Positions 1 through 58,451 of a stretch of DNA of 58,451 nucleotides are shown here, piece by piece. The DNA is from Deltaproteobacteria bacterium (lineage in GTDB: Bacteria > Desulfobacterota > Desulfomonilia > UBA1062). Location of the stretch: contig JAHDOV010000001.1 of the NCBI GenBank assembly GCA_018434685.1, forward strand, positions 1-58,451. The letters run 5' to 3'. The translations under genes were made by a program, and so were the position numbers. The notes beneath the pieces were generated by a model. It was not told the origin of the DNA. It saw nothing but the letters and a program-made list of their open reading frames with translations, and searched no databases. Each line of letters begins with the position of its first letter. Position 1 is the stretch's first letter.

Positions 1-1845
1 CGGCTCGAAGTAGAGCTTGTCCGAGATGTCGTAGTCTGTGCTCACGGTCTCGGGGTTGGAGTTGATCATGATGCTCTCATACCCCAGTTCCCGCAGCGCA
101 AACGAGGCATGGACACAGCAGTAGTCGAACTCGATACCCTGCCCGATCCTGTTCGGGCCACCGCCTATGATAATGACCCCGGGCCTGTCCGAGTGACGCA
201 CCTCATCTTCGGTCTCGTACGTGGAGTAATAGTAGGGGGTGTAGGCCTCGAACTCGGCGGCGCACGTATCCACGGACTTGTAGACCGGGACGATCTTCTC
301 CCGGTAGCGCATATCCCTGATGGCCTGCTCGCTGGTGCGCCACAGCTGCGACAGGTATTTATCGGAGAATCCGAGCCGTTTCGCCTCATAGAGGATCCCG
401 GGGCTGATTTCACTGCGCGTCAGGAGATCCTCGAAATCGACGAGTTCCCTGATCTGGCGGAGAAACCACGGATCGATCTTCGTCATGTCATGCACGTCTT
501 CCTCGCTCACGTTCAACCGGAAGGCCTCGGCTATCCAGAACAGTCGGGAAGAATTCGGAAAGGTCAGTTTCGATACGAGGTCCTTCTTGTTTTCCACCGG
601 CGGGGGATCGAGCGGACTTCCGAGCCCGAACCGGCCGATCTCGAGGGAACGCAGAGCCTTGTTGAGTGCCTCTTTGAAGGTCCTGCCGATGGCCATGGTC
701 TCGCCCACCGATTTCATGGAGGTCGTGAGGAGATCTTCTGTCTCCGGGAATTTCTCGAAGGTCCACCGGGGGATCTTCACCACACAGTAATCGATGGTGG
801 GCTCGAAGGATGCCATGGTTTCCCGGGTGATGTCATTGGGTATCTCATCGAGGGTATAGCCCACGGCAAGCTTGGCCGCTATCTTCGCGATGGGAAATCC
901 CGTCGCCTTGGAGGCCAGGGCCGAGGAGCGGGATACCCGGGGGTTCATCTCAATGACCACGATCTCTCCGTCTTCGGGGTTGACGGCGAACTGGACATTC
1001 GAACCGCCCGTTTCCACGCCGATCTCGCGCATGATGGCGATCGATGCATTTCTCAGTCGCTGGTACTCCACATCGGTCAGTGTCTGTGCAGGGGCCACGG
1101 TGATGGAGTCGCCGGTATGCACACCCATGGGGTCCATGTTCTCGATGGAGCAGATGATCACCACGTTGTCCGCCCTGTCGCGCATGACCTCAAGCTCATA
1201 CTCTTTCCAGCCGATCACGGACTGCTCGATCATGATCTCGCCGATCATGCTCGCGTCGAGCCCTCCCCTGGCTATCCTTTCCAGGTCCTCGGGATTGTAG
1301 GCGATGCCGCCCCCGATACCCCCGAGGGTAAAAGAAGGCCGGATGATGATGGGGTATCCGATCTCCTGCGCGACCCTGAAGACATCGTCCATGTTCCGCG
1401 CAAAGCCGCTTGCCGGGACCTTCAGGCCGATACTCTCCATGGCATGGCGGAACTTCTCCCGGTCCTCGGCCTTGTGAATGACCGCAGGCGTCGCACCGAT
1501 CATCTCCACGCCGAAGCGGTCGAGAACCCCCATAGCCGCGACCTCGACAGACACATTGAGCCCGGTCTGCCCGCCCAGCGTGGGAAGGATCGCGTCAGGC
1601 CTCTCCTTCTCGATGATGCGGGCCACGACATCAGGCGTGATCGGCTCGATATAGGTCCGGTCGGCCATCTCGGGATCGGTCATGATGGTGGCGGGATTCG
1701 AGTTGATCAGGACAACCTCATACCCCTCTTCCTTCAAGGCCTTGCATGCCTGTACCCCGGAATAGTCAAACTCGCACGCCTGGGATATGACAATGGGTCC
1801 GGACCCGATGATGAGAATCTTCTTCAGATCTTCTCTCTTTGGCAT
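1..1845 (-). CDS. carB: Carbamoyl-phosphate synthase large subunit, partial (C-terminus beyond window start)
   Basis: Encodes the ammonia-dependent synthetase subunit that makes carbamoyl phosphate for pyrimidines and arginine, using ammonia delivered by CarA. The reading frame begins at ATG 1845 with [18 protein letters not shown] and remains open for 615 codons to position 1, ending at DKLYFEP, so roughly the last 450 residues of a normal ~1070-residue CarB are missing. The first ATP-grasp half is complete, with the nucleotide-binding GSGPIVIGQ-like start (here [17 protein letters not shown]), [22 protein letters not shown] and [21 protein letters not shown]. The second half starts with [20 protein letters not shown]. 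It lies 110 bp downstream of the GlmS-like gene on the same strand, so carA, the GlmS-like gene and carB are probably co-transcribed. Identification is very secure. Confidence 0.97.
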
Positions 1846-1955
1846 CTTATCACCTGTTCATTTCAGCTGTCGCATCGTAACGTATGGTCTGCGGCATCGA
1901 ACACCCGCACCCCTGCACCAAGCATTTCCGTGCGGCTGTATAGCACACCCACCTC

Positions 1956-4900
1956 CTACTTTGCATCCAGCGATTTCTGTATCTCCCTGGCTATGGCCTC
2001 CGTGTCCCCGCCCAGCAGGAATTTCACCGGCAGCCTTTGAAGGAATGAATCGTCCCAGGCAAGGTTGTATTCGTCTATCAGGTTGCTGATATCGTTGAAC
2101 TTGTCGCCCAGGACTTCCTTTTTCTGCTCAACGGAGAGATCTTCGCGGAAATCCACATGCAGCAGGAGAAGGTTCTCCACGATCCGTCCAGACCCGATGA
2201 GCGGGACGATGATGATGGATGCGTTATCCGACTTTCCGTCACCGGCATAAACCTCTGTGGTGCGGACGATGGTCTTCTTCGTACCCATGAGCTTCCCCGT
2301 CTCTTCCACGCGGGAATGCATCCTCTGGGCTAGGCCGTATTTCTGGATGACCCTCACCGTGGACTCATCCGTGGGCTTGCCGTCGTCGTCGAGACCGCCG
2401 ACCTCATAGAGCGTGTACCCGTTTATCTGCAGCACTGCGTCCTGGAGCCGCTTGAGCCGTACTCCCTCCCGTGCGGAGAGGTTCTCCAGGGAGAAGTGCA
2501 GGTACTCCATGGCCTCGAACAGCAGCCCCCTGGGCGCCTCGATCTTTCTGCTCGTGCCCACGGTGACGGTCTTTGCCTGGTGGCGGATTGCATCCACGGG
2601 CCGCGACAGTTCATCTATTGCCCTGCCGAGGCTTGCATCGAGCATGTCCAGCGGCGAAGACGATGCCCGTAAGACCCCGAACTCGCTCCAGAAATCTTCG
2701 ATGGGCAGTTTGCCCACTGCATATTTCAGCAGCAGTGCGATATCCGATGCGGTCTCAACGTTCATGGATGCCAGTGCCCCGGATCTCCTCCATGAATTGA
2801 ATATCGAGGAAAAGTCATCCACACTCCTAAGGAGCTCCCGGTCTTCCAGGCTTTCATAGAGCGACAGGTTCCTCTCGTCGTGATCTCTCATCACCTCGGC
2901 GATCTTCGTCCTGAACGCCTTGAACGAGCCTGCCTGGGCATCGAGGCTGCAGGCGGCGTAGTATCCCCAGATGTGCCCGGCAAGGGTATTGAGGATCACC
3001 GAGAGCGGGAACGTTGAGCGGGGCACAGACACGACCGAATCCGAGATCTTCTCGAATCGCTTCTCCCCCTGGTCGGCAATGACCACCACGCGGGCTGCAT
3101 GGGCATGGAATATGGCGACGTCCTTGACGATATCTTCCAGGACAACCTTCGGGGTTCCTGCCGAGCAGACCACGATGAGCGGCTCGGAGGAAAGATCGAT
3201 ATGTTTTTTATCCTCCACGATATCGGATGATATGGTCTTGTAACACAGCTCGCTCAGTTTTATCCTGATCTCATCGGAGGCGACCTTGTTGGTACCGCTT
3301 CCCACGACCGCCCAGTACTTCTTCTTCCTCACGAGATCCCATGCAGACTGCCGGATGGAGGCCTTCTTTTCGATCACCCTGGCCATGAGCTCCGGGGCCT
3401 TCTCGAGCTGGGTCAGTTCGAGAGCGATCCGCTCGTCGGAGAGGGTGCCCACGAGTTTCGCCAGGTACAGGGCCAGGATATACCCCGCGGTAATCTGTGA
3501 ATAAAAGGCCTTGGTGGAGGCAACGGACATCTCGATATCCCTGCCGTCGCTCGTATAGAAGACCCCGTCCACCTTGTTGGTGATGTCGGACTGTCGCCGG
3601 TTCACGATGGCCAGCAGGTGTGCCCCGCGTTCTTTCGCCATTGCGACGGCCCGGTTGGTATCGGTGGTGGTCCCTGACTGGGTGATGGCGATCACCAGGC
3701 AGTCGGACATGTCATCGTCGAGGCAGAATCCGCTCAGGTCCGAGGCCTTTCTCGCCTGTACGGCCATGCGGGTCCCCTTGAGATAAATCGAGATGGCCTC
3801 GGCCACGGCAGCGGCGGCGATAGCGGCTGTCCCCTGCCCCACGACATAGATTCTCTGTATCCGGCCGCCTGTCAGGCTCTCCCGGATCTTTCCCGGCATG
3901 ACATCGTCATCGAGGTTGAAGACCACCGATGAGCCCTGCCTGATCTGGTACTTGCCCAGCATGGTCTTCCTGACCGAGTTCGGTGCGTCAAGGATCTCCT
4001 TGATCAGGTAGTGGGGGAAATCCCCGCGATCGATGTCCCGGGTGGTTATCTGGGCGCACTGAATGTCGTTTTCGGTGAGTTCCAGGTGATGCCCGTCGTA
4101 GTAGAGGGCCTCGATCCCCCCGATCCCGGGGCCTTTGTCGTTTCTCAGGACAAAGATCTGCCCTCTCGTGTGATCGCCAGAGAGTTTGTGCTGTCTTTCA
4201 CCGTCCATCTTGATGAAACGGGGCGTCTCTTCCACGAGCCCGTATATTTCGGATGAGAACAGCAACTGGTTGTTGCTGATACCCACATATATGGACTGGC
4301 CGCTGCCTCTGAGAGCCAGGAATACCTTTCCCGGCTCCAGGTTGCTCTCCAGTGCAATGGCATGAGAACCCTCGAAATCATTGAGCGCCTTCCTGAAGGC
4401 CTCCTTGAGATCGTGCCCCTCGTAGAGGTATCGCTCCACCTGGAGCGGGATAACCTTGGTGTCGGTGGTGATGCGCGAGTCGATGAGCCACGACTCGGAC
4501 TCCAGGGAATCCTTCAGAGCGACATAATTGTCGATATCCCCGTTGAGCACGACATTGATGGTCCACGGACCCCTCCCGTAGTACGGGTAGGTCTTGTTCG
4601 CAGCGGTGAAATCCCACTGCGTCGCTGCCGATGGATCCACACAGAAGTTGTTCACGGGATGGCAGTTTGCCTCATTGATAGCACCCACCGAGGCCCATCG
4701 GGTATGTGCCAGGTACATCTCGGAATCGCTCGGGAAACTGACAACGGACCGGATGACGGGATCGGTCTCTATGGAGCCCCTGAGTCTCTTCGTATTGTCG
4801 CCCAGGTCCCCGTTGATGAGCGCTGTCTTGTACGTGAATATGAGGCTGTGCGGAGCTATATGGATACTCCTGTCCCACACATCTCCGGGCCGGCACCGCT

Positions 4901-5678
4901 TCATGAATTCTTCGTAGACCCCGTCCTGTTTGATCCTCTCCAGCACAGAGGTGAAGTCGCCGGTAGTGCCAAACGTCAATGCCACCTGAACCCCGCAGGA
5001 ATCCCTCCCGCGGACCTCCAGCCGGTCCAGCGCATTGAGGGTGAAGTTGATCCGCTGATACTTTCCGAACACCTCCTCGGACACAACGGTTGTGCCCCCG
5101 CATAGATCCAGAATCCTGACCTGGTTCCCGAGGAGGTCTACGCCGAGTCCCCAGACGATGTCCTTGAAGGTGATGAGGGATCGCGACATGGCCTCCATGT
5201 CCTTCGTTGAAAACTGCTGGGCATGCTGTTCGAAAAGGCCCTGCTCTTCGTCCATGAAGGCTTTCATATGCGATACCAGCTCTTCGAGACGATCCGCGGG
5301 CATGGTGTAGAACATCTCCCGCTGGCTTGAGGGGTCCTGTTTCAGGGAGTAGATACCCTTCTCGAAGGCCTCGAGCGCCTCGGGACACAGATAGTCCAGT
5401 GGAGCGATGTGCCCCTCGAGAATCATCCCGAAACGATTCTCCCGTATCCGGGCAGCGTAGCCGGAGAACTCTTCAAACACCTTGTTCCGGGCCGTACCGG
5501 ACGATCCCTTGATCACCAGTATCCCGGCAAGGCCGCAGCAGATCACGTCCGGCTGAACCGGGAAGAACACAAGGCAGCGGCCCGGGAGATTCCTGGGATC
5601 TCTGCCCAGGTACACCTTCCATCCCCGCATATGCGCGGCACAACGACGGAACAATCTATTCATGAGACCTCTCTTCAT
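1956..5678 (-). CDS. Giant GlmS-family glutamine amidotransferase/SIS-domain protein
   Basis: A 1240-residue relative of glucosamine-6-phosphate synthase (normally ~600). Visible core: an Ntn glutaminase with candidate nucleophile Cys47 or Cys48 (VICCGLAGILVI), RGRDSCG (224-230, matching RGYDSAG of GlmS), HTRWAS (325-330) and LNGDIDNY (378-385); the PHYLIKEI linker (~555); SIS domain 1 (~605-740) with ITQSGTTTDTN and SVASTKAFYSQ; SIS domain 2 (~785-930) with EIRIKLSELCY and EDKKHID. Unlike GlmS it has ~46 residues before the Cys, ~160 extra residues between the Cys strand and RGRDSCG, ~50 extra before HTRW, and a unique ~250-residue C-terminal region. A glutamate-synthase-like cleaved propeptide would reconcile the internal Cys. 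The start could also be Met6 (5663), which has AGAGAGG before it. It sits between carA and carB. Whether it makes glucosamine-6-phosphate, another amino sugar, or is regulatory is unknown. Confidence 0.85.
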   Translation of the reverse strand: MKRGLMNRLFRRCAAHMRGWKVYLGRDPRNLPGRCLVFFPVQPDVICCGLAGILVIKGSSGTARNKVFEEFSGYAARIRENRFGMILEGHIAPLDYLCPEALEAFEKGIYSLKQDPSSQREMFYTMPADRLEELVSHMKAFMDEEQGLFEQHAQQFSTKDMEAMSRSLITFKDIVWGLGVDLLGNQVRILDLCGGTTVVSEEVFGKYQRINFTLNALDRLEVRGRDSCGVQVALTFGTTGDFTSVLERIKQDGVYEEFMKRCRPGDVWDRSIHIAPHSLIFTYKTALINGDLGDNTKRLRGSIETDPVIRSVVSFPSDSEMYLAHTRWASVGAINEANCHPVNNFCVDPSAATQWDFTAANKTYPYYGRGPWTINVVLNGDIDNYVALKDSLESESWLIDSRITTDTKVIPLQVERYLYEGHDLKEAFRKALNDFEGSHAIALESNLEPGKVFLALRGSGQSIYVGISNNQLLFSSEIYGLVEETPRFIKMDGERQHKLSGDHTRGQIFVLRNDKGPGIGGIEALYYDGHHLELTENDIQCAQITTRDIDRGDFPHYLIKEILDAPNSVRKTMLGKYQIRQGSSVVFNLDDDVMPGKIRESLTGGRIQRIYVVGQGTAAIAAAAVAEAISIYLKGTRMAVQARKASDLSGFCLDDDMSDCLVIAITQSGTTTDTNRAVAMAKERGAHLLAIVNRRQSDITNKVDGVFYTSDGRDIEMSVASTKAFYSQITAGYILALYLAKLVGTLSDERIALELTQLEKAPELMARVIEKKASIRQSAWDLVRKKKYWAVVGSGTNKVASDEIRIKLSELCYKTISSDIVEDKKHIDLSSEPLIVVCSAGTPKVVLEDIVKDVAIFHAHAARVVVIADQGEKRFEKISDSVVSVPRSTFPLSVILNTLAGHIWGYYAACSLDAQAGSFKAFRTKIAEVMRDHDERNLSLYESLEDRELLRSVDDFSSIFNSWRRSGALASMNVETASDIALLLKYAVGKLPIEDFWSEFGVLRASSSPLDMLDASLGRAIDELSRPVDAIRHQAKTVTVGTSRKIEAPRGLLFEAMEYLHFSLENLSAREGVRLKRLQDAVLQINGYTLYEVGGLDDDGKPTDESTVRVIQKYGLAQRMHSRVEETGKLMGTKKTIVRTTEVYAGDGKSDNASIIIVPLIGSGRIVENLLLLHVDFREDLSVEQKKEVLGDKFNDISNLIDEYNLAWDDSFLQRLPVKFLLGGDTEAIAREIQKSLDAK

Positions 5679-5744
5679 CTCTCACCACCGGGCAGCGCCT
5701 CCCCTGCAGCATCCCCTGCCTTCATCTGCCGGCCAAAGAACTCA

Positions 5745-6887
5745 TCATGCCCTTGTCTGCTCTGCGCTGGTGTCCATCATCCGCATGAAATCGGCAAAGA
5801 GATAATTCGCATCCATGGGTCCGGGAGCTGCCTCGGGATGATACTGGACGCTGAATGCCCTGAGCGACGGGAAATAAAGGCCTTCCAGGGTATGATCGTT
5901 CAGGTTGATGTGGGATATACGGGTATCCTTTGGCAGCGTTTCCGTGATCACGACAAATCCATGGTTCTGGGAGGTGATCTCGATCCTGCCGGTACCCATG
6001 TTCTTTACCGGCTGGTTGACCCCGTGATGGCCGAACTTGAGCTTCTCGGTCTTTGCCCCGAGAGCCTGACCGAGTATCTGGTGACCGAGGCAGATGCCGA
6101 AGATGGGAAGCCTGCCGAGCAGCGACCTGACAGTGTCTACCGCATAGGTCACCGCTGCCGGGTCTCCGGGACCGTTTGAGAGCAGGAGACCGTCGGGGTT
6201 GAACGGCAGGATATCGTGCGGCGGCGTCCAGGCAGGCACTACAACGACTTCGCAGCCTGCATTCTCGAGATTTCTCAGGATATTGAACTTCACCCCGCAG
6301 TCGAGGACCACCACCCGATAGGGCGCAGTCTTTTCCGGGAGCCCCTCGAGAGCAACAGCCCCCCCGTTCTTCCACACATAGGCCTGAGTGCAGCTCACGT
6401 GCTGCACAAGGTCCTGTCCCTCGAGCCCGGGGAATGAACCTACCTTCTCGAGCAGCTCTTTTGTATTCCTGCTCCTGGTGGAGATGATGCCTCGCATGGC
6501 ACCACGGGTCCGGATACGGCGGGTAAGCGCCCTCGTATCGATCCCCTCGATCCCGATCTTCCCGTGTTCTTCCAGATATTCCTTGAGCGTCTTTCTGGAG
6601 CGCCAGTTGCTCGGGTGATCCATGTATTCCCGTACGACGAATCCCTCCAGGTGAATTCCGGAAGATTCCACATCCTCGTCGTTGATGCCGTAGTTCCCGA
6701 TGAGCGGATAGGTCATGACCAGGATCTGCCCCTTATACGAGGGATCGGTGAGCACCTCCTGGTACCCGGTCATGCCAGTGTTGAACACGACCTCGCCAAG
6801 CGTCTCTCCGCTGCCCGCAAAGGCATGTCCTTCAAAGTACGATCCGTCCTCCAGAACGAGCATGGCTGGTCTTTTTTCCCTGTGCAC
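5745..6887 (-). CDS. carA: Carbamoyl-phosphate synthase small (glutaminase) subunit
   Basis: Hydrolyses glutamine and channels ammonia to CarB. At 380 residues it is normal length. The N-terminal CarA domain starts LVLEDGSYFEGHAFAG and includes VVFNTGMTGYQEVLTDPSY. The C-terminal class I glutaminase carries the catalytic Cys in FGICLGHQILGQALG, the oxyanion motif LLSNGPGDP and the His/Glu pair in QYHPEAAPGP. The first Met has little upstream Shine-Dalgarno character, and a start at residue 9 (MLVLEDG) is possible. It lies 95 bp after glnA, separated by a strong hairpin, and 66 bp before the GlmS-like gene, so glutamine made by GlnA is consumed by the next two gene products. Confidence 0.96.
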   Translation of the reverse strand: MHREKRPAMLVLEDGSYFEGHAFAGSGETLGEVVFNTGMTGYQEVLTDPSYKGQILVMTYPLIGNYGINDEDVESSGIHLEGFVVREYMDHPSNWRSRKTLKEYLEEHGKIGIEGIDTRALTRRIRTRGAMRGIISTRSRNTKELLEKVGSFPGLEGQDLVQHVSCTQAYVWKNGGAVALEGLPEKTAPYRVVVLDCGVKFNILRNLENAGCEVVVVPAWTPPHDILPFNPDGLLLSNGPGDPAAVTYAVDTVRSLLGRLPIFGICLGHQILGQALGAKTEKLKFGHHGVNQPVKNMGTGRIEITSQNHGFVVITETLPKDTRISHINLNDHTLEGLYFPSLRAFSVQYHPEAAPGPMDANYLFADFMRMMDTSAEQTRA

Positions 6888-6930
6888 GAGTGAGCCCTCC
6901 CGGCCTTTTGAACTGTCCTGTGATCACACA

Positions 6931-6966
6931 CCGGCCCCGGCAGGAGACTGTCCCCTGCCGGGCCGG
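6931..6966 (-). terminator. Strong intercistronic hairpin between glnA and carA
   Basis: CCGGCCCCGGCAGG pairs with CCTGCCGGGCCGG around a 9-nt loop, about 13 pairs with one bulge. No T-tract follows on the minus strand, so it may be a leaky or Rho-independent-like attenuator, or an mRNA-stabilising element that sets carA expression below glnA. Confidence 0.5.
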
Positions 6967-6982
6967 CAATGATCGCCTATAT

Positions 6983-8314
6983 CTAAAGCACGGGCAGATA
7001 GTTGTCTATCTCAAACTTGCTTACGTGGATCCTGAACTTATCCCACTCCTTTTTCTTGTTCTCGATGAACTTGTTGAAGATGTGGTCGCCCAGGGCTTCT
7101 CTCACCAACTCGCTCTTGGACACCTCCTGGATTGCCTCGAAGAGGTTTCCCGGTAGAGACGTGATGCCGGCAACATCGCGTGCCTTCTCGTCCATCTCGA
7201 AGATATCCTGCTCGATGGGCTCGGGCAGGGGGTATTTATTCTCCATGCCCTTGAGTCCGGCTGCGATCTGTACGGCGAAGGCGAGATACGGGTTACATGC
7301 CGGGTCAGGTGCCCTGAACTCCATCCGGGTGGCCTTGGCCTTTCCGGGCTTGTACATGGGTACCCGCACCATGGCGGACCGGTTCCGGCGTGCCCAGGAG
7401 ACGTATACCGGGGCTTCGTAGCCGGGCACGAGGCGCTTGTAGGAATTCACCCACTGGTTCGTGACTGCCACGATCTCCCGTGCATGGGCGAGAATACCGG
7501 CTATGTAATGTTTGCCTTCCTTTGACAGATGATATTGGTCTGCAGCATCGAAGAATGCATTCTCATCACCCTTGAAGAGGGACTGGTGGACGTGCATGCC
7601 GCTTCCGTTCTCGCCGGACAGGGGCTTCGGCATGAAGGTAGCGTAGACACCGTGCTGCCGTGCGATCTCCTTGACCGCAGTCCGGTAGGTCATGACGGTA
7701 TCCGCCATATGGAGCGCTTCTTTAAATCTGAGGTCGATCTCATGCTGGGAGGGTGCCACCTCGTGATGGCTGTACTCCACCTGGATACCCATATTCTGGA
7801 GCGCGAAGATGGTGTCCCTGCGGATATCGGGCGCGCGGTCAATGGGCAGTCCGTCAAAGTATCCGCCCTTGTCGATGGGTTGGGGGTTGTTCTCGTCGGT
7901 GAAATAGAAATACTCCAGTTCCGGGCCGAGATAGACGGTATAGCCCTGCGCCGCAGTCTTCTTGAGGATACGCTTGAGGGCATATCTCGGGTCGCCTTCA
8001 TAGGCTGTTCCGTCAGGGTTGAGGATATCGCAGAACATCCGTGCCACCGGAAGATCGTTCGGCCGCCACGGCAGCAGCTGAAAGGTGGTTGGGTCCGCCA
8101 TGGCGATCATATCGCTCTCGTGAATACGGGCAAACCCCTCGATCGACGAACCGTCGAAGCCCATACCCTCTTCAAGGCCTTCCGGCAGTTCAGACGGGGT
8201 TATACTGAAGCTTTTGAGCCTGCCGAGTACATCGGTGAACCAGAACTGGATGAAACTCACCTTATGCTCCTGCACTGCCTTGAGAACATCCTGTTTTGTC
8301 TTACAATCTAACAT
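6983..8314 (-). CDS. glnA: Glutamine synthetase, type I (alpha subtype)
   Basis: Makes glutamine from glutamate, ammonia and ATP in the cytoplasm. The 443-residue protein has the GSI signatures: FDGSSIEGF latch region, GPELEYFYF, HHEVAPSQHEID, NGSGMHVHQSL (ATP/metal site) and RRNRSAMVRVP. Near the C-terminus, where GSI-beta enzymes have the adenylylated Tyr loop (NLYDLPPEE), this protein reads MDEKARDVAGITSLPGNL, with no such Tyr. That points to the GSI-alpha form, controlled by feedback or protein inhibitors rather than GlnE. A good ribosome site (GGAGGCATGAG) precedes ATG 8314. It is the fourth gene of the glutamate synthase transcript, 52 bp behind the GltD-like gene, so the GS-GOGAT cycle is encoded as one unit. 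Confidence 0.97.
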   Translation of the reverse strand: MLDCKTKQDVLKAVQEHKVSFIQFWFTDVLGRLKSFSITPSELPEGLEEGMGFDGSSIEGFARIHESDMIAMADPTTFQLLPWRPNDLPVARMFCDILNPDGTAYEGDPRYALKRILKKTAAQGYTVYLGPELEYFYFTDENNPQPIDKGGYFDGLPIDRAPDIRRDTIFALQNMGIQVEYSHHEVAPSQHEIDLRFKEALHMADTVMTYRTAVKEIARQHGVYATFMPKPLSGENGSGMHVHQSLFKGDENAFFDAADQYHLSKEGKHYIAGILAHAREIVAVTNQWVNSYKRLVPGYEAPVYVSWARRNRSAMVRVPMYKPGKAKATRMEFRAPDPACNPYLAFAVQIAAGLKGMENKYPLPEPIEQDIFEMDEKARDVAGITSLPGNLFEAIQEVSKSELVREALGDHIFNKFIENKKKEWDKFRIHVSKFEIDNYLPVL

Positions 8315-8366
8315 CTCATGCCTCCATTTTTTTATTTATCCCCTGGTGTTTCTTCCCGGGAAAAAG

Positions 8367-10700
8367 TTATTCCAGGGGGTCGTTCTCTCTCAATTCCCAG
8401 ATACCGCAGGGACAGGCACCCGAGCAGAATCCGCACCCGATGCAGAGTCCGGAGTCCACCACGTATTCGTATCCTCCCTGCTGAAGATCCCTCCTGCTGA
8501 TGGCCTGCTGCGGACAGAGGGCCTCGCACAGACCGCAATCGCGGCAGCCGCCGCATGATGCACACTGGAAGGAGCATGCCTGGATATCCGTGGGGCGTTC
8601 GTCGCGCGGATTGTAGTACTCGAGCCTCACGGTTCTTGTGTCGATCACTCCGAGCTGGTCAAAGGTCTCTTCCGTCCCCTTGAGGAGGGCATCTATTGTG
8701 CGTGCGACCTTCCTGCCTGCACCGATCGCATCGGTGATCAGGCCGGGCCTGACGCTGTCACCCATGGCAAAGACCTTCGAATCGCTCGTCTGATACCTCT
8801 CATCCACCCTGACAAACCCGTCTTTCACGTCTATTGAAAGCGGCAGGAAGCTCAGATCCGGCTTGTCGCCGATCGAGACGACCACGAGGTCTGCGGGCAG
8901 AATCTCACCGCTGGCAAGCTCCACACCCTGGGCGGTAATGGCCTTGGTAAAGACCGGCCACAGGAATTTTGCGCCGATCTCCTCGGCTGCGGCCCGCTCT
9001 TTGCCGAACGATGCCGGTTCCTGGATGTCGATGAGGGTGATGTCCTGCGCTCCGAGGCGGTGCGCCTCGGTGGCAATGTCACAACCCACATTGCCCGCAC
9101 CGATAACCACGACCTGCCTGCCCACCTGTATGGCATCGGCCTTGGCGAGCTGCAGAAATTCCAGGGCGCTTACCGTGTGTTCATGTCCCTTTGCCCGTAG
9201 TTCACGAGCGGTCTGGGCGCCGACCGCTATGACGGTGAAGTCGTGTGCGTCCCGGATATCCCGGAAGGTTTCTTCTGTCAGATCCTCGGCCATGTGCACC
9301 TGGGTCACCTTCTCTGAGATCCTTTCGATCTCGTGAGCGAAGACCTCTTTGGGAATCCTGCTGTGCGGTATGACACTCGCGATCTTCCCCCCCAGTTTTT
9401 TCGACCGGTCATAGACGACCGGTTCATGCCCGCTCATCCAGAGCTGCCATGCCACGGACAGTCCGGCCGGGCCTCCGCCGATGACGGCAATCTTCCTGCC
9501 GGTGGGAGGGAGCGGCGTGGGGTCGTGGGCTTCGACGCTGGCCTTGCCGAGCACGGTTATGTCCACGGAGGGAAGAAACACCTCGCCCCTCGTGCAATGA
9601 TCCATGCAGAGGTTCGGGCAGAGGTACCCGCATACGGTCGCGGGAAACGGCGTATACTCGAGTGCAAGGTCTATGGCACGGTCCACCTCGCCCTTGCGGA
9701 TCAGGTCCCACCTCTTCTGCACCGGTATACCCGTGGGACAGTATGCCTGGCACGGCGACAGGTACTTGTTGTTCTGCCATTCGGGAACAAACCGCCTGAG
9801 CTCGCCGGTGGTGATGACCGGTACAGGGCTCCGGTCAATGGTCAACAGATCGCCGATGAGGCCGCCTCTGCCGAGCTCTGTCTCCCAGACCTCGGACCTG
9901 AACCGGTCCATGGGCATCCGTTTCGTCCCGTTGCGCTCATGCGGTTCCAGGGACACCAGGAGCTGCCAGGCAGACCGCTCGGAGGTCAGGATATCGAAGA
10001 GATCGCTCCGGTCGATGGCCTCCAGGAACTCCCGTATGTTCCGGGTAAGCCATTCCCAGTCCCCGTCGCCGATGCGGACAAGCTTCGCATCTTTTTCGCT
10101 GAAATTCTTCTGGGTGCCCCTGAAGAAGATCTTTCCGCCGACCATCCCCACGCACGGCCTGTGTCCGAGGATATTGCCCCGGTAATGCGAACCGAGACCG
10201 CAGACAACCGCGATACCGCCTGCCATGAACTCGGCGAACGAATCACCGACCCCGCCGAGCACCCACAGCTGCGGGGGATCGAACCGGGGATTGCTCTTGG
10301 TCATGGTCATGCCCCTGGCCCCGATATCGCCCGCGACATAGATCTTGCCCTGGGCCATGGCATTGGCCACACCGTTGGTCGCATCGCCGTGCACCACGAT
10401 GGTTGCACCGGCATTGAGCCACCCCACGTCATCAGAGGCCGATTCGTGGACCTCGATGTAGGTTCCGGGAGACCCCATGGACCCGATCCTCTGGCCAGGA
10501 TAGCCGTGTATGCTCACCTGTACGGGCTTCCCGCCCGTGTTCCACAGTCTGCCTCCGATGCCGTGCTGGCCGAATGCCTGGACCTCGATGTTCAGGTAGC
10601 CCCGCTCGACAGCCTTCCGGATTCTCTCCTCGAGGACGCGGGTTTCTATCCTGGTTCCGTCTTCCATTCCGGAGATTATGATTTTTTCCTGATGATTCAT
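8367..10700 (-). CDS. Glutamate synthase subunit: GXGXG domain fused to GltD-like flavoprotein and ferredoxin
   Basis: Composite 777-residue protein. The N-terminal ~240 residues match the GXGXG (GltB C-terminal) beta-helix (GHQHGIGGR-like FGQHGIGGRLW, YVAGDIGARGMTM). The middle is the GltD-type NAD(P)H oxidoreductase with its cysteine-rich N-terminal region (CQAYCPTGIPVQ, CGYLCPNLCMDHCTRG), an FAD Rossmann motif (AVIGGGPAGLS) and an NAD(P) motif (VVVIGAGNVGCD). The C-terminus carries a cysteine-rich ferredoxin module (CASCGGCRDCGLCEALCP, CIGCGFCSGACPCG). Start taken at ATG 10700 (MNHQEK) behind GGGAGATTCG; an in-frame TTG at 10712 has no support. It would feed electrons to the FMN subunit encoded just upstream, 12 bp away. 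Confidence 0.9.
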   Translation of the reverse strand: MNHQEKIIISGMEDGTRIETRVLEERIRKAVERGYLNIEVQAFGQHGIGGRLWNTGGKPVQVSIHGYPGQRIGSMGSPGTYIEVHESASDDVGWLNAGATIVVHGDATNGVANAMAQGKIYVAGDIGARGMTMTKSNPRFDPPQLWVLGGVGDSFAEFMAGGIAVVCGLGSHYRGNILGHRPCVGMVGGKIFFRGTQKNFSEKDAKLVRIGDGDWEWLTRNIREFLEAIDRSDLFDILTSERSAWQLLVSLEPHERNGTKRMPMDRFRSEVWETELGRGGLIGDLLTIDRSPVPVITTGELRRFVPEWQNNKYLSPCQAYCPTGIPVQKRWDLIRKGEVDRAIDLALEYTPFPATVCGYLCPNLCMDHCTRGEVFLPSVDITVLGKASVEAHDPTPLPPTGRKIAVIGGGPAGLSVAWQLWMSGHEPVVYDRSKKLGGKIASVIPHSRIPKEVFAHEIERISEKVTQVHMAEDLTEETFRDIRDAHDFTVIAVGAQTARELRAKGHEHTVSALEFLQLAKADAIQVGRQVVVIGAGNVGCDIATEAHRLGAQDITLIDIQEPASFGKERAAAEEIGAKFLWPVFTKAITAQGVELASGEILPADLVVVSIGDKPDLSFLPLSIDVKDGFVRVDERYQTSDSKVFAMGDSVRPGLITDAIGAGRKVARTIDALLKGTEETFDQLGVIDTRTVRLEYYNPRDERPTDIQACSFQCASCGGCRDCGLCEALCPQQAISRRDLQQGGYEYVVDSGLCIGCGFCSGACPCGIWELRENDPLE

Positions 10701-10712
10701 CGAATCTCCCAA

Positions 10713-12347
10713 CTATACGACATGCTTTATCTGGAGCCGCCGGGCAGCATGGTAGTCATCGATCCCGATTGCATCGGACATCCCGATGGGAAGCGAGGTA
10801 GACCTGCCCAGCGGTGCAAGGATTTTCTTGAGTTCCGAGTCAAAGCTCAGGAACACGTCCACGACGCGCTGGGCCACGTCCTCGGGATTGAGCCGCCGGT
10901 AAAGCCTCGGGTCCTGGGAGGTGATGCCCTTCGGACAGCGGCCGATGTTGCAGATATTGCACCGGTCGGTCTCCGAACCCACGCAACCCGCAGCGGCCTG
11001 CATGATATACTTTCCGATCTGGATGCCGCTTGCACCGAGCATGATGAGTGCCGCTGCATTGGCTGCCAGGTTGCCGTTCTTCCCGACGCCGCCGCCTGCA
11101 AACACCGGGATCTCGTTCTGTTTGCCGATCTTGACCAGGTTGAGGTACGCATCACGGATATTGCTCGCAATGGGATGCCCCATATGGTTCATGGAGACGT
11201 TATAGGCCGCTCCCGTGCCGCCGTCCTCACCGTCGATGGCCAGGGCCGCAGCATAGGGATTGCGGGCAAGGTTGTTCAGCACAGCCAGCGAGGTGGTCGT
11301 GGCAGAGATCTTCGGATAGACGGGAACCCTGAATCCCCAGGCCATGTACATGCTCTGGATCATCTTGGCGACGCTCTCCTCTATGGAGTACTTGGTCTGG
11401 TGGGTCGGCGGAGACGGCAGGCTCACTCCCTCGGGCACGCCCCTGATGGCCGCGATGAGCTTGTTCACCTTGTACCACATGAGCAGGCCGCCATCGCCCG
11501 GTTTTGCCCCCTGACCGTACTTGATCTCGATGGCACAGGGATCTTCCTTCATCTCGGGCAGGGCATGGATGATCTCATCCCAGCCGAAGTAGCCGCTCGC
11601 GATCTGGAGGATGACGTACTTCAGGAAACGCGACCGGAGAAGCCGCGGCGGGCAGCCGCCTTCACCGGTGCTGATCCTCACCGGCATGCCGATCTCCTCG
11701 TTGAGGTAGGCCACTCCCATCTGGAGCCCCTCCCACATGTTCGGGGAGAGTGCCCCGAACGACATGGCGCCGATGATCAGCGGATAGATCTCGCGCACAG
11801 GAGGCATCCATGAATTTCCCCTGGAGGCCTCGATCATCTCTTCGGGCGGGAGTATGCGCCCGAGCAGGGTCCGCAGCTCGAATTCGTGACGCCCGGCATC
11901 CAGGGCCGGGTCCGTGAGCATGGAGATCCTGATGAACTTGATCCGGTCGAGAAGGCTGCCGGCATCGTTCCTCCTTCCTCCCCGCCTCCTGGGCTCTCCA
12001 CCTGAATTGGTGTGGTAGCGCAGCTTGTCGATCTCTTCGTTGAGCACGGGATAGATGGCACTGTTGGGGCATACCTGGGTGCACATGCCGCACCCGATAC
12101 AGGCATGAGCAGGTTCTGTCACCTGGTCGATGCCGTGATACACGCTGTAGACGTTGCCCGGCTTCTCCATGAGGCCGAGCTTCACTGTGATCTCTCTCTT
12201 TTGATGCACACCGAGCTCTATGGCCCTGAGAGGACACACGGCGGTGCACCTGCCGCACAGGGTGCACTTGTCCTTGTCCCACAGGATATGCCAGTGCAGG
12301 TCTTTCGCACTCAGTGTGGATGGATGGATTTTTCCCACTGATTCCAT
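10713..12347 (-). CDS. Glutamate synthase FMN-binding central subunit with N-terminal ferredoxin (archaeal type)
   Basis: Catalytic synthase domain that reduces 2-iminoglutarate to glutamate. Of 544 residues, the first ~110 hold two 4Fe-4S motifs (CTLCGRCTAVCP, CIGCGMCTQVCP). The rest is the GltB FMN barrel with MSFGALS, STGEGGCPPR, EIKYGQGAKPGDGG, DGEDGGTGAA, and the Cys cluster CNICNIGRCPKGITSQDP typical of the glutamate synthase 3Fe-4S site. This ferredoxin-plus-FMN layout is the archaeal-type GltB, in which amidotransferase and GXGXG domains are separate genes. Good Shine-Dalgarno (GGAGGTGAAGAG) before ATG 12347. The start overlaps the end of the amidotransferase gene by 37 bp, suggesting translational coupling and a defined complex. 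Confidence 0.93.
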   Translation of the reverse strand: MESVGKIHPSTLSAKDLHWHILWDKDKCTLCGRCTAVCPLRAIELGVHQKREITVKLGLMEKPGNVYSVYHGIDQVTEPAHACIGCGMCTQVCPNSAIYPVLNEEIDKLRYHTNSGGEPRRRGGRRNDAGSLLDRIKFIRISMLTDPALDAGRHEFELRTLLGRILPPEEMIEASRGNSWMPPVREIYPLIIGAMSFGALSPNMWEGLQMGVAYLNEEIGMPVRISTGEGGCPPRLLRSRFLKYVILQIASGYFGWDEIIHALPEMKEDPCAIEIKYGQGAKPGDGGLLMWYKVNKLIAAIRGVPEGVSLPSPPTHQTKYSIEESVAKMIQSMYMAWGFRVPVYPKISATTTSLAVLNNLARNPYAAALAIDGEDGGTGAAYNVSMNHMGHPIASNIRDAYLNLVKIGKQNEIPVFAGGGVGKNGNLAANAAALIMLGASGIQIGKYIMQAAAGCVGSETDRCNICNIGRCPKGITSQDPRLYRRLNPEDVAQRVVDVFLSFDSELKKILAPLGRSTSLPIGMSDAIGIDDYHAARRLQIKHVV

Positions 12348-13441
12348 CTCTTCACCTCCATCCTCGATGCGTCGACATAGGCGACGTCATACTTCATTGG
12401 CTGGAACTCATAGTTTTTTTCCCGCAGGGGGATGGCCTCCTCGAGCCCGCACATCTCCGAGGAAAATGCGAACATCCCGGGTTTTCCGCCGACCACACCC
12501 GGCCGGAGCTTCTTGCTGTCCTGGACCATGAACAGGGTCTTGTCGGGAAGGCAGCCGATGACACAGTTCGGGCCGTCAACCGTGAGGAACCTGCAGCTGT
12601 GCTTGAGCTGACGCAGGAACGCCCCCTCGGGATGCCGCACCAGTTCCTCGTCCTTCAGGGGGGTTATGATGTGCTTGTAGGCATCCAGGCCCAGGCTCAG
12701 CCGATGTGTCGTATAGTGCAGAATATGCGTGAACACCTCGGAATCGGACTGGTAGCCCATGTACCCCTCGTATCCCCGCGAGGTAAGGTATTCCCTGATT
12801 GGCGAAAAGGCGGTATTCTCACCGTTGGTCATGCTCGCAACACCCTGCAGGAAGAACGGGTGGCATGCATAGAGCGTGATGGCATAGTTCGTGTTCTGCC
12901 TGCCCTGCGCCAGGATGACGCGGGCCTGCAGGCCTTTGCGATCGAGCCCGAGGTACTCGGCTATCTGCAGGGGATCTCCCACTTCCTTGATCATGATCAC
13001 GTCGGGCCAGAAGGAGAATACCATCATGGACTGGTCTTCCTCGCCCATCTTCCGTAGCGCTACCCGTATCTTCACGAGCCGGTCAGCAATCTCGGTTTCG
13101 CTCAAGCCATCCCATTCATAGGGATATTCATACACCCGGATGAGATACACATCCCGATGGGGTGTGCCGGCGGGCGGTTCCTTGGACGGCCTGATGGAAA
13201 ACTTGTACTTGGTGAGCAGGCCGAGTTCCATCATGTATCGATCGAGTTTTCTGATACCCTCCTGGGAAAATATTCCCGAGAGAATGGGAGAGCCCTTGAA
13301 CGGCTCCAGATCACCGCCGAGATCAGTCATGAAAAGCCCGACTCCTGATCCGTCATGGCCTTCTTTCATCACATCCAGGGCACGGATTGCGACCATCGGT
13401 GAAAGCGGCTCTTCACTGGTAACGGCAAACAGTCGGCACAC
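12311..13441 (-). CDS. Glutamate synthase glutamine amidotransferase subunit (class II, GltB1-like)
   Basis: Releases ammonia from glutamine for the split glutamate synthase. The 376-residue Ntn hydrolase starts MCRLFAVTSEEPLSP, so Met removal exposes the nucleophilic Cys. The start codon is GTG at 13441, which is the only choice that puts Cys at position 2; AAGGAGG lies 9 nt upstream. Visible conserved elements include KEGHDGSGVGL, the His/Asn-rich ASMTNGENTAF, and GYQSDSEVFTHIL. No propeptide is present, in contrast with fused GltB proteins. It is the first gene of the transcript that continues through the FMN subunit, the GltD-like subunit, glnA, carA and beyond. Confidence 0.92.
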   Translation of the reverse strand: MCRLFAVTSEEPLSPMVAIRALDVMKEGHDGSGVGLFMTDLGGDLEPFKGSPILSGIFSQEGIRKLDRYMMELGLLTKYKFSIRPSKEPPAGTPHRDVYLIRVYEYPYEWDGLSETEIADRLVKIRVALRKMGEEDQSMMVFSFWPDVIMIKEVGDPLQIAEYLGLDRKGLQARVILAQGRQNTNYAITLYACHPFFLQGVASMTNGENTAFSPIREYLTSRGYEGYMGYQSDSEVFTHILHYTTHRLSLGLDAYKHIITPLKDEELVRHPEGAFLRQLKHSCRFLTVDGPNCVIGCLPDKTLFMVQDSKKLRPGVVGGKPGMFAFSSEMCGLEEAIPLREKNYEFQPMKYDVAYVDASRMEVKRWNQWEKSIHPH

Positions 13442-13480
13442 GTAATGTTTCCTCCTTGCAAGTATCTGTACTCTCTAAGA

Positions 13481-13495
13481 GCCAAATCCATGCCA
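13481..13495 (-). promoter_or_regulatory. Candidate sigma-54 promoter of the glutamate synthase operon
   Basis: Minus strand reads TGGCAT-GGATT-TGGC, one mismatch in the -12 tetramer against TGGCAC-N5-TTGC, with the essential GG and GC exactly 10 bp apart. The predicted start of transcription (~13469) leaves a short leader containing the AAGGAGG ribosome site. Confidence 0.5.
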
Positions 13496-13643
13496 GAGGG
13501 GAGATCCCGCCTGGTCCGGGGTGGTTTTATCGGGCTGTTCTGCCAATATGTTATTTTATTTCAATGCATTGTGAATATTAATAAGATCTGCGGGACCGGT
13601 TTTTCCCCTGGTTGATACACGATAATGCCGAAAAGATGTTTGT

Positions 13644-13680
13644 CAATATTGTTGATTCGGATCTAAACAGAACAATATTG
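13644..13680. promoter_or_regulatory. Inverted repeat, possible activator site upstream of glutamate synthase
   Basis: Perfect 10-bp arms CAATATTGTT (13644-13653) and AACAATATTG (13671-13680) separated by 17 bp, about 150 bp upstream of the sigma-54 candidate. The position suits an enhancer for a sigma-54 activator; the sequence is not a recognisable NtrC or NifA site. Confidence 0.4.
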
Positions 13681-13902
13681 TTGCAAACTGGCGTGCGGTT
13701 TCTCCCGGAAGCCGGCAGGGTCTCCAGGGGACCCGCTCGGGGCCGCAGCATGAACTGACCACTGCATGACGATCACGTTTCAGGCCGTTTCTCCCCGGGA
13801 CACCGGCAATCCTCGCCGAGATACCGGGCAGGGGATGCAACGTAATTGTCCACCTTCCCGAGACCGACCTCGGCCCACCGGTCCGGATTCCTTCCGGAGG
13901 CC

Positions 13903-15423
<1,521 letters not shown>

Positions 15424-15567
15424 GGTTCCCTTCCTTAAGCCTTAAGCATTAATCTGAAGCATCGGGTGTCCCTTCCGGGCACCCTGTTCCAAGGGTCTGC
15501 AACCGACCCTGACCCTGTTTATTCACCACCACACCGAGGGCTACCGCACTGTCTCCTGCAGGCCGGC

Positions 15568-18159
15568 TCAAACCGGCTCACGGTAACACATCACCTTCTG
15601 CTTCACCACATCGGCGATGATCCGCAGACCATGCGCCCCGACATCATAGACCTTTACGATATCCTTAAATTCGTGGTCATCGGGAAGAAGATCCACAAAA
15701 ATGTTCTCAAACTCGCCGAGCACCCGGGTATTGAGGAAGACAACCTCTTTCCAGGGGAAGATGGCAACGAAAAAGATCCTGTTCTCCACGAGGTCCTGGA
15801 AGAAATGGGTGCCGAAGGACAGCTCCGGCATGAGATTGCCCTCTATGGAGGCGATCTCTCCCAGGACCATCATATTGTTGATCTCGGAAAAGTGTACCGG
15901 GACCCCGAGCGAAGGGGTCGTCGTTCCCCACCTGCCGGGCCCGAGCAGCATTGTCGGCAGTTCTTCCCGGGAACGTATCTGCCGGTTCAACTCGCCTACG
16001 ATCCGGGCAACCGTGTACTTCTTCTGGAGCGTCAGCCGGGTGTATGGGAGCGGCTCTACATAGATGATCCGGCTGATGGGCTGGGATATGCTGCCACCCA
16101 TGAAATTGCCCTCCATCCTCAAGAGGATGTCCTGCTCAACGACGTGAGCGGGAAACTCCACCGGTTTTTCCTCGCCGATGGTCTGGAGCGGCCTGCACTG
16201 GACCAGGTTTATCCGGAAAGTGCTGTCCCCGGTGAAATTCACGGTAAATTCTATATCTACCGGGTAGTCATACCGTTTTTCGAGGACCTTGAGCATCTGG
16301 TGCATGAGGCCGGTGAATGAGGTGTTGGCGAGCAGGTCGTCAAAGGTGATGATCCAGGCACGCTGATCACCCCTTCCGAGGTCCCGGATCCTCTGGCTTG
16401 TTTCCTCATCTTCTTCGGCAATCCTCTCATAGGGTATTTCAAGACCTTCCTTGACGAGGTCGAAGAACGACAGGGTCTGCAGAGTGTTGTCCCGGGTATT
16501 GATCACATCGACGTTGTGCTGGGAATAGGTGCGCAGGTCGTCCATTCCGGAAAACGGCCGGGACATGGGATCGTCCAGCGCCACACAACGGGGATAGTCG
16601 CCCTCGACCCTGTCAACGGCCCGCGTCCCCAGGCCGAAGACCATCCTGAGCATGCCGGCCCTGGAGTCCATGTCCTTTTTCCACACGAAGGTATTGTACG
16701 ATACCCCTACTCCACCGATATCCGGGAAGAAATAATGCTTCCGGTATGACCCGGACACCCGCTGGACCAGCAGCGCCATCTGTTCATCCTGAAATTCGAG
16801 ACCCCTCTGCCTCCGGTAGATCAGGGCATCCTCATTCATGGTACTGGCAAAGATCCTCTTGACCGCATCCTCGAACTGTTCGTAGCGTTCCTCAGGGGTG
16901 CCCTGGTTTGCGCAGAATATGCTCTCGTATTTCCCTGCGAAGGCATTGCCGAAGGAATCCTCGAGCAGCGAGCTGGACCGGACAATGATTGGGGACTGCC
17001 CGAAGTACTCGATGATCTGAAGAAAATGCTCCTTGATGTCGTCCGGAAACGTCCCCTTGAGCATGTGCTTTGCCAGGACCGGTGCAACGGAGAAAAACCC
17101 GTCATGGGTCTTCTGCTCCATGCGCAGCTTCCAGCAGCCGTTATTTACCAGGTATGAGTAGAACACGTCAGACCCGATATAAAAGGAGTCATGAGGCTCC
17201 AGATATTCGCTCCAGATTGTCTCCGGGTCTTTTGCCAGGAGCTTCCTGGCCAGCAGCAGCCCCACGGCCTTTCCGCCGATGAAGCCGGATCCGATGAGTC
17301 TCGCCTTGATCTCCAGGAGATCTTCCAGTGTCATGTGCTCCTTGATGAGGACGGCCATGCGGGCATCCTTCGTAACCATGATCTCGCAGAGCTGCTCCAC
17401 CATCTTTCTCCTGGACTCAGGATCCGAGTCACTGGCGAGCAGATCTTCGGTCATGATGAAGAGCCGGTCCCAGTAGTCGAGGTTTCTCCTGGAGTTCTCG
17501 GAAAACCTCGTCATGTGGCAGAAGAGCTTCGATGCATCCACGCTGTTGGTTACGGGAATGAATTTGCCCCCCTTGTCCAGGTGCGGAAGAAACATGGTGG
17601 GGGAATAGCGTTTCCAGACCTTTAAGGGCTGCACATAGAAATCATCTTCACAGTTATAGGTATCGAGCAGCACCTGCGTTGTCTCACGAATACGGGCAAC
17701 CGTTGCATAGGAGTGGCGGTTTCTGATGATCGCAAAATAGGCGACGGTCTTGAGTTCAAAGAGGTACGGGCAGGTAATCAGGAAGAAATTCCCGATCATC
17801 AGGTCGGTTGCCCATGCGGAGAGCAGGTCGGACAGGCTGTCGAACACATAGAACGCCCCCACGCCCTCGGCCGTGATGATGGTATGTACCTGTGTTGAAA
17901 AGGATTCAAACCCCTCTGCAGAATTCAGGGTGTAGACGGCAACCTGTTCTCCGGGCTCCACGAGAGGCTCATGATCGGCAAACCGCATATAGATGACCTT
18001 CTTATGGTCAGACAGGGCACTGAGGACAAACGGAGCCACAATGGATTTATAATCCTTGATATCGTCGACCTGCCAGACGACATTATCACCGATCCTCAGC
18101 CAGTCGATAATGCTGTCAAGGCCATCGAATCCGGTACTCACATGACTGATCGATTTCAT
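15568..18159 (-). CDS. PEP-synthase-like protein with KaiC-like N-terminus, lacking the phosphohistidine domain
   Basis: 863 residues; start chosen at ATG 18159 (MKSISHVSTGFDGLD), preceded by AGGGGG, rather than the upstream in-frame ATG at 18204. The first ~230 residues begin like KaiC/RecA-type domains (TGFDGLDSIID) but show no Walker A. From ~280 the protein resembles the PEP/pyruvate (PPDK) ATP-binding domain: GFIGGKAVGLLLARKLL, IVRSSSLLEDSFGNAFAGKYES, VQRVSGS. The conserved TGGxxSHAA phosphohistidine segment and the PEP-binding barrel of PEP synthase are absent, so it is unlikely to complete that reaction alone. It could transfer phosphate to a partner or act as a regulator. It is divergent from amtB and upstream of the NifA-like gene. 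Function unassigned. Confidence 0.8.
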   Translation of the reverse strand: MKSISHVSTGFDGLDSIIDWLRIGDNVVWQVDDIKDYKSIVAPFVLSALSDHKKVIYMRFADHEPLVEPGEQVAVYTLNSAEGFESFSTQVHTIITAEGVGAFYVFDSLSDLLSAWATDLMIGNFFLITCPYLFELKTVAYFAIIRNRHSYATVARIRETTQVLLDTYNCEDDFYVQPLKVWKRYSPTMFLPHLDKGGKFIPVTNSVDASKLFCHMTRFSENSRRNLDYWDRLFIMTEDLLASDSDPESRRKMVEQLCEIMVTKDARMAVLIKEHMTLEDLLEIKARLIGSGFIGGKAVGLLLARKLLAKDPETIWSEYLEPHDSFYIGSDVFYSYLVNNGCWKLRMEQKTHDGFFSVAPVLAKHMLKGTFPDDIKEHFLQIIEYFGQSPIIVRSSSLLEDSFGNAFAGKYESIFCANQGTPEERYEQFEDAVKRIFASTMNEDALIYRRQRGLEFQDEQMALLVQRVSGSYRKHYFFPDIGGVGVSYNTFVWKKDMDSRAGMLRMVFGLGTRAVDRVEGDYPRCVALDDPMSRPFSGMDDLRTYSQHNVDVINTRDNTLQTLSFFDLVKEGLEIPYERIAEEDEETSQRIRDLGRGDQRAWIITFDDLLANTSFTGLMHQMLKVLEKRYDYPVDIEFTVNFTGDSTFRINLVQCRPLQTIGEEKPVEFPAHVVEQDILLRMEGNFMGGSISQPISRIIYVEPLPYTRLTLQKKYTVARIVGELNRQIRSREELPTMLLGPGRWGTTTPSLGVPVHFSEINNMMVLGEIASIEGNLMPELSFGTHFFQDLVENRIFFVAIFPWKEVVFLNTRVLGEFENIFVDLLPDDHEFKDIVKVYDVGAHGLRIIADVVKQKVMCYREPV

Positions 18160-18214
18160 CCAAGCCCCCTTATGCTTCGTGTTGCCTATCTCGATTGACC
18201 ACATACACGATATC

Positions 18215-18230
18215 GGTTCATTTTTGAACC
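18215..18230. promoter_or_regulatory. Palindrome in the divergent amtB promoter region
   Basis: GGTTCA-TTTT-TGAACC, a perfect 6-bp-arm palindrome, 56 bp upstream of the PEP-synthase-like start and ~130 bp upstream of the amtB sigma-54 promoter. It could be an enhancer or an operator for the divergent gene. Confidence 0.4.
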
Positions 18231-18260
18231 CTTATTATTTATTCTGCACAATTAAATACC

Positions 18261-18281
18261 ATGTATTTCTGTTTTATACAT
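18261..18281. promoter_or_regulatory. Inverted repeat upstream of the amtB promoter
   Basis: ATGTAT-N9-ATACAT, centred about 87 bp upstream of the -24 element at 18358, the usual distance for a sigma-54 enhancer site. Spacing does not match the NifA consensus TGT-N10-ACA. Confidence 0.4.
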
Positions 18282-18357
18282 TTATGTATCTCTTCACTCA
18301 CTGGTGATGGGCCTATATCAATCGTATTATCATAGAGTTATATTTGGCAGCCGGTGT

Positions 18358-18373
18358 TGGCACCATGGTTGCT
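18358..18373 (+). promoter_or_regulatory. Sigma-54 promoter of amtB-glnB-glnD-hisF
   Basis: TGGCAC-CATGG-TTGCT is an exact match to the sigma-54 consensus TGGCAC-N5-TTGC. Predicted transcription start near 18385, followed by AAGGAGG and amtB at 18417. This is the expected promoter class for nitrogen-limited induction. Confidence 0.85.
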
Positions 18374-18416
18374 CTATACAAACGCATCAAACGACCAAGC
18401 AAGGAGGTAACACATT

Positions 18417-19989
<1,573 letters not shown>

Positions 19990-19995
19990 TCATAG

Positions 19996-20035
19996 CGTGC
20001 GGTTGAGGGCAGTGTCACCGCCTCTCAACCGCACG
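19996..20035 (+). terminator. Long hairpin between glnB and glnD
   Basis: CGTGCGGTTGAG (19996-20007) and CTCAACCGCACG (20024-20035) form a perfect 12-bp stem with a 16-nt loop. No T-tract follows, so partial attenuation or mRNA processing between highly expressed glnB and poorly expressed glnD is more likely than full termination. Confidence 0.55.
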
Positions 20036-20053
20036 ACAGGTGCCAACAAACAT

Positions 20054-22612
20054 ATGATGAGTCATTCCCGGGACAGGACATCAACCGGCCTGGCACTCGT
20101 GGGGGACCTGACTGACCGGACCGACAGCGAGATCGTATCGCTCTTCAGACAGCGCTTCGGCGAGAAGCTGCCCGACTGGGCACTCATTGCCCTTGGCGGG
20201 TATGGAAGGCGCGACCTCTGTCCACACTCCGATCTCGATCTCCTCCTGCTCGTCGAGAACCGGACTACCCGCACAGAGATCGAGGGGGTTCTCGAGGAGC
20301 TTTTCTATCCGCTCTGGGACAGGGGATTCCATGTGAGCTACAGTGTCAGGACAACAAAGGAGACTCTGCACGATGCCAGGGCCGATTTCTTCTTCAGGAC
20401 CTCGCTCATCGACGCCAGGCTCATCTGCGGCTCCCAGTCCCTGCACGGGAACCTGATCACTGCACTCGGCAGGGACCGGGTCTTGAAAAAAGTGGCCAAA
20501 TTTGTATCAGACCTCCTGGACCATACCGGGAAGCGGCATGAAAGATATGGCGACACCTCCTATATCCTGGAGCCGGATCTCAAGGAAGGTCATGGAGGAC
20601 TGAGAGATTATCAGGGCATCGTGTGGGCCATCAGGGTATTGACCGGGCATAACAGCGCTGAGCTGTCTGACCTCGTGAGCCACACAGACTTCACCGAGCT
20701 CGATAAGGCGTACGACAATATCTTAAAGATCAGGTTTGCCCTCCATGAACTCTCCGGAAGAAAGAACGACCGGCTCTATCTCGAATATCAGGAACCACTG
20801 GCAGAGGAGCTCGGTATCCAGGGAAGCGACCTCGAAACCCCTGCCGAGGTCCTCATGAAGCACTTTCACCGAAGCGCCCTGACCATCAGGTCTGTCAGCG
20901 ACACCTTCATGTTCTGCCTGGCACAGGCCTTGAAGCTCACCAGGAGTCCTGCCGACCGGGTTCTCGATGAACATTTTCACGTGGCGGCAGGGCAGCTTGC
21001 CTTCAGGAACCCGGATGCGATCCAACGCCATCCCGGCCTCATCATGAAGGCGTTCGAACACCGCGGTGAGACCGGTTATCCGCTCGCACCGGCTGCCCGC
21101 TCACGCATCAGGAACTCTCTCCACCACGTCGATGAGCTTCGCGGCAGCTCCACGGCCGGGGAAATCTTCCTGAAGATTCTCCGTTCTCCCCATGCCGGCA
21201 AAACCCTCACCGCCATGCTCGAGACAGGGGTGCTCGAGCGCCTCATCCCCGAGTTCGAGGCCATAAAAGGCCGTACCATCTTCGACCTGTACCACACCTA
21301 CACCGTAGACCTGCACAGCATCAACACGGTTGCCGAGATCAGGGACCTGGAAACGAGCCAGCCCGAGGTCTTCAGCAGAATCCGCGACAGGGATGTCCTG
21401 TACCTGAGCGCACTTCTCCACGATATCGGCAAGGGTTACGGGCACAGCCACGAGAGCGTGGGCGCACGGACAGCAAAACCCATTGCCGCTCGACTCGGAC
21501 TGTCGGGCGAACAGATCGAACTGGTGAGCTTCCTCATAGAGAACCATATCGTGCTGGCCGACCTCGCCACCAAGCGCGATCTCTCCGAGGAGCGGGTCGC
21601 CGTGGAGTTCGCCAGGAGGATGAGAGATCCCCGGAGACTCTCCATGCTGTACCTGCTCACCGTTGCCGACTCCAAGGCAACCGGGCCGCTGGCCTGGAAC
21701 GAGTGGAAGGAAGCTCTCCTGCGGGAGCTCTATGCCAAGGCCCTCCATGTCCTGGAAAAAGGCATCTTCAAGGATCCCGAAAACACGGTGCGCTTCGAGC
21801 ACAAATGGGAGCAGCTCATAGCAGACATCCCCAAGGAACTGGGCGTGAAACAGGCCGGACGCCTCTGGGCGCTCCCCCAGGCCTATGTCCTCTCATCTGA
21901 CACCAATGACATCAAGAGGCACCTGACCCTCAGGGACAGGCTGCACGCACCGGCAGACATCCAGATAGACGTCATGGCCGGGACAAACCAGGTCACGCTC
22001 ACCATAATCACCCATGACCGGCCGGGGCTCTTTGCCCTGCTCACGGGTATCCTCGCCCTGAACCACCTGGAGATCATCTCGGCAAAGGTGTTCACCTGGC
22101 TGGACGGGGTTGCCGTGGACGTCTTCAAGGTGATCCCTCCCTGGCAGGACTTTCACGAGTGGGCAAGGATCGCCGACCAGTTCAGGGCCGCAACATCGGG
22201 GAACATGGATATCCCGGCACGGCTTAGCGCGACCAGGGCGCTGAAAACCGGCGATCAGGCACTGACGAACCAGGCGCAGGAGCCGACTGTCCGCATAGAC
22301 AACGACACCTCCGATTTCTTTACCCTCATAGAAGTGCGTGCACAAAACAGGCTCGGTATGCTATACCATGTGGCGCGCATCATCAGCGGCTTCGGTCTGA
22401 ATATCCATCGGGCCTTTGTGTCCCGGAACGAGGATCTCTGCTCCGACGTTTTTTATGTGGTGGATGCCCTCGGAGAAAAGATCGAGGACGGATCGCTCAA
22501 ACAAAGGTTTGCACAGGAGATGCACAAGGTGATAACGGGTTTTCCTGCAGGAGTTGAGGCCCTTGCAAGAAAAAACAGGATGAACGACCATGACGTACGC
22601 AGTTCGGAATAG
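20054..22612 (+). CDS. glnD: PII uridylyltransferase / uridylyl-removing enzyme
   Basis: Glutamine sensor that uridylylates PII under nitrogen limitation and removes UMP when glutamine is abundant. From ATG 20054 it is 852 residues, close to the family size. Domains in order: nucleotidyltransferase with GGYGRRDLCPHSDLDLLLL, a helical GlnE-like linker (KEGHGGLRDYQG), HD hydrolase domain (LHDIGKGYGHSHESVGA), and two ACT domains (THDRPGLFALLTGILALN and AQNRLGMLYHVARIISGFGLN) that bind glutamine. An in-frame start at 19997 would run through the upstream hairpin and is less likely. The ribosome site is weak (AGGTG 12 nt upstream), consistent with low expression. hisF follows after 21 bp. Confidence 0.95.
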   Translation: MMSHSRDRTSTGLALVGDLTDRTDSEIVSLFRQRFGEKLPDWALIALGGYGRRDLCPHSDLDLLLLVENRTTRTEIEGVLEELFYPLWDRGFHVSYSVRTTKETLHDARADFFFRTSLIDARLICGSQSLHGNLITALGRDRVLKKVAKFVSDLLDHTGKRHERYGDTSYILEPDLKEGHGGLRDYQGIVWAIRVLTGHNSAELSDLVSHTDFTELDKAYDNILKIRFALHELSGRKNDRLYLEYQEPLAEELGIQGSDLETPAEVLMKHFHRSALTIRSVSDTFMFCLAQALKLTRSPADRVLDEHFHVAAGQLAFRNPDAIQRHPGLIMKAFEHRGETGYPLAPAARSRIRNSLHHVDELRGSSTAGEIFLKILRSPHAGKTLTAMLETGVLERLIPEFEAIKGRTIFDLYHTYTVDLHSINTVAEIRDLETSQPEVFSRIRDRDVLYLSALLHDIGKGYGHSHESVGARTAKPIAARLGLSGEQIELVSFLIENHIVLADLATKRDLSEERVAVEFARRMRDPRRLSMLYLLTVADSKATGPLAWNEWKEALLRELYAKALHVLEKGIFKDPENTVRFEHKWEQLIADIPKELGVKQAGRLWALPQAYVLSSDTNDIKRHLTLRDRLHAPADIQIDVMAGTNQVTLTIITHDRPGLFALLTGILALNHLEIISAKVFTWLDGVAVDVFKVIPPWQDFHEWARIADQFRAATSGNMDIPARLSATRALKTGDQALTNQAQEPTVRIDNDTSDFFTLIEVRAQNRLGMLYHVARIISGFGLNIHRAFVSRNEDLCSDVFYVVDALGEKIEDGSLKQRFAQEMHKVITGFPAGVEALARKNRMNDHDVRSSE

Positions 22613-22633
22613 GATGAACCGGGAACGCAAAGA

Positions 22634-23413
22634 ATGCTGAGCAAGAGGATTATCATCTGTCTCGATGTCCGTGAGGGCAAGACCACCAAGGGGATCAAGT
22701 TCATGGGGAATGTGGATATCGGCGATCCGGTCTCCATGGCGAAGCAGTACTACGAACAGGGCGTGGACGAACTCGTGTTTTACGATATCACGGCCTCGCA
22801 CGAGAAGAGAGACATCATGATCGACGTTGTGGACAAGGTGGCTCAGAACATCTTTATCCCGTTCTCCGTGGGCGGCGGCATACGGAGCCTCGACGACATG
22901 TACCGGGCGCTCGATGCCGGCGCGGAAAAGATCAGCGTCAATTCTGCCGCCGTGCTCAACCCGGACATCATCGCCCAGGGCGCCAGGCAGTTCGGCAACC
23001 AGTGCATCGTCCTGGGCATGGACGCAAAGCAGGTGGAAAAATCCCGCAAAATCCCATCGGGTTACGAGGTCGTCATCAACGGCGGACGGACCCCCATGGG
23101 GATCGACGCCCTTGCATGGGCACTCGAGGCACAGGATCTCGGTGCCGGGGAGATCTGTCTGAATTCCATCGATGCAGACGGCACCAACGAAGGGTACGAA
23201 CTGAGGCTTACGGCACTCATTTCCCACAGCGTGGGCATCCCGGTCATTGCCTCGGGCGGGGCGGGAAAACCCGAGCACCTGCGCGACGTCTTCATCGAGG
23301 CCGATGCCGATGCAGCGCTCATTGCATCCATGGTCCACTACGGCTGGTATACCTTAAAGGATATCAAGACCTACCTCAAGGCCCAGGGCATCCCGGTACG
23401 GGACGTGATCTAG
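22634..23413 (+). CDS. hisF: Imidazole glycerol phosphate synthase cyclase subunit HisF
   Basis: Cyclase half of IGP synthase, which uses ammonia from HisH to make IGP and AICAR in histidine biosynthesis. The 259-residue TIM barrel has the catalytic Asp in [12 protein letters not shown], the phosphate-binding loops FSVGGGIRS and [12 protein letters not shown], and [14 protein letters not shown] in place of the usual SMDRDGT segment containing the second catalytic Asp. Co-directional with glnD at 21 bp with a weak ribosome site. No hisH or other his gene is in the window, so its placement in a nitrogen-sensing operon is unusual. A specialised HisF paralogue used with another amidotransferase cannot be excluded. 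Confidence 0.9.
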
Positions 23414-23438
23414 CACCTGCAGCACCCTGACCCTGAAC

Positions 23439-23479
23439 AAAAATGGCCTTCCCAGCCCGGGTACAGGGATGGGGAGGCC
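23439..23479 (-). terminator. Rho-independent terminator of the asparagine-synthetase-like gene
   Basis: On the minus strand GGCCTCCCC and GGGAAGGCC form a 9-bp stem (23445-23453 with 23471-23479), followed by ATTTTTG. It ends transcription from the gene at 23505 and could also serve convergent hisF, whose stop is at 23411-23413. Confidence 0.75.
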
Positions 23480-23504
23480 GGTGATAAACGGGGTATTCGG
23501 GGGG

Positions 23505-24728
23505 TCAGAAGAGGAAGATCGGATATGAATCCGGGTTCTTTCCGAAACAGGTGATGTCGTCTATCTTCTCGATCTTTGGTCCCTTGAGAAGCGAGTAGAG
23601 CGTACGTTCCACGCCGAGCCCGCCGCCGAAGGTATCCGGGAAATACGGCCTTCCCGCCTGGTCCTTCAGGGAAACCGCGGTCAGAAACGGCCCATACCCG
23701 TCCATGATGGAGATATTGTCCAGGACGCCGTCTTCAAACTTGGGCTCTTCGGGGATGATCTTGTTGTCGATGAGTCTCTGCACAATGGGCTCGTAGAGCC
23801 ATTCCCTGATCGCCCCGGAAAGGATCTCCAGTGCCGGGGTGAATTTCCCGGTCTCCCGCACCAGGGACTTGGCACAGATATCGTAGTTGTAGATCATGTC
23901 GGAGTTGAACGACGACAGCGGCAGCTTGCTTCCGTCCGCCTGGAGGTAGGGGTAGATGAGGTCGTAGTTCTCACGCATGAGGCCTGTTATCCAGAAGAAC
24001 TGCGATGAGACGTCTTCGCCCGCCTTGACATCGATACCCATCTTGCCGTACTTCGCTATTGCCTCGTCGTGCTTGATGCGCGGGAACGGAGAGGAGGGTA
24101 CCTCAATAGCCACACCGAGATGCCTGAGCTCGTCTTCGTTGCGCTCCACGACAGAGGTCATGGCCGCAGTGATCATCCTCTCGAAAAAGTCTATGGCCTT
24201 TTCAAAATCCTCGGCGAGGATCTTCTTCACCTTTTCAGGGGAATTCTTGTACTCTTCCAAACCGATACCCCGGTTGCGCCGCAGCTCGATATCGATCTGC
24301 GAGAAATCGATGAGGTACTTGCCCCGCTGTTTCCGCTGGGGGCTCTCGATCTCGAGACGGATATTGGGCGAATCGACGAAGATGCCCTTGATCCGCGGAT
24401 TGAAGCATGCGAGAAACTTCGCATAAATCATGGAATGCGTGGCAACATAGGGCATCCCCTTGTAGTGTATGGTGGGAACATGCTCCACGTCATGCGCCAG
24501 CGGGTCGGTAACCGGGCTCATCTGAACGCGTTCGAGATTCACCAGTCCTTCGTTTATGAGAAAGTTCTGCACCGCAGCCACCAGGGTCGTCCTGACCGCC
24601 ATGGCAGCGCACAGTTCTTCATTCACCCATTTATCGATGTAATTCTCCTTGATAAAATCTTCAAAGGTAGTTCCTGATTGAATGAGCGATGCCTGGAAAT
24701 GGAAGAGATCTTCACCGATAAATCCCAT
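23505..24728 (-). CDS. Stand-alone class II aaRS-like protein, asparagine-synthetase-A homologue
   Basis: 407 residues containing only a class II aminoacyl-tRNA synthetase catalytic core related to AspRS/AsnRS. Seen: motif 2 region RLEIESPQRKQRGKYLIDFSQ-like segment (split across ~135-155), and motif 3 FGGGLGVERTLYSLL near the C-terminus. The OB-fold anticodon-binding domain of AsnRS is missing. This architecture is known for bacterial AsnA and for the archaeal AsnRS-related asparagine synthetases, which make asparagine from aspartate and ammonia. In a nitrogen-assimilation region that role is plausible but inferred. AAGGAGGCTGAC precedes ATG 24728, and a good terminator follows the stop. It is monocistronic and convergent with hisF. 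Confidence 0.75.
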   Translation of the reverse strand: MGFIGEDLFHFQASLIQSGTTFEDFIKENYIDKWVNEELCAAMAVRTTLVAAVQNFLINEGLVNLERVQMSPVTDPLAHDVEHVPTIHYKGMPYVATHSMIYAKFLACFNPRIKGIFVDSPNIRLEIESPQRKQRGKYLIDFSQIDIELRRNRGIGLEEYKNSPEKVKKILAEDFEKAIDFFERMITAAMTSVVERNEDELRHLGVAIEVPSSPFPRIKHDEAIAKYGKMGIDVKAGEDVSSQFFWITGLMRENYDLIYPYLQADGSKLPLSSFNSDMIYNYDICAKSLVRETGKFTPALEILSGAIREWLYEPIVQRLIDNKIIPEEPKFEDGVLDNISIMDGYGPFLTAVSLKDQAGRPYFPDTFGGGLGVERTLYSLLKGPKIEKIDDITCFGKNPDSYPIFLF

Positions 24729-25255
24729 GTCAGCCTCCTTGAATGTTTTCCTTGTTTATGACCGTCTCGTCATGAAGGACGCGGCGTTCTCTCTCCCCGT
24801 GCTCCCCATACAGACGGCCTGGTGTATCTTAAAAGCAACGTCTGTGCCAAAATCCGTCCGTAGGGTCGATCCCGGTGTTCGTACCTGGGCCGTATCCCCC
24901 AGAGAGGTGGTGCGCTGCGGCTGGAGGCCCGGTGATGAAAACGACGGTCCTGTGCATGAATAGCCGTGCAGGCCGCGCACGGGCCTGCCTGGACGGCTGC
25001 GGCGGTATTCATGCATCCATGCCTGCAGGTGCGGGACAGCACGATAGGTGTCTCTCGACATCTTTCCGGATTGCAGGAAATGGGTTGTCCGGGTGCACCC
25101 CAAGAGGGGTGCAGGATGGGTTTATTCTGAAAGGCTCATTGATACATTATTGTGTCGGGGCAGCTATCTGCTTCATTTTTGTCTCCCCATGTTGGCAACA
25201 GCACCCGCGTCTGCAGTGAGTTGCGGGGTGCTGCTGCGCAGGGGATCTACTCGGA
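24729..25255. other. Intergenic region between purF and the asparagine-synthetase-like gene
   Basis: 527 bp without a supported gene. It includes a perfect hairpin (25094-25113) and a second AGCACCC/GGGTGCT inverted repeat just after purF (about 25200-25235) that could end purF transcription, plus the promoter of the downstream gene. Confidence 0.6.
25094..25113. terminator. Perfect 8-bp hairpin downstream of purF
   Basis: TGCACCCC-AAGA-GGGGTGCA. No strong T-tract on either strand (plus-strand downstream sequence is GGATGGGTTTATT). Possible terminator or processing site. Confidence 0.35.
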
Positions 25256-26653
25256 TCAGAAGCAGTACTTGTCGAACTCGAGCGGTACCGGGGTGGGGTA
25301 TTTCCCGTCGAAGCAGGCGGTACAGTACTGTGCCGGTTCCTGCACCGTGCTGAGCATCCCCTCGATGGTCAGGTAGGCGAGAGAGTCCGCCTCGATGTAG
25401 GCCTGTATATCCGAGACCTGCTGAGCGCTGGCGATGAGCTCTGCCTTGTTCGATATGTCTATGCCGTAGTAGCAGGGGCAGGTGATGGGCGGGGAACTGA
25501 TCCTCACATGCACCTCTTTTGCACCCTTGCTCCGCAGGAGATGCACGATCTGCCGCATGGTGGTGCCCCGGACAATGGAGTCATCGATGAGGACCACCCT
25601 CCTGTCCCTCAGCACGCCGCTTACCGGATTGAGCTTCACCTTGACGTCGAGCTTCCTCTTGTCCTGGTGGGGTGCGATAAAGGTGCGGCCGACATAATGA
25701 TTCCGGATGAGCCCGATCTCGTACTTGATGCCGGATGCCCGGGCATATCCCAGCGCCGCGGTATTGCCCGAGTCGGGCACGGATATGGTTATGTCCGCAT
25801 CGACGGGTGCCTCTCGCGCAAGCTGTTTACCCAGCGACCGCCGCACCTTGTCCACCTTCTCGCCGAAGACGAAACTGTCAGGCCTGGAGAAATAGATGTG
25901 TTCGAATATGCAGAAGCTCTTTCTCTGTACTGGCGGCAGGGTGAGCGAGGTGAGCCCCTTGGAGTCGATGACCACGATCTCGCCCGGAGCGATCGTCCTG
26001 AGGTACTCGGCCCCGATAATATCGAAGGCACAGCTCTCGGATGCCACGACGTAGGCATTACCGATCTTCCCCAGGGACAGGGGTCTGAACCCATGGGGAT
26101 CCCGGGCTGCAATCAGCTTGTCCGGGGTCAGCAGCAGGAAACAGTAGGCCCCGACGATCTTTTTCAGGCCGCCCCTGAGCATGTCTTCGACCGCTGATTC
26201 CTGTGATCGCGCGATGAGGTGCAGGATGATCTCGCTGTCCGAGGTCGTCTGGAAGATGGAACCCTTGTCCTGCATGTCCCGTCTGAACTCCAGGGCATTG
26301 GTCAGGGTTCCGTTATGCGCCACGGCCATCTTGCCTGCCTTGCATTCGATGGAGATGGGCTGTGCGTTGACAAGGTCGCTCGCACCCTTGGTGGAATAGC
26401 GGTTGTGGCCGATGGCAGCCATGCCTCTCAGTGACGGCATGGTCAGCGGATCCGAGAACACGGACCAGACGAGCCCGAGGCCCTTGTGCAGGCGCACATC
26501 TTCTCCGTCCGAACTGGCTATGCCTGCGCTCTCCTGCCCCCGGTGCTGAAGGGCGTAGAGCCCCAGGTAGGCCTTCTCAGCCGCCTCGTTGTCGCCGAAA
26601 ATGCCGAACACCCCGCACTCTTCGTGGAGGCGGTCATCATCTGTCACTATCAT
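25256..26653 (-). CDS. purF: Amidophosphoribosyltransferase
   Basis: First committed enzyme of purine synthesis: glutamine plus PRPP to phosphoribosylamine. The 465-residue protein begins MIVTDDDRLHEECGVFGIF, so an 12-residue propeptide precedes the nucleophilic Cys13, as in the Bacillus-type enzyme. The glutaminase domain has YALQHRGQESAGIAS and HNGTLTNA. The phosphoribosyltransferase domain has the PRPP loop VVLIDDSIVRGTT. Cys-containing segments PPITCPCYYGIDI and YCTACFDGKYP fit the 4Fe-4S form. Single-gene transcript, adding another glutamine amidotransferase to this part of the chromosome. Confidence 0.96.
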   Translation of the reverse strand: MIVTDDDRLHEECGVFGIFGDNEAAEKAYLGLYALQHRGQESAGIASSDGEDVRLHKGLGLVWSVFSDPLTMPSLRGMAAIGHNRYSTKGASDLVNAQPISIECKAGKMAVAHNGTLTNALEFRRDMQDKGSIFQTTSDSEIILHLIARSQESAVEDMLRGGLKKIVGAYCFLLLTPDKLIAARDPHGFRPLSLGKIGNAYVVASESCAFDIIGAEYLRTIAPGEIVVIDSKGLTSLTLPPVQRKSFCIFEHIYFSRPDSFVFGEKVDKVRRSLGKQLAREAPVDADITISVPDSGNTAALGYARASGIKYEIGLIRNHYVGRTFIAPHQDKRKLDVKVKLNPVSGVLRDRRVVLIDDSIVRGTTMRQIVHLLRSKGAKEVHVRISSPPITCPCYYGIDISNKAELIASAQQVSDIQAYIEADSLAYLTIEGMLSTVQEPAQYCTACFDGKYPTPVPLEFDKYCF

Positions 26654-26921
26654 GGCTATCCTCTTTCATGTTCTCGTTGAGATGATCCCTTATGGTGTAT
26701 GGATTCTTTTTTTATCATGGCATGTGCTACTATCTCCCAGCCTCAGGGACAATTCTCGTCGCGCAGGTGTACTACCGCCCGTGCCATTGAGCAAGAGAAA
26801 AGCAAAAATGAGACCAGCCTGTTCAACCGGGGGTATTCAGCTAATTCCCTGCATCCCGGCCGTGGATAAGGGTTCGGGGCAGCAGGTCAAGGAGGAACAT
26901 ATTCGTTGAACAAGCCTCTGC

Positions 26922-26939
26922 CTGAACATTTTTGTTCAG
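26922..26939. other. Palindrome CTGAACA-TTTT-TGTTCAG
   Basis: Perfect 7-bp arms around TTTT. Isolated by 26 bp from the hairpin trio to its right. It could be an operator for purF or part of the termination region. Confidence 0.4.
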
Positions 26940-26965
26940 AATATCGAGGGACCTCAGATTTGTTA

Positions 26966-27048
26966 TGCGCAGTTCGTCTGCGCAGGGGGTTATCCCCCTC
27001 CGGGCTGCTGCGGCCTGATGACTATCCTGCCGGCAGGCAGAGCCCGGA
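26966..27048. terminator. Three abutting hairpins after the NifX/MinD operon
   Basis: TGCGCAG-TTCGT-CTGCGCA (26966-26984), GGGGG-TTAT-CCCCC (26985-26998) and TCCGGGCT...AGCCCGGA (26999-27048, containing an inner CTGCCGGCAG) touch end to end. No T-tract. Likely a transcript end or stabilising structure; a structured RNA is an alternative. Confidence 0.45.
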
Positions 27049-27070
27049 GAAGGTTTTCAGCGCCTGTGAC

Positions 27071-28018
27071 CTACGCGGTAAACGTCAGTGTTGTTCCAGA
27101 CATATTGAGGATGAACTGATCGGGCATTTCCTGCTCGATATGCATGATTGCCCTGCGTCCGGTACAGTGCGTGGGTATGACGTACTGAGGGTCGAGCTTC
27201 TTCAGTTCCTGGGTCGTCCTCTGGATAATCGGTTCAAAAAGAGGCCCGCCGAGATGAAAACCTCCCATGACGGCATGCACCTGGTCGATTCCCGTTACGT
27301 CTCTTGCCTGGCAGACCGTGTTGATGATGCCGGCATGCGCACAGCCCGAGAGGATGACAAGCCCCTTGCCCCTGAGATTCATGACCACAGCCGTATCATC
27401 CTCGATCGGGTCCCACTGTTCTTCACCGTCTTCCTCGAAATGCGCGATGGGAAATCCAGTCTCGAAATCCGTCCGTCTGGGGATTTCCCCGAGGAACAGG
27501 ACCCTCCCGCCCAGCAGGGGGTATGGTTCCCGTGTCTCCACAAGCTTCACACCGCTTGCCTGTACCGTCTCCCGAGAGAACCGGGGGAAGAAGATCCTGA
27601 GATCCTCGCCATACTTCAGATACCTGGGCGAGACGAAAACCTTCGGATGGACGACAAACTCGATGCCCTTTTTTCCCACCAGATCGACCAGCGCACTGAA
27701 GCCTCCGGTGTGATCCGAATGACCGTGTGAAAGCGCAAACGCCTCCACACGGCCCAGATCGGCCCCGAGAACACGGGCATTATATGCGGCGCCGTGTTCG
27801 GAAAACCCGAAATCAAAGATCATTTCCCGTGTCACCTCACCGGCCGTGGTGCGTATAAGCGTGGAGAAACCGTGCTCCGACAGCACCGATTTCCTGATCT
27901 CCAGATCTTCGAGCGGAACAGCCCTTGATACAATGGGGTTGCCCGACAGATCGGTCATGTCGATGTAGTTGTCCTGCAGGGTGACTATCTCGACCTTGTC
28001 CACCTCGTTTATCTTCAT
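27071..28018 (-). CDS. Metallo-beta-lactamase-fold hydrolase, dihydropteroate-synthase-like (MJ0301) subgroup
   Basis: Cytoplasmic 315-residue MBL-fold protein. The metal motif is SHGHSDHTGG, with further ligands in LSGCAHAGI and the C-terminal IPTHCTGRRA. The layout (MIFDFGFSEHG before the motif, GGFHLGGP, IPTHCTG) is that of the 7,8-dihydropterin-6-methyl-4-aminobenzene-5'-phosphate synthase-like subgroup. Start set at ATG 28018 after GGGGAGGGCAC; an in-frame start ten codons upstream lacks a ribosome site. Last gene of the NifX/MinD operon, 51 bp after the Mrp fusion. Such MBL proteins are often found with these ATPases in anaerobes, but the substrate is unknown. Confidence 0.85.
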   Translation of the reverse strand: MKINEVDKVEIVTLQDNYIDMTDLSGNPIVSRAVPLEDLEIRKSVLSEHGFSTLIRTTAGEVTREMIFDFGFSEHGAAYNARVLGADLGRVEAFALSHGHSDHTGGFSALVDLVGKKGIEFVVHPKVFVSPRYLKYGEDLRIFFPRFSRETVQASGVKLVETREPYPLLGGRVLFLGEIPRRTDFETGFPIAHFEEDGEEQWDPIEDDTAVVMNLRGKGLVILSGCAHAGIINTVCQARDVTGIDQVHAVMGGFHLGGPLFEPIIQRTTQELKKLDPQYVIPTHCTGRRAIMHIEQEMPDQFILNMSGTTLTFTA

Positions 28019-28069
28019 GTGCCCTCCCCTATTTCTACAGGTCTTCACACCTGCGCATGATCAGGCGCC

Positions 28070-29332
28070 TCAATGGTCACAACGGTTTTCCCGGGTCTCC
28101 AGGGTATCCTGCAGGTACAACTCGACCACCCTTTGCGGTTCCATTTCCGGCGCGCCCACGATGACCTCGATTCCCTGGTCCGCGAACAACCCCTGTGCAC
28201 GCGAGCCCATGCCGCCTGCAATGATGACATTGGCGCCCTTTTCCTTCAGCCACCCCGGAAGCAGCCCCGGTTCGTGGGGCGGAGGAGTTATGGTCTCGGT
28301 GGTGACGACCTTCCCGGTTTCACAATCCACATCAAAAAGGGCAAATACCTCACAGTGCCCGAAATGAGAGCTGAGGACGCCCTGGGTAACCGGTATCGCT
28401 ATCCGTTTATGGTTCATTGCCTTCTCCTTGGGTAAAGATTCATGGTCGCCCGTGTCATCATCCAGGGCCAGCAGCGGCTGGATCGCCTTCACGAAGGCCT
28501 TGGCGACCTCGGTTTTTGAATAGTGGTAAACAAAGGGATTGCCGTTGTCCGAGGCCTCGACAATAAGCGGGTCGAGGGGAATCCTCCCGAGAAAGGGAAC
28601 CCCCATCTCGGAGGCCATCTTTTCCCCTCCGCCTGTCTTGAATATATCGAGAACCGTGTGGCACTCGGGGCAGACAAACCCGCTCATGTTCTCGATGACA
28701 CCGATCACAGGGACATTGAGCTTCCGACAGAAACTGATGGACTTGCGCACATCGAGGGTGGAAAGGTTCTGCGGGGTGGTGACGATGACCGCGCCATTGC
28801 TGTCGGGTATGAGCTGTGCCACGGAAAGTGGCTCGTCGCCGGTACCCGGAGGAAAATCCATGATGAGGTAGTCGAGCTCCCCCCATTTCACCTCTGCGAT
28901 CAGCTGTTTGATAACATTCATCTTCATGGGGCCCCGCCAGATGACGGCATCCTCCCTATCCTTGAGGAAAAAGCCCAGGGAGATGACCTTGACCCCCTCC
29001 GAGAGCTCTGCCGGGATAAGCGCCTCACCGTCGTGCTGAATCTGTCTCCCCTCAAGATTCAGCAGCGTGGGGATACTGGGGCCGTGGAAGTCGATATCCA
29101 GGATCCCCACCTTCTTCCCTTCCATGGCCAGGGCTACCGCGATATTGGCTGCAACCGTGCTCTTGCCGACGCCTCCCTTGCCGGAAAGCACCATGATCTT
29201 GTGCTTTATGATCGACAACCTGTTTTTCAGGGCCTGGTCCTCGGTAATATCCCGGAGCTTCTGAGCCGAATCAGGTGACTTATCATGGCATCCCTTTGAG
29301 CTGCAACCCGTGTCCTTATTCTTTCCTTCCAT
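28070..29332 (-). CDS. Mrp/ApbC-type iron-sulfur carrier ATPase fused to a NifX-like domain
   Basis: 420 residues. Residues 1-40 hold a short Cys-containing leader (GCSSKGCHD). Residues ~45-295 are an Mrp/NBP35 P-loop ATPase with deviant Walker A SGKGGVGKST, DFHGPSIP, DFPPGTGDEPLS and the bridging cluster motif CPEC. Residues ~305-420 form a NifX/NifB-type cofactor-binding domain (RIAIPVTQGVLSSHFGHCE, ADQGIEVIVGAPE). Mrp proteins carry and deliver Fe-S clusters; the NifX fold binds Fe-S or Fe-Mo cofactor precursors in nitrogen fixation. No nif structural genes are present, so a general metallocluster role is inferred. 14 bp after the radical SAM gene. Confidence 0.9.
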   Translation of the reverse strand: MEGKNKDTGCSSKGCHDKSPDSAQKLRDITEDQALKNRLSIIKHKIMVLSGKGGVGKSTVAANIAVALAMEGKKVGILDIDFHGPSIPTLLNLEGRQIQHDGEALIPAELSEGVKVISLGFFLKDREDAVIWRGPMKMNVIKQLIAEVKWGELDYLIMDFPPGTGDEPLSVAQLIPDSNGAVIVTTPQNLSTLDVRKSISFCRKLNVPVIGVIENMSGFVCPECHTVLDIFKTGGGEKMASEMGVPFLGRIPLDPLIVEASDNGNPFVYHYSKTEVAKAFVKAIQPLLALDDDTGDHESLPKEKAMNHKRIAIPVTQGVLSSHFGHCEVFALFDVDCETGKVVTTETITPPPHEPGLLPGWLKEKGANVIIAGGMGSRAQGLFADQGIEVIVGAPEMEPQRVVELYLQDTLETRENRCDH

Positions 29333-29346
29333 GTTCTTCCTTCTCC

Positions 29347-30306
29347 TTATCGTTGATTCATACAGGTATTCCGTACTGCATAGAGCACGATTTCTTTCGA
29401 CCGTTTCATTGTTATCAGATCCTTTTCCTTTAAAGCGCTTACATGCTTTATTGCTTCATTCCTGTGGATCTTCAAACCTGATGAAATATCGTCTATTGTA
29501 CATGGTCGTCGCCTGAGGAGATTTATTATGTCCTCTTGCTGTACCTCATGGCAAGACTCTTCATGCTCTTTATCGCCATGAGAGATTATCTCTGCATTAT
29601 TGCCTATTAATCCACAAATCTCTTCCATCTCCTGATTGCTTACTGCCGCCACATACTCCTCGGCCGCACCCCTTACAGCGGTATTGAGCTGAACTCGATC
29701 AGGCCCTATGCGTTCAATGATGGACTTTATTCTGAGTAACTGTTCCTGTCTGGTTGTTATGTTGTTTACAATAAAGACCTCAAGCCAGAAAAGTCCTGAG
29801 AACTCGCTACGCAACGCACACAAACCCCGGATCATTTTTTCAAAGGTGATCTCGGGATGAGGCCTGTTGATCTTCTCAAAGGTCTCTTCATCCCCTGCAT
29901 CCAATGAGGGGATAACAAGGTCCGCCTCCATAACCGCTCTGCGGACATCACCGTGGAAAAACAGCGAGCCATTGGTCAGAACAGCCAGCTTGATGTCAGT
30001 GATCTTCTTTATCCCGCTTATGATGTCCTTAAGGTTTCTGTACAGTGTCGGCTCACCCGAACCGGAAAGGGTGATATAGTCCGGGGCAGCCATATGTGTA
30101 AGTCTTTCAGAGAGTTCTTCCAGTATTTCTTCTACAGGGTAGAACACCTGGCGATTACAGGTCTTATGGGTTGTCTTTCCAAGCTGACAATACACGCAGT
30201 CATAGGTGCATGTCTTAAAAGGGACAATATCTACGCCCAGTGAACTACCCAGACGCCTCGACGGTACAGGCCCGAACAGAAACCGGCATGAATGATCAGG
30301 ACTCAT
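29347..30306 (-). CDS. Radical SAM protein with C-terminal winged-helix domain
   Basis: 319 residues from ATG 30306 (AAGAGGTG upstream); an upstream in-frame start at 30477 would run into an intergenic stretch. The SAM 4Fe-4S motif is CTYDCVYC, after FGPVPSRRLGSSLG, a signature of the wybutosine-synthesis-like/MoaA-related subgroup. TLSGSGEPTLY is the second conserved motif. The last ~65 residues (DIINLLRRRPCTIDDIS, EAIKHVSALKEKDLI) look like a winged helix, which is not part of the usual domain and suggests nucleic acid or protein binding. It lies between a MinD-like gene (91 bp) and the Mrp fusion (14 bp). Function unknown. Confidence 0.85.
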   Translation of the reverse strand: MSPDHSCRFLFGPVPSRRLGSSLGVDIVPFKTCTYDCVYCQLGKTTHKTCNRQVFYPVEEILEELSERLTHMAAPDYITLSGSGEPTLYRNLKDIISGIKKITDIKLAVLTNGSLFFHGDVRRAVMEADLVIPSLDAGDEETFEKINRPHPEITFEKMIRGLCALRSEFSGLFWLEVFIVNNITTRQEQLLRIKSIIERIGPDRVQLNTAVRGAAEEYVAAVSNQEMEEICGLIGNNAEIISHGDKEHEESCHEVQQEDIINLLRRRPCTIDDISSGLKIHRNEAIKHVSALKEKDLITMKRSKEIVLYAVRNTCMNQR

Positions 30307-30397
30307 ACGCAAGGCACCTCTTGAGATACTGCATGACTTATCACATACCCCTTTTTTTTGGAGAAATGGCTTTGCGCAGGTATAAGTGCAGGCATTA

Positions 30398-31291
30398 TTA
30401 ACCCAGTGCATAGGTGATGTTTCTCCAAACCTGTTTAATGTCCTCGGATACAGCCCCGCCAGTGTATTCCACGACACTGGTCTTCATGATCTGGGCCTTT
30501 GTCACTGCAGGGTCATACCGGACCCTGCCGACGGTCGGAATGTTCTGTTCGGCTGCCTGCGATTCTATCCGCTGCGCAATGGCCGGGTTCAGATCCCACT
30601 TGTTGATGCACACGGTGGTCGGGATGCCGAAATGCTTTGTCAGCGAGGCCACCCGCTCGAGATCATGCTCTCCGGACAGGGTAGGTTCGGTGACGACCAG
30701 CACCAGGTCGGCCCCGGTTATGGACGAGATCACCGGGCAACCGATACCGGGCGACCCGTCAACGATGATACGGTCCAGATTCTCTTGCCCGGCAATTTTC
30801 CGGGCCTCCTTCCGTATCAGGGCAACGAGTTTTCCGGAATTGCCCTCGGCGATCCCGAGCCTGGCATGTACCATGGGGCCGTAACGGGTTGCCGATACAT
30901 ACCACTGCCCGTTTATGGCCGGTTCAAACGCGATGGCATCATCCTCACAGACACGCATGCAGACACCGCACCCCTCGCAGAATATGGGATTGATCCGGGG
31001 AACGCTCCCGGTGGTACGGCCTGCGGGAGGAGGGTAAGCGATTGCTTCAGAGCGACATGAAAGCACACACTTTCCGCAGGCCGTACATTTTTCATCCAGA
31101 ATCACTGCCTTCTTTCCGCCGGAGAAATCATGCCTGGAGAGCACCTGTGGATCGAGGACCAGATGAAGGTCTGCTGCATCCACATCGCAGTCCGCCAGCA
31201 CCTTGTTCTTGCACAACGCTGCGAACGAGGCCACGATGCTCGTCTTCCCGGTGCCGCCCTTGCCGCTGATAATGACGATTTCTTTAATCAT
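30398..31291 (-). CDS. Ferredoxin-containing MinD/NBP35-type ATPase (second of pair)
   Basis: 297-residue P-loop ATPase with deviant Walker [11 protein letters not shown] at the N-terminus and two inserted 4Fe-4S motifs, [12 protein letters not shown] and [12 protein letters not shown] (~65-120). The switch region reads [11 protein letters not shown]. Its ATG overlaps the stop of the preceding paralogue by 4 bp, so the two are translationally coupled and likely form a heterodimer. Members of this family are common beside NifX and DUF5320 genes in anaerobes; the proposed role in cluster assembly or electron-coupled ATP use is inference. Confidence 0.9.
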
Positions 31292-32172
31292 ACCATTTCT
31301 CTCGATGGAGTTTCCTGCTCCTGATCACGGCAATGACGGTTCGAGATGGTCTGCCAGAGCTCCTCGAACAGGCCCTTGTATTCCTCCACGGCATCGATGA
31401 TCATCTCTCCTCTGGAATATGCCTCGGCGATCCTGCGATCGTCCGGTATATTCAGGACAATTGCTATGCCTTCATCCCTGCAATATCCCCGCACCGCCTC
31501 ATCCCCAATGTCACAGCGGTTGACCGCCACGCTAAAGGGAATCCCCAGAGCGCGCACCATCTCCACAGCGATCTTGAGATCATTGAGACCAAAGGGCGTC
31601 GGCTCGGTGACAAGCAGGACAAAGTCTGCATCCTTGACCGATTCGATCACCGGGCACGAGGTGCCCGGCGGCGAATCGACGATCACGATATCCGACTCGC
31701 CGACCGATCTCTTGACCTCGCGGATAACTGCAGGGGTCGCAAGCTCACCGATATCGAGCAGGCCGTGAACAAATCCGAGGGTGCCCGCCACCCCCTGTTC
31801 GACAATACCCACACTCCGCCCGGCTTCTTCCAGAGCCTTTTCCGGGCAGAACAGCGAACATCCGCCACAGCCATGGCACAGTTCGGGAAAGATGAGCACC
31901 TTGCCCTTGACCACTATTATGGCGGAATATTCACACACCGAAGCGCACACGCCGCAGCCGGTACATCGCTCCTCGATCACCCGCGGAAACCGCACATCGA
32001 CCTTTCTGCTCGAGTGTATCTCGGGCCGGACAAAGATATGACAGTTGGGCTCTTCCACATCACAGTCGAGCAGTTGGACCGATCTCCCCTGCCGTGCGAG
32101 GGTGAGCGCAAGGTTGGTTGAGATGGTGGTCTTGCCGGTGCCGCCCTTGCCGCTTGCTATGGCTATAATCAC
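31288..32172 (-). CDS. Ferredoxin-containing MinD/NBP35-type ATPase (first of pair)
   Basis: 294 residues, ~30-40% alike by eye to its downstream partner. Walker A is [10 protein letters not shown], followed by [12 protein letters not shown], then two 4Fe-4S motifs, [12 protein letters not shown] and [12 protein letters not shown], and the switch [11 protein letters not shown]. The inserted ferredoxin between the P-loop and the switch is the defining trait of this family and absent from true MinD. It begins 17 bp after the Gly-rich NifX protein and overlaps the next gene by 4 bp. Confidence 0.92.
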
Positions 32173-32189
32173 GCTGTCCTGCTCCTACA

Positions 32190-32630
32190 CTATCTTCGGC
32201 CCATGCCGCCGCCGCCACATCCGCCACCACCTCTGCCCATGCCTCCCCCACCACATCCGCCGCCGCCTCTCATGCCGGAATGAACTGCTACATTGGGCTG
32301 CTGGGCGTGGGCAAAGTTTCCTGTCTTGAACATCTCCACAGCGGCGCGGATTGTCCCGCTCACACCGATGATCACCCTGATCTCTGCAGCAGCAAAGACC
32401 TGGAAGGCATTCGGTCCGCAGTTTCCGGTAAGAACCGCCTTCACGTCCTGCTGGGCCAGCATCTGAGCCGTCTGAATACCGGCACCGCCTCCGGCGTTCG
32501 CACTTGAATTCTCCAGGGCTTTGAACTCCATGGTATCCGTATCCACTATGAGAAAATACGCGGCCCGCCCGAGTCTGGCATCTACCTGATCGTCCAGTGT
32601 TGTACCTGTTGCACTGATTGCTATCTTCAT
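32190..32630 (-). CDS. NifX/NifB-domain protein with Gly/Cys-rich tail
   Basis: 146 residues. The N-terminal ~110 residues form a dinitrogenase Fe-Mo cofactor biosynthesis (NifX-type) domain: MKIAISATGTTLDDQVDARL, GGGAGIQTAQMLAQQ, NCGPNAFQVFAA. The last ~25 residues are almost only Gly with two Cys and Met-Gly-Arg repeats (GGGGCGGGGMGR), a low-complexity tail that could bind metal or membrane partners. GAGGTGAACAG ribosome site. Third of three NifX domains in this operon. Confidence 0.9.
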   Translation of the reverse strand: MKIAISATGTTLDDQVDARLGRAAYFLIVDTDTMEFKALENSSANAGGGAGIQTAQMLAQQDVKAVLTGNCGPNAFQVFAAAEIRVIIGVSGTIRAAVEMFKTGNFAHAQQPNVAVHSGMRGGGGCGGGGMGRGGGGCGGGGMGRR

Positions 32631-32693
32631 ATCTGTTCACCTCATTATTGGTTACAGGTAACGGCAACTCGGTTGCCGTTACCTGCTCGTTTG

Positions 32694-33098
32694 TTATTCA
32701 GCCTCCGGAACCGTTTCCAGGGCATCTATCCGTTTCCTGATTTCGTGGAGCATCTCCTCTAAGGTTGCGGCATGCTGCTTGAGATCGCTGAGCTGATCCT
32801 TTCTTGTATGGGGCCCAAACCCGTATGGGGCTGAATACGGCAGGTCATACACTCCGGAAAACCGGCTTGGCCGCATACACGGATCCCCGTACCCGCTCCT
32901 CTGCCAGCCCGTAAGACCGGTCGCACGGAACCACCGTCTGTGGCCCCTCCCTCCACCGCTGCCGAAGCCGGTCCCCTGGAACCCCCTTGGGGGTTGAGGA
33001 TACATATATCCAGGCACCGTATACCCGGCACAATAACCTGCTGCTCTTCCTGTCATAGGGCCCATTCCTGCCGGTCCTCTTCCGTCACCAAATGGCAT
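32694..33098 (-). CDS. DUF5320 family protein
   Basis: 134 residues starting MPFGDGRGPAGMGPMTGRAAG, the hallmark of DUF5320, behind AAAGGAG (start ATG 33098; an upstream in-frame start overlaps the ribosome site). The middle is Gly/Arg/Tyr-rich and disordered-looking; the last ~35 residues are a short coiled coil (LKQHAATLEEMLHEIRKRI). The family is almost always next to NifX and MinD-type ATPases in anaerobes and has no known activity. A scaffold or oligomerisation role is a guess. Confidence 0.85.
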   Translation of the reverse strand: MPFGDGRGPAGMGPMTGRAAGYCAGYTVPGYMYPQPPRGFQGTGFGSGGGRGHRRWFRATGLTGWQRSGYGDPCMRPSRFSGVYDLPYSAPYGFGPHTRKDQLSDLKQHAATLEEMLHEIRKRIDALETVPEAE

Positions 33099-33119
33099 AG
33101 TTTTTTCTCCTTTCTTCAA

Positions 33120-33401
33120 TTATTTTTTCTCTGCCTCTGTGCGCCTGTCTTCAATCTGTTCGCACGAGGCATCGACGATTGTGATGGCGGGCTTTCTGCG
33201 TATGAGTTTCTTGAATAACAGCCGCAGATAGCCATCAGGATTTGCGACGTCGCGGATCAGTGCCGCGGCGATCGGGATGCCGAAACCCAGGAGCCCCCTT
33301 CCCATTCCCCTCTGGCTGCCCACACCCGCACTGCTCATGAGGCCCCTTGTCCCACCACGGAGCCTCAGCCTGAATAACCCTGATCCACTACCTCTTGGCA
33401 T
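33120..33401 (-). CDS. Small basic Gly/Arg-rich protein, unknown
   Basis: 93 residues from ATG 33401, nine bases after AAAAGGAG (an ATG nine bases upstream touches the ribosome site). MPRGSGSGLFRLRLRGG resembles the start of DUF5320 proteins, followed by a hydrophobic LLGFGIPIAAALIRDV stretch and a basic LLFKKLIRRKP segment with one Cys. It overlaps the NifX gene upstream by 14 bp. Not recognised; perhaps a degenerate relative of its DUF5320 neighbour. Confidence 0.65.
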   Translation of the reverse strand: MPRGSGSGLFRLRLRGGTRGLMSSAGVGSQRGMGRGLLGFGIPIAAALIRDVANPDGYLRLLFKKLIRRKPAITIVDASCEQIEDRRTEAEKK

Positions 33402-33849
33402 CGGGCTCATCTCCTTTTAAGGTTTTCTTCGTTCCTCCCCCTGAAGCAGCATCCTGCTGCCGGCACCGCCATCGTCTCCTGCTGCACTGCGCCCTGGGCA
33501 CCCACTCCATCGCTCTCGTGCACCCCGGCATGAGAAACCGCTGATCACCGAGTTCGCCGCTCATGTACGCCTCGAGAACATCCTCGATACTCCCCGAGAT
33601 AAAGGGGATCAGTTCGATGCCGGAATGAACGGTCATGGCCGCCAAGGGCCGGGAAAGGGCGCCGCATATGAGGACATCCACCTTGAAATTCACCAGCGAC
33701 GTCACCTTTGCAGGGAGCAGCTTGCCGGCAAAATTCTCTCCCCTGAACTCGGGGGGTCTGCCGGGGGAAACATCAACGAGCAGAAGCCTGTCCGCAAAGT
33801 CAGCCACGGTAGCGACGTTATTCTCATGAACCGGTATGGCTATCTTCAT
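33388..33849 (-). CDS. NifX/NifB-domain protein, first gene of the operon
   Basis: 153 residues from ATG 33849 (MKIAIPVHENNVATVADFAD), with a NifX-type domain over ~110 residues (FKVDVLICGALSRPLAAM, GIELIPFISGSIEDVLEAYM). The last ~40 residues are Cys/Arg-rich (QCSRRRWRCRQQD) and may be where an upstream frame was extended over the next gene. Its start lies 26 bp downstream of a perfect sigma-54 promoter, so it leads the nine-gene transcript. Confidence 0.85.
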   Translation of the reverse strand: MKIAIPVHENNVATVADFADRLLLVDVSPGRPPEFRGENFAGKLLPAKVTSLVNFKVDVLICGALSRPLAAMTVHSGIELIPFISGSIEDVLEAYMSGELGDQRFLMPGCTRAMEWVPRAQCSRRRWRCRQQDAASGGGTKKTLKGDEPDAKR

Positions 33850-33874
33850 TGCTCGACCTTTCACCCTTGGTAAG

Positions 33875-33889
33875 GCAATGGTTGTGCCA
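33875..33889 (-). promoter_or_regulatory. Sigma-54 promoter of the NifX/MinD/DUF5320 operon
   Basis: Minus strand TGGCAC-AACCA-TTGC, a perfect consensus with correct spacing. Predicted start near 33863, giving a very short leader before ATG 33849. Confidence 0.85.
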
Positions 33890-33949
33890 CGATTGATATA
33901 AGTACATAACCTATTGATTTATTGAATTAATGTGGATGTGCCCAGAGGC

Positions 33950-33971
33950 TGCGACCCGCCCGATGGTCGCA
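33950..33971. promoter_or_regulatory. Distal enhancer-like palindrome 1
   Basis: TGCGACC-N8-GGTCGCA, perfect 7-bp arms, centred ~72 bp upstream of the -24 element. Probably bound by the adjacent sigma-54 activator. Confidence 0.6.
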
Positions 33972-33997
33972 TTTGAGAGACTCTTATAGAGCCCTCT

Positions 33998-34014
33998 GGT
34001 CGCACATTAGCGAC
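33998..34014. promoter_or_regulatory. Distal enhancer-like palindrome 2
   Basis: Same GGTCGCA half-site (33998-34004) facing GCGAC (34010-34014), a GTCGC-N6-GCGAC palindrome. Its half-site is 33 bp (three helical turns) from the equivalent one in palindrome 1, so both would face the same side of the DNA. Confidence 0.55.
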
Positions 34015-34132
34015 TGCTACCAAACTGCCAGGACCTGATGGACACGGAGAAGCCCGGAGGGAAACACCTGATCGTTCGAGGCAAGGCCAGTGTCCTGAAT
34101 TCCACCGCCCCTCACCAGCATGCCTGACCGGC

Positions 34133-35491
34133 TCAGCCCCCTTTTCTTGAGGGAGGGAGCTCGAGCCCGAGAGACTTTATCTTCCGAAACAGGGTGCTCT
34201 TGTGGATACCGAGCTCCTGCGCCGTCTTGAGCCGATTCCAGTTGTTCCGCTTCAGCGCCTTCATGAGAAATGCAGCCTCCACTTTTTTTAGCGAACCGGC
34301 ATGCTCGGTGTCTTCGGCATCACCGCCGGCATCGTCTTCGAAGAGCCTGGGAAGGTGCGCCTGCGTTATCTGCCCTGCCCGGCAGATGAGAAAGGCCCTT
34401 TCAACGATATTCTCGAGCTCCCTGACATTTCCGGGAAAGTCGTATCTCATCAGGTGTGCCAATGCGTTCTCTGACATGCCCTGGATATTCCGTTTCTGGA
34501 GGACATTGAACCGGGCGATGAAGTGGTCGGCAAGGAGCGGAATGTCTTCTTTCCGTTCCCTCAGCGGAGGGATATCGATCCTGATAACATTGAGCCGGTA
34601 GTACAGATCGTCACGAAACTGCTTTTCCCTCACCAGTGCCGCCAGGTCTTTGTTCGTGGCCGCAATGACCCGGACATCCGCCTTCACCGGGTGGATCCCG
34701 CCGAGGGGTTCATACGTCCTCTCCTGGAGAACCCTCAGCAGGCGGACCTGGAGCGCCGGGGAGATATCGCCGATCTCATCGAGAAAGATCGTCCCCCCCT
34801 CGGCCAGCGCGAACCTTCCGGGCTTGTCCCTCTTTGCGTCGGTGAAGGCACCTGCCTTGTACCCGAACAGCTCGGATTCCAGGAGCGTGTCCGGCAGCGC
34901 ACCGCAGTTGACCGCGATGAACGGTTTCGTCCGCCGTGGGCTCAGGTTGTGGAGTGCCCTGGCAAAGAGCTCTTTTCCGGTTCCGGTCTCTCCCTCTATC
35001 ACGACAGTGCTTGTGCTCTCTGCGTAAACCGGCAGCAGGTCAAAGAGATTTCTCATCTCGTGGTTGACACTCAGGATGTCCTGGCAGGCGTATTCCCTGC
35101 CGATCTCATCGCGGACCCTCTCAATGGAGCCGATGTCCCTGAAGGTCTCCACCCCGCCGGTGATCCTCCCGCCCGTATCCCTGATGGGGGCCGCAGAGAT
35201 ACTGATGGACCGCTTCTGGCCGTGGGCGTCGATGACAGACACCACCCGGTTCACCACCGGGTTGCCTGTCTTCATGGCCTCGTCGAGCGGGCAGTTTGTC
35301 TCACAGCAGCTCGCCCGCAAGACCTCCCGGCACGTCCGCCCCAGTGCCTCGGATTTTTTGATGCCGGTAATCTCCTGGGCAGCCAGGTTGAACGACGCGA
35401 CCTTCCAGTCGAGTCCTACCGTGAATATGCCGTCGGCAATGGATTCGATGACGAGGTCTGTAAAGTTCTTTGTGTCTTCGTTCTGCGCCAT
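34133..35491 (-). CDS. PAS-domain sigma-54 activator
   Basis: 452-residue activator: PAS domain (~10-120) with the Cys set CREVLRASCCETNC (54-67), AAA+ domain with Walker A GETGTGKE (167-174), GAFTDA (214-219) instead of the usual GAFTGA, Walker B GTIFLDE, and a Fis-type HTH (~415-440, NRLKTAQELGIHKSTLFRKI). The clustered Cys in the PAS domain suggests an Fe-S or redox/metal sensor, a pattern seen in anaerobe activators; this is inference. It is immediately upstream of, and co-directional with, the sigma-54-driven NifX operon, with two palindromes between, so it most likely activates that operon. Confidence 0.9.
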   Translation of the reverse strand: MAQNEDTKNFTDLVIESIADGIFTVGLDWKVASFNLAAQEITGIKKSEALGRTCREVLRASCCETNCPLDEAMKTGNPVVNRVVSVIDAHGQKRSISISAAPIRDTGGRITGGVETFRDIGSIERVRDEIGREYACQDILSVNHEMRNLFDLLPVYAESTSTVVIEGETGTGKELFARALHNLSPRRTKPFIAVNCGALPDTLLESELFGYKAGAFTDAKRDKPGRFALAEGGTIFLDEIGDISPALQVRLLRVLQERTYEPLGGIHPVKADVRVIAATNKDLAALVREKQFRDDLYYRLNVIRIDIPPLRERKEDIPLLADHFIARFNVLQKRNIQGMSENALAHLMRYDFPGNVRELENIVERAFLICRAGQITQAHLPRLFEDDAGGDAEDTEHAGSLKKVEAAFLMKALKRNNWNRLKTAQELGIHKSTLFRKIKSLGLELPPSRKGG

Positions 35492-35700
35492 ATGTGCTCA
35501 GCCCTTGGGGCTACAGATCAACCACATTTTATCTGCCTTCATTTTCAGAATATATCATATTAAAGTGCTTTTATCCAAAATACCAGATAACAATTATTCA
35601 TTAAAATGTTTTCCAGTACTTCTCGCCAAATAATGATGTTCCAACTGAGGGGTTGGATTCTTATCAGGAAATTACACCATAGACCCAAAAAGCCCCTTAT

Positions 35701-35735
35701 CAAACAAAAAAAACGCCCCGGTACTTCCGGGGCGT
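35701..35735 (-). terminator. Rho-independent terminator closing the accessory gene block
   Basis: Minus strand ACGCCCCGG-AAGTA-CCGGGGCGT (9-bp stem) followed by TTTTTTTTG. Textbook terminator for transcripts arriving from the genes to the right. Confidence 0.9.
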
Positions 35736-36099
35736 CTCATATCTGATAATGATTATTGCCTTAGGTTTGTCTTATATATCGATAACCCTTTTGAGATCTT
35801 TGCATATTCTCATCATCTTTTATGGTGAATCATAGACCCACTGTGTGTGGGCTATATCCAAAACAAACTTTAGCACTTGCCTTTGTGAGAAGATACAGTA
35901 CCGATGCAATATCAAGTATCTCTAATTCAACGGGATTACTTAATCCGGCAATGCGGATTCGCAATCACAGCATTATTCTTTATTTATTCGAGCGTATTGC
36001 TAAATCCCTTTATTATGGATTTTGTCTCCTTGTCTTTGTTCGAAAAGTCTACATTCTAACGGCCTGTCATCCCTATTCACGGCTCTGCTGAATACATTC

Positions 36100-36226
36100 G
36101 AGATTGCTTCGCTGCGCTCGCAATGACTGCAGTTTATTCCATTCTGGCTCCTATCATCTTGTCTCATGACTCTTTTCTGTTGTCTTTCCCTAACAGCCTA
36201 AACCCCTTCAGTCTATCAGCCTTCTA
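36100..36226. repeat. Composite 3'-flank repeat, copy A
   Basis: Starts within bases of the stop of the DUF4384 gene. On the minus strand: GCTGATAGACTGAAGG and TTTAGGCTGTTAGG, then a purine-rich AAGACAACAGAAAAGAGTC block, then the palindrome GTCATTGCGAG...GAAGCAATCTC (36100-36127). Confidence 0.7.
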
Positions 36227-37129
36227 TCATTCCCCCGTCACCAAACTCCAGCTTGCCTCATAAAACTCAGCCCCGCCAAACAGGTCCGGGGCATTTGCCT
36301 GAATCGATATACCGCGGCATTGGGCAGCCAGATCCTGTTCAGTACCGCTGAAACCGCGCAGCCCGCTGCCTATGGATCTGGTATTCACCTCGCCAAGGGG
36401 TGAGCAACTGGCATAGACCATGATACGGTCTTCGCCGAAAGGCGGGGTAACTGCCAGGTCGAAACTGTCTTCCTTATCTGGTATGCGATACACCTGCCCT
36501 GCCTGGAAGAAATTGAGCCTGCGCACATCATTGGGCAGGAGTTGAATGATGTCCCCCAAAGGGGTTATATCGACGATACGGGCATAAAAATCACGGTTTC
36601 CCTGAACAAAGACCATGATCTTTTCGCCTGTCTTGTACTTCTTCTGATCTGTCCACACCTTCACGGTGAGCGGCGCATCCTCGTCCATGATGATCTCTTC
36701 TTGTGGATTCTCCTGGGTCTTTTTTTGCTTGAGGTCAAAGCTCACCTCGGCCTTGACCCAGACATGGTAGCGGGTGTTGTCTTCCACTCCGTGGTCCTTC
36801 TGCTCCAGGATCTTGATAGCGCCTTCGGCCTCTGACCAGATGATGTCGTATTCCAGCTTGAAGTTTTTCACCTTGGTCTTGGTCTGCATGTAGGTCTTCA
36901 CCGATTCCAGGGCCTGCTTCTTTGCATTGGCAGATGCCACAGCCCGGCACTGGGACAGCGTCATATCTTCCGAGAGGTAGGCATAGCCGTCCGCGCACTG
37001 GATGCAGGAGCGGACTTCCTTGTCGGGAGGAAAACTTGGTACATGCTGTTCAATGCAATGGCCTATCCGGTATAAACTCAGAATAAAAATGATTGTAACA
37101 GATACTATTCCAAATTCTCGTTTGATCAT
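36227..37129 (-). CDS. Exported DUF4384-domain protein
   Basis: 300 residues from ATG 37129 (GGAG upstream), with signal peptide MIKREFGIVSVTIIFILSLY. The N-terminal part (~30-130; MTLSQCRAVASANAKKQALE, VWVKAEV) resembles the FlgT/LPP20-like domain found in lipoproteins that pair with DUF4384. The DUF4384 domain follows (~140-260; DAPLTVKVWTDQKKYKTGE, GDIIQLLPND, RIMVYASCSPLG). DUF4384 often occurs fused to or beside caspase-fold peptidases, three of which lie 7-17 kb upstream. Periplasmic or envelope location expected; function unknown. Confidence 0.75.
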   Translation of the reverse strand: MIKREFGIVSVTIIFILSLYRIGHCIEQHVPSFPPDKEVRSCIQCADGYAYLSEDMTLSQCRAVASANAKKQALESVKTYMQTKTKVKNFKLEYDIIWSEAEGAIKILEQKDHGVEDNTRYHVWVKAEVSFDLKQKKTQENPQEEIIMDEDAPLTVKVWTDQKKYKTGEKIMVFVQGNRDFYARIVDITPLGDIIQLLPNDVRRLNFFQAGQVYRIPDKEDSFDLAVTPPFGEDRIMVYASCSPLGEVNTRSIGSGLRGFSGTEQDLAAQCRGISIQANAPDLFGGAEFYEASWSLVTGE

Positions 37130-37292
37130 TCTCTTACTCCAGCATTTCTCTACAGAGTATATTTTCTCAATGCATTTACCCGGAAATAAAGAAGTGAGAA
37201 CATGGGCCAACGGTGATGAAGATGATTAACCACCGACTGCAGTTTATAGACTGGATACAAATCGCAACAGCCCATGTTCCACTGGTCAGTCT

Positions 37293-37667
37293 TTAGGTAC
37301 TTGTCTCTGGTACTGATACAACTGCTTTTGCACCTGATACGCCGATAATCATTGCACACAGATGCATCGCTGTGGGAACCAGGGGAATCAGGCTGAGGCC
37401 AGGCACCAGGTCAAAAACAGTGGCCAGGACAGGAAAAATAACCAACCATTTCTTATCGATCAAAACACTCCTGAACCAGATAACCACCATCAATACAATC
37501 AATGCACCTAAATGAAGCCAGAATGCTGGATTCATGCCAGCGTCAACAGCCATCCCCGCCGTGTTCAGAACTGCCGAATTCGAACCAAGATATGGCAGAT
37601 AGTACGTGGGCAACATGAAGAGTATGTACAGAAGAACAAACACTACTGAGTTACCAAATATTTTCAT
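37293..37667 (-). CDS. Small membrane protein, unknown
   Basis: 124 residues with about four hydrophobic segments (VVFVLLYILFMLPTYYL, WLHLGALIVLMVVIW, WLVIFPVLATVFDLVPG, AMHLCAMIIGVSGA). GAGGG lies upstream of ATG 37667. No family recognised with confidence. Confidence 0.65.
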   Translation of the reverse strand: MKIFGNSVVFVLLYILFMLPTYYLPYLGSNSAVLNTAGMAVDAGMNPAFWLHLGALIVLMVVIWFRSVLIDKKWLVIFPVLATVFDLVPGLSLIPLVPTAMHLCAMIIGVSGAKAVVSVPETST

Positions 37668-37846
37668 TTTTCCCTCCTTTATTTAGCTAGATATTGCATG
37701 AATTACAATACACAATGTAATTGTTAATGCGATCAGACTATTCCTTCTACCCCCCCTGAACCTTAAGGTTTCTGCTTTATCTGATACTTCAACCATTCTC
37801 ACCTGCAAACATCCAAGCCAGTGGAATAATTTCATTGCAAATCCCA

Positions 37847-38161
37847 TCAGCCATACTTTATCATGAAATCTGCGTCAGACATGGTGAGATAGATGACCCC
37901 CTCAACAAATCCAACTATCACCGGTATTACAGACCAGAAGAAGATCAGATACACTATGCCCATCCCCACCTGGCCCAGATAAAACTTGTGAATCCCCAAT
38001 CCACCGAGAAAAATTGCAAAAAGAGCTGCAGCAACTCTGTTTTTCTCTCCCTGTCCGTTCTTGCCCAGTTGCCGTACCCCACATTTAGGACATATCTCAG
38101 CACGAGGGTCCAGCTGGTTTCCACAAGCATGGCAAAACCTGTTTGTTAATTGTCCTTCCAT
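37847..38161 (-). CDS. Zinc-ribbon TM2-domain membrane protein
   Basis: 104 residues. N-terminal zinc ribbon CHACGNQL...CPKCGVRQ, then a TM2 domain with two membrane helices and the GGLGIHKFYLGQVGMGI motif typical of TM2. GAAGGAGG-type ribosome site before ATG 38161. TM2 proteins are small inner-membrane proteins of unclear role. Confidence 0.85.
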   Translation of the reverse strand: MEGQLTNRFCHACGNQLDPRAEICPKCGVRQLGKNGQGEKNRVAAALFAIFLGGLGIHKFYLGQVGMGIVYLIFFWSVIPVIVGFVEGVIYLTMSDADFMIKYG

Positions 38162-38195
38162 TTTACAAACCTCCTTCTCATCATTAAAATAGACC

Positions 38196-38438
38196 CTAAC
38201 TGGATATTCCGCTCTTCTGTCTGTTCTGATGAATCAACCAAATACCCGTGAATATCCCAATCAAAGCTATCAGCCACAACACATAAAAAGCCCCCTCGCT
38301 GAGTTGAATGCCCTGAGCATTCAAAAGATTACTGCCAGACAAGATCAAGAACTTCTGGCCTAAAAATGATTGAACCCGCAACATCAGAAACAAAGCATAC
38401 GCAATTGACACAAAAAGAGTTATTAACCCGGCTTTCAT
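38196..38438 (-). CDS. Small membrane protein, unknown
   Basis: 80 residues from ATG 38438, eight bases after GAGGAGGG; the frame is open further upstream without a ribosome site. Two hydrophobic segments (LITLFVSIAYALFLML and GAFYVLWLIALIGIFTGIWL). Lies 34 bp after the TM2 gene end in genomic order and probably shares its transcript. Confidence 0.65.
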   Translation of the reverse strand: MKAGLITLFVSIAYALFLMLRVQSFLGQKFLILSGSNLLNAQGIQLSEGAFYVLWLIALIGIFTGIWLIHQNRQKSGISS

Positions 38439-38489
38439 GATACCCTCCTCAAATTTTAATTTTTTACTGATAACTGCAAAAGTTCTCAT

Positions 38490-38660
38490 GCTATCTCATG
38501 ACTCCTGTCTTATCTTCTCATCCCTTCATTTCCAGACTTCTCTCCATAACCCAGGGATAGCTTCGCTATGCTTGCCATGACAGAATCTTTCCCCTTCAGC
38601 ATCCTGAATACTGGTACCTGACTTCTTCTCTTTATCCCTAACAGCCTAAAAGCCTATTGC
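38490..38660. repeat. Composite 3'-flank repeat, copy B (degenerate)
   Basis: Minus strand after the transglycosylase stop: GGCTTTTAGGCTGTTAGGGA, AGAGAAGAAGTCAGG, a degraded palindrome CATGGCAAGCATAGCGAAGC, then AAGACAGGAGTCATGAG. The order is shuffled relative to copy A. Confidence 0.6.
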
Positions 38661-38666
38661 CTTTCT

Positions 38667-39791
38667 TCAATACATCCTCCCATACATCTGTCTGCGCTCG
38701 GTTACTTTCTTGAGGTAGTTGCTCGTCTCTTCAGGTGCATGTGCCCTGAGGAAGGTGTAGAGCTGATCTGACGAAACTCTGTTTACATCTATACCGTATT
38801 TGGATAATGACCGTTTGACTGCACCAGGCCCCCAGTTGTAGCTGCAGATGGAGAGATAAGAATTCTTTGCATCGTCCTTCACATCACCGTAGTACTTGTC
38901 CTTGAGGATATGCAGATACGCACTGCCCAACTCGATATTGTTTTCCGGGACATAGAGATATTCGGGAGCAAGGAGCTTCTCCTCCTTATAAAGAAATCCG
39001 TATGCCTCCCTGGCCCCGTATTTGGGGATCAGCTGCATGAGACCGTAAGCCCCTGCATGGGATTTTGCCATGGGATTGAAATAGGACTCGGTGTGGATGA
39101 CAGCAAGAATGAGCTCCGGTTCTATCTTCATCTTCTGTGCCTGCACATGGACCGGGTCGATAAATTTCTCTGCCCGCACCTGAATATGATTGGGAACGAG
39201 GTTTAGGTTTACAGTCAGCTTTTGCCTCTCGAGTCCATCTTTTGCCTTGTACGGAGTTTGTCCAACCTGAATGTTCGGGACGATCTCTTTCTTAATATAG
39301 CTGTCAAGGTTTTCCGGAGTGACCACCTTGCCTTTTTTATTCCTGAGCTGGTCTTGAAGAACCGTCTTACCTGCAGGATTCTGGGTTGAGAACATCTTCT
39401 TCACCTGGGAATAGATTTGTTCTTTACCCTGTTTCATCGCATCTGTGCTGTCTGTCGGTACAATTGCAGTCACCTCGATTGAGCCGTTTTCGAAATCGAC
39501 AAGACTCCTGGCATCGAGGTCTTTGTTGTAGTCTACCCAGGTCTTCTTGGTGGAATCCATGAAGGTGTCCCACTTTCTTTCAACAGAGGCCTTGAACTCC
39601 TCCCACTGCCGCTGCTGTTTCTGCTCGTATGCATCCCACTGGGCATTGCTGACTGTGTTGAAATCTTCCCACTGCTCGTCGAACGATGACCATACATCAT
39701 CGCTCGAATCCTGACCCGCAACTGAAATAGGAATTACCGTCAGGGCAAGCAAAAGAGCAAGACATAAACATTTCAGAAAATGATTCTTCAT
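38667..39791 (-). CDS. MltC-like lytic transglycosylase with Trp-rich N-terminal repeats
   Basis: 374 residues with signal peptide MKNHFLKCLCLALLLALTV. Residues ~35-95 are charged and carry Trp at regular intervals (SFDEQWEDF, NAQWDAYEQ, QRQWEEFK, ERKWDTF, KKTWVDY), probably a helical bundle. A DUF3393-like domain (~95-210, ARSLVDFENGSIEVTAIV) precedes the SLT catalytic domain (~220-374) with the catalytic Glu in IHTESYFNPMAKS and GAYGLMQLIP, NIELGSAYLH, YNWGPGAV. Domain order matches MltC. It cleaves peptidoglycan with formation of 1,6-anhydromuramic ends in the periplasm. Confidence 0.9.
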   Translation of the reverse strand: MKNHFLKCLCLALLLALTVIPISVAGQDSSDDVWSSFDEQWEDFNTVSNAQWDAYEQKQQRQWEEFKASVERKWDTFMDSTKKTWVDYNKDLDARSLVDFENGSIEVTAIVPTDSTDAMKQGKEQIYSQVKKMFSTQNPAGKTVLQDQLRNKKGKVVTPENLDSYIKKEIVPNIQVGQTPYKAKDGLERQKLTVNLNLVPNHIQVRAEKFIDPVHVQAQKMKIEPELILAVIHTESYFNPMAKSHAGAYGLMQLIPKYGAREAYGFLYKEEKLLAPEYLYVPENNIELGSAYLHILKDKYYGDVKDDAKNSYLSICSYNWGPGAVKRSLSKYGIDVNRVSSDQLYTFLRAHAPEETSNYLKKVTERRQMYGRMY

Positions 39792-39854
39792 ATTCTGACT
39801 CCTGTCTCCTTAAATTATTTGGCACGCATTTCTCGGATTACATTATTTTTCTCA

Positions 39855-39978
39855 GTCATTGCGAGAAATCCACCACAGCGGACGACGAAGCAATCTCATG
39901 ATTATACAGCAGAGCCATTACTAGGAGCCTTGTCCGGTGCCAAGCACCTTGAGATTGCTTCGCTTCGCTCGCAATGAC
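39855..39978. repeat. MITE-like element with inverted-repeat ends, copy 1
   Basis: GTCATTGCGAG...GAAGCAATCTC at one end and GAGATTGCTTCG...CTCGCAATGAC at the other, with a ~55-bp centre containing CAGCAGAGCC and CCAAGCACC. Homologous to 40990-41111 over its full 124 bp. Confidence 0.75.
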
Positions 39979-39989
39979 AGCAGATTATC

Positions 39990-40088
39990 TCATTCTGTCT
40001 CCTGACTCCTGGGACCTATCTTTTTCTTCTGACTCCTGCCTTTCATCTTTCCTAACAGTCTAACTGTCTTCAGCCTAACTGCCTAAAA
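39990..40088. repeat. Composite 3'-flank repeat, copy C
   Basis: Minus strand immediately after the LPP20-like stop: TTTTAGGCAGTTAGGCTG, CAGTTAGACTGTTAGG, then GGCAGGAGTCAGAAG and CCCAGGAGTCAGGAGACAG, leading straight into the MITE-like element at 39978. Confidence 0.7.
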
Positions 40089-40946
40089 CTAGCTTCCACA
40101 GACCACAACCACCTTAAGGTCTTTCAGGAAGGAGCCCTGAAGGTTCTCAGAGTATATCCTTGCAGCATCTTCTTTGGAGACACTCAAATCGGTGTTTCTG
40201 TCTCCTGATGCTTCCACAGCCTGTATGATCAAGGGGTTCTTGCCGATGCGTCTATTCTTTTGGGCTTGTTCCACCGAACCTGCATAGCCCGCCATTCCGC
40301 CTTTGCTGATAACCGTCTGCCTCTCGCAGGTGCTCATCCCGTACAGGATCTCGCTTGAGTCTTCCACCATCACGTTCAGGCCCAGGCTTGGGGTTACATC
40401 GAAGCCATTCGCATCGATGATCAGTCCGGTATACGGTGTTGCTGCAGGAGTCTGCTGGACAGGTTCACTCACCGGGGTATAGGTAGTTTCCCCCGGCTCG
40501 AGACCAAAGTACTTCTCCGGCATAATCTCTTTCATGAGATCCGGACTGATCTTTTTGTATGCAACCACACAGGACATACCGTTGGCTGCCCTTGTCATCT
40601 CACCCACAAAAGATCCGCTCAAGATCCCCTGAACAGTCTGCTGGTTGATGTCTTCTTCAAGAATGCCCTTTTTTACTATCATACCTCTCTTTATGTTGAT
40701 CTCTCCCAGCATCATCACGAGATTTGCCCTTGCACTTGCCTCTGCTGCCACCTGCTGTGCGTATACGGATTGATTGGGATCCGCATAACCTATTGCACTT
40801 ACAATACCCTTTGACCAGTTGATCTCTCCCTGGCCTGATTTCTGGATGATCTCGCCGTTTTCATTGAGGCTGATGCCGAAGGCAAAAGCCTGGGATAGTG
40901 TCATGACGAAAAACATAATTCCTGCTACTAAGATCTTGACTCTCAT
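40089..40946 (-). CDS. Exported LPP20-family-like protein
   Basis: 285 residues from ATG 40946, eight bases after AGGAGG; a GTG nine bases upstream is unlikely. Signal peptide ends near SQAFAFG. The region GYADPNQSVYAQQVAAEASARANLVMML is typical of LPP20/DUF400-like proteins, and a second module (GLIIDANGFDVTPSLGLNV through DLKVVVVCGS) matches the C-terminal half seen in the same family. Likely periplasmic or outer-membrane associated. Related N-terminal domains occur in the DUF4384 protein nearby. Confidence 0.7.
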   Translation of the reverse strand: MRVKILVAGIMFFVMTLSQAFAFGISLNENGEIIQKSGQGEINWSKGIVSAIGYADPNQSVYAQQVAAEASARANLVMMLGEINIKRGMIVKKGILEEDINQQTVQGILSGSFVGEMTRAANGMSCVVAYKKISPDLMKEIMPEKYFGLEPGETTYTPVSEPVQQTPAATPYTGLIIDANGFDVTPSLGLNVMVEDSSEILYGMSTCERQTVISKGGMAGYAGSVEQAQKNRRIGKNPLIIQAVEASGDRNTDLSVSKEDAARIYSENLQGSFLKDLKVVVVCGS

Positions 40947-40989
40947 TGTATACACCTCCTGTTTTCTATTGTATCAATCATAAATGCAC

Positions 40990-41111
40990 GTCATTGCGAG
41001 CCCCCGAAGGGGGCGTGGCAATCTCATGATATTCAGCAGTGCCGTAGACTGTAGCTGTATCTCGTTCCAAACACCTTGAGATTGCTTCGTCGTTCCACTT
41101 CTCGCAATGAC
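40990..41111. repeat. MITE-like element, copy 2
   Basis: GTCATTGCGAGCCCCC...GGCAATCTCATGAT at one end and CCTTGAGATTGCTTCG...CTCGCAATGAC at the other, 122 bp, with the same internal landmarks as copy 1 (CAGCAGTGCC, CCAAACACC). No coding capacity. Confidence 0.75.
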
Positions 41112-41114
41112 AGC

Positions 41115-41246
41115 CTGTCTGAAGGCTATTAGACTGTAGGATGTTAGACAGTTAAATAAAAACACATGTGCTAAACACCTCATTATTTCTCCTGTATCTT
41201 CATCTTTTGCTAACAGCCTGAATGCCTACAGCCTATCAGCCTAAAT
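41115..41246. repeat. Composite 3'-flank repeat, copy D
   Basis: Minus strand directly after the TPR/SLH lipoprotein stop: TTAGGCTGATAGGCTGTAGG, TTCAGGCTGTTAGC, AAGATACAGGAGAAAT, and after a short spacer an inverted second set (TAACTGTCTAACATCC, CAGTCTAATAGCC), abutting MITE-like copy 2. Confidence 0.65.
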
Positions 41247-42362
41247 TTAATATCTCAGCGCCTCGTTCAGCCGCCTGATGATAAGCAGCGCATCGGCACC
41301 GGAAACCGCTTCGTCGCCCTTGAAGTATCCATAGAGGTCTGCCTTCATGATGCCCCTGGTGGTAGCGGTCATGATAGCGTTCTTTGCATAGTAGCTGTCA
41401 TCAACATCCTTGAAGGGAGACGCTGAACCAATATACCGAGTAGGCAGGTCGTCCTCGCGGGTCACCTTGACCAGAATATCCTCAATCATCATGGCGAAAT
41501 TTGCCCGCGCGATCTGTGCATCCGGGTCAAACCGGTGGCCTATGATCTCCAGGCCTTTTATGTTCAAGGCATTCACGGCTTCGATATCAGCCTTGAGCAC
41601 GTGGGCTGAATAATCGTTGGGTGCACTGTCTCTCTGATCCTTTTTCAATGGCACATTGTGCTTCATGAATACCTTGTCCAGTTTCATCTCCTCGACAAAC
41701 AGTGCCGCAACATCCGCACGGGTGATCTTTTCCAGCTTGGCTATGTCTCTGCCGACCTTTGTCCCGGGCATGGCCCGCAGAATTCTCTGGACAGATTCCC
41801 ACCCAACATCTGCCTGCTGAACATATTCCCTGTCGAGGTCTATGACCTTGCGGAACAGGAACGATGCATTCTCATAATCCCCGGCCTTTTTATAGGCAAC
41901 AGCCATGAAGTAGCAGGGCGCAGGGTCCATGCTGTCTATCTTTGATGCCTTTTTAAAGTGTGACTCAGCCTCTTTCAGCCATTTTTCCTGACCCGATTTT
42001 GTATAGATACGGATCATGCCGGTATGGTAGAGCACCTTGTGTGAATCAGTTTTTGCAAAATCCTCGGCCTGATCCATTGCCGCAAACGCCTCGTCAAAAT
42101 TGCCCTTCTCAGCCATTACAAGGCCGGTACCGACATAAGCCGGGGAAAACTTTGGGCTCAGGGCCTTTGCCCGCTCAAACTCTCTGAGAGCGCCATCCAC
42201 ATCACCCTTTTCCAGGAGATTGCTGCCCACCAGGTAATGATGCTCCGGTGTGTCCATCTGCGCCTCTTTCATCACACCCTTGTGTGCACAGCCGGACATG
42301 AAGAATACTGCCAGAAGACTCACCAGCAGCCACAATACTCGGTCCCATCTGAATCTTTCCAT
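41247..42362 (-). CDS. TPR lipoprotein with S-layer-homology domains
   Basis: 371 residues. Lipoprotein signal with lipobox MSGC (Cys ~25). TPR units span ~40-190 (EHHYLVGSNLLEKGDVDGAL, PAYVGTGLVMAEKGNFDEAF, YFMAVAYKKAGDYENASFLF). The C-terminal ~170 residues contain SLH-type segments (ITRADVAALFVEEM, IARANFAMMIEDIL, AVSGADALLIIRRLNEAL), which bind cell-wall or envelope polymers. Envelope scaffold role expected. Monocistronic-looking, with composite repeat D after its stop. Confidence 0.85.
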   Translation of the reverse strand: MERFRWDRVLWLLVSLLAVFFMSGCAHKGVMKEAQMDTPEHHYLVGSNLLEKGDVDGALREFERAKALSPKFSPAYVGTGLVMAEKGNFDEAFAAMDQAEDFAKTDSHKVLYHTGMIRIYTKSGQEKWLKEAESHFKKASKIDSMDPAPCYFMAVAYKKAGDYENASFLFRKVIDLDREYVQQADVGWESVQRILRAMPGTKVGRDIAKLEKITRADVAALFVEEMKLDKVFMKHNVPLKKDQRDSAPNDYSAHVLKADIEAVNALNIKGLEIIGHRFDPDAQIARANFAMMIEDILVKVTREDDLPTRYIGSASPFKDVDDSYYAKNAIMTATTRGIMKADLYGYFKGDEAVSGADALLIIRRLNEALRY

Positions 42363-42591
42363 TTATTCCTCCTCCAAACAGGTTTTGATTTCCTGTGTAT
42401 TTCTTATTTCAATAAAATATGACGTATCATATCAAAAAGTTTTGCAAAAATTAGCACTTTGTCAAAGCGAAGGGGAATAGGGTAACTGTTCAAGGAGGAA
42501 ATCGGGGCTGTGTTTACATCTCCTCAATCTCAATATAACTTAATCTGAATCCGTTCAAGATATCAGGAAGTTCTTTATCGCTATTTAGTTT

Positions 42592-43347
42592 CTACTCCCA
42601 TCTTCTAGGGAACTTGATCATTTTACGAGATTCCTGTTCAGACATACCTACGGTTACAGCAGAACAATCGGTGTAGCATACAGGTGTTGTAATCCTTAAA
42701 TAGCAGAACGCAACTGGAGAAAGTAATTTTAATACATGGATAGTATCGTCTTTCCCTCTTCGATTTGAATTTTTATGTTCACCAATTTTGGTCCATGGCC
42801 CCTTCACATTATTCGCAACTTCTATAATAGTAACTGAGCCCTTACAGATCCCCCCCGGTGTACCTGCTGCATAAAAAACCAGAAGATTTGTATTAGGAAG
42901 ATATGTTGTTTCTAGTTTATGCACTCGTGTTTTAACAAAATCCATGCACTCTTGTGAAATAGATCTGACCATCGGTAAAGGTAAAATTGGGGTTGGTTCT
43001 TCCTTCTTTTTCAGTTCAATCATGATTCGCTTATCTTTAGTTTCAAGTTCTACCCACTGCTCTTGATTAATATACCCTTCTTCTGTTACTTCAATATGGT
43101 ATCTCCCTGGTTTTAGCTCCATGCCTTGTTGGAAAATATGATCTACATTAAGAATTCGCACCTTGGCATTCAATGGTTTTGTATCAACAAAGAACCGGAA
43201 TTTCTTTTCATTTATAAAGAAATCGAGATCTTCTTCAACATAAGCAAATATACTCCTAGCTAAGATCATAAAGATCAATAATCCCAGTATGATACTAGGG
43301 TTTATGAACCGAGGTTTTTCATTCCCAGTTTTTATCGAATTATGCAT
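42592..43347 (-). CDS. Exported PEGA-like protein
   Basis: 251 residues from ATG 43347 (GAGG upstream). One N-terminal membrane segment or uncleaved signal (IILGLLIFMILARSIFAYV). Residues ~50-115 resemble a PEGA domain (VDTKPLNAKVRILNV, ELKPGRYHIEVTEEGYINQE), a surface beta-sandwich often on envelope proteins. The C-terminal ~130 residues are unrecognised and contain four Cys (GICKG, FCYL, PVCYTDCS). Low GC relative to the left half of the window. Confidence 0.65.
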   Translation of the reverse strand: MHNSIKTGNEKPRFINPSIILGLLIFMILARSIFAYVEEDLDFFINEKKFRFFVDTKPLNAKVRILNVDHIFQQGMELKPGRYHIEVTEEGYINQEQWVELETKDKRIMIELKKKEEPTPILPLPMVRSISQECMDFVKTRVHKLETTYLPNTNLLVFYAAGTPGGICKGSVTIIEVANNVKGPWTKIGEHKNSNRRGKDDTIHVLKLLSPVAFCYLRITTPVCYTDCSAVTVGMSEQESRKMIKFPRRWE

Positions 43348-43415
43348 ATTATACCTCACTTCTGTCCGGATAATTTTTCAAGGAACCTTATAGCTCATAT
43401 CACTCTTGTCCAAGA

Positions 43416-44080
43416 TGAGACCTTTGCGTAATCCATCAAAGAGCATTTATCTGGGATTGATTGGTATTTTTTCATCAAAATCTCAAGAAAAAGGTCTCAA
43501 TTTCCTGTCCAAATCATCCCCAATCCCCTCATGCCCGGCAGCATTTCCATGCCCCAGACACACCGGACCCTATGTTGCCATCGCATGAGCTGGTTCCTTC
43601 AACCCTGCACGGTAAGACCGCTTCAGGTTAAATGCTATCACCTGACAAATACGATCCCACCCCTCCCTGGCAAGGGTTGTAAACCGGGCACGGGAGGCAC
43701 CCTGGTGAAGCGCTGTCACCCCAAAGTACTGCTCGATCTTATAGCGGACCTTCGAGATCATCTTGTTGCGCTGTATCTCCAGCTCGGTGAGCTTGTGTCC
43801 TTGAAGACCCCAATGTCTTGCACAGCTCAAGATCCAAAAAGCTCATGTTCCTCTCATACTCCTTGAATCCCATCTCCCCCCTCCATTCGAATTACAAGAT
43901 GGAGAGATCATGCCATTATTTGCCTATAATATCGTCATATTGAATGATTTGATTGCTGGAAACTAGATCCCTGACAGACCCTGCTGGCTGCTGAATTGTG
44001 CAAAGGTTTCTAAATGAGATGATCTCCAGATATCAACTCCAAGACTAACTCTGCCGGCTGAGGAATTGTGCAAAGGTCTA
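43416..44080. mobile_element. Remnant of an IS5-like insertion sequence
   Basis: Left boundary TGAGACCTTTGCGTA (43416-43430) matches in inverted form the GTGCAAAGGTYT ends at ~44000 and ~44070. Another AAAGGTCTCA lies at 43490-43499. Inside is a broken transposase C-terminus. Total ~660 bp is too short for a complete element, so it is internally deleted and probably compound. Confidence 0.6.
43570..43870 (-). pseudogene. Transposase C-terminal fragment (IS5-like), frameshifted
   Basis: The minus-strand frame to 43570 reads TELEIQRNKMISKVRYKIE, YFGVTALHQGASRARF, REGWDRICQVIAFNLKRSYR, the C-terminal pattern of IS5-group DDE transposases after the catalytic Glu. The few upstream codons (MGFKEYERNMSFLDLELC, from ~43870) are in another frame, so a frameshift lies near 43830, and the catalytic DDE core is missing. 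Confidence 0.75.
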
Positions 44081-44191
44081 ACTACTTCTCTTGTCAGGTC
44101 TTCAAATACACTTTCTATATCCCAGTTGATACTGGGTCAGGCGCAATGTGCTCATCTTAAGATTAAGGCGTGTGAAACTTGAGTAATACAT
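43871..44191. other. Intergenic region with IS-end direct repeats
   Basis: 321 bp, no gene. Two 27-bp near-identical direct repeats (43981-44007 and 44051-44077; CTGCYGGCTG..GAATTGTGCAAAGGT) 70 bp apart carry the IS5-like end sequence. Confidence 0.6.
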
Positions 44192-46978
44192 CTAATGGCT
44201 TAACTCTCCACGCACAGGCCAAATGGTTAGATGAGGAGAAGAAAAGCCACATAGTCTATTCCCTTTGCCAGTGTTAACTTCATATACAGTATATCCATCT
44301 ATGGTTCCACCGCTATCAAAAGAGTCCTTCTTGACTAAAAATCCACGATCACTACAACCGGAAGTTGAGATTCTAACATTTTCAACATTGATGAAAGGAT
44401 GGATCTTGTTCTTTAACGATGACATGCTATCTATTTCTTTGTGATTAGGAATCCTCCATCCTTTTAAACCTGAAATAGCTGTTTCCGACATTGTTCTTTC
44501 CAGATCTTCATGAAAAGTTGCCATATAATTCTCCCTTGAATTCTTGAACTTAGCAACTTGTGCATTTTTTGACCACAAGAGTTTTGTCTGCGTATCAAAA
44601 ACAATCCCATTTCCAAGGTCCACAAATTGTGAAGCAGACATGTCATATTTCTTATTCGTTGCATCATCGATAACATAGGCAGGCCCTGATATATATGTCT
44701 CCAGCACAGGCCAAATGGTTATATTAGGAGAAGAAAAGCCACACAATCTATTCCCTTTGCCGGTGTTAACTTCATATACGATATATCCATCTATGGTTCC
44801 ACCACTATTATAAGAATCCTTCTTGACTAAAAATCCATGATCACTACAACCGGAAGTTGAGATTCTAACATTTTCAACATTAATGAAAGGATGTGTTTTG
44901 TTTTTCAAAGATGACATCTTATGTATTTCTTTGTGATTAGGAATCCTCCAGCCTTTCAAGCCTGAAATAGCTGTTTCAGACATTGTTTTTTTCAGATCTT
45001 CATGAAAAGTTGCCTTACAATTCTCCCTGGAATTCTTGAATTTAGCAATTTGAGCATTTTTTGACCACAAGAGTTTTGTCTGCGTATCTAAAACAACCCC
45101 ATTCCCAAGGTCCACAAATTCTGAAATAAACAAATTATATTTTTTATTTGTTGCATCATCAATTACATGTGCCTTTGCCACCCTGAAAAATTCTATTGAC
45201 TGGAAGTTGCCTGATATCTCCGGTCTGAGAATATTATTCACAAAGTGTTGTTTGAATACCCGAGCTTCTTCTCTAGGAATCGGTAGATCGGCGCTACAGG
45301 CTACAAACACTCCATCCATCGGAGCTTTTGATTTAATGGTAACCGGATAGGTATCAAATTTTGCATTGTATTGGCCCAGTTCCAGGATCAGATCCTGGGC
45401 CATTAGAGTAAATTCCTTTCCGGATAGTTTTTTCAGTTCTTCAATAAATGGTTTTACCTCATTATTATAGGCTGACTCTACTTTATCACTTGCTTGTACA
45501 AAAAGCCTGGTTTGTTCCTCACCGGCCTCCTTTTTCATCCTATCTACCCTAGCAGCAAATTCTTCTTTGGATTCAAATTCATCCTGCCCGGAGTTGACTA
45601 TTTTTTCGAACTTTGGATTTAATTGTTGACTGATAGAGGATATTGAACTTGCCAGTTCCCTGCGATAGTTTTCCTTGATCTCCTTGATCTTCGCATCTAT
45701 GCCCTTCATTTCTTTGATTGTTGCTTCCGGGGAAAGAGACTGCAGTGTTGTGGTTCCAATTGCCTGTCGCTTTACCTCGACCTCCTTCTGTAGGGCTGTT
45801 AACCTTACTTCGGACTCTTTTTTCTTGCGTGCAAGGTTTTCTTCATATGCACGCAGGGCAGCAGCTTCTTCCTCCCTGCGTTTCTGCTCTGCAGCCAATC
45901 GTTCGTTTTTCAGCTGTTCAGCTCTCAACTGTGCATCAAGTGCTTTTTTTTCAAGCTCAGCCATACGCCTAGCCTGTTCGTCCTTGGCTGCAACTGCTGC
46001 TTTCTCAAGATCTTCCAGCCTGTTTTTCTCCGCCTGCAAAGCTGCAAGACGAGTCTGAGTATCTTCAACCTTCCGTTCCAGGGAAGGGACAAACACATAA
46101 TCCCCAAGGCCGAATAATTCACCATACTTTGGGGTTTGAACATGGCTACGCGAGCCGGCATCAGAGTATACCTTTTCTTTTACCAAGCTGCTCAGTTCCG
46201 TGGCGGTAATAAAGTCATCAGTATTTTCCAATGCTTCAATGAATCGGCCAGTAAACACAGAATGTCCCATGGGTCCACCGTCAAGAACTTGCTGATCCTT
46301 ACTGCCCGCAGTAAGAACCTGCCTTACTTTCTCCCTGGTGATTTCCTGGAGATAGCCCAGGTTTCTTAAGGTCTTCCGTTCTTCAGATCCCCTCGTGGCA
46401 ACCAACAGCCCGGAGTAACAGGCATCCATCACATAAAAAACATGTTTTGCAGGGATGCGCTTGGATATATCATCCTTGAGGGTGGTCATGGATATATTCT
46501 TGTATAGTTGAGACTGTTCAAAAGTTCCATCAAACGGGAGAAGATATCCCAGATCGCCATAAGAGGTCTTCTCTGTGTAACCATGGCCGGCCCAGAAAAT
46601 AAAGACGGAATCCTCCTCAGAGATCTTGCTGAGATCACCGGAAAGTACCTTCATAATATTGTCCTTTGTAGCCTCTTTATTGTAGAGGGTTATGATCTTG
46701 TCAAATTTGAAGTGTTTCTTGAGGGTTGTCTCAATCCCTTTAGCATCTTTCACTGCATAGGAAAGCTGCTTATCAAAGGGCAGATTTTTGTACTGATCGA
46801 TGCCGATTATTACTGCATAGGATTTGTTGTAAAGCGTAATCTCTTTTTGTTCGCCTGTGGTCTGATCTGATGACACCACACTAATGCCCCGGGTATTTGT
46901 CTGTGAACTCGCTATTACCGGTGCTACCCCTATCGAGAAAATAATACACAGCAATATCAGCATTCCAATTCTCTTCAT
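44192..46978 (-). CDS. Exported caspase-fold peptidase with coiled coil and two Lcl (DUF1566) domains
   Basis: 928 residues from ATG 46978 (GGGGGTTCTT upstream). Signal peptide MKRIGMLILLCIIFSIGVAP ends near VIASS. The caspase domain (~45-300) has the His132 motif FWAGHGYTE and Cys187 motif VMDACYSGLL, so the catalytic dyad is intact. A ~120-residue charged coiled coil (Lys/Glu/Ala-rich, LEKKALDAQLRAEQL) follows, then a mixed region, then two tandem 164-residue Lcl/DUF1566 domains (GLKGWRIPNHKEI in each). The two are nearly identical, a 492-bp DNA duplication. Lcl domains bind extracellular ligands such as collagen in other bacteria, so a secreted or surface role is plausible. Confidence 0.88.
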   Translation of the reverse strand: MKRIGMLILLCIIFSIGVAPVIASSQTNTRGISVVSSDQTTGEQKEITLYNKSYAVIIGIDQYKNLPFDKQLSYAVKDAKGIETTLKKHFKFDKIITLYNKEATKDNIMKVLSGDLSKISEEDSVFIFWAGHGYTEKTSYGDLGYLLPFDGTFEQSQLYKNISMTTLKDDISKRIPAKHVFYVMDACYSGLLVATRGSEERKTLRNLGYLQEITREKVRQVLTAGSKDQQVLDGGPMGHSVFTGRFIEALENTDDFITATELSSLVKEKVYSDAGSRSHVQTPKYGELFGLGDYVFVPSLERKVEDTQTRLAALQAEKNRLEDLEKAAVAAKDEQARRMAELEKKALDAQLRAEQLKNERLAAEQKRREEEAAALRAYEENLARKKKESEVRLTALQKEVEVKRQAIGTTTLQSLSPEATIKEMKGIDAKIKEIKENYRRELASSISSISQQLNPKFEKIVNSGQDEFESKEEFAARVDRMKKEAGEEQTRLFVQASDKVESAYNNEVKPFIEELKKLSGKEFTLMAQDLILELGQYNAKFDTYPVTIKSKAPMDGVFVACSADLPIPREEARVFKQHFVNNILRPEISGNFQSIEFFRVAKAHVIDDATNKKYNLFISEFVDLGNGVVLDTQTKLLWSKNAQIAKFKNSRENCKATFHEDLKKTMSETAISGLKGWRIPNHKEIHKMSSLKNKTHPFINVENVRISTSGCSDHGFLVKKDSYNSGGTIDGYIVYEVNTGKGNRLCGFSSPNITIWPVLETYISGPAYVIDDATNKKYDMSASQFVDLGNGIVFDTQTKLLWSKNAQVAKFKNSRENYMATFHEDLERTMSETAISGLKGWRIPNHKEIDSMSSLKNKIHPFINVENVRISTSGCSDRGFLVKKDSFDSGGTIDGYTVYEVNTGKGNRLCGFSSPHLTIWPVRGELSH
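44212..45175. repeat. 492-bp tandem duplication inside the caspase/Lcl gene
   Basis: Unit 1 about 44212-44683, unit 2 about 44704-45175, offset 492 bp (164 codons, frame kept). Units differ by scattered substitutions only, indicating a fairly recent duplication. Confidence 0.85.
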
Positions 46979-47060
46979 AAGAACCCCCAAATCATCTTGG
47001 TCACAATCTTTGAATCACAAAATTCACTTAAGCAAACGAACAGATTCAGCCTCTTATCAT

Positions 47061-47260
47061 GAGATTGCCGCGTCGTCGGCCTCCGGCCTCCTTCTCGCAA
47101 TGACAGCAGTGTTTTCGCACTTACTCCTGAATTCTGGCTCCTGTCTTCTTTTTCTAGCTTTTCCTAACAGCCTAAAAGCGCCCCAAGGGCATTTCTTTCA
47201 AGGCACCTACAGTCTAACAGTCTGTCTTTCCTGACTCCTGTCTTCTCTCTTCCTTTTCCC
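47061..47260. repeat. Composite 3'-flank repeat, copy E
   Basis: Minus strand after the second caspase gene: GAAGACAGGAGTCAGG, CAGACTGTTAGACTGTAGG, CTTTTAGGCTGTTAGG, GAAGACAGGAGCCAG, then the palindrome GTCATTGCGAGAAGG...GGCAATCTCATGA (47061-47104). Confidence 0.7.
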
Positions 47261-50200
47261 TCACATCACCCTCCCTACGATCACCTGACCTTCAGCCTGG
47301 CCCTTTTTCACCGGGTGCTGGGCGCCGTTGGTACGTTTTGGGACCCATTGGTTGAGATAGCGATAGATCTCGTCGGCATCGATGAGCTTGTCGCCATCGA
47401 GATCGGCCGCACCGTTAAGGCCTTCGATCAGGCAGTGGGTGAAATAGCCGTGGCCGATCTTGTCGGATTCCTGGCTGGTTTCATTTGCACTGCTGGAGGT
47501 GAGGATGATACGCCCTTTTCCCTGGGCCAGTCGGTCAAGAAAGGCATCGGAAATATTGGCACGTCTTCCTTCGGCCAGGATTGTTCGGCCTCCGCTGGAG
47601 CCGCTGTAGCAGCTGTCGGCAATAAATATCACCCGCTCGGCTCGGAGGCGGCTGAATATCCTGGCGATCTCGTCCATGGGAAGGGCCGTGCTGTAAAAAT
47701 CCGCCGGATCCGAGTCATAGCCAAGCACATACTTGGTGATACCATCACCGTCTTTGCTCAGTGAATCCTCTTCCGGGGCGCCGTGGCCGGCAAGAAAAAT
47801 ATACACGGTGTCTTCAGGCTTGTCCGCACATTTCCTCAGGCTTGTCCCCAATATCGATCGGATCTGCCTCAAGGTGGCATCGCTGTCATAGAGTTCAAAG
47901 ATGTGGTCTTTTTCTATCCCCATGTTGTCCCTGAGATAGCGGGCAAAGGCCTGTGCGTCATTCTTTGCATATTTCAACCTCGGTATAGAAGAATTCTGGT
48001 ATTGATTCAGACCGATTACCACGGCCCATATCTCTCCTCGGGCTGATTCGCGGTAAATGGTTATGGTCTTTGAGCTTGCAAGATTTTCGATATCGAGTGC
48101 TGTTACCGTAATCTCGTTCCTGCCAGCCTTAAGCGGAACATTGATTCTAAAATCCCGCTCCTTGTCGCTCTGGCCTGGTTTGAGGGCCACGGCAATCCCC
48201 CTTGTGGCATCCAGTTTCTGCCCGTTTATCATTACCTCTATACTCGCTACCCCCTGATCATCAACCACGGTACCTGCAAGCATTTCATTGGCTGATGCAA
48301 CCCTTCTGTTGTCTTTGGGTGTTGCAATAGCGATTACCGGCGGGGAATTGGCTGATGAAAATGCCACCTGGGAAGACCCGAGCGCGTTTACCTTGCCGGC
48401 AACCGTGATGACCTCTGCCTTTTCAGGGGCAATACTGAGGGCAACCGGCAGGGACTTGCCCTTGAATTCCTTCTGCTCTATAGCAAAGGAGATGGGCAGA
48501 TCACCGATCTTCGCCCTGCGCTGCACATGCATGGTAATCCGCTGGGGATCACTCATTGCGTCTGCAGCCAGCATGCCGAGAGTAAATTTCTTTGCTCCCG
48601 GAACAACAATTCCCTCCTGGCTGCAGTTCATGGAAAGAACCACATTATCTGCATCGAGTCCGCCGGTATTCTTTACTCTGACGATAAGATCAACTGTCTC
48701 ACCCTGCTCTATGATGCCGTTGCCATTAGGATCGAGTATCTGGTGAGAAATTTCGAAATCAGGCACAACGATCCTTATAGGTATATTGATCGTATCCGTT
48801 CTTCCGGCAAAGTCTTTTTGTTTGATCTCTATCTTCAGATCCACTGATTCTTTCTCAAGCGTCCGTGGAACCGCAAAGGCAAACCGCAGGGGCACCCATT
48901 GCGAACTGGCTGAAATGCAGTCTATCCGTGCTTGAGGTGATGATATGTTTACTTCTTGCGATCCAAGGGAAATCTGAACTTCACGTGCATTGAGTTTCCC
49001 ATTGTTAAGAGGAATAATTTCTATGTGCCCGTCTTCTCCGTTTCTCACACTTGATATCTCCTGGCCGCTCCGGTCAAGGAGCTTGTAGGTATATGCCAGG
49101 GAAGGCCTGGATATTTCAGTACTGAGTGCATACTGCTGGGATGCATCAGATGCACCCCTGACATCCTTCGCTGAAAGGTTCACCTCGATGCTGTCATCGG
49201 AGAAGGTTGGAGGGATGGAAAAGGCCAGTTTTGCCATGGCGGTCTTTCCCGGCATGATCGTTGGAATGACCATGCTGTCATGTGTTATCGCGAGATCATT
49301 GTTAATTGAATCAATCGCAGTCTTTACCTGGTAAGCAGGCCCAACACCACTATTCTTTACAAAGGCGATAAGTTCGATTATCTCACCGTTTTCCGGTATA
49401 CCGTTGCCGTTTCCGCTGGCCAGGCCTGTCTTGCCGTCGTTTATCTTGTAATTGGATATATCAATAATAGGTTTTTCCAGTTTTAAAGTTGGAACGTTCA
49501 ACACTACTTTCTTGGCATCATAACCACGCTTTTCCATCGTGTTTATTACAAATGTGGCGATGTCGGTTTCTAGTTCAAGATTTGCCTTAATTGGGATGAT
49601 TATTTCTTTCACCTTTCCAGGTTTAATTTCTCCCAAAGATATTACTTTTTCAAATAGTATGTCCTTATTCTCTGTTTCCATTTTAACTATGACTTCGTAA
49701 GCAGGTCCTCCTCCTTTATTTGATATTTCAACAATAACACTGGAAACTTCACCTGCATCAATCATATTGTTTTTGTTGATCGAATCTTCTTCTGAGTATC
49801 TGATGGTTGTTATTAAATCCGGATTTGGCATACCTTTTGTTGAAACAAGTTGAGCATAATCATTTAATTTTGATGATTCATTGATCTGATTCACCAGCTG
49901 ATAAAGTGTCCCACTTATAGATTTCTTAAAGCTCTTTTTAAATTCTCTTTCTTCCGACCAAACAGACGCAATGCATGCAGTATGAACTTCATTCCCCTTG
50001 GTATTTAGTATCTCAATTATTTCATTTGTATTACTTAAGAAAGTAGTTTGAAATTCTAGTGAACTTGTATATCGATCATACCTCCATCCATCTTCGGCTA
50101 TATCAATCGTTCCATTTATACTACTTGTCATACTCGTTTTTATTATTAAGTCATATTCGCTTCTATCGATATTACCTGAATAATAAAAATCACAGGATTG

Positions 50201-50482
50201 AAATACAGATTTATAAAAATTCTTTAATTGATCTTTGACCATTTTACCTGTTTTCAATTTTACATCCCAACCCAAATAATTTTTTGAGATTTTAGACATT
50301 TTTCTTACAGATGATTTAGCAACTTCGTTTTCAATATCTATAATAACAGCTGCTCTTAGTGGCATTTTTTCGGGGATGACATGTTTTACAATGGGATAAC
50401 TTGCACATGAAGCCACACTTAATATACAAAATAAAGTTATGCACATAAAAGCTATCCTTTTTCTTATGATCTGCTTTTTCAT
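47261..50482 (-). CDS. Lipoprotein with CARDB-like repeats and C-terminal caspase domain
   Basis: 1073 residues from ATG 50482, preceded by AAGAGG; an ATG seven codons upstream has no ribosome site. Lipoprotein signal ending at LSVASC. The N-terminal ~210 residues are unrecognised. Residues ~230-700 contain several CARDB/immunoglobulin-like repeats marked by GNGNGIPENGEIIEL, PNGNGIIEQGETVDL and VKNTGG/VKNSGVGPAYQV. Another Ig-like segment (~700-800) precedes the caspase domain (~815-1073) with His900 in IFLAGHGAPEE and Cys958 in IADSCYSGSSGGRT. A DLDGDKLIDADE EF-hand-like loop near the end may bind calcium. Both catalytic residues are present, so a periplasmic or outer-membrane-tethered peptidase is predicted. 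Confidence 0.88.
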   Translation of the reverse strand: MKKQIIRKRIAFMCITLFCILSVASCASYPIVKHVIPEKMPLRAAVIIDIENEVAKSSVRKMSKISKNYLGWDVKLKTGKMVKDQLKNFYKSVFQSCDFYYSGNIDRSEYDLIIKTSMTSSINGTIDIAEDGWRYDRYTSSLEFQTTFLSNTNEIIEILNTKGNEVHTACIASVWSEEREFKKSFKKSISGTLYQLVNQINESSKLNDYAQLVSTKGMPNPDLITTIRYSEEDSINKNNMIDAGEVSSVIVEISNKGGGPAYEVIVKMETENKDILFEKVISLGEIKPGKVKEIIIPIKANLELETDIATFVINTMEKRGYDAKKVVLNVPTLKLEKPIIDISNYKINDGKTGLASGNGNGIPENGEIIELIAFVKNSGVGPAYQVKTAIDSINNDLAITHDSMVIPTIMPGKTAMAKLAFSIPPTFSDDSIEVNLSAKDVRGASDASQQYALSTEISRPSLAYTYKLLDRSGQEISSVRNGEDGHIEIIPLNNGKLNAREVQISLGSQEVNISSPQARIDCISASSQWVPLRFAFAVPRTLEKESVDLKIEIKQKDFAGRTDTINIPIRIVVPDFEISHQILDPNGNGIIEQGETVDLIVRVKNTGGLDADNVVLSMNCSQEGIVVPGAKKFTLGMLAADAMSDPQRITMHVQRRAKIGDLPISFAIEQKEFKGKSLPVALSIAPEKAEVITVAGKVNALGSSQVAFSSANSPPVIAIATPKDNRRVASANEMLAGTVVDDQGVASIEVMINGQKLDATRGIAVALKPGQSDKERDFRINVPLKAGRNEITVTALDIENLASSKTITIYRESARGEIWAVVIGLNQYQNSSIPRLKYAKNDAQAFARYLRDNMGIEKDHIFELYDSDATLRQIRSILGTSLRKCADKPEDTVYIFLAGHGAPEEDSLSKDGDGITKYVLGYDSDPADFYSTALPMDEIARIFSRLRAERVIFIADSCYSGSSGGRTILAEGRRANISDAFLDRLAQGKGRIILTSSSANETSQESDKIGHGYFTHCLIEGLNGAADLDGDKLIDADEIYRYLNQWVPKRTNGAQHPVKKGQAEGQVIVGRVM

Positions 50483-50593
50483 AATTTTTAACCTCTTATT
50501 CATTAACTACCATTTTTTATAATATCATTTCACACGGTAAAGACTCTTGAACGGCAATTACAGCTGAATTCTTATTCTGACTCCGTTATATTC

Positions 50594-50821
50594 TCAGACA
50601 ATATGAGTAGAAACAGCCCCTGATGTATGTATATACTTACCGGTTCCATCAACGTACAACTCAAGAACGTCCCCTTCTCCATTTTTCCATTTCCCTACAG
50701 GCCAGCCATCGGAATACAGTTACGGTGGTGTTTCCGGCCGGTGAAAACCGGTTAAACCTGCTGCACAAGACGTACAACTTATAAGGACAATCAAAATTAT
50801 CAGGTTCTTTTGAAAAGTCAT
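50594..50821 (-). pseudogene. Small lipoprotein gene interrupted by an in-frame stop
   Basis: ATG 50821 follows an ideal TAGGAGG. The frame gives a lipoprotein signal (MTFQKNLIILIVLISCTSC), then TAA at codon 34 (50720-50722), and continues in the same frame for 41 more sensible codons (YSDGWPVGKWKNGEGD, LELYVDGTGKYIHTSG) to TGA at 50594. The distal part resembles MORN-like/toxin-immunity repeat text. A single nonsense change is the simplest reading; a functional 33-residue lipoprotein is the alternative. Confidence 0.65.
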
Positions 50822-51041
50822 TTATAAATCCTCCTATAATAGCCAGGGATATTATTGAGAGACTAGTTGTGGACTGGTTCTCAGTATTTTATCTTTGAAA
50901 TTTTCTGCCCGCTTTTTTGATCTCATATTTACGACTCAAAAATGTATTCCGCCATTTTCTGACTAAAAAAAAGGCAAGTATTGGTGTGGAAATCGTACAT
51001 CTTCTGGTTGCAACCTATCTAACTGCCCTTTATTTATTTAA

Positions 51042-51249
51042 GAGCTTGCTTCGTCACTGCCGTTCCTCGCAATGACAAACAGTTTTCATTTCGGATATAA
51101 CCCGCGCCAGAGCGGATCAGTCGCACGCAATGACAGCCATGTTTCTTCATTCTGACTTCTGTCTTCTCGCTTCTGTCTTCTGGCTCCTGTCTTCTTTTTC
51201 TAGCTTTCCCAAACAATCTAAATTCTTACAGTCTAACAGCCTAAATCTC
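51042..51249. repeat. Composite 3'-flank repeat, copy F
   Basis: Minus strand after the third caspase gene: TTTAGGCTGTTAGACTGTAA, TTTAGATTGTTTGGG, GAAGACAGGAGCCAGAAG, CAGAAGCGAGAAGACAG, GTCATTGCGTGCGA, then GTCATTGCGAGGAACGG...GAAGCAAGCTC (51042-51076). Confidence 0.7.
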
Positions 51250-54200
51250 CTACCTCTTCATCCCCAGAATAATCGGTCGTTCTTCATCGCCTTTTTTCAC
51301 AGGGTGTTGCTGGTTTTTTGTGTGTCTGGTAACGCTGCTGTAGACATATTCATAGACCTCGCCCGTGGTGATGAGCCCGTCGCGGTCGCTGTCGGCTGCT
51401 CCTGCCAAGCCTTCAAGCAGGTAGTAGGTAAATACCCCGTGTCCGCCGCCGAGTTTCTTGTCTTCCCTAGCCAACTCGCCCGGGCCTGATGCTGTCATGA
51501 TCACGCGGCCTCTGCCTGCTGAGAGCCGGTCGAGGAATGAATCACTGAGCGTTGCCCTGGTGGCGCTGGACAGGGTTCTGCCGCCTGAGGCACCGCTGTA
51601 GCAGGTGTCTGCCAGGAACACGACCCTCTCTGAAGAAAGCCGTGAGAAGATCTGCCGTAACCGCTCCATGGGCAAGGCTGTCGACCACAGGCTGGAAGGA
51701 TCGGTATCGCAGGTGAGTAGATATTTTGAGATATTGTCGCCGTCTGCGCTGGCGGCATCCTGCTCCGGTGCCCCGTGGCCGGAATAATAGATAATCACCG
51801 TATCCTGGGGCTTCACCTTTTTGGGAAGCACATCTCCAAGGATGCGCTCCACGTTCTTCTTGTCTGCCTGTTCGTCATAGAGATTGAAGATATGGTCACG
51901 CGGCATATTCATCCTTGAGAGCAGATAGTCGTACACGGCACTGGCATCGCTAACCGCATAGTTGAGGTCCGGTATTGCATCGTTTTGATAGTCGTTGATC
52001 CCAATGACTGCGGCCCATATCTCTGATTTAACCTGAGAGCGAGAGACCGTGATGGTTTCCTTTGCCTCCAGGTTATCCGAATCCCATGCAGAGACCTCTA
52101 TGGTGTTATTGCCAGGACTCAACGGCAGCCGGTGTGTGAATACAAAACGGTTGTCTGCAGACACGGGTGTATTCTTCTTCTGCTGCACCTGAATGCCGCG
52201 GGAAGAGTCATTGAAGACCAGTTCATCGTTGAGCCGAACTTCTATCCTGGTTACGCCCCTGTCGTCATGGGCATAGCCCTGCAGGGTAATTACATCATCA
52301 TGAATGGTCATGCCTGCTGCCGGGTAGCTCACCCACACCATGGGAGGGCTGCAGAGCGTTGCAACCCCGGAATAGGACTTTTGTTGTTGGGCCGCGATTT
52401 GTTCAAAATTCTCGGAATCCACAGTGGAAAAGGCTATGGTGTGGCTTGTTTGCGCAAAGTCCTTTTGCACAGCCTTCACACTGATCTGATGCTCTCCCAG
52501 TTTTGCATCTTTTATCTTTTTCTGCATGACAAGAAAATCCTGTTCCATGGAACTGTGAGGCGGCAGGGTCTTGAGGTTTATTTTCTGGCTGCCCTCTGGA
52601 AAATGTGGGGATATTGTCGGGTCGTCGCTGGCAAGGCTCAGCACCACTCCTTCTGCTGGGATCTCTCCCTGGTTTTCTATCACGGCTTTGAAGCGGGAGG
52701 CCCTGCCGATGGGCATGGAATTCTGAGCCATGCCCGAGAGCACCTGCCAGCTGATCTTCAGCTGCGGCCGGGACGGATTGACGCTCACTACCGCGATGTC
52801 ATCCACTGCCTCGAATTCCTGCTGGGTGAGCCTGACATTGAGCGAGATTCCCTTTCCCTGATAGGTCCGCGGGATTGCGATCCTGATGCGATGAGGATTC
52901 GTCTCTTCATTCGACGATATATCACCAAGGGTGATAGATGTGTCTCCCTGGATCGATGGTCCGTCTTCAGCTATGTCTAGGCCCATGTTCACCCCGCGTG
53001 CAGCTATCCCTGCACGGTTGGCTATGGACAAGTCGACAAAGGCCGTGTCACCGTTGCGGATCACTGCACCGTTCGACCCGCTTATGCGCGAGTTCATGGT
53101 GAGCAGGGGTTTCTGGATACGGACAGGTATGTCAAAGGTCTTCCTGTGAGTATCCAGATTGAAACAGTCTGCAGTCGTAAGATCAAGCTTAAATGCAGGG
53201 TCTGCAAACTGCCTGTCGAGCTTTGCAACGAGCTTTGCAGTGATAGTCTGGCCGGGTGCGATGTCGCCCAGCACAGCGCTGTCGCGCTCCAGACTTGCCG
53301 AAGCCTGGGACTCGGCAGCCGAGAGGGTAACGCCACGGGCATCGCCCTTGCCGGTGTTGCGCACAAAGACCTCCAACTCAAAGGTCTCCCCGTTTTCCGG
53401 TATGCCGTTGCCGTTGCCCTTTGCATGCCCTGCTGTGGTATCCAGAATACGGTGCGACACGATCTCCAGTCCGGTGGGCGCCATGGCAATGGTCTTGACC
53501 TGGCGTATCTCGGTATTCGACCCATACCCCCGTTCCTCCTCGGCATAGAATTTGAGCTTTACAATGCCGTCTTTGGTCTTCACATCGCCTTTAATCTTTA
53601 TTGGTACTTCTTTTGATTTTCCCGGATCGATATCACCCACAAGGGTACGGTCCGGCATACGAATATCTTCGTTATCGCTCTGCCCCACAAGAACGACGGA
53701 ATATGCCGCACCCTGGCCGGTATTCTTGATGGTCACCTTCGCAATTGACTCTTCCGCAGCATCTATGGCGCCGTTCGGGATGATACCTGCATCGTCGCTG
53801 AATTCAAGGGATGCGGCAAGCTCACACGGCTGTGCGCACTTTTTTACCGCATGTGCATAGACGTAATAGGGAATGGTCGATTCGGCTGTGGCATCCTTGT
53901 ATGAGTATATGATATCAAGGTCCCGGCCTTTGTCGATCTTTATGGGGTAAAGGCCGGGATTGTACGTTGCAATGCCATAATGGATTGGAATGTCTGCTGT
54001 GTGCTCACCATTGATAGATACAGCAACGCTTCCTGATGTTATAATATTTTGTTCATATGTAATATTTTCATGTTCAGTACATCTTCCAAGATCTTCTTTA
54101 AGGGTTTTTACAACTAAATCATCTGGATCCAAGAAATTTCTTCCTAGATAAACAAGATCGCTTTTGGGGATATCAATTTCTATTTTTTTATCAGGATAGT

Positions 54201-54597
54201 TAAAATCGGATTTAAGATTCAATGATTTTTTTTTGGATTTATCATCTAATGATTGTATGAGAAATACTGGTAAAAGCGCTACAATAACTGCAAGAAGAGC
54301 CGTAAAGATAATCGATTCTCCAATTATTCGAGGTGCACTTGCCCTTGCTTTTTTAGTGACTCTAAACTTATTATACTTCACCTCAAATGCCTTAGTTACT
54401 TCAGAGGCCACCTGCACGGATGTTGGTGAGATCAATTTCAAAGAATATGTTCTACCAACTTCCACCTTTTCTGGGGATCTGGAGATTTCATACCATTCCT
54501 CTCTTGCGGAGATAGGTTTATAGATCGCGCACCCCTGAACTACAAAGGCCGCAATGGTTATAAGTGTGACAAGATTGAAAAATGACTTCCTATACAT
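51250..54597 (-). CDS. Lipoprotein with CARDB-like repeats and C-terminal caspase domain (paralogue)
   Basis: 1115 residues from ATG 54597 (GGGGGTTACC upstream, nearly the same leader as the caspase/Lcl gene). Lipobox VVQGC near residue 23. A second membrane segment follows at ~90-115 (IIFTALLAVIVALLPVFLI), unusual for a lipoprotein and able to place the N-terminus in the membrane. CARDB-like repeats share the markers GNGNGIPENGETFEL, VRNTGKGDARGV and VLGDIAPGQT with the downstream paralogue. The caspase domain (~860-1115) has IIYYSGHGAPEQD and FLADTCYSGASGGRT, both catalytic residues intact, and DSDRDGLITTGE, an EF-hand-like loop. The two CARDB-caspase proteins are clear paralogues by duplication. 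Confidence 0.88.
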   Translation of the reverse strand: MYRKSFFNLVTLITIAAFVVQGCAIYKPISAREEWYEISRSPEKVEVGRTYSLKLISPTSVQVASEVTKAFEVKYNKFRVTKKARASAPRIIGESIIFTALLAVIVALLPVFLIQSLDDKSKKKSLNLKSDFNYPDKKIEIDIPKSDLVYLGRNFLDPDDLVVKTLKEDLGRCTEHENITYEQNIITSGSVAVSINGEHTADIPIHYGIATYNPGLYPIKIDKGRDLDIIYSYKDATAESTIPYYVYAHAVKKCAQPCELAASLEFSDDAGIIPNGAIDAAEESIAKVTIKNTGQGAAYSVVLVGQSDNEDIRMPDRTLVGDIDPGKSKEVPIKIKGDVKTKDGIVKLKFYAEEERGYGSNTEIRQVKTIAMAPTGLEIVSHRILDTTAGHAKGNGNGIPENGETFELEVFVRNTGKGDARGVTLSAAESQASASLERDSAVLGDIAPGQTITAKLVAKLDRQFADPAFKLDLTTADCFNLDTHRKTFDIPVRIQKPLLTMNSRISGSNGAVIRNGDTAFVDLSIANRAGIAARGVNMGLDIAEDGPSIQGDTSITLGDISSNEETNPHRIRIAIPRTYQGKGISLNVRLTQQEFEAVDDIAVVSVNPSRPQLKISWQVLSGMAQNSMPIGRASRFKAVIENQGEIPAEGVVLSLASDDPTISPHFPEGSQKINLKTLPPHSSMEQDFLVMQKKIKDAKLGEHQISVKAVQKDFAQTSHTIAFSTVDSENFEQIAAQQQKSYSGVATLCSPPMVWVSYPAAGMTIHDDVITLQGYAHDDRGVTRIEVRLNDELVFNDSSRGIQVQQKKNTPVSADNRFVFTHRLPLSPGNNTIEVSAWDSDNLEAKETITVSRSQVKSEIWAAVIGINDYQNDAIPDLNYAVSDASAVYDYLLSRMNMPRDHIFNLYDEQADKKNVERILGDVLPKKVKPQDTVIIYYSGHGAPEQDAASADGDNISKYLLTCDTDPSSLWSTALPMERLRQIFSRLSSERVVFLADTCYSGASGGRTLSSATRATLSDSFLDRLSAGRGRVIMTASGPGELAREDKKLGGGHGVFTYYLLEGLAGAADSDRDGLITTGEVYEYVYSSVTRHTKNQQHPVKKGDEERPIILGMKR

Positions 54598-54638
54598 GGT
54601 AACCCCCAACTTTAAATCACAAGATATTGTATGTTGGC

Positions 54639-54667
54639 ATTATAACCTAATCGTCATAGCGATCGAA
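54639..54667 (-). promoter_or_regulatory. Candidate sigma-70 promoter of the third caspase gene
   Basis: Minus strand TTCGAT (54662-54667), 17-bp spacer, TATAAT (54639-54644). The -10 is perfect, the -35 weak. About 35 bp from the ribosome site. Confidence 0.4.
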
Positions 54668-55205
54668 TCGAAGCGAACCCGCTTTTTTCTAGTAAACTAA
54701 TCGTGAGATTGATTTGGGACATCCTTGTCCCTCACCCTTCGGGCGCACATTCGGGTGCGTCCAATTCGACTATCCTGCCGAAGTGTGTCCGCGTCGCAAT
54801 GACAGGAAAATACCAGGCCAGTGCTTCGCTTCGACGACAATGAAAAAAATCCATAACGTGTCACTGTTTTGAATTGCCGGTTAAAGTGAATGTTTCCTGC
54901 TCTCATCAATCATTTCAAACACGCTTGCTGACATAGTCGATATTGATTGCTGCAAAAAGACAGACTCCGTCCCTTGCAGGTGAGACTGGAGGGATTTGAG
55001 AAGCCCATTCCACATATTTTCATCGCAATAACTGGCATCAATTCAAAAGGTTACATTCTGATGCATAACAAACACTGCAAGAGGTTGGTATTAATTCGTA
55101 GGAGTATTATCTTATTACCAAAAAGAAGTGTAACCTGTCAATTTCCTTATTTGTTCTGTCTTATGACGATTCACCTCATGTTTCCTTAACTGTCAAATCA
55201 AATGC

Positions 55206-55236
55206 GGCGGGCGATGGGAGGGCATCATCACCCGCC
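55206..55236 (-). terminator. Hairpin after the HerA-like gene
   Basis: Minus strand GGCGGGTGATG pairs with CATCGCCCGCC across a ~9-nt loop with one mismatch, followed by a modest ATTTGATTTG. Probable weak terminator. Confidence 0.45.
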
Positions 55237-55311
55237 TGATTGTAGGGGGAGGTTGACCTACATGAAACGTTTATGCGGCAATTTCCGCAGTGTTGTCTGA
55301 CCAGCCCTCGC

Positions 55312-57825
55312 TCAGATTTGTTCATCTTCATCTTTTTCACTATCCTGTTCTTTCCATACGGTTCTTCTTGCCTCTATCTGTGCATCCACTTCTTCAACAT
55401 TCAGCCCATAGCGAATTTTCGACAGCTCTCTGATGCTCTGCGCACACTGTTCATTATGTTTGGTAGGATCGAGATATGAGGTGAAGCTGAATGGCGGCAT
55501 GGAATCGTTCGAGATCTGCATCCGGGCATAACCCTTCCAGTTGGATAATCCAATGATGTCGAGGGAAGTAAAGTATGGGTACAAAACCGGTTCGAGCAGC
55601 TTGGCATCCTCACGGCCGAGCCTGAACAGGACTATTGTGCCTACGTTGCCCAGCACTGCAGAGAGCAGATTGTTTCTTCTGCTTCCCTTGTCGCTTAGCT
55701 GAGACGCATACTGGGTGACAAGGATAAGGCCCAGCCGGAATTTTCTTGCCTCGCTCAAGAGCTGCATCAGGTCTTCACCCGGCAGGTTGTGCGCTTCATC
55801 GACATAAAGAAAGAAGTCCCTCCTGTCTGAAGGCTTCATTTCCCCTCGCTTCATGGCGGCCATTTTAAAGCGCGACACCAGCTGATTGGCCAGCAGGGCG
55901 CTGACAACAGAACCGAACCGCCCCTTGTTCAGTTTCACCAGGAATATCTTCCCTTCATTCATAATCTTCTCGATATCAAAGGATGTTTTATCCTGTCCGA
56001 TGATCCGCTTCAGGTTCGTATCGTGAATGAAACGACTGAACTTTGAAGTGATATAAGGGGAGAGATTCCGCAGACTCACATCACCTCCGGTACGTTCAAG
56101 CTCATCTATAAAATCTTTCACCTGGGAGTCATTATTGGTCTTGTAAAGCCAATTTCTGAACTGTCTGCTGACATAGCACAGGGGAAAATCGAGCAGTGTC
56201 GGAGAGAACCCTTCCCTTGGCTCGCTGGACAGGAGCAGTTTCATCATTCCGCGGTAGTTGCTTTCGAATATTGGCCCACCGGTAGCATGCATATCATAGA
56301 TCTGGTCAAGCGTAAGGTAGAGCTCATCGATTATCAGGTCCCGTTCTTCCACGGTTCGGTAGTCCAGGATGTTGAAGCCGAGGGGGCGATCCCTGTCGCA
56401 TGTATCGAAAAGCACGACATCGTCATGTCGCTCCTTGGGTATCTTCCCCAGGATAGAATCAACAAGATCTCCATGGGGGTCGATGAGGGCAACCCCTCTT
56501 CCAGCTCGGATATCCTGAAGGAGGAGCGACTCCATCAGGGTTGACTTCCCTGTGCCGGTCTGGCCGATCATGAAGGTATGTCTCATACGGTCTGTCACAT
56601 CTATGTTTACCGGCTGTCTCATACCTGCATGCTCGTTGAAAAAGAGCTGCGTTGCTCCATTTCTGTTTGATTGGAGATAGGGAAAGATTGCAAGCCGAGT
56701 CCTCGACCTTCGAACCTTGAGCCCGGGCTGTTTATGAAAAGGCGGATAAGGTAGCCTGAAGGCACAGGCTGCCTCACTGGTTGTCATAGGGGTCTTCTCA
56801 TGGAAGTAATCAGCATCTCGAACATCGTGGCTATGAACCCCAGAGCATACATAATCGCCGAAAAACAGACGCATCTCGTTCGAAGATGAGCTCATTGCAG
56901 TTATGGACTGGCCAAGGATATTGCCCAGAGTCGAATCCAGCGGATACGGGGAGAGAAGAAATACCCCGACCCGGAAGCATGCCTGAACCATTCCGTTCAT
57001 ACGGTACAGGGCTGCATCCCGCAGGGATGTGACCTGCCGGGAAAAGGTGATTTCGAACTCCCGCCCCCCGGAAAGGTACTCCTCGCACATGCTGATTGTC
57101 TTTAAAAGACTGTCACGGAGATTATCTTCAAATGCACACGGTTTCAACCGGATGATCACCTGGATAGAGTCCAGGCACCCCATAATGGTATCCAGCAGGG
57201 TCGACCAGTTATCATATGAGGGAAGCCAAGGGCTGGTGTGCCGTACACAAAACGCACCATCGGAGGCGTGTAACTCCCTGCTTCCGAATCCGGCTTTCTT
57301 CCGGAGGATCGGTACTGCAAGGGAGATGTCATCCTCTTTCCGGTGAACACACATCGAATATGCGGCAGTAAAAGGCTGCCTTCTCGATAGCAAGTCTTCA
57401 CAGCTTGCAACCGGAACAAATTCCGCATCAGGCATATGCGTGCCAAGCAGTGTCTTCAGGGCAAGGTATTTCTGTGCGGTTATCTCTCTGGCCACGTCGG
57501 CTTCAAGAGACTTTACCAAAAGGATTATCGTTATGAACAGCCTTCCCTGTGCACGATATTTAAGATCGGGCATGGCTGAAAGGTGTATCTCCAGGGTAAT
57601 ATCTTCCGACCAGGATCTGATTGAATTCAGCAGCAACTCCATACGCTGCTGTAAACGCTGTGCAACATGAGATCCAGATGATTCACCATCATTTTCCCCC
57701 ATTTTATAATGTTCACAGGCAAGGCTGCCATGGAGGATCGAATTCATGGCCAATGCACAGGAAGCCTGAAACCCCTGGGAGGTTTCGGTTACCTCGATAA
57801 AGGGGAAAGATCTACTCATGATCAA
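55312..57825 (-). CDS. HerA/VirD4-type ATPase (DUF87, conjugation/DNA-transfer family)
   Basis: 837 residues; start could also be Met3 (57819). The N-terminal ~400 residues show no motif I recognise. The ATPase core has Walker A GQTGTGKST (421-429), IDPHGDLVDSIL, and Walker B FFLYVDEAHN with LSEARKFRLGLILVTQYASQL, the pattern of HerA/VirD4/TraD-like pumps. Membrane segments at the N-terminus, normal in VirD4 coupling proteins, are not evident. No relaxase or type IV secretion genes are in the window. It overlaps the small upstream gene by 14 bp, forming a two-gene unit next to a transposase fragment. Function may be DNA translocation, plasmid or phage defence, or element maintenance. Confidence 0.85.
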   Translation of the reverse strand: MIMSRSFPFIEVTETSQGFQASCALAMNSILHGSLACEHYKMGENDGESSGSHVAQRLQQRMELLLNSIRSWSEDITLEIHLSAMPDLKYRAQGRLFITIILLVKSLEADVAREITAQKYLALKTLLGTHMPDAEFVPVASCEDLLSRRQPFTAAYSMCVHRKEDDISLAVPILRKKAGFGSRELHASDGAFCVRHTSPWLPSYDNWSTLLDTIMGCLDSIQVIIRLKPCAFEDNLRDSLLKTISMCEEYLSGGREFEITFSRQVTSLRDAALYRMNGMVQACFRVGVFLLSPYPLDSTLGNILGQSITAMSSSSNEMRLFFGDYVCSGVHSHDVRDADYFHEKTPMTTSEAACAFRLPYPPFHKQPGLKVRRSRTRLAIFPYLQSNRNGATQLFFNEHAGMRQPVNIDVTDRMRHTFMIGQTGTGKSTLMESLLLQDIRAGRGVALIDPHGDLVDSILGKIPKERHDDVVLFDTCDRDRPLGFNILDYRTVEERDLIIDELYLTLDQIYDMHATGGPIFESNYRGMMKLLLSSEPREGFSPTLLDFPLCYVSRQFRNWLYKTNNDSQVKDFIDELERTGGDVSLRNLSPYITSKFSRFIHDTNLKRIIGQDKTSFDIEKIMNEGKIFLVKLNKGRFGSVVSALLANQLVSRFKMAAMKRGEMKPSDRRDFFLYVDEAHNLPGEDLMQLLSEARKFRLGLILVTQYASQLSDKGSRRNNLLSAVLGNVGTIVLFRLGREDAKLLEPVLYPYFTSLDIIGLSNWKGYARMQISNDSMPPFSFTSYLDPTKHNEQCAQSIRELSKIRYGLNVEEVDAQIEARRTVWKEQDSEKDEDEQI

Positions 57826-58126
57826 ACCCTCCCTTTTCCTTTAACTGGTTCAATGAACTTCCTGGCTTTCCGTAATCCACTCCCAGGTGCAGAATCCGGC
57901 TCACTGCGCCGGGGGAAAATCCCATTGAAGCAAGTTCGGTTGCCATACTATCCTTCATTTCCGAGTTTCTTCTCAATCTTTCCGCCTGTTCAGTTGTTAT
58001 TTCGGTTTTTTCCTGCTGACCCTGCCTGATTTTTTTAGCCTCTCCTCTCTCCTTTGCAGCCTTTACTGAAGAGCTCTCACTAACCGGCATGGGCATACCT
58101 TTTTCCTGATTCTTCCATGTATTCAC
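57812..58126 (-). CDS. Small charged protein, partner of the HerA-like ATPase
   Basis: About 104 residues from GTG 58126 (GAGGAGGGGAGG upstream); ATG 58096 or 58090 would give ~93. No domain recognised. The sequence is charged and partly helical (VKAAKERGEAKKIRQGQQE), with Gly-containing C-terminal text MGFSPGAVSRILHLGVDYGK that resembles a short DNA-binding or UBA-like helical motif by eye. Overlap with the ATPase gene suggests translational coupling. The frame is open upstream to 58426 but that part overlaps a transposase fragment and is not real. Confidence 0.6.
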   Translation of the reverse strand: MNTWKNQEKGMPMPVSESSSVKAAKERGEAKKIRQGQQEKTEITTEQAERLRRNSEMKDSMATELASMGFSPGAVSRILHLGVDYGKPGSSLNQLKEKGGFDHE

Positions 58127-58328
58127 CCTCCCCTCCTCATGTGTTATTTTAATGAACACGTATATACAGACGGGGCTGATGATAATCTTTTGCACCTTTT
58201 GATGGTTTCGCAATAAGGTCAACCAGGTTGTCATTGTGAGTCCGTCGCGGCGGACACCTCGCCTCCTCTCTTGCCTACTCATCAGACATACTGTTAGCAG
58301 TATCCCTGTAACCTGGATTCCCGCCACC
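58127..58328. other. Gap between transposase fragment and ATPase unit
   Basis: 202 bp with a partial GTCATTGTGAG-type repeat end near 58231. It should contain the promoter of the two-gene unit; no clear motif was found. Confidence 0.4.
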
Positions 58329-58451
58329 TCATAACGATGAAGGGGGATGGACGCCAAGGATTTCGTAGAGATCCTGTTGTTTCTTGGTGACTTCGCCGAC
58401 GCGCAAGTCTTTGCCGGGTCTGCCAAAGCATTCGATCACATCGAATTGATC
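58329..58451 (-). mobile_element. C-terminal end of an IS1634-like transposase (cut by window edge)
   Basis: Frame open from position 58451 to TGA at 58329, 40 residues: FDVIECFGRPGKDLRVGEVT, KKQQDLYEILGVHPP. The pattern ERPGxxLRxGExTKKQxxLYxxLG is that of the C-terminus of IS1634-type transposases. Completeness of the element cannot be judged from this window. Confidence 0.6.

Follow-up and report, generated by a model that had tools for sequence, protein, structure and literature searches.

A giant GlmS-like protein with a conserved leader before its catalytic cysteine: a probable precursor form of glucosamine-6-phosphate synthase in Desulfobacterota

The window analysed here comprises 58,451 nucleotides of contig JAHDOV010000001.1 from a Deltaproteobacteria bacterium, and all features given below lie on its minus strand. 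A reading frame of 1240 codons (1956..5678), supported by full-length relatives, encodes a giant protein that resembles the glucosamine-6-phosphate synthase GlmS. GlmS, a drug target, produces the amino-sugar precursor that is the first committed one for peptidoglycan and lipopolysaccharide. Its N-terminal cysteine is described as required, and its C-terminal tail (C-tail) bears a catalytic lysine. The giant is flanked upstream by carA (5745..6887) and downstream by carB (1..1845, cut by the window end), which encode the small and large subunits of carbamoyl-phosphate synthase. Both neighbours were assigned from curated families, which confirms the gene order carA - giant - carB described in an earlier note on this DNA. 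Curated families also identify glnA, a type I glutamine synthetase gene (6983..8314), and split glutamate-synthase-like genes further upstream of carA and glnA. A NifA-like sigma-54 activator with an N-terminal GAF domain is encoded at 13903-15423, upstream of the glutamate synthase-glnA-car cluster, which suggests nitrogen control of this cluster. A search of window positions 1-14000 matched no RNA families, and neither a glmS ribozyme nor a riboswitch was found there.

The GlmS landmarks reported in the earlier note (RGRDSCG, HTRWAS, LNGDIDNY, and SVASTKAFYSQ) are all present in the 1240-codon frame. Translation probably starts at Met6 (5663), where a Met is aligned in 12 of 17 close relatives, giving a leader of about 42 residues. 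The GTG codon of Val45, which would produce a Met-Ile-Cys-Cys N-terminus, was rejected as a general start because selection acts on the leader and no such start is found in relatives. The same uninterrupted architecture is found in about 50 other genomes, with 53-72% identity within the window's own family (f1) and down to about 34-36% in other families, and the giant therefore cannot be put down to a frameshift or a fusion. The earlier note had named a conserved frameshift correction to a normal GlmS start as evidence against its reading; no homologue of the leadered clade shows one.

Pfam searches of the giant identify SIS and class II glutaminase domains, and NCBIfam matches it to GlmS (TIGR01135) with 238.4 bits against a curated cut-off of 418; all giants score under this cut-off. 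The glutaminase domain (4044..5537, residues 48-545), defined by Pfam, NCBIfam, the predicted model, and a fold match, is enlarged by insertions. The larger of these is the insertion of about 160 residues that had been noted after the nucleophile; it spans residues 57-216 (5031..5510), follows the first glutaminase strand, is all helical in the model, and has no sequence match. The stretch between RGRDSCG and HTRWAS is enlarged by about 57 further residues. The double-SIS isomerase domain (2943..4034, residues 549-912) features E810 and H826, which match E488 and H504 of the E. coli enzyme. It is followed by a helical insert of about 120 residues (2583..2942, residues 913-1032), also without a sequence match, and by the motif HQAKTVTVG (2556..2582, residues 1033-1041). 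The protein ends in an extra C-terminal domain of about 196 residues (1959..2546, residues 1045-1240) with an alpha-beta-beta-alpha-beta-beta-beta-alpha order. Approximately 250 C-terminal residues had been regarded as unassigned. This holds for the domain of about 196 residues, however, HQAKTVTVG corresponds to the GlmS C-tail NLAKSVTVE, with K1036 matching the catalytic K603 of E. coli. The Pfam matches of the C-terminal domain, the N-terminal insertion, and the helical insert were weak and scattered. A profile search of the PDB gave no convincing match for the C-terminal domain and, for the N-terminal insertion, mainly helical proteins, including designed coiled coils. A motif in the C-terminal domain is suggestive of GAF, but an hhalign comparison with 12 GAF domains of the same genome gave a probability of 9.7% over 25 columns, which does not establish a likeness to GAF. 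A regulatory or assembly role for the helical inserts and the C-terminal domain is a guess.

The catalytic residues of GlmS are Cys1, Glu488, His504, and Lys603 (PMC9272926). Alignment with canonical GlmS equates C48 of the giant with C1, R327 with R73, W328 with W74, N379/G380 with N98/G99, and D406 with D123 in the glutaminase site, and K807 with K485, E810 with E488, H826 with H504, and A1035/K1036 with A602/K603 in the isomerase site. The residues of both sites (C1, R73, W74, N98, G99, D123, K485, E488, H504, A602, and K603) are kept in 27 of 27 aligned sequences. In a wider set the main catalytic residues are conserved in 50/50 sequences and the A602/K603 equivalents in 49/49, one of the 50 being cut by a contig end. 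Either Cys47 or Cys48 had been proposed as the nucleophile, and a lack of conservation had been named as evidence against this. Cys48 (codon 5535..5537), whose counterpart in E. coli GlmS is residue 1, is a cysteine in all 50 sequences and is the putative N-terminal nucleophile, whereas position 47 varies between C, N, F, L, S, and Y.

The AlphaFold model of residues 1-548 (62 sequences) has a mean pLDDT of 90 and matches the glutaminase domain of E. coli GlmS (1xff) with a Z score of 30.8 and an rmsd of 1.6 over 237 residues. Cys48 superposes on residue 1 of 1xff and, in PurF, glutamate synthase, and asparagine synthetase, on the residue that comes first in the mature chain; the leader has no counterpart in the matched solved structures. 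The model of the C-terminal half has a mean pLDDT of 85.8. The matches listed for it in the fold search were taken up by SIS enzymes, and the match to 1jxa (Z 43.7, 369 residues) extends to E. coli residue 608 across the helical insert, which places the C-tail structurally after this insert. The register of the C-tail differs between the two alignments: the tail is a low-confidence loop in the model, and the structural alignment puts residue 608 two residues further along than the alignment of the sequences. Of the two, the sequence motif deserves more weight.

The leader preceding Cys48 (5538..5663, residues 6-47) is a putative propeptide and is found in 43 of the 50 giants in a survey of the phylum. 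It features the pattern [YF]-x-G-[RK]-x-P ... [SA]-[IV]-[VI]-[FL]-F-P-x5-L-x-C-G, of which the FP motif is present in nearly all leadered members. In the model it consists of a helix (residues 2-18) and two strands (21-24 and 35-38), predicted with confidence except for a disordered loop, residues 43-46, directly before Cys48. The first 18 or so residues are basic and hydrophobic and are under looser constraint than residues 19-46, where pN is well below pS, with the same direction in all pairs examined and a pattern similar to that of the glutaminase domain; this indicates that the leader is translated and constrained. In none of the leadered members is Cys48 immediately preceded by a start codon. 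The seven leaderless giants have one (ATG or GTG) directly in front of the Cys codon TGC. The tree places the leaderless proteins in one deep clade and two singletons among leadered members (G190 and G209), which amounts to three changes of state, and in both singletons ATG-TGC directly follows a plausible ribosome-binding site. This pattern is what would be expected if the cysteine must be the mature N-terminus.

The survey covered 394 Desulfobacterota genomes of at least 85% completeness, of which 50 encode a giant and 319 a GlmS above the curated cut-off. Canonical GlmS above the cut-off is found in 318 of the 344 genomes without a giant and in 1 of the 50 with one (Fisher p 4e-42, for genomes that are related and not phylogenetically independent). 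Both enzymes occur together in only one surveyed genome (G210), and 49 of the 50 genomes with a giant have no canonical GlmS. The giants form a clade separate from canonical GlmS, and both states are found within several families (f35, f51, and f2, for example), which shows that the giant and canonical forms were exchanged more than once. A search of plasmids returned only matches of ordinary GlmS length. The giant would also fill an apparent gap in the pathway, since these genomes would be scored as deficient by standard glmS annotation. Genomes G038 and G210 (L128) hold a giant and a canonical GlmS, possibly as a transition state, a paralogue, or contamination. Genomes G002 (94% complete) and G009 (99%), from the same family as the window, have neither, possibly owing to an assembly gap or to another route to glucosamine-6-phosphate.

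The giant shares with GlmS/GFAT enzymes (TIGR01135; E. coli 1jxa, human 6r4h) the order of a glutaminase followed by a double SIS, all catalytic residues, the C-tail motif AK-VTV, and the fold. It differs in size, as GlmS/GFAT subunits have 589-716 residues (PMC9272926) compared to about 1235, and in having a leader before the cysteine, the two large inserts, and a C-tail that is internal and followed by about 196 residues. Additionally, the C300-G-T-S motif of GlmS is QGTA in the giant. Because of its low score, its size, and the position of its C-tail, the giant is not counted as a member of TIGR01135. PurF (the B. subtilis and plant GPRATase) and GltB likewise have a translated N-terminal leader before the catalytic cysteine of the same glutaminase fold, but the sequence and length of their leaders differ and the acceptor is a PRTase or glutamate synthase domain instead of SIS. 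Self-cleavage is known for PurF and GltB, whereas we infer it for the giant. NagB-II and other double-SIS phosphosugar enzymes share the SIS fold (the NagB-II match is 60.9 bits), however, the NagB-II type has no glutaminase domain, while the giant keeps both this domain and the C-tail lysine.

The giant is probably the functional glucosamine-6-phosphate synthase of these bacteria, made as a precursor from which a propeptide would be removed in the manner of PurF and GltB. In PurF-type enzymes, removal of the propeptide by autocatalysis exposes the cysteine (PMC7056826). Most likely the giant works like GlmS, as a distant relative of double size. It would be made with its folded leader ahead of Cys48, and the leadered enzyme would probably have to be cut before it could use glutamine; removal of the leader, most likely by autocatalysis, would give Cys48 a free alpha-amino group. 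The mature glutaminase would then release ammonia from glutamine, the double-SIS domain would pass it to fructose-6-phosphate, and E810, H826, and the internal K1036 would carry out the isomerisation. Residue conservation, the fold match, leader conservation, the replacement of canonical GlmS, and gene linkage are observed for the giant. Against this reading stand the score of 238 bits relative to the equivalog cut-off of 418, the internal C-tail with its shifted structural register, the two genomes that carry both enzymes, and the two that carry neither. The earlier proposal of an amidotransferase that processes itself or matures in some other way has good indirect support from the invariant Cys48, the conserved and selected leader, the loop before Cys48, the Met-Cys relatives, and the complete active sites; the cleavage itself is a prediction. 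Autocatalytic propeptide removal that exposes the cysteine also occurs in glutamate synthase. We know of no earlier report of a propeptide on a GlmS, and the open literature searched yielded none.

The fate of the leader can be read in other ways. A separate host protease or aminopeptidase may remove it from a functional GlmS, or it may mainly be a trimmed assembly or membrane-targeting segment. The folded helix and two strands, a length greater than that of PurF propeptides, the basic and hydrophobic first 18 or so residues, and the variable residue before Cys48 agree with this, but class II amidotransferases of the PurF type carry out their own processing (PMC7056826) and the neighbourhoods of the giant share no recurrent gene for a partner protease, which makes it unlikely. 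It is more improbable still that the leader is kept and the glutaminase unused, leaving an enzyme that uses free ammonia or a non-catalytic sensor of glutamine or sugar. The frame does run through Cys48 with no start codon just before it in leadered members, and the large extra domains could be sensory; however, all glutaminase residues are invariant, Met directly precedes Cys in leaderless members, and these genomes, which require a GlmS, lack any other. A more speculative form of the precursor reading, tentative and rather doubtful, holds that the leader is a regulated pro-domain. The giant would then be a GlmS zymogen whose glutaminase is turned on by conditional self-cleavage, perhaps controlled by the C-terminal domain, in which the normally free ends, the N-terminal Cys and the C-terminal tail, were capped in evolution. 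An enzyme that was doubled, given a folded leader before its cysteine and about 200 residues after its tail, and repeatedly swapped across a phylum is a natural experiment, and its leadered and leaderless relatives allow a direct comparison of how and why amidotransferase propeptides arise.

The earlier note also offered the giant as a glutamine sensor controlling carbamoyl phosphate supply. Its location, with carA and carB on either side and glnA and the glutamate synthase genes further upstream, would suit such a regulator, but this role is very improbable: the GlmS active sites are complete, the giant replaces canonical GlmS across genomes, and linkage to carA/carB is found in only 9 of 50 genomes. 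Elsewhere the giant is found with glmM, a GlmU-like gene, pyrG, or kdnAB. The genes glmM and/or a GlmU-like left-handed-helix (LbH) gene are within 4 genes of it in 21 of 48 loci, and pyrG is beside or near it in 15 of 48. A sister genus has the gene order carA-giant-LbH-glmM-x-carB, which indicates that the car linkage reflects an amino-sugar cassette inserted between carA and carB. Genes of the kdnA-kdnB type are directly upstream of the giant in 8-9 loci (best matches 5k8b and 5k8c, E below 1e-140); the kdnB type is found in L109, L112, L114, L118, L120, L122, L123, L126, and L127, with the kdnA type adjacent in eight of the nine. To our knowledge kdnA-kdnB, of the 8-amino-Kdo pathway, are known mainly from Shewanella. 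The window's genome carries glmM and an adjacent GlmU-like left-handed-helix gene on another contig. At 342 residues its best GlmU match is short, which may mean that GlmU is split in this genome. Proteins of 410-450 residues that resemble the left-handed-helix C-terminal domain of GlmU are encoded beside the giant or glmM in L093-L099 and L146. Two f35 genomes (G138 at L087 and G165 at L107) have the carA-giant arrangement, with carB also present in G138. On the tree the giant of G138 falls within the window's family, and the carA-giant block looks as if it was transferred between families.
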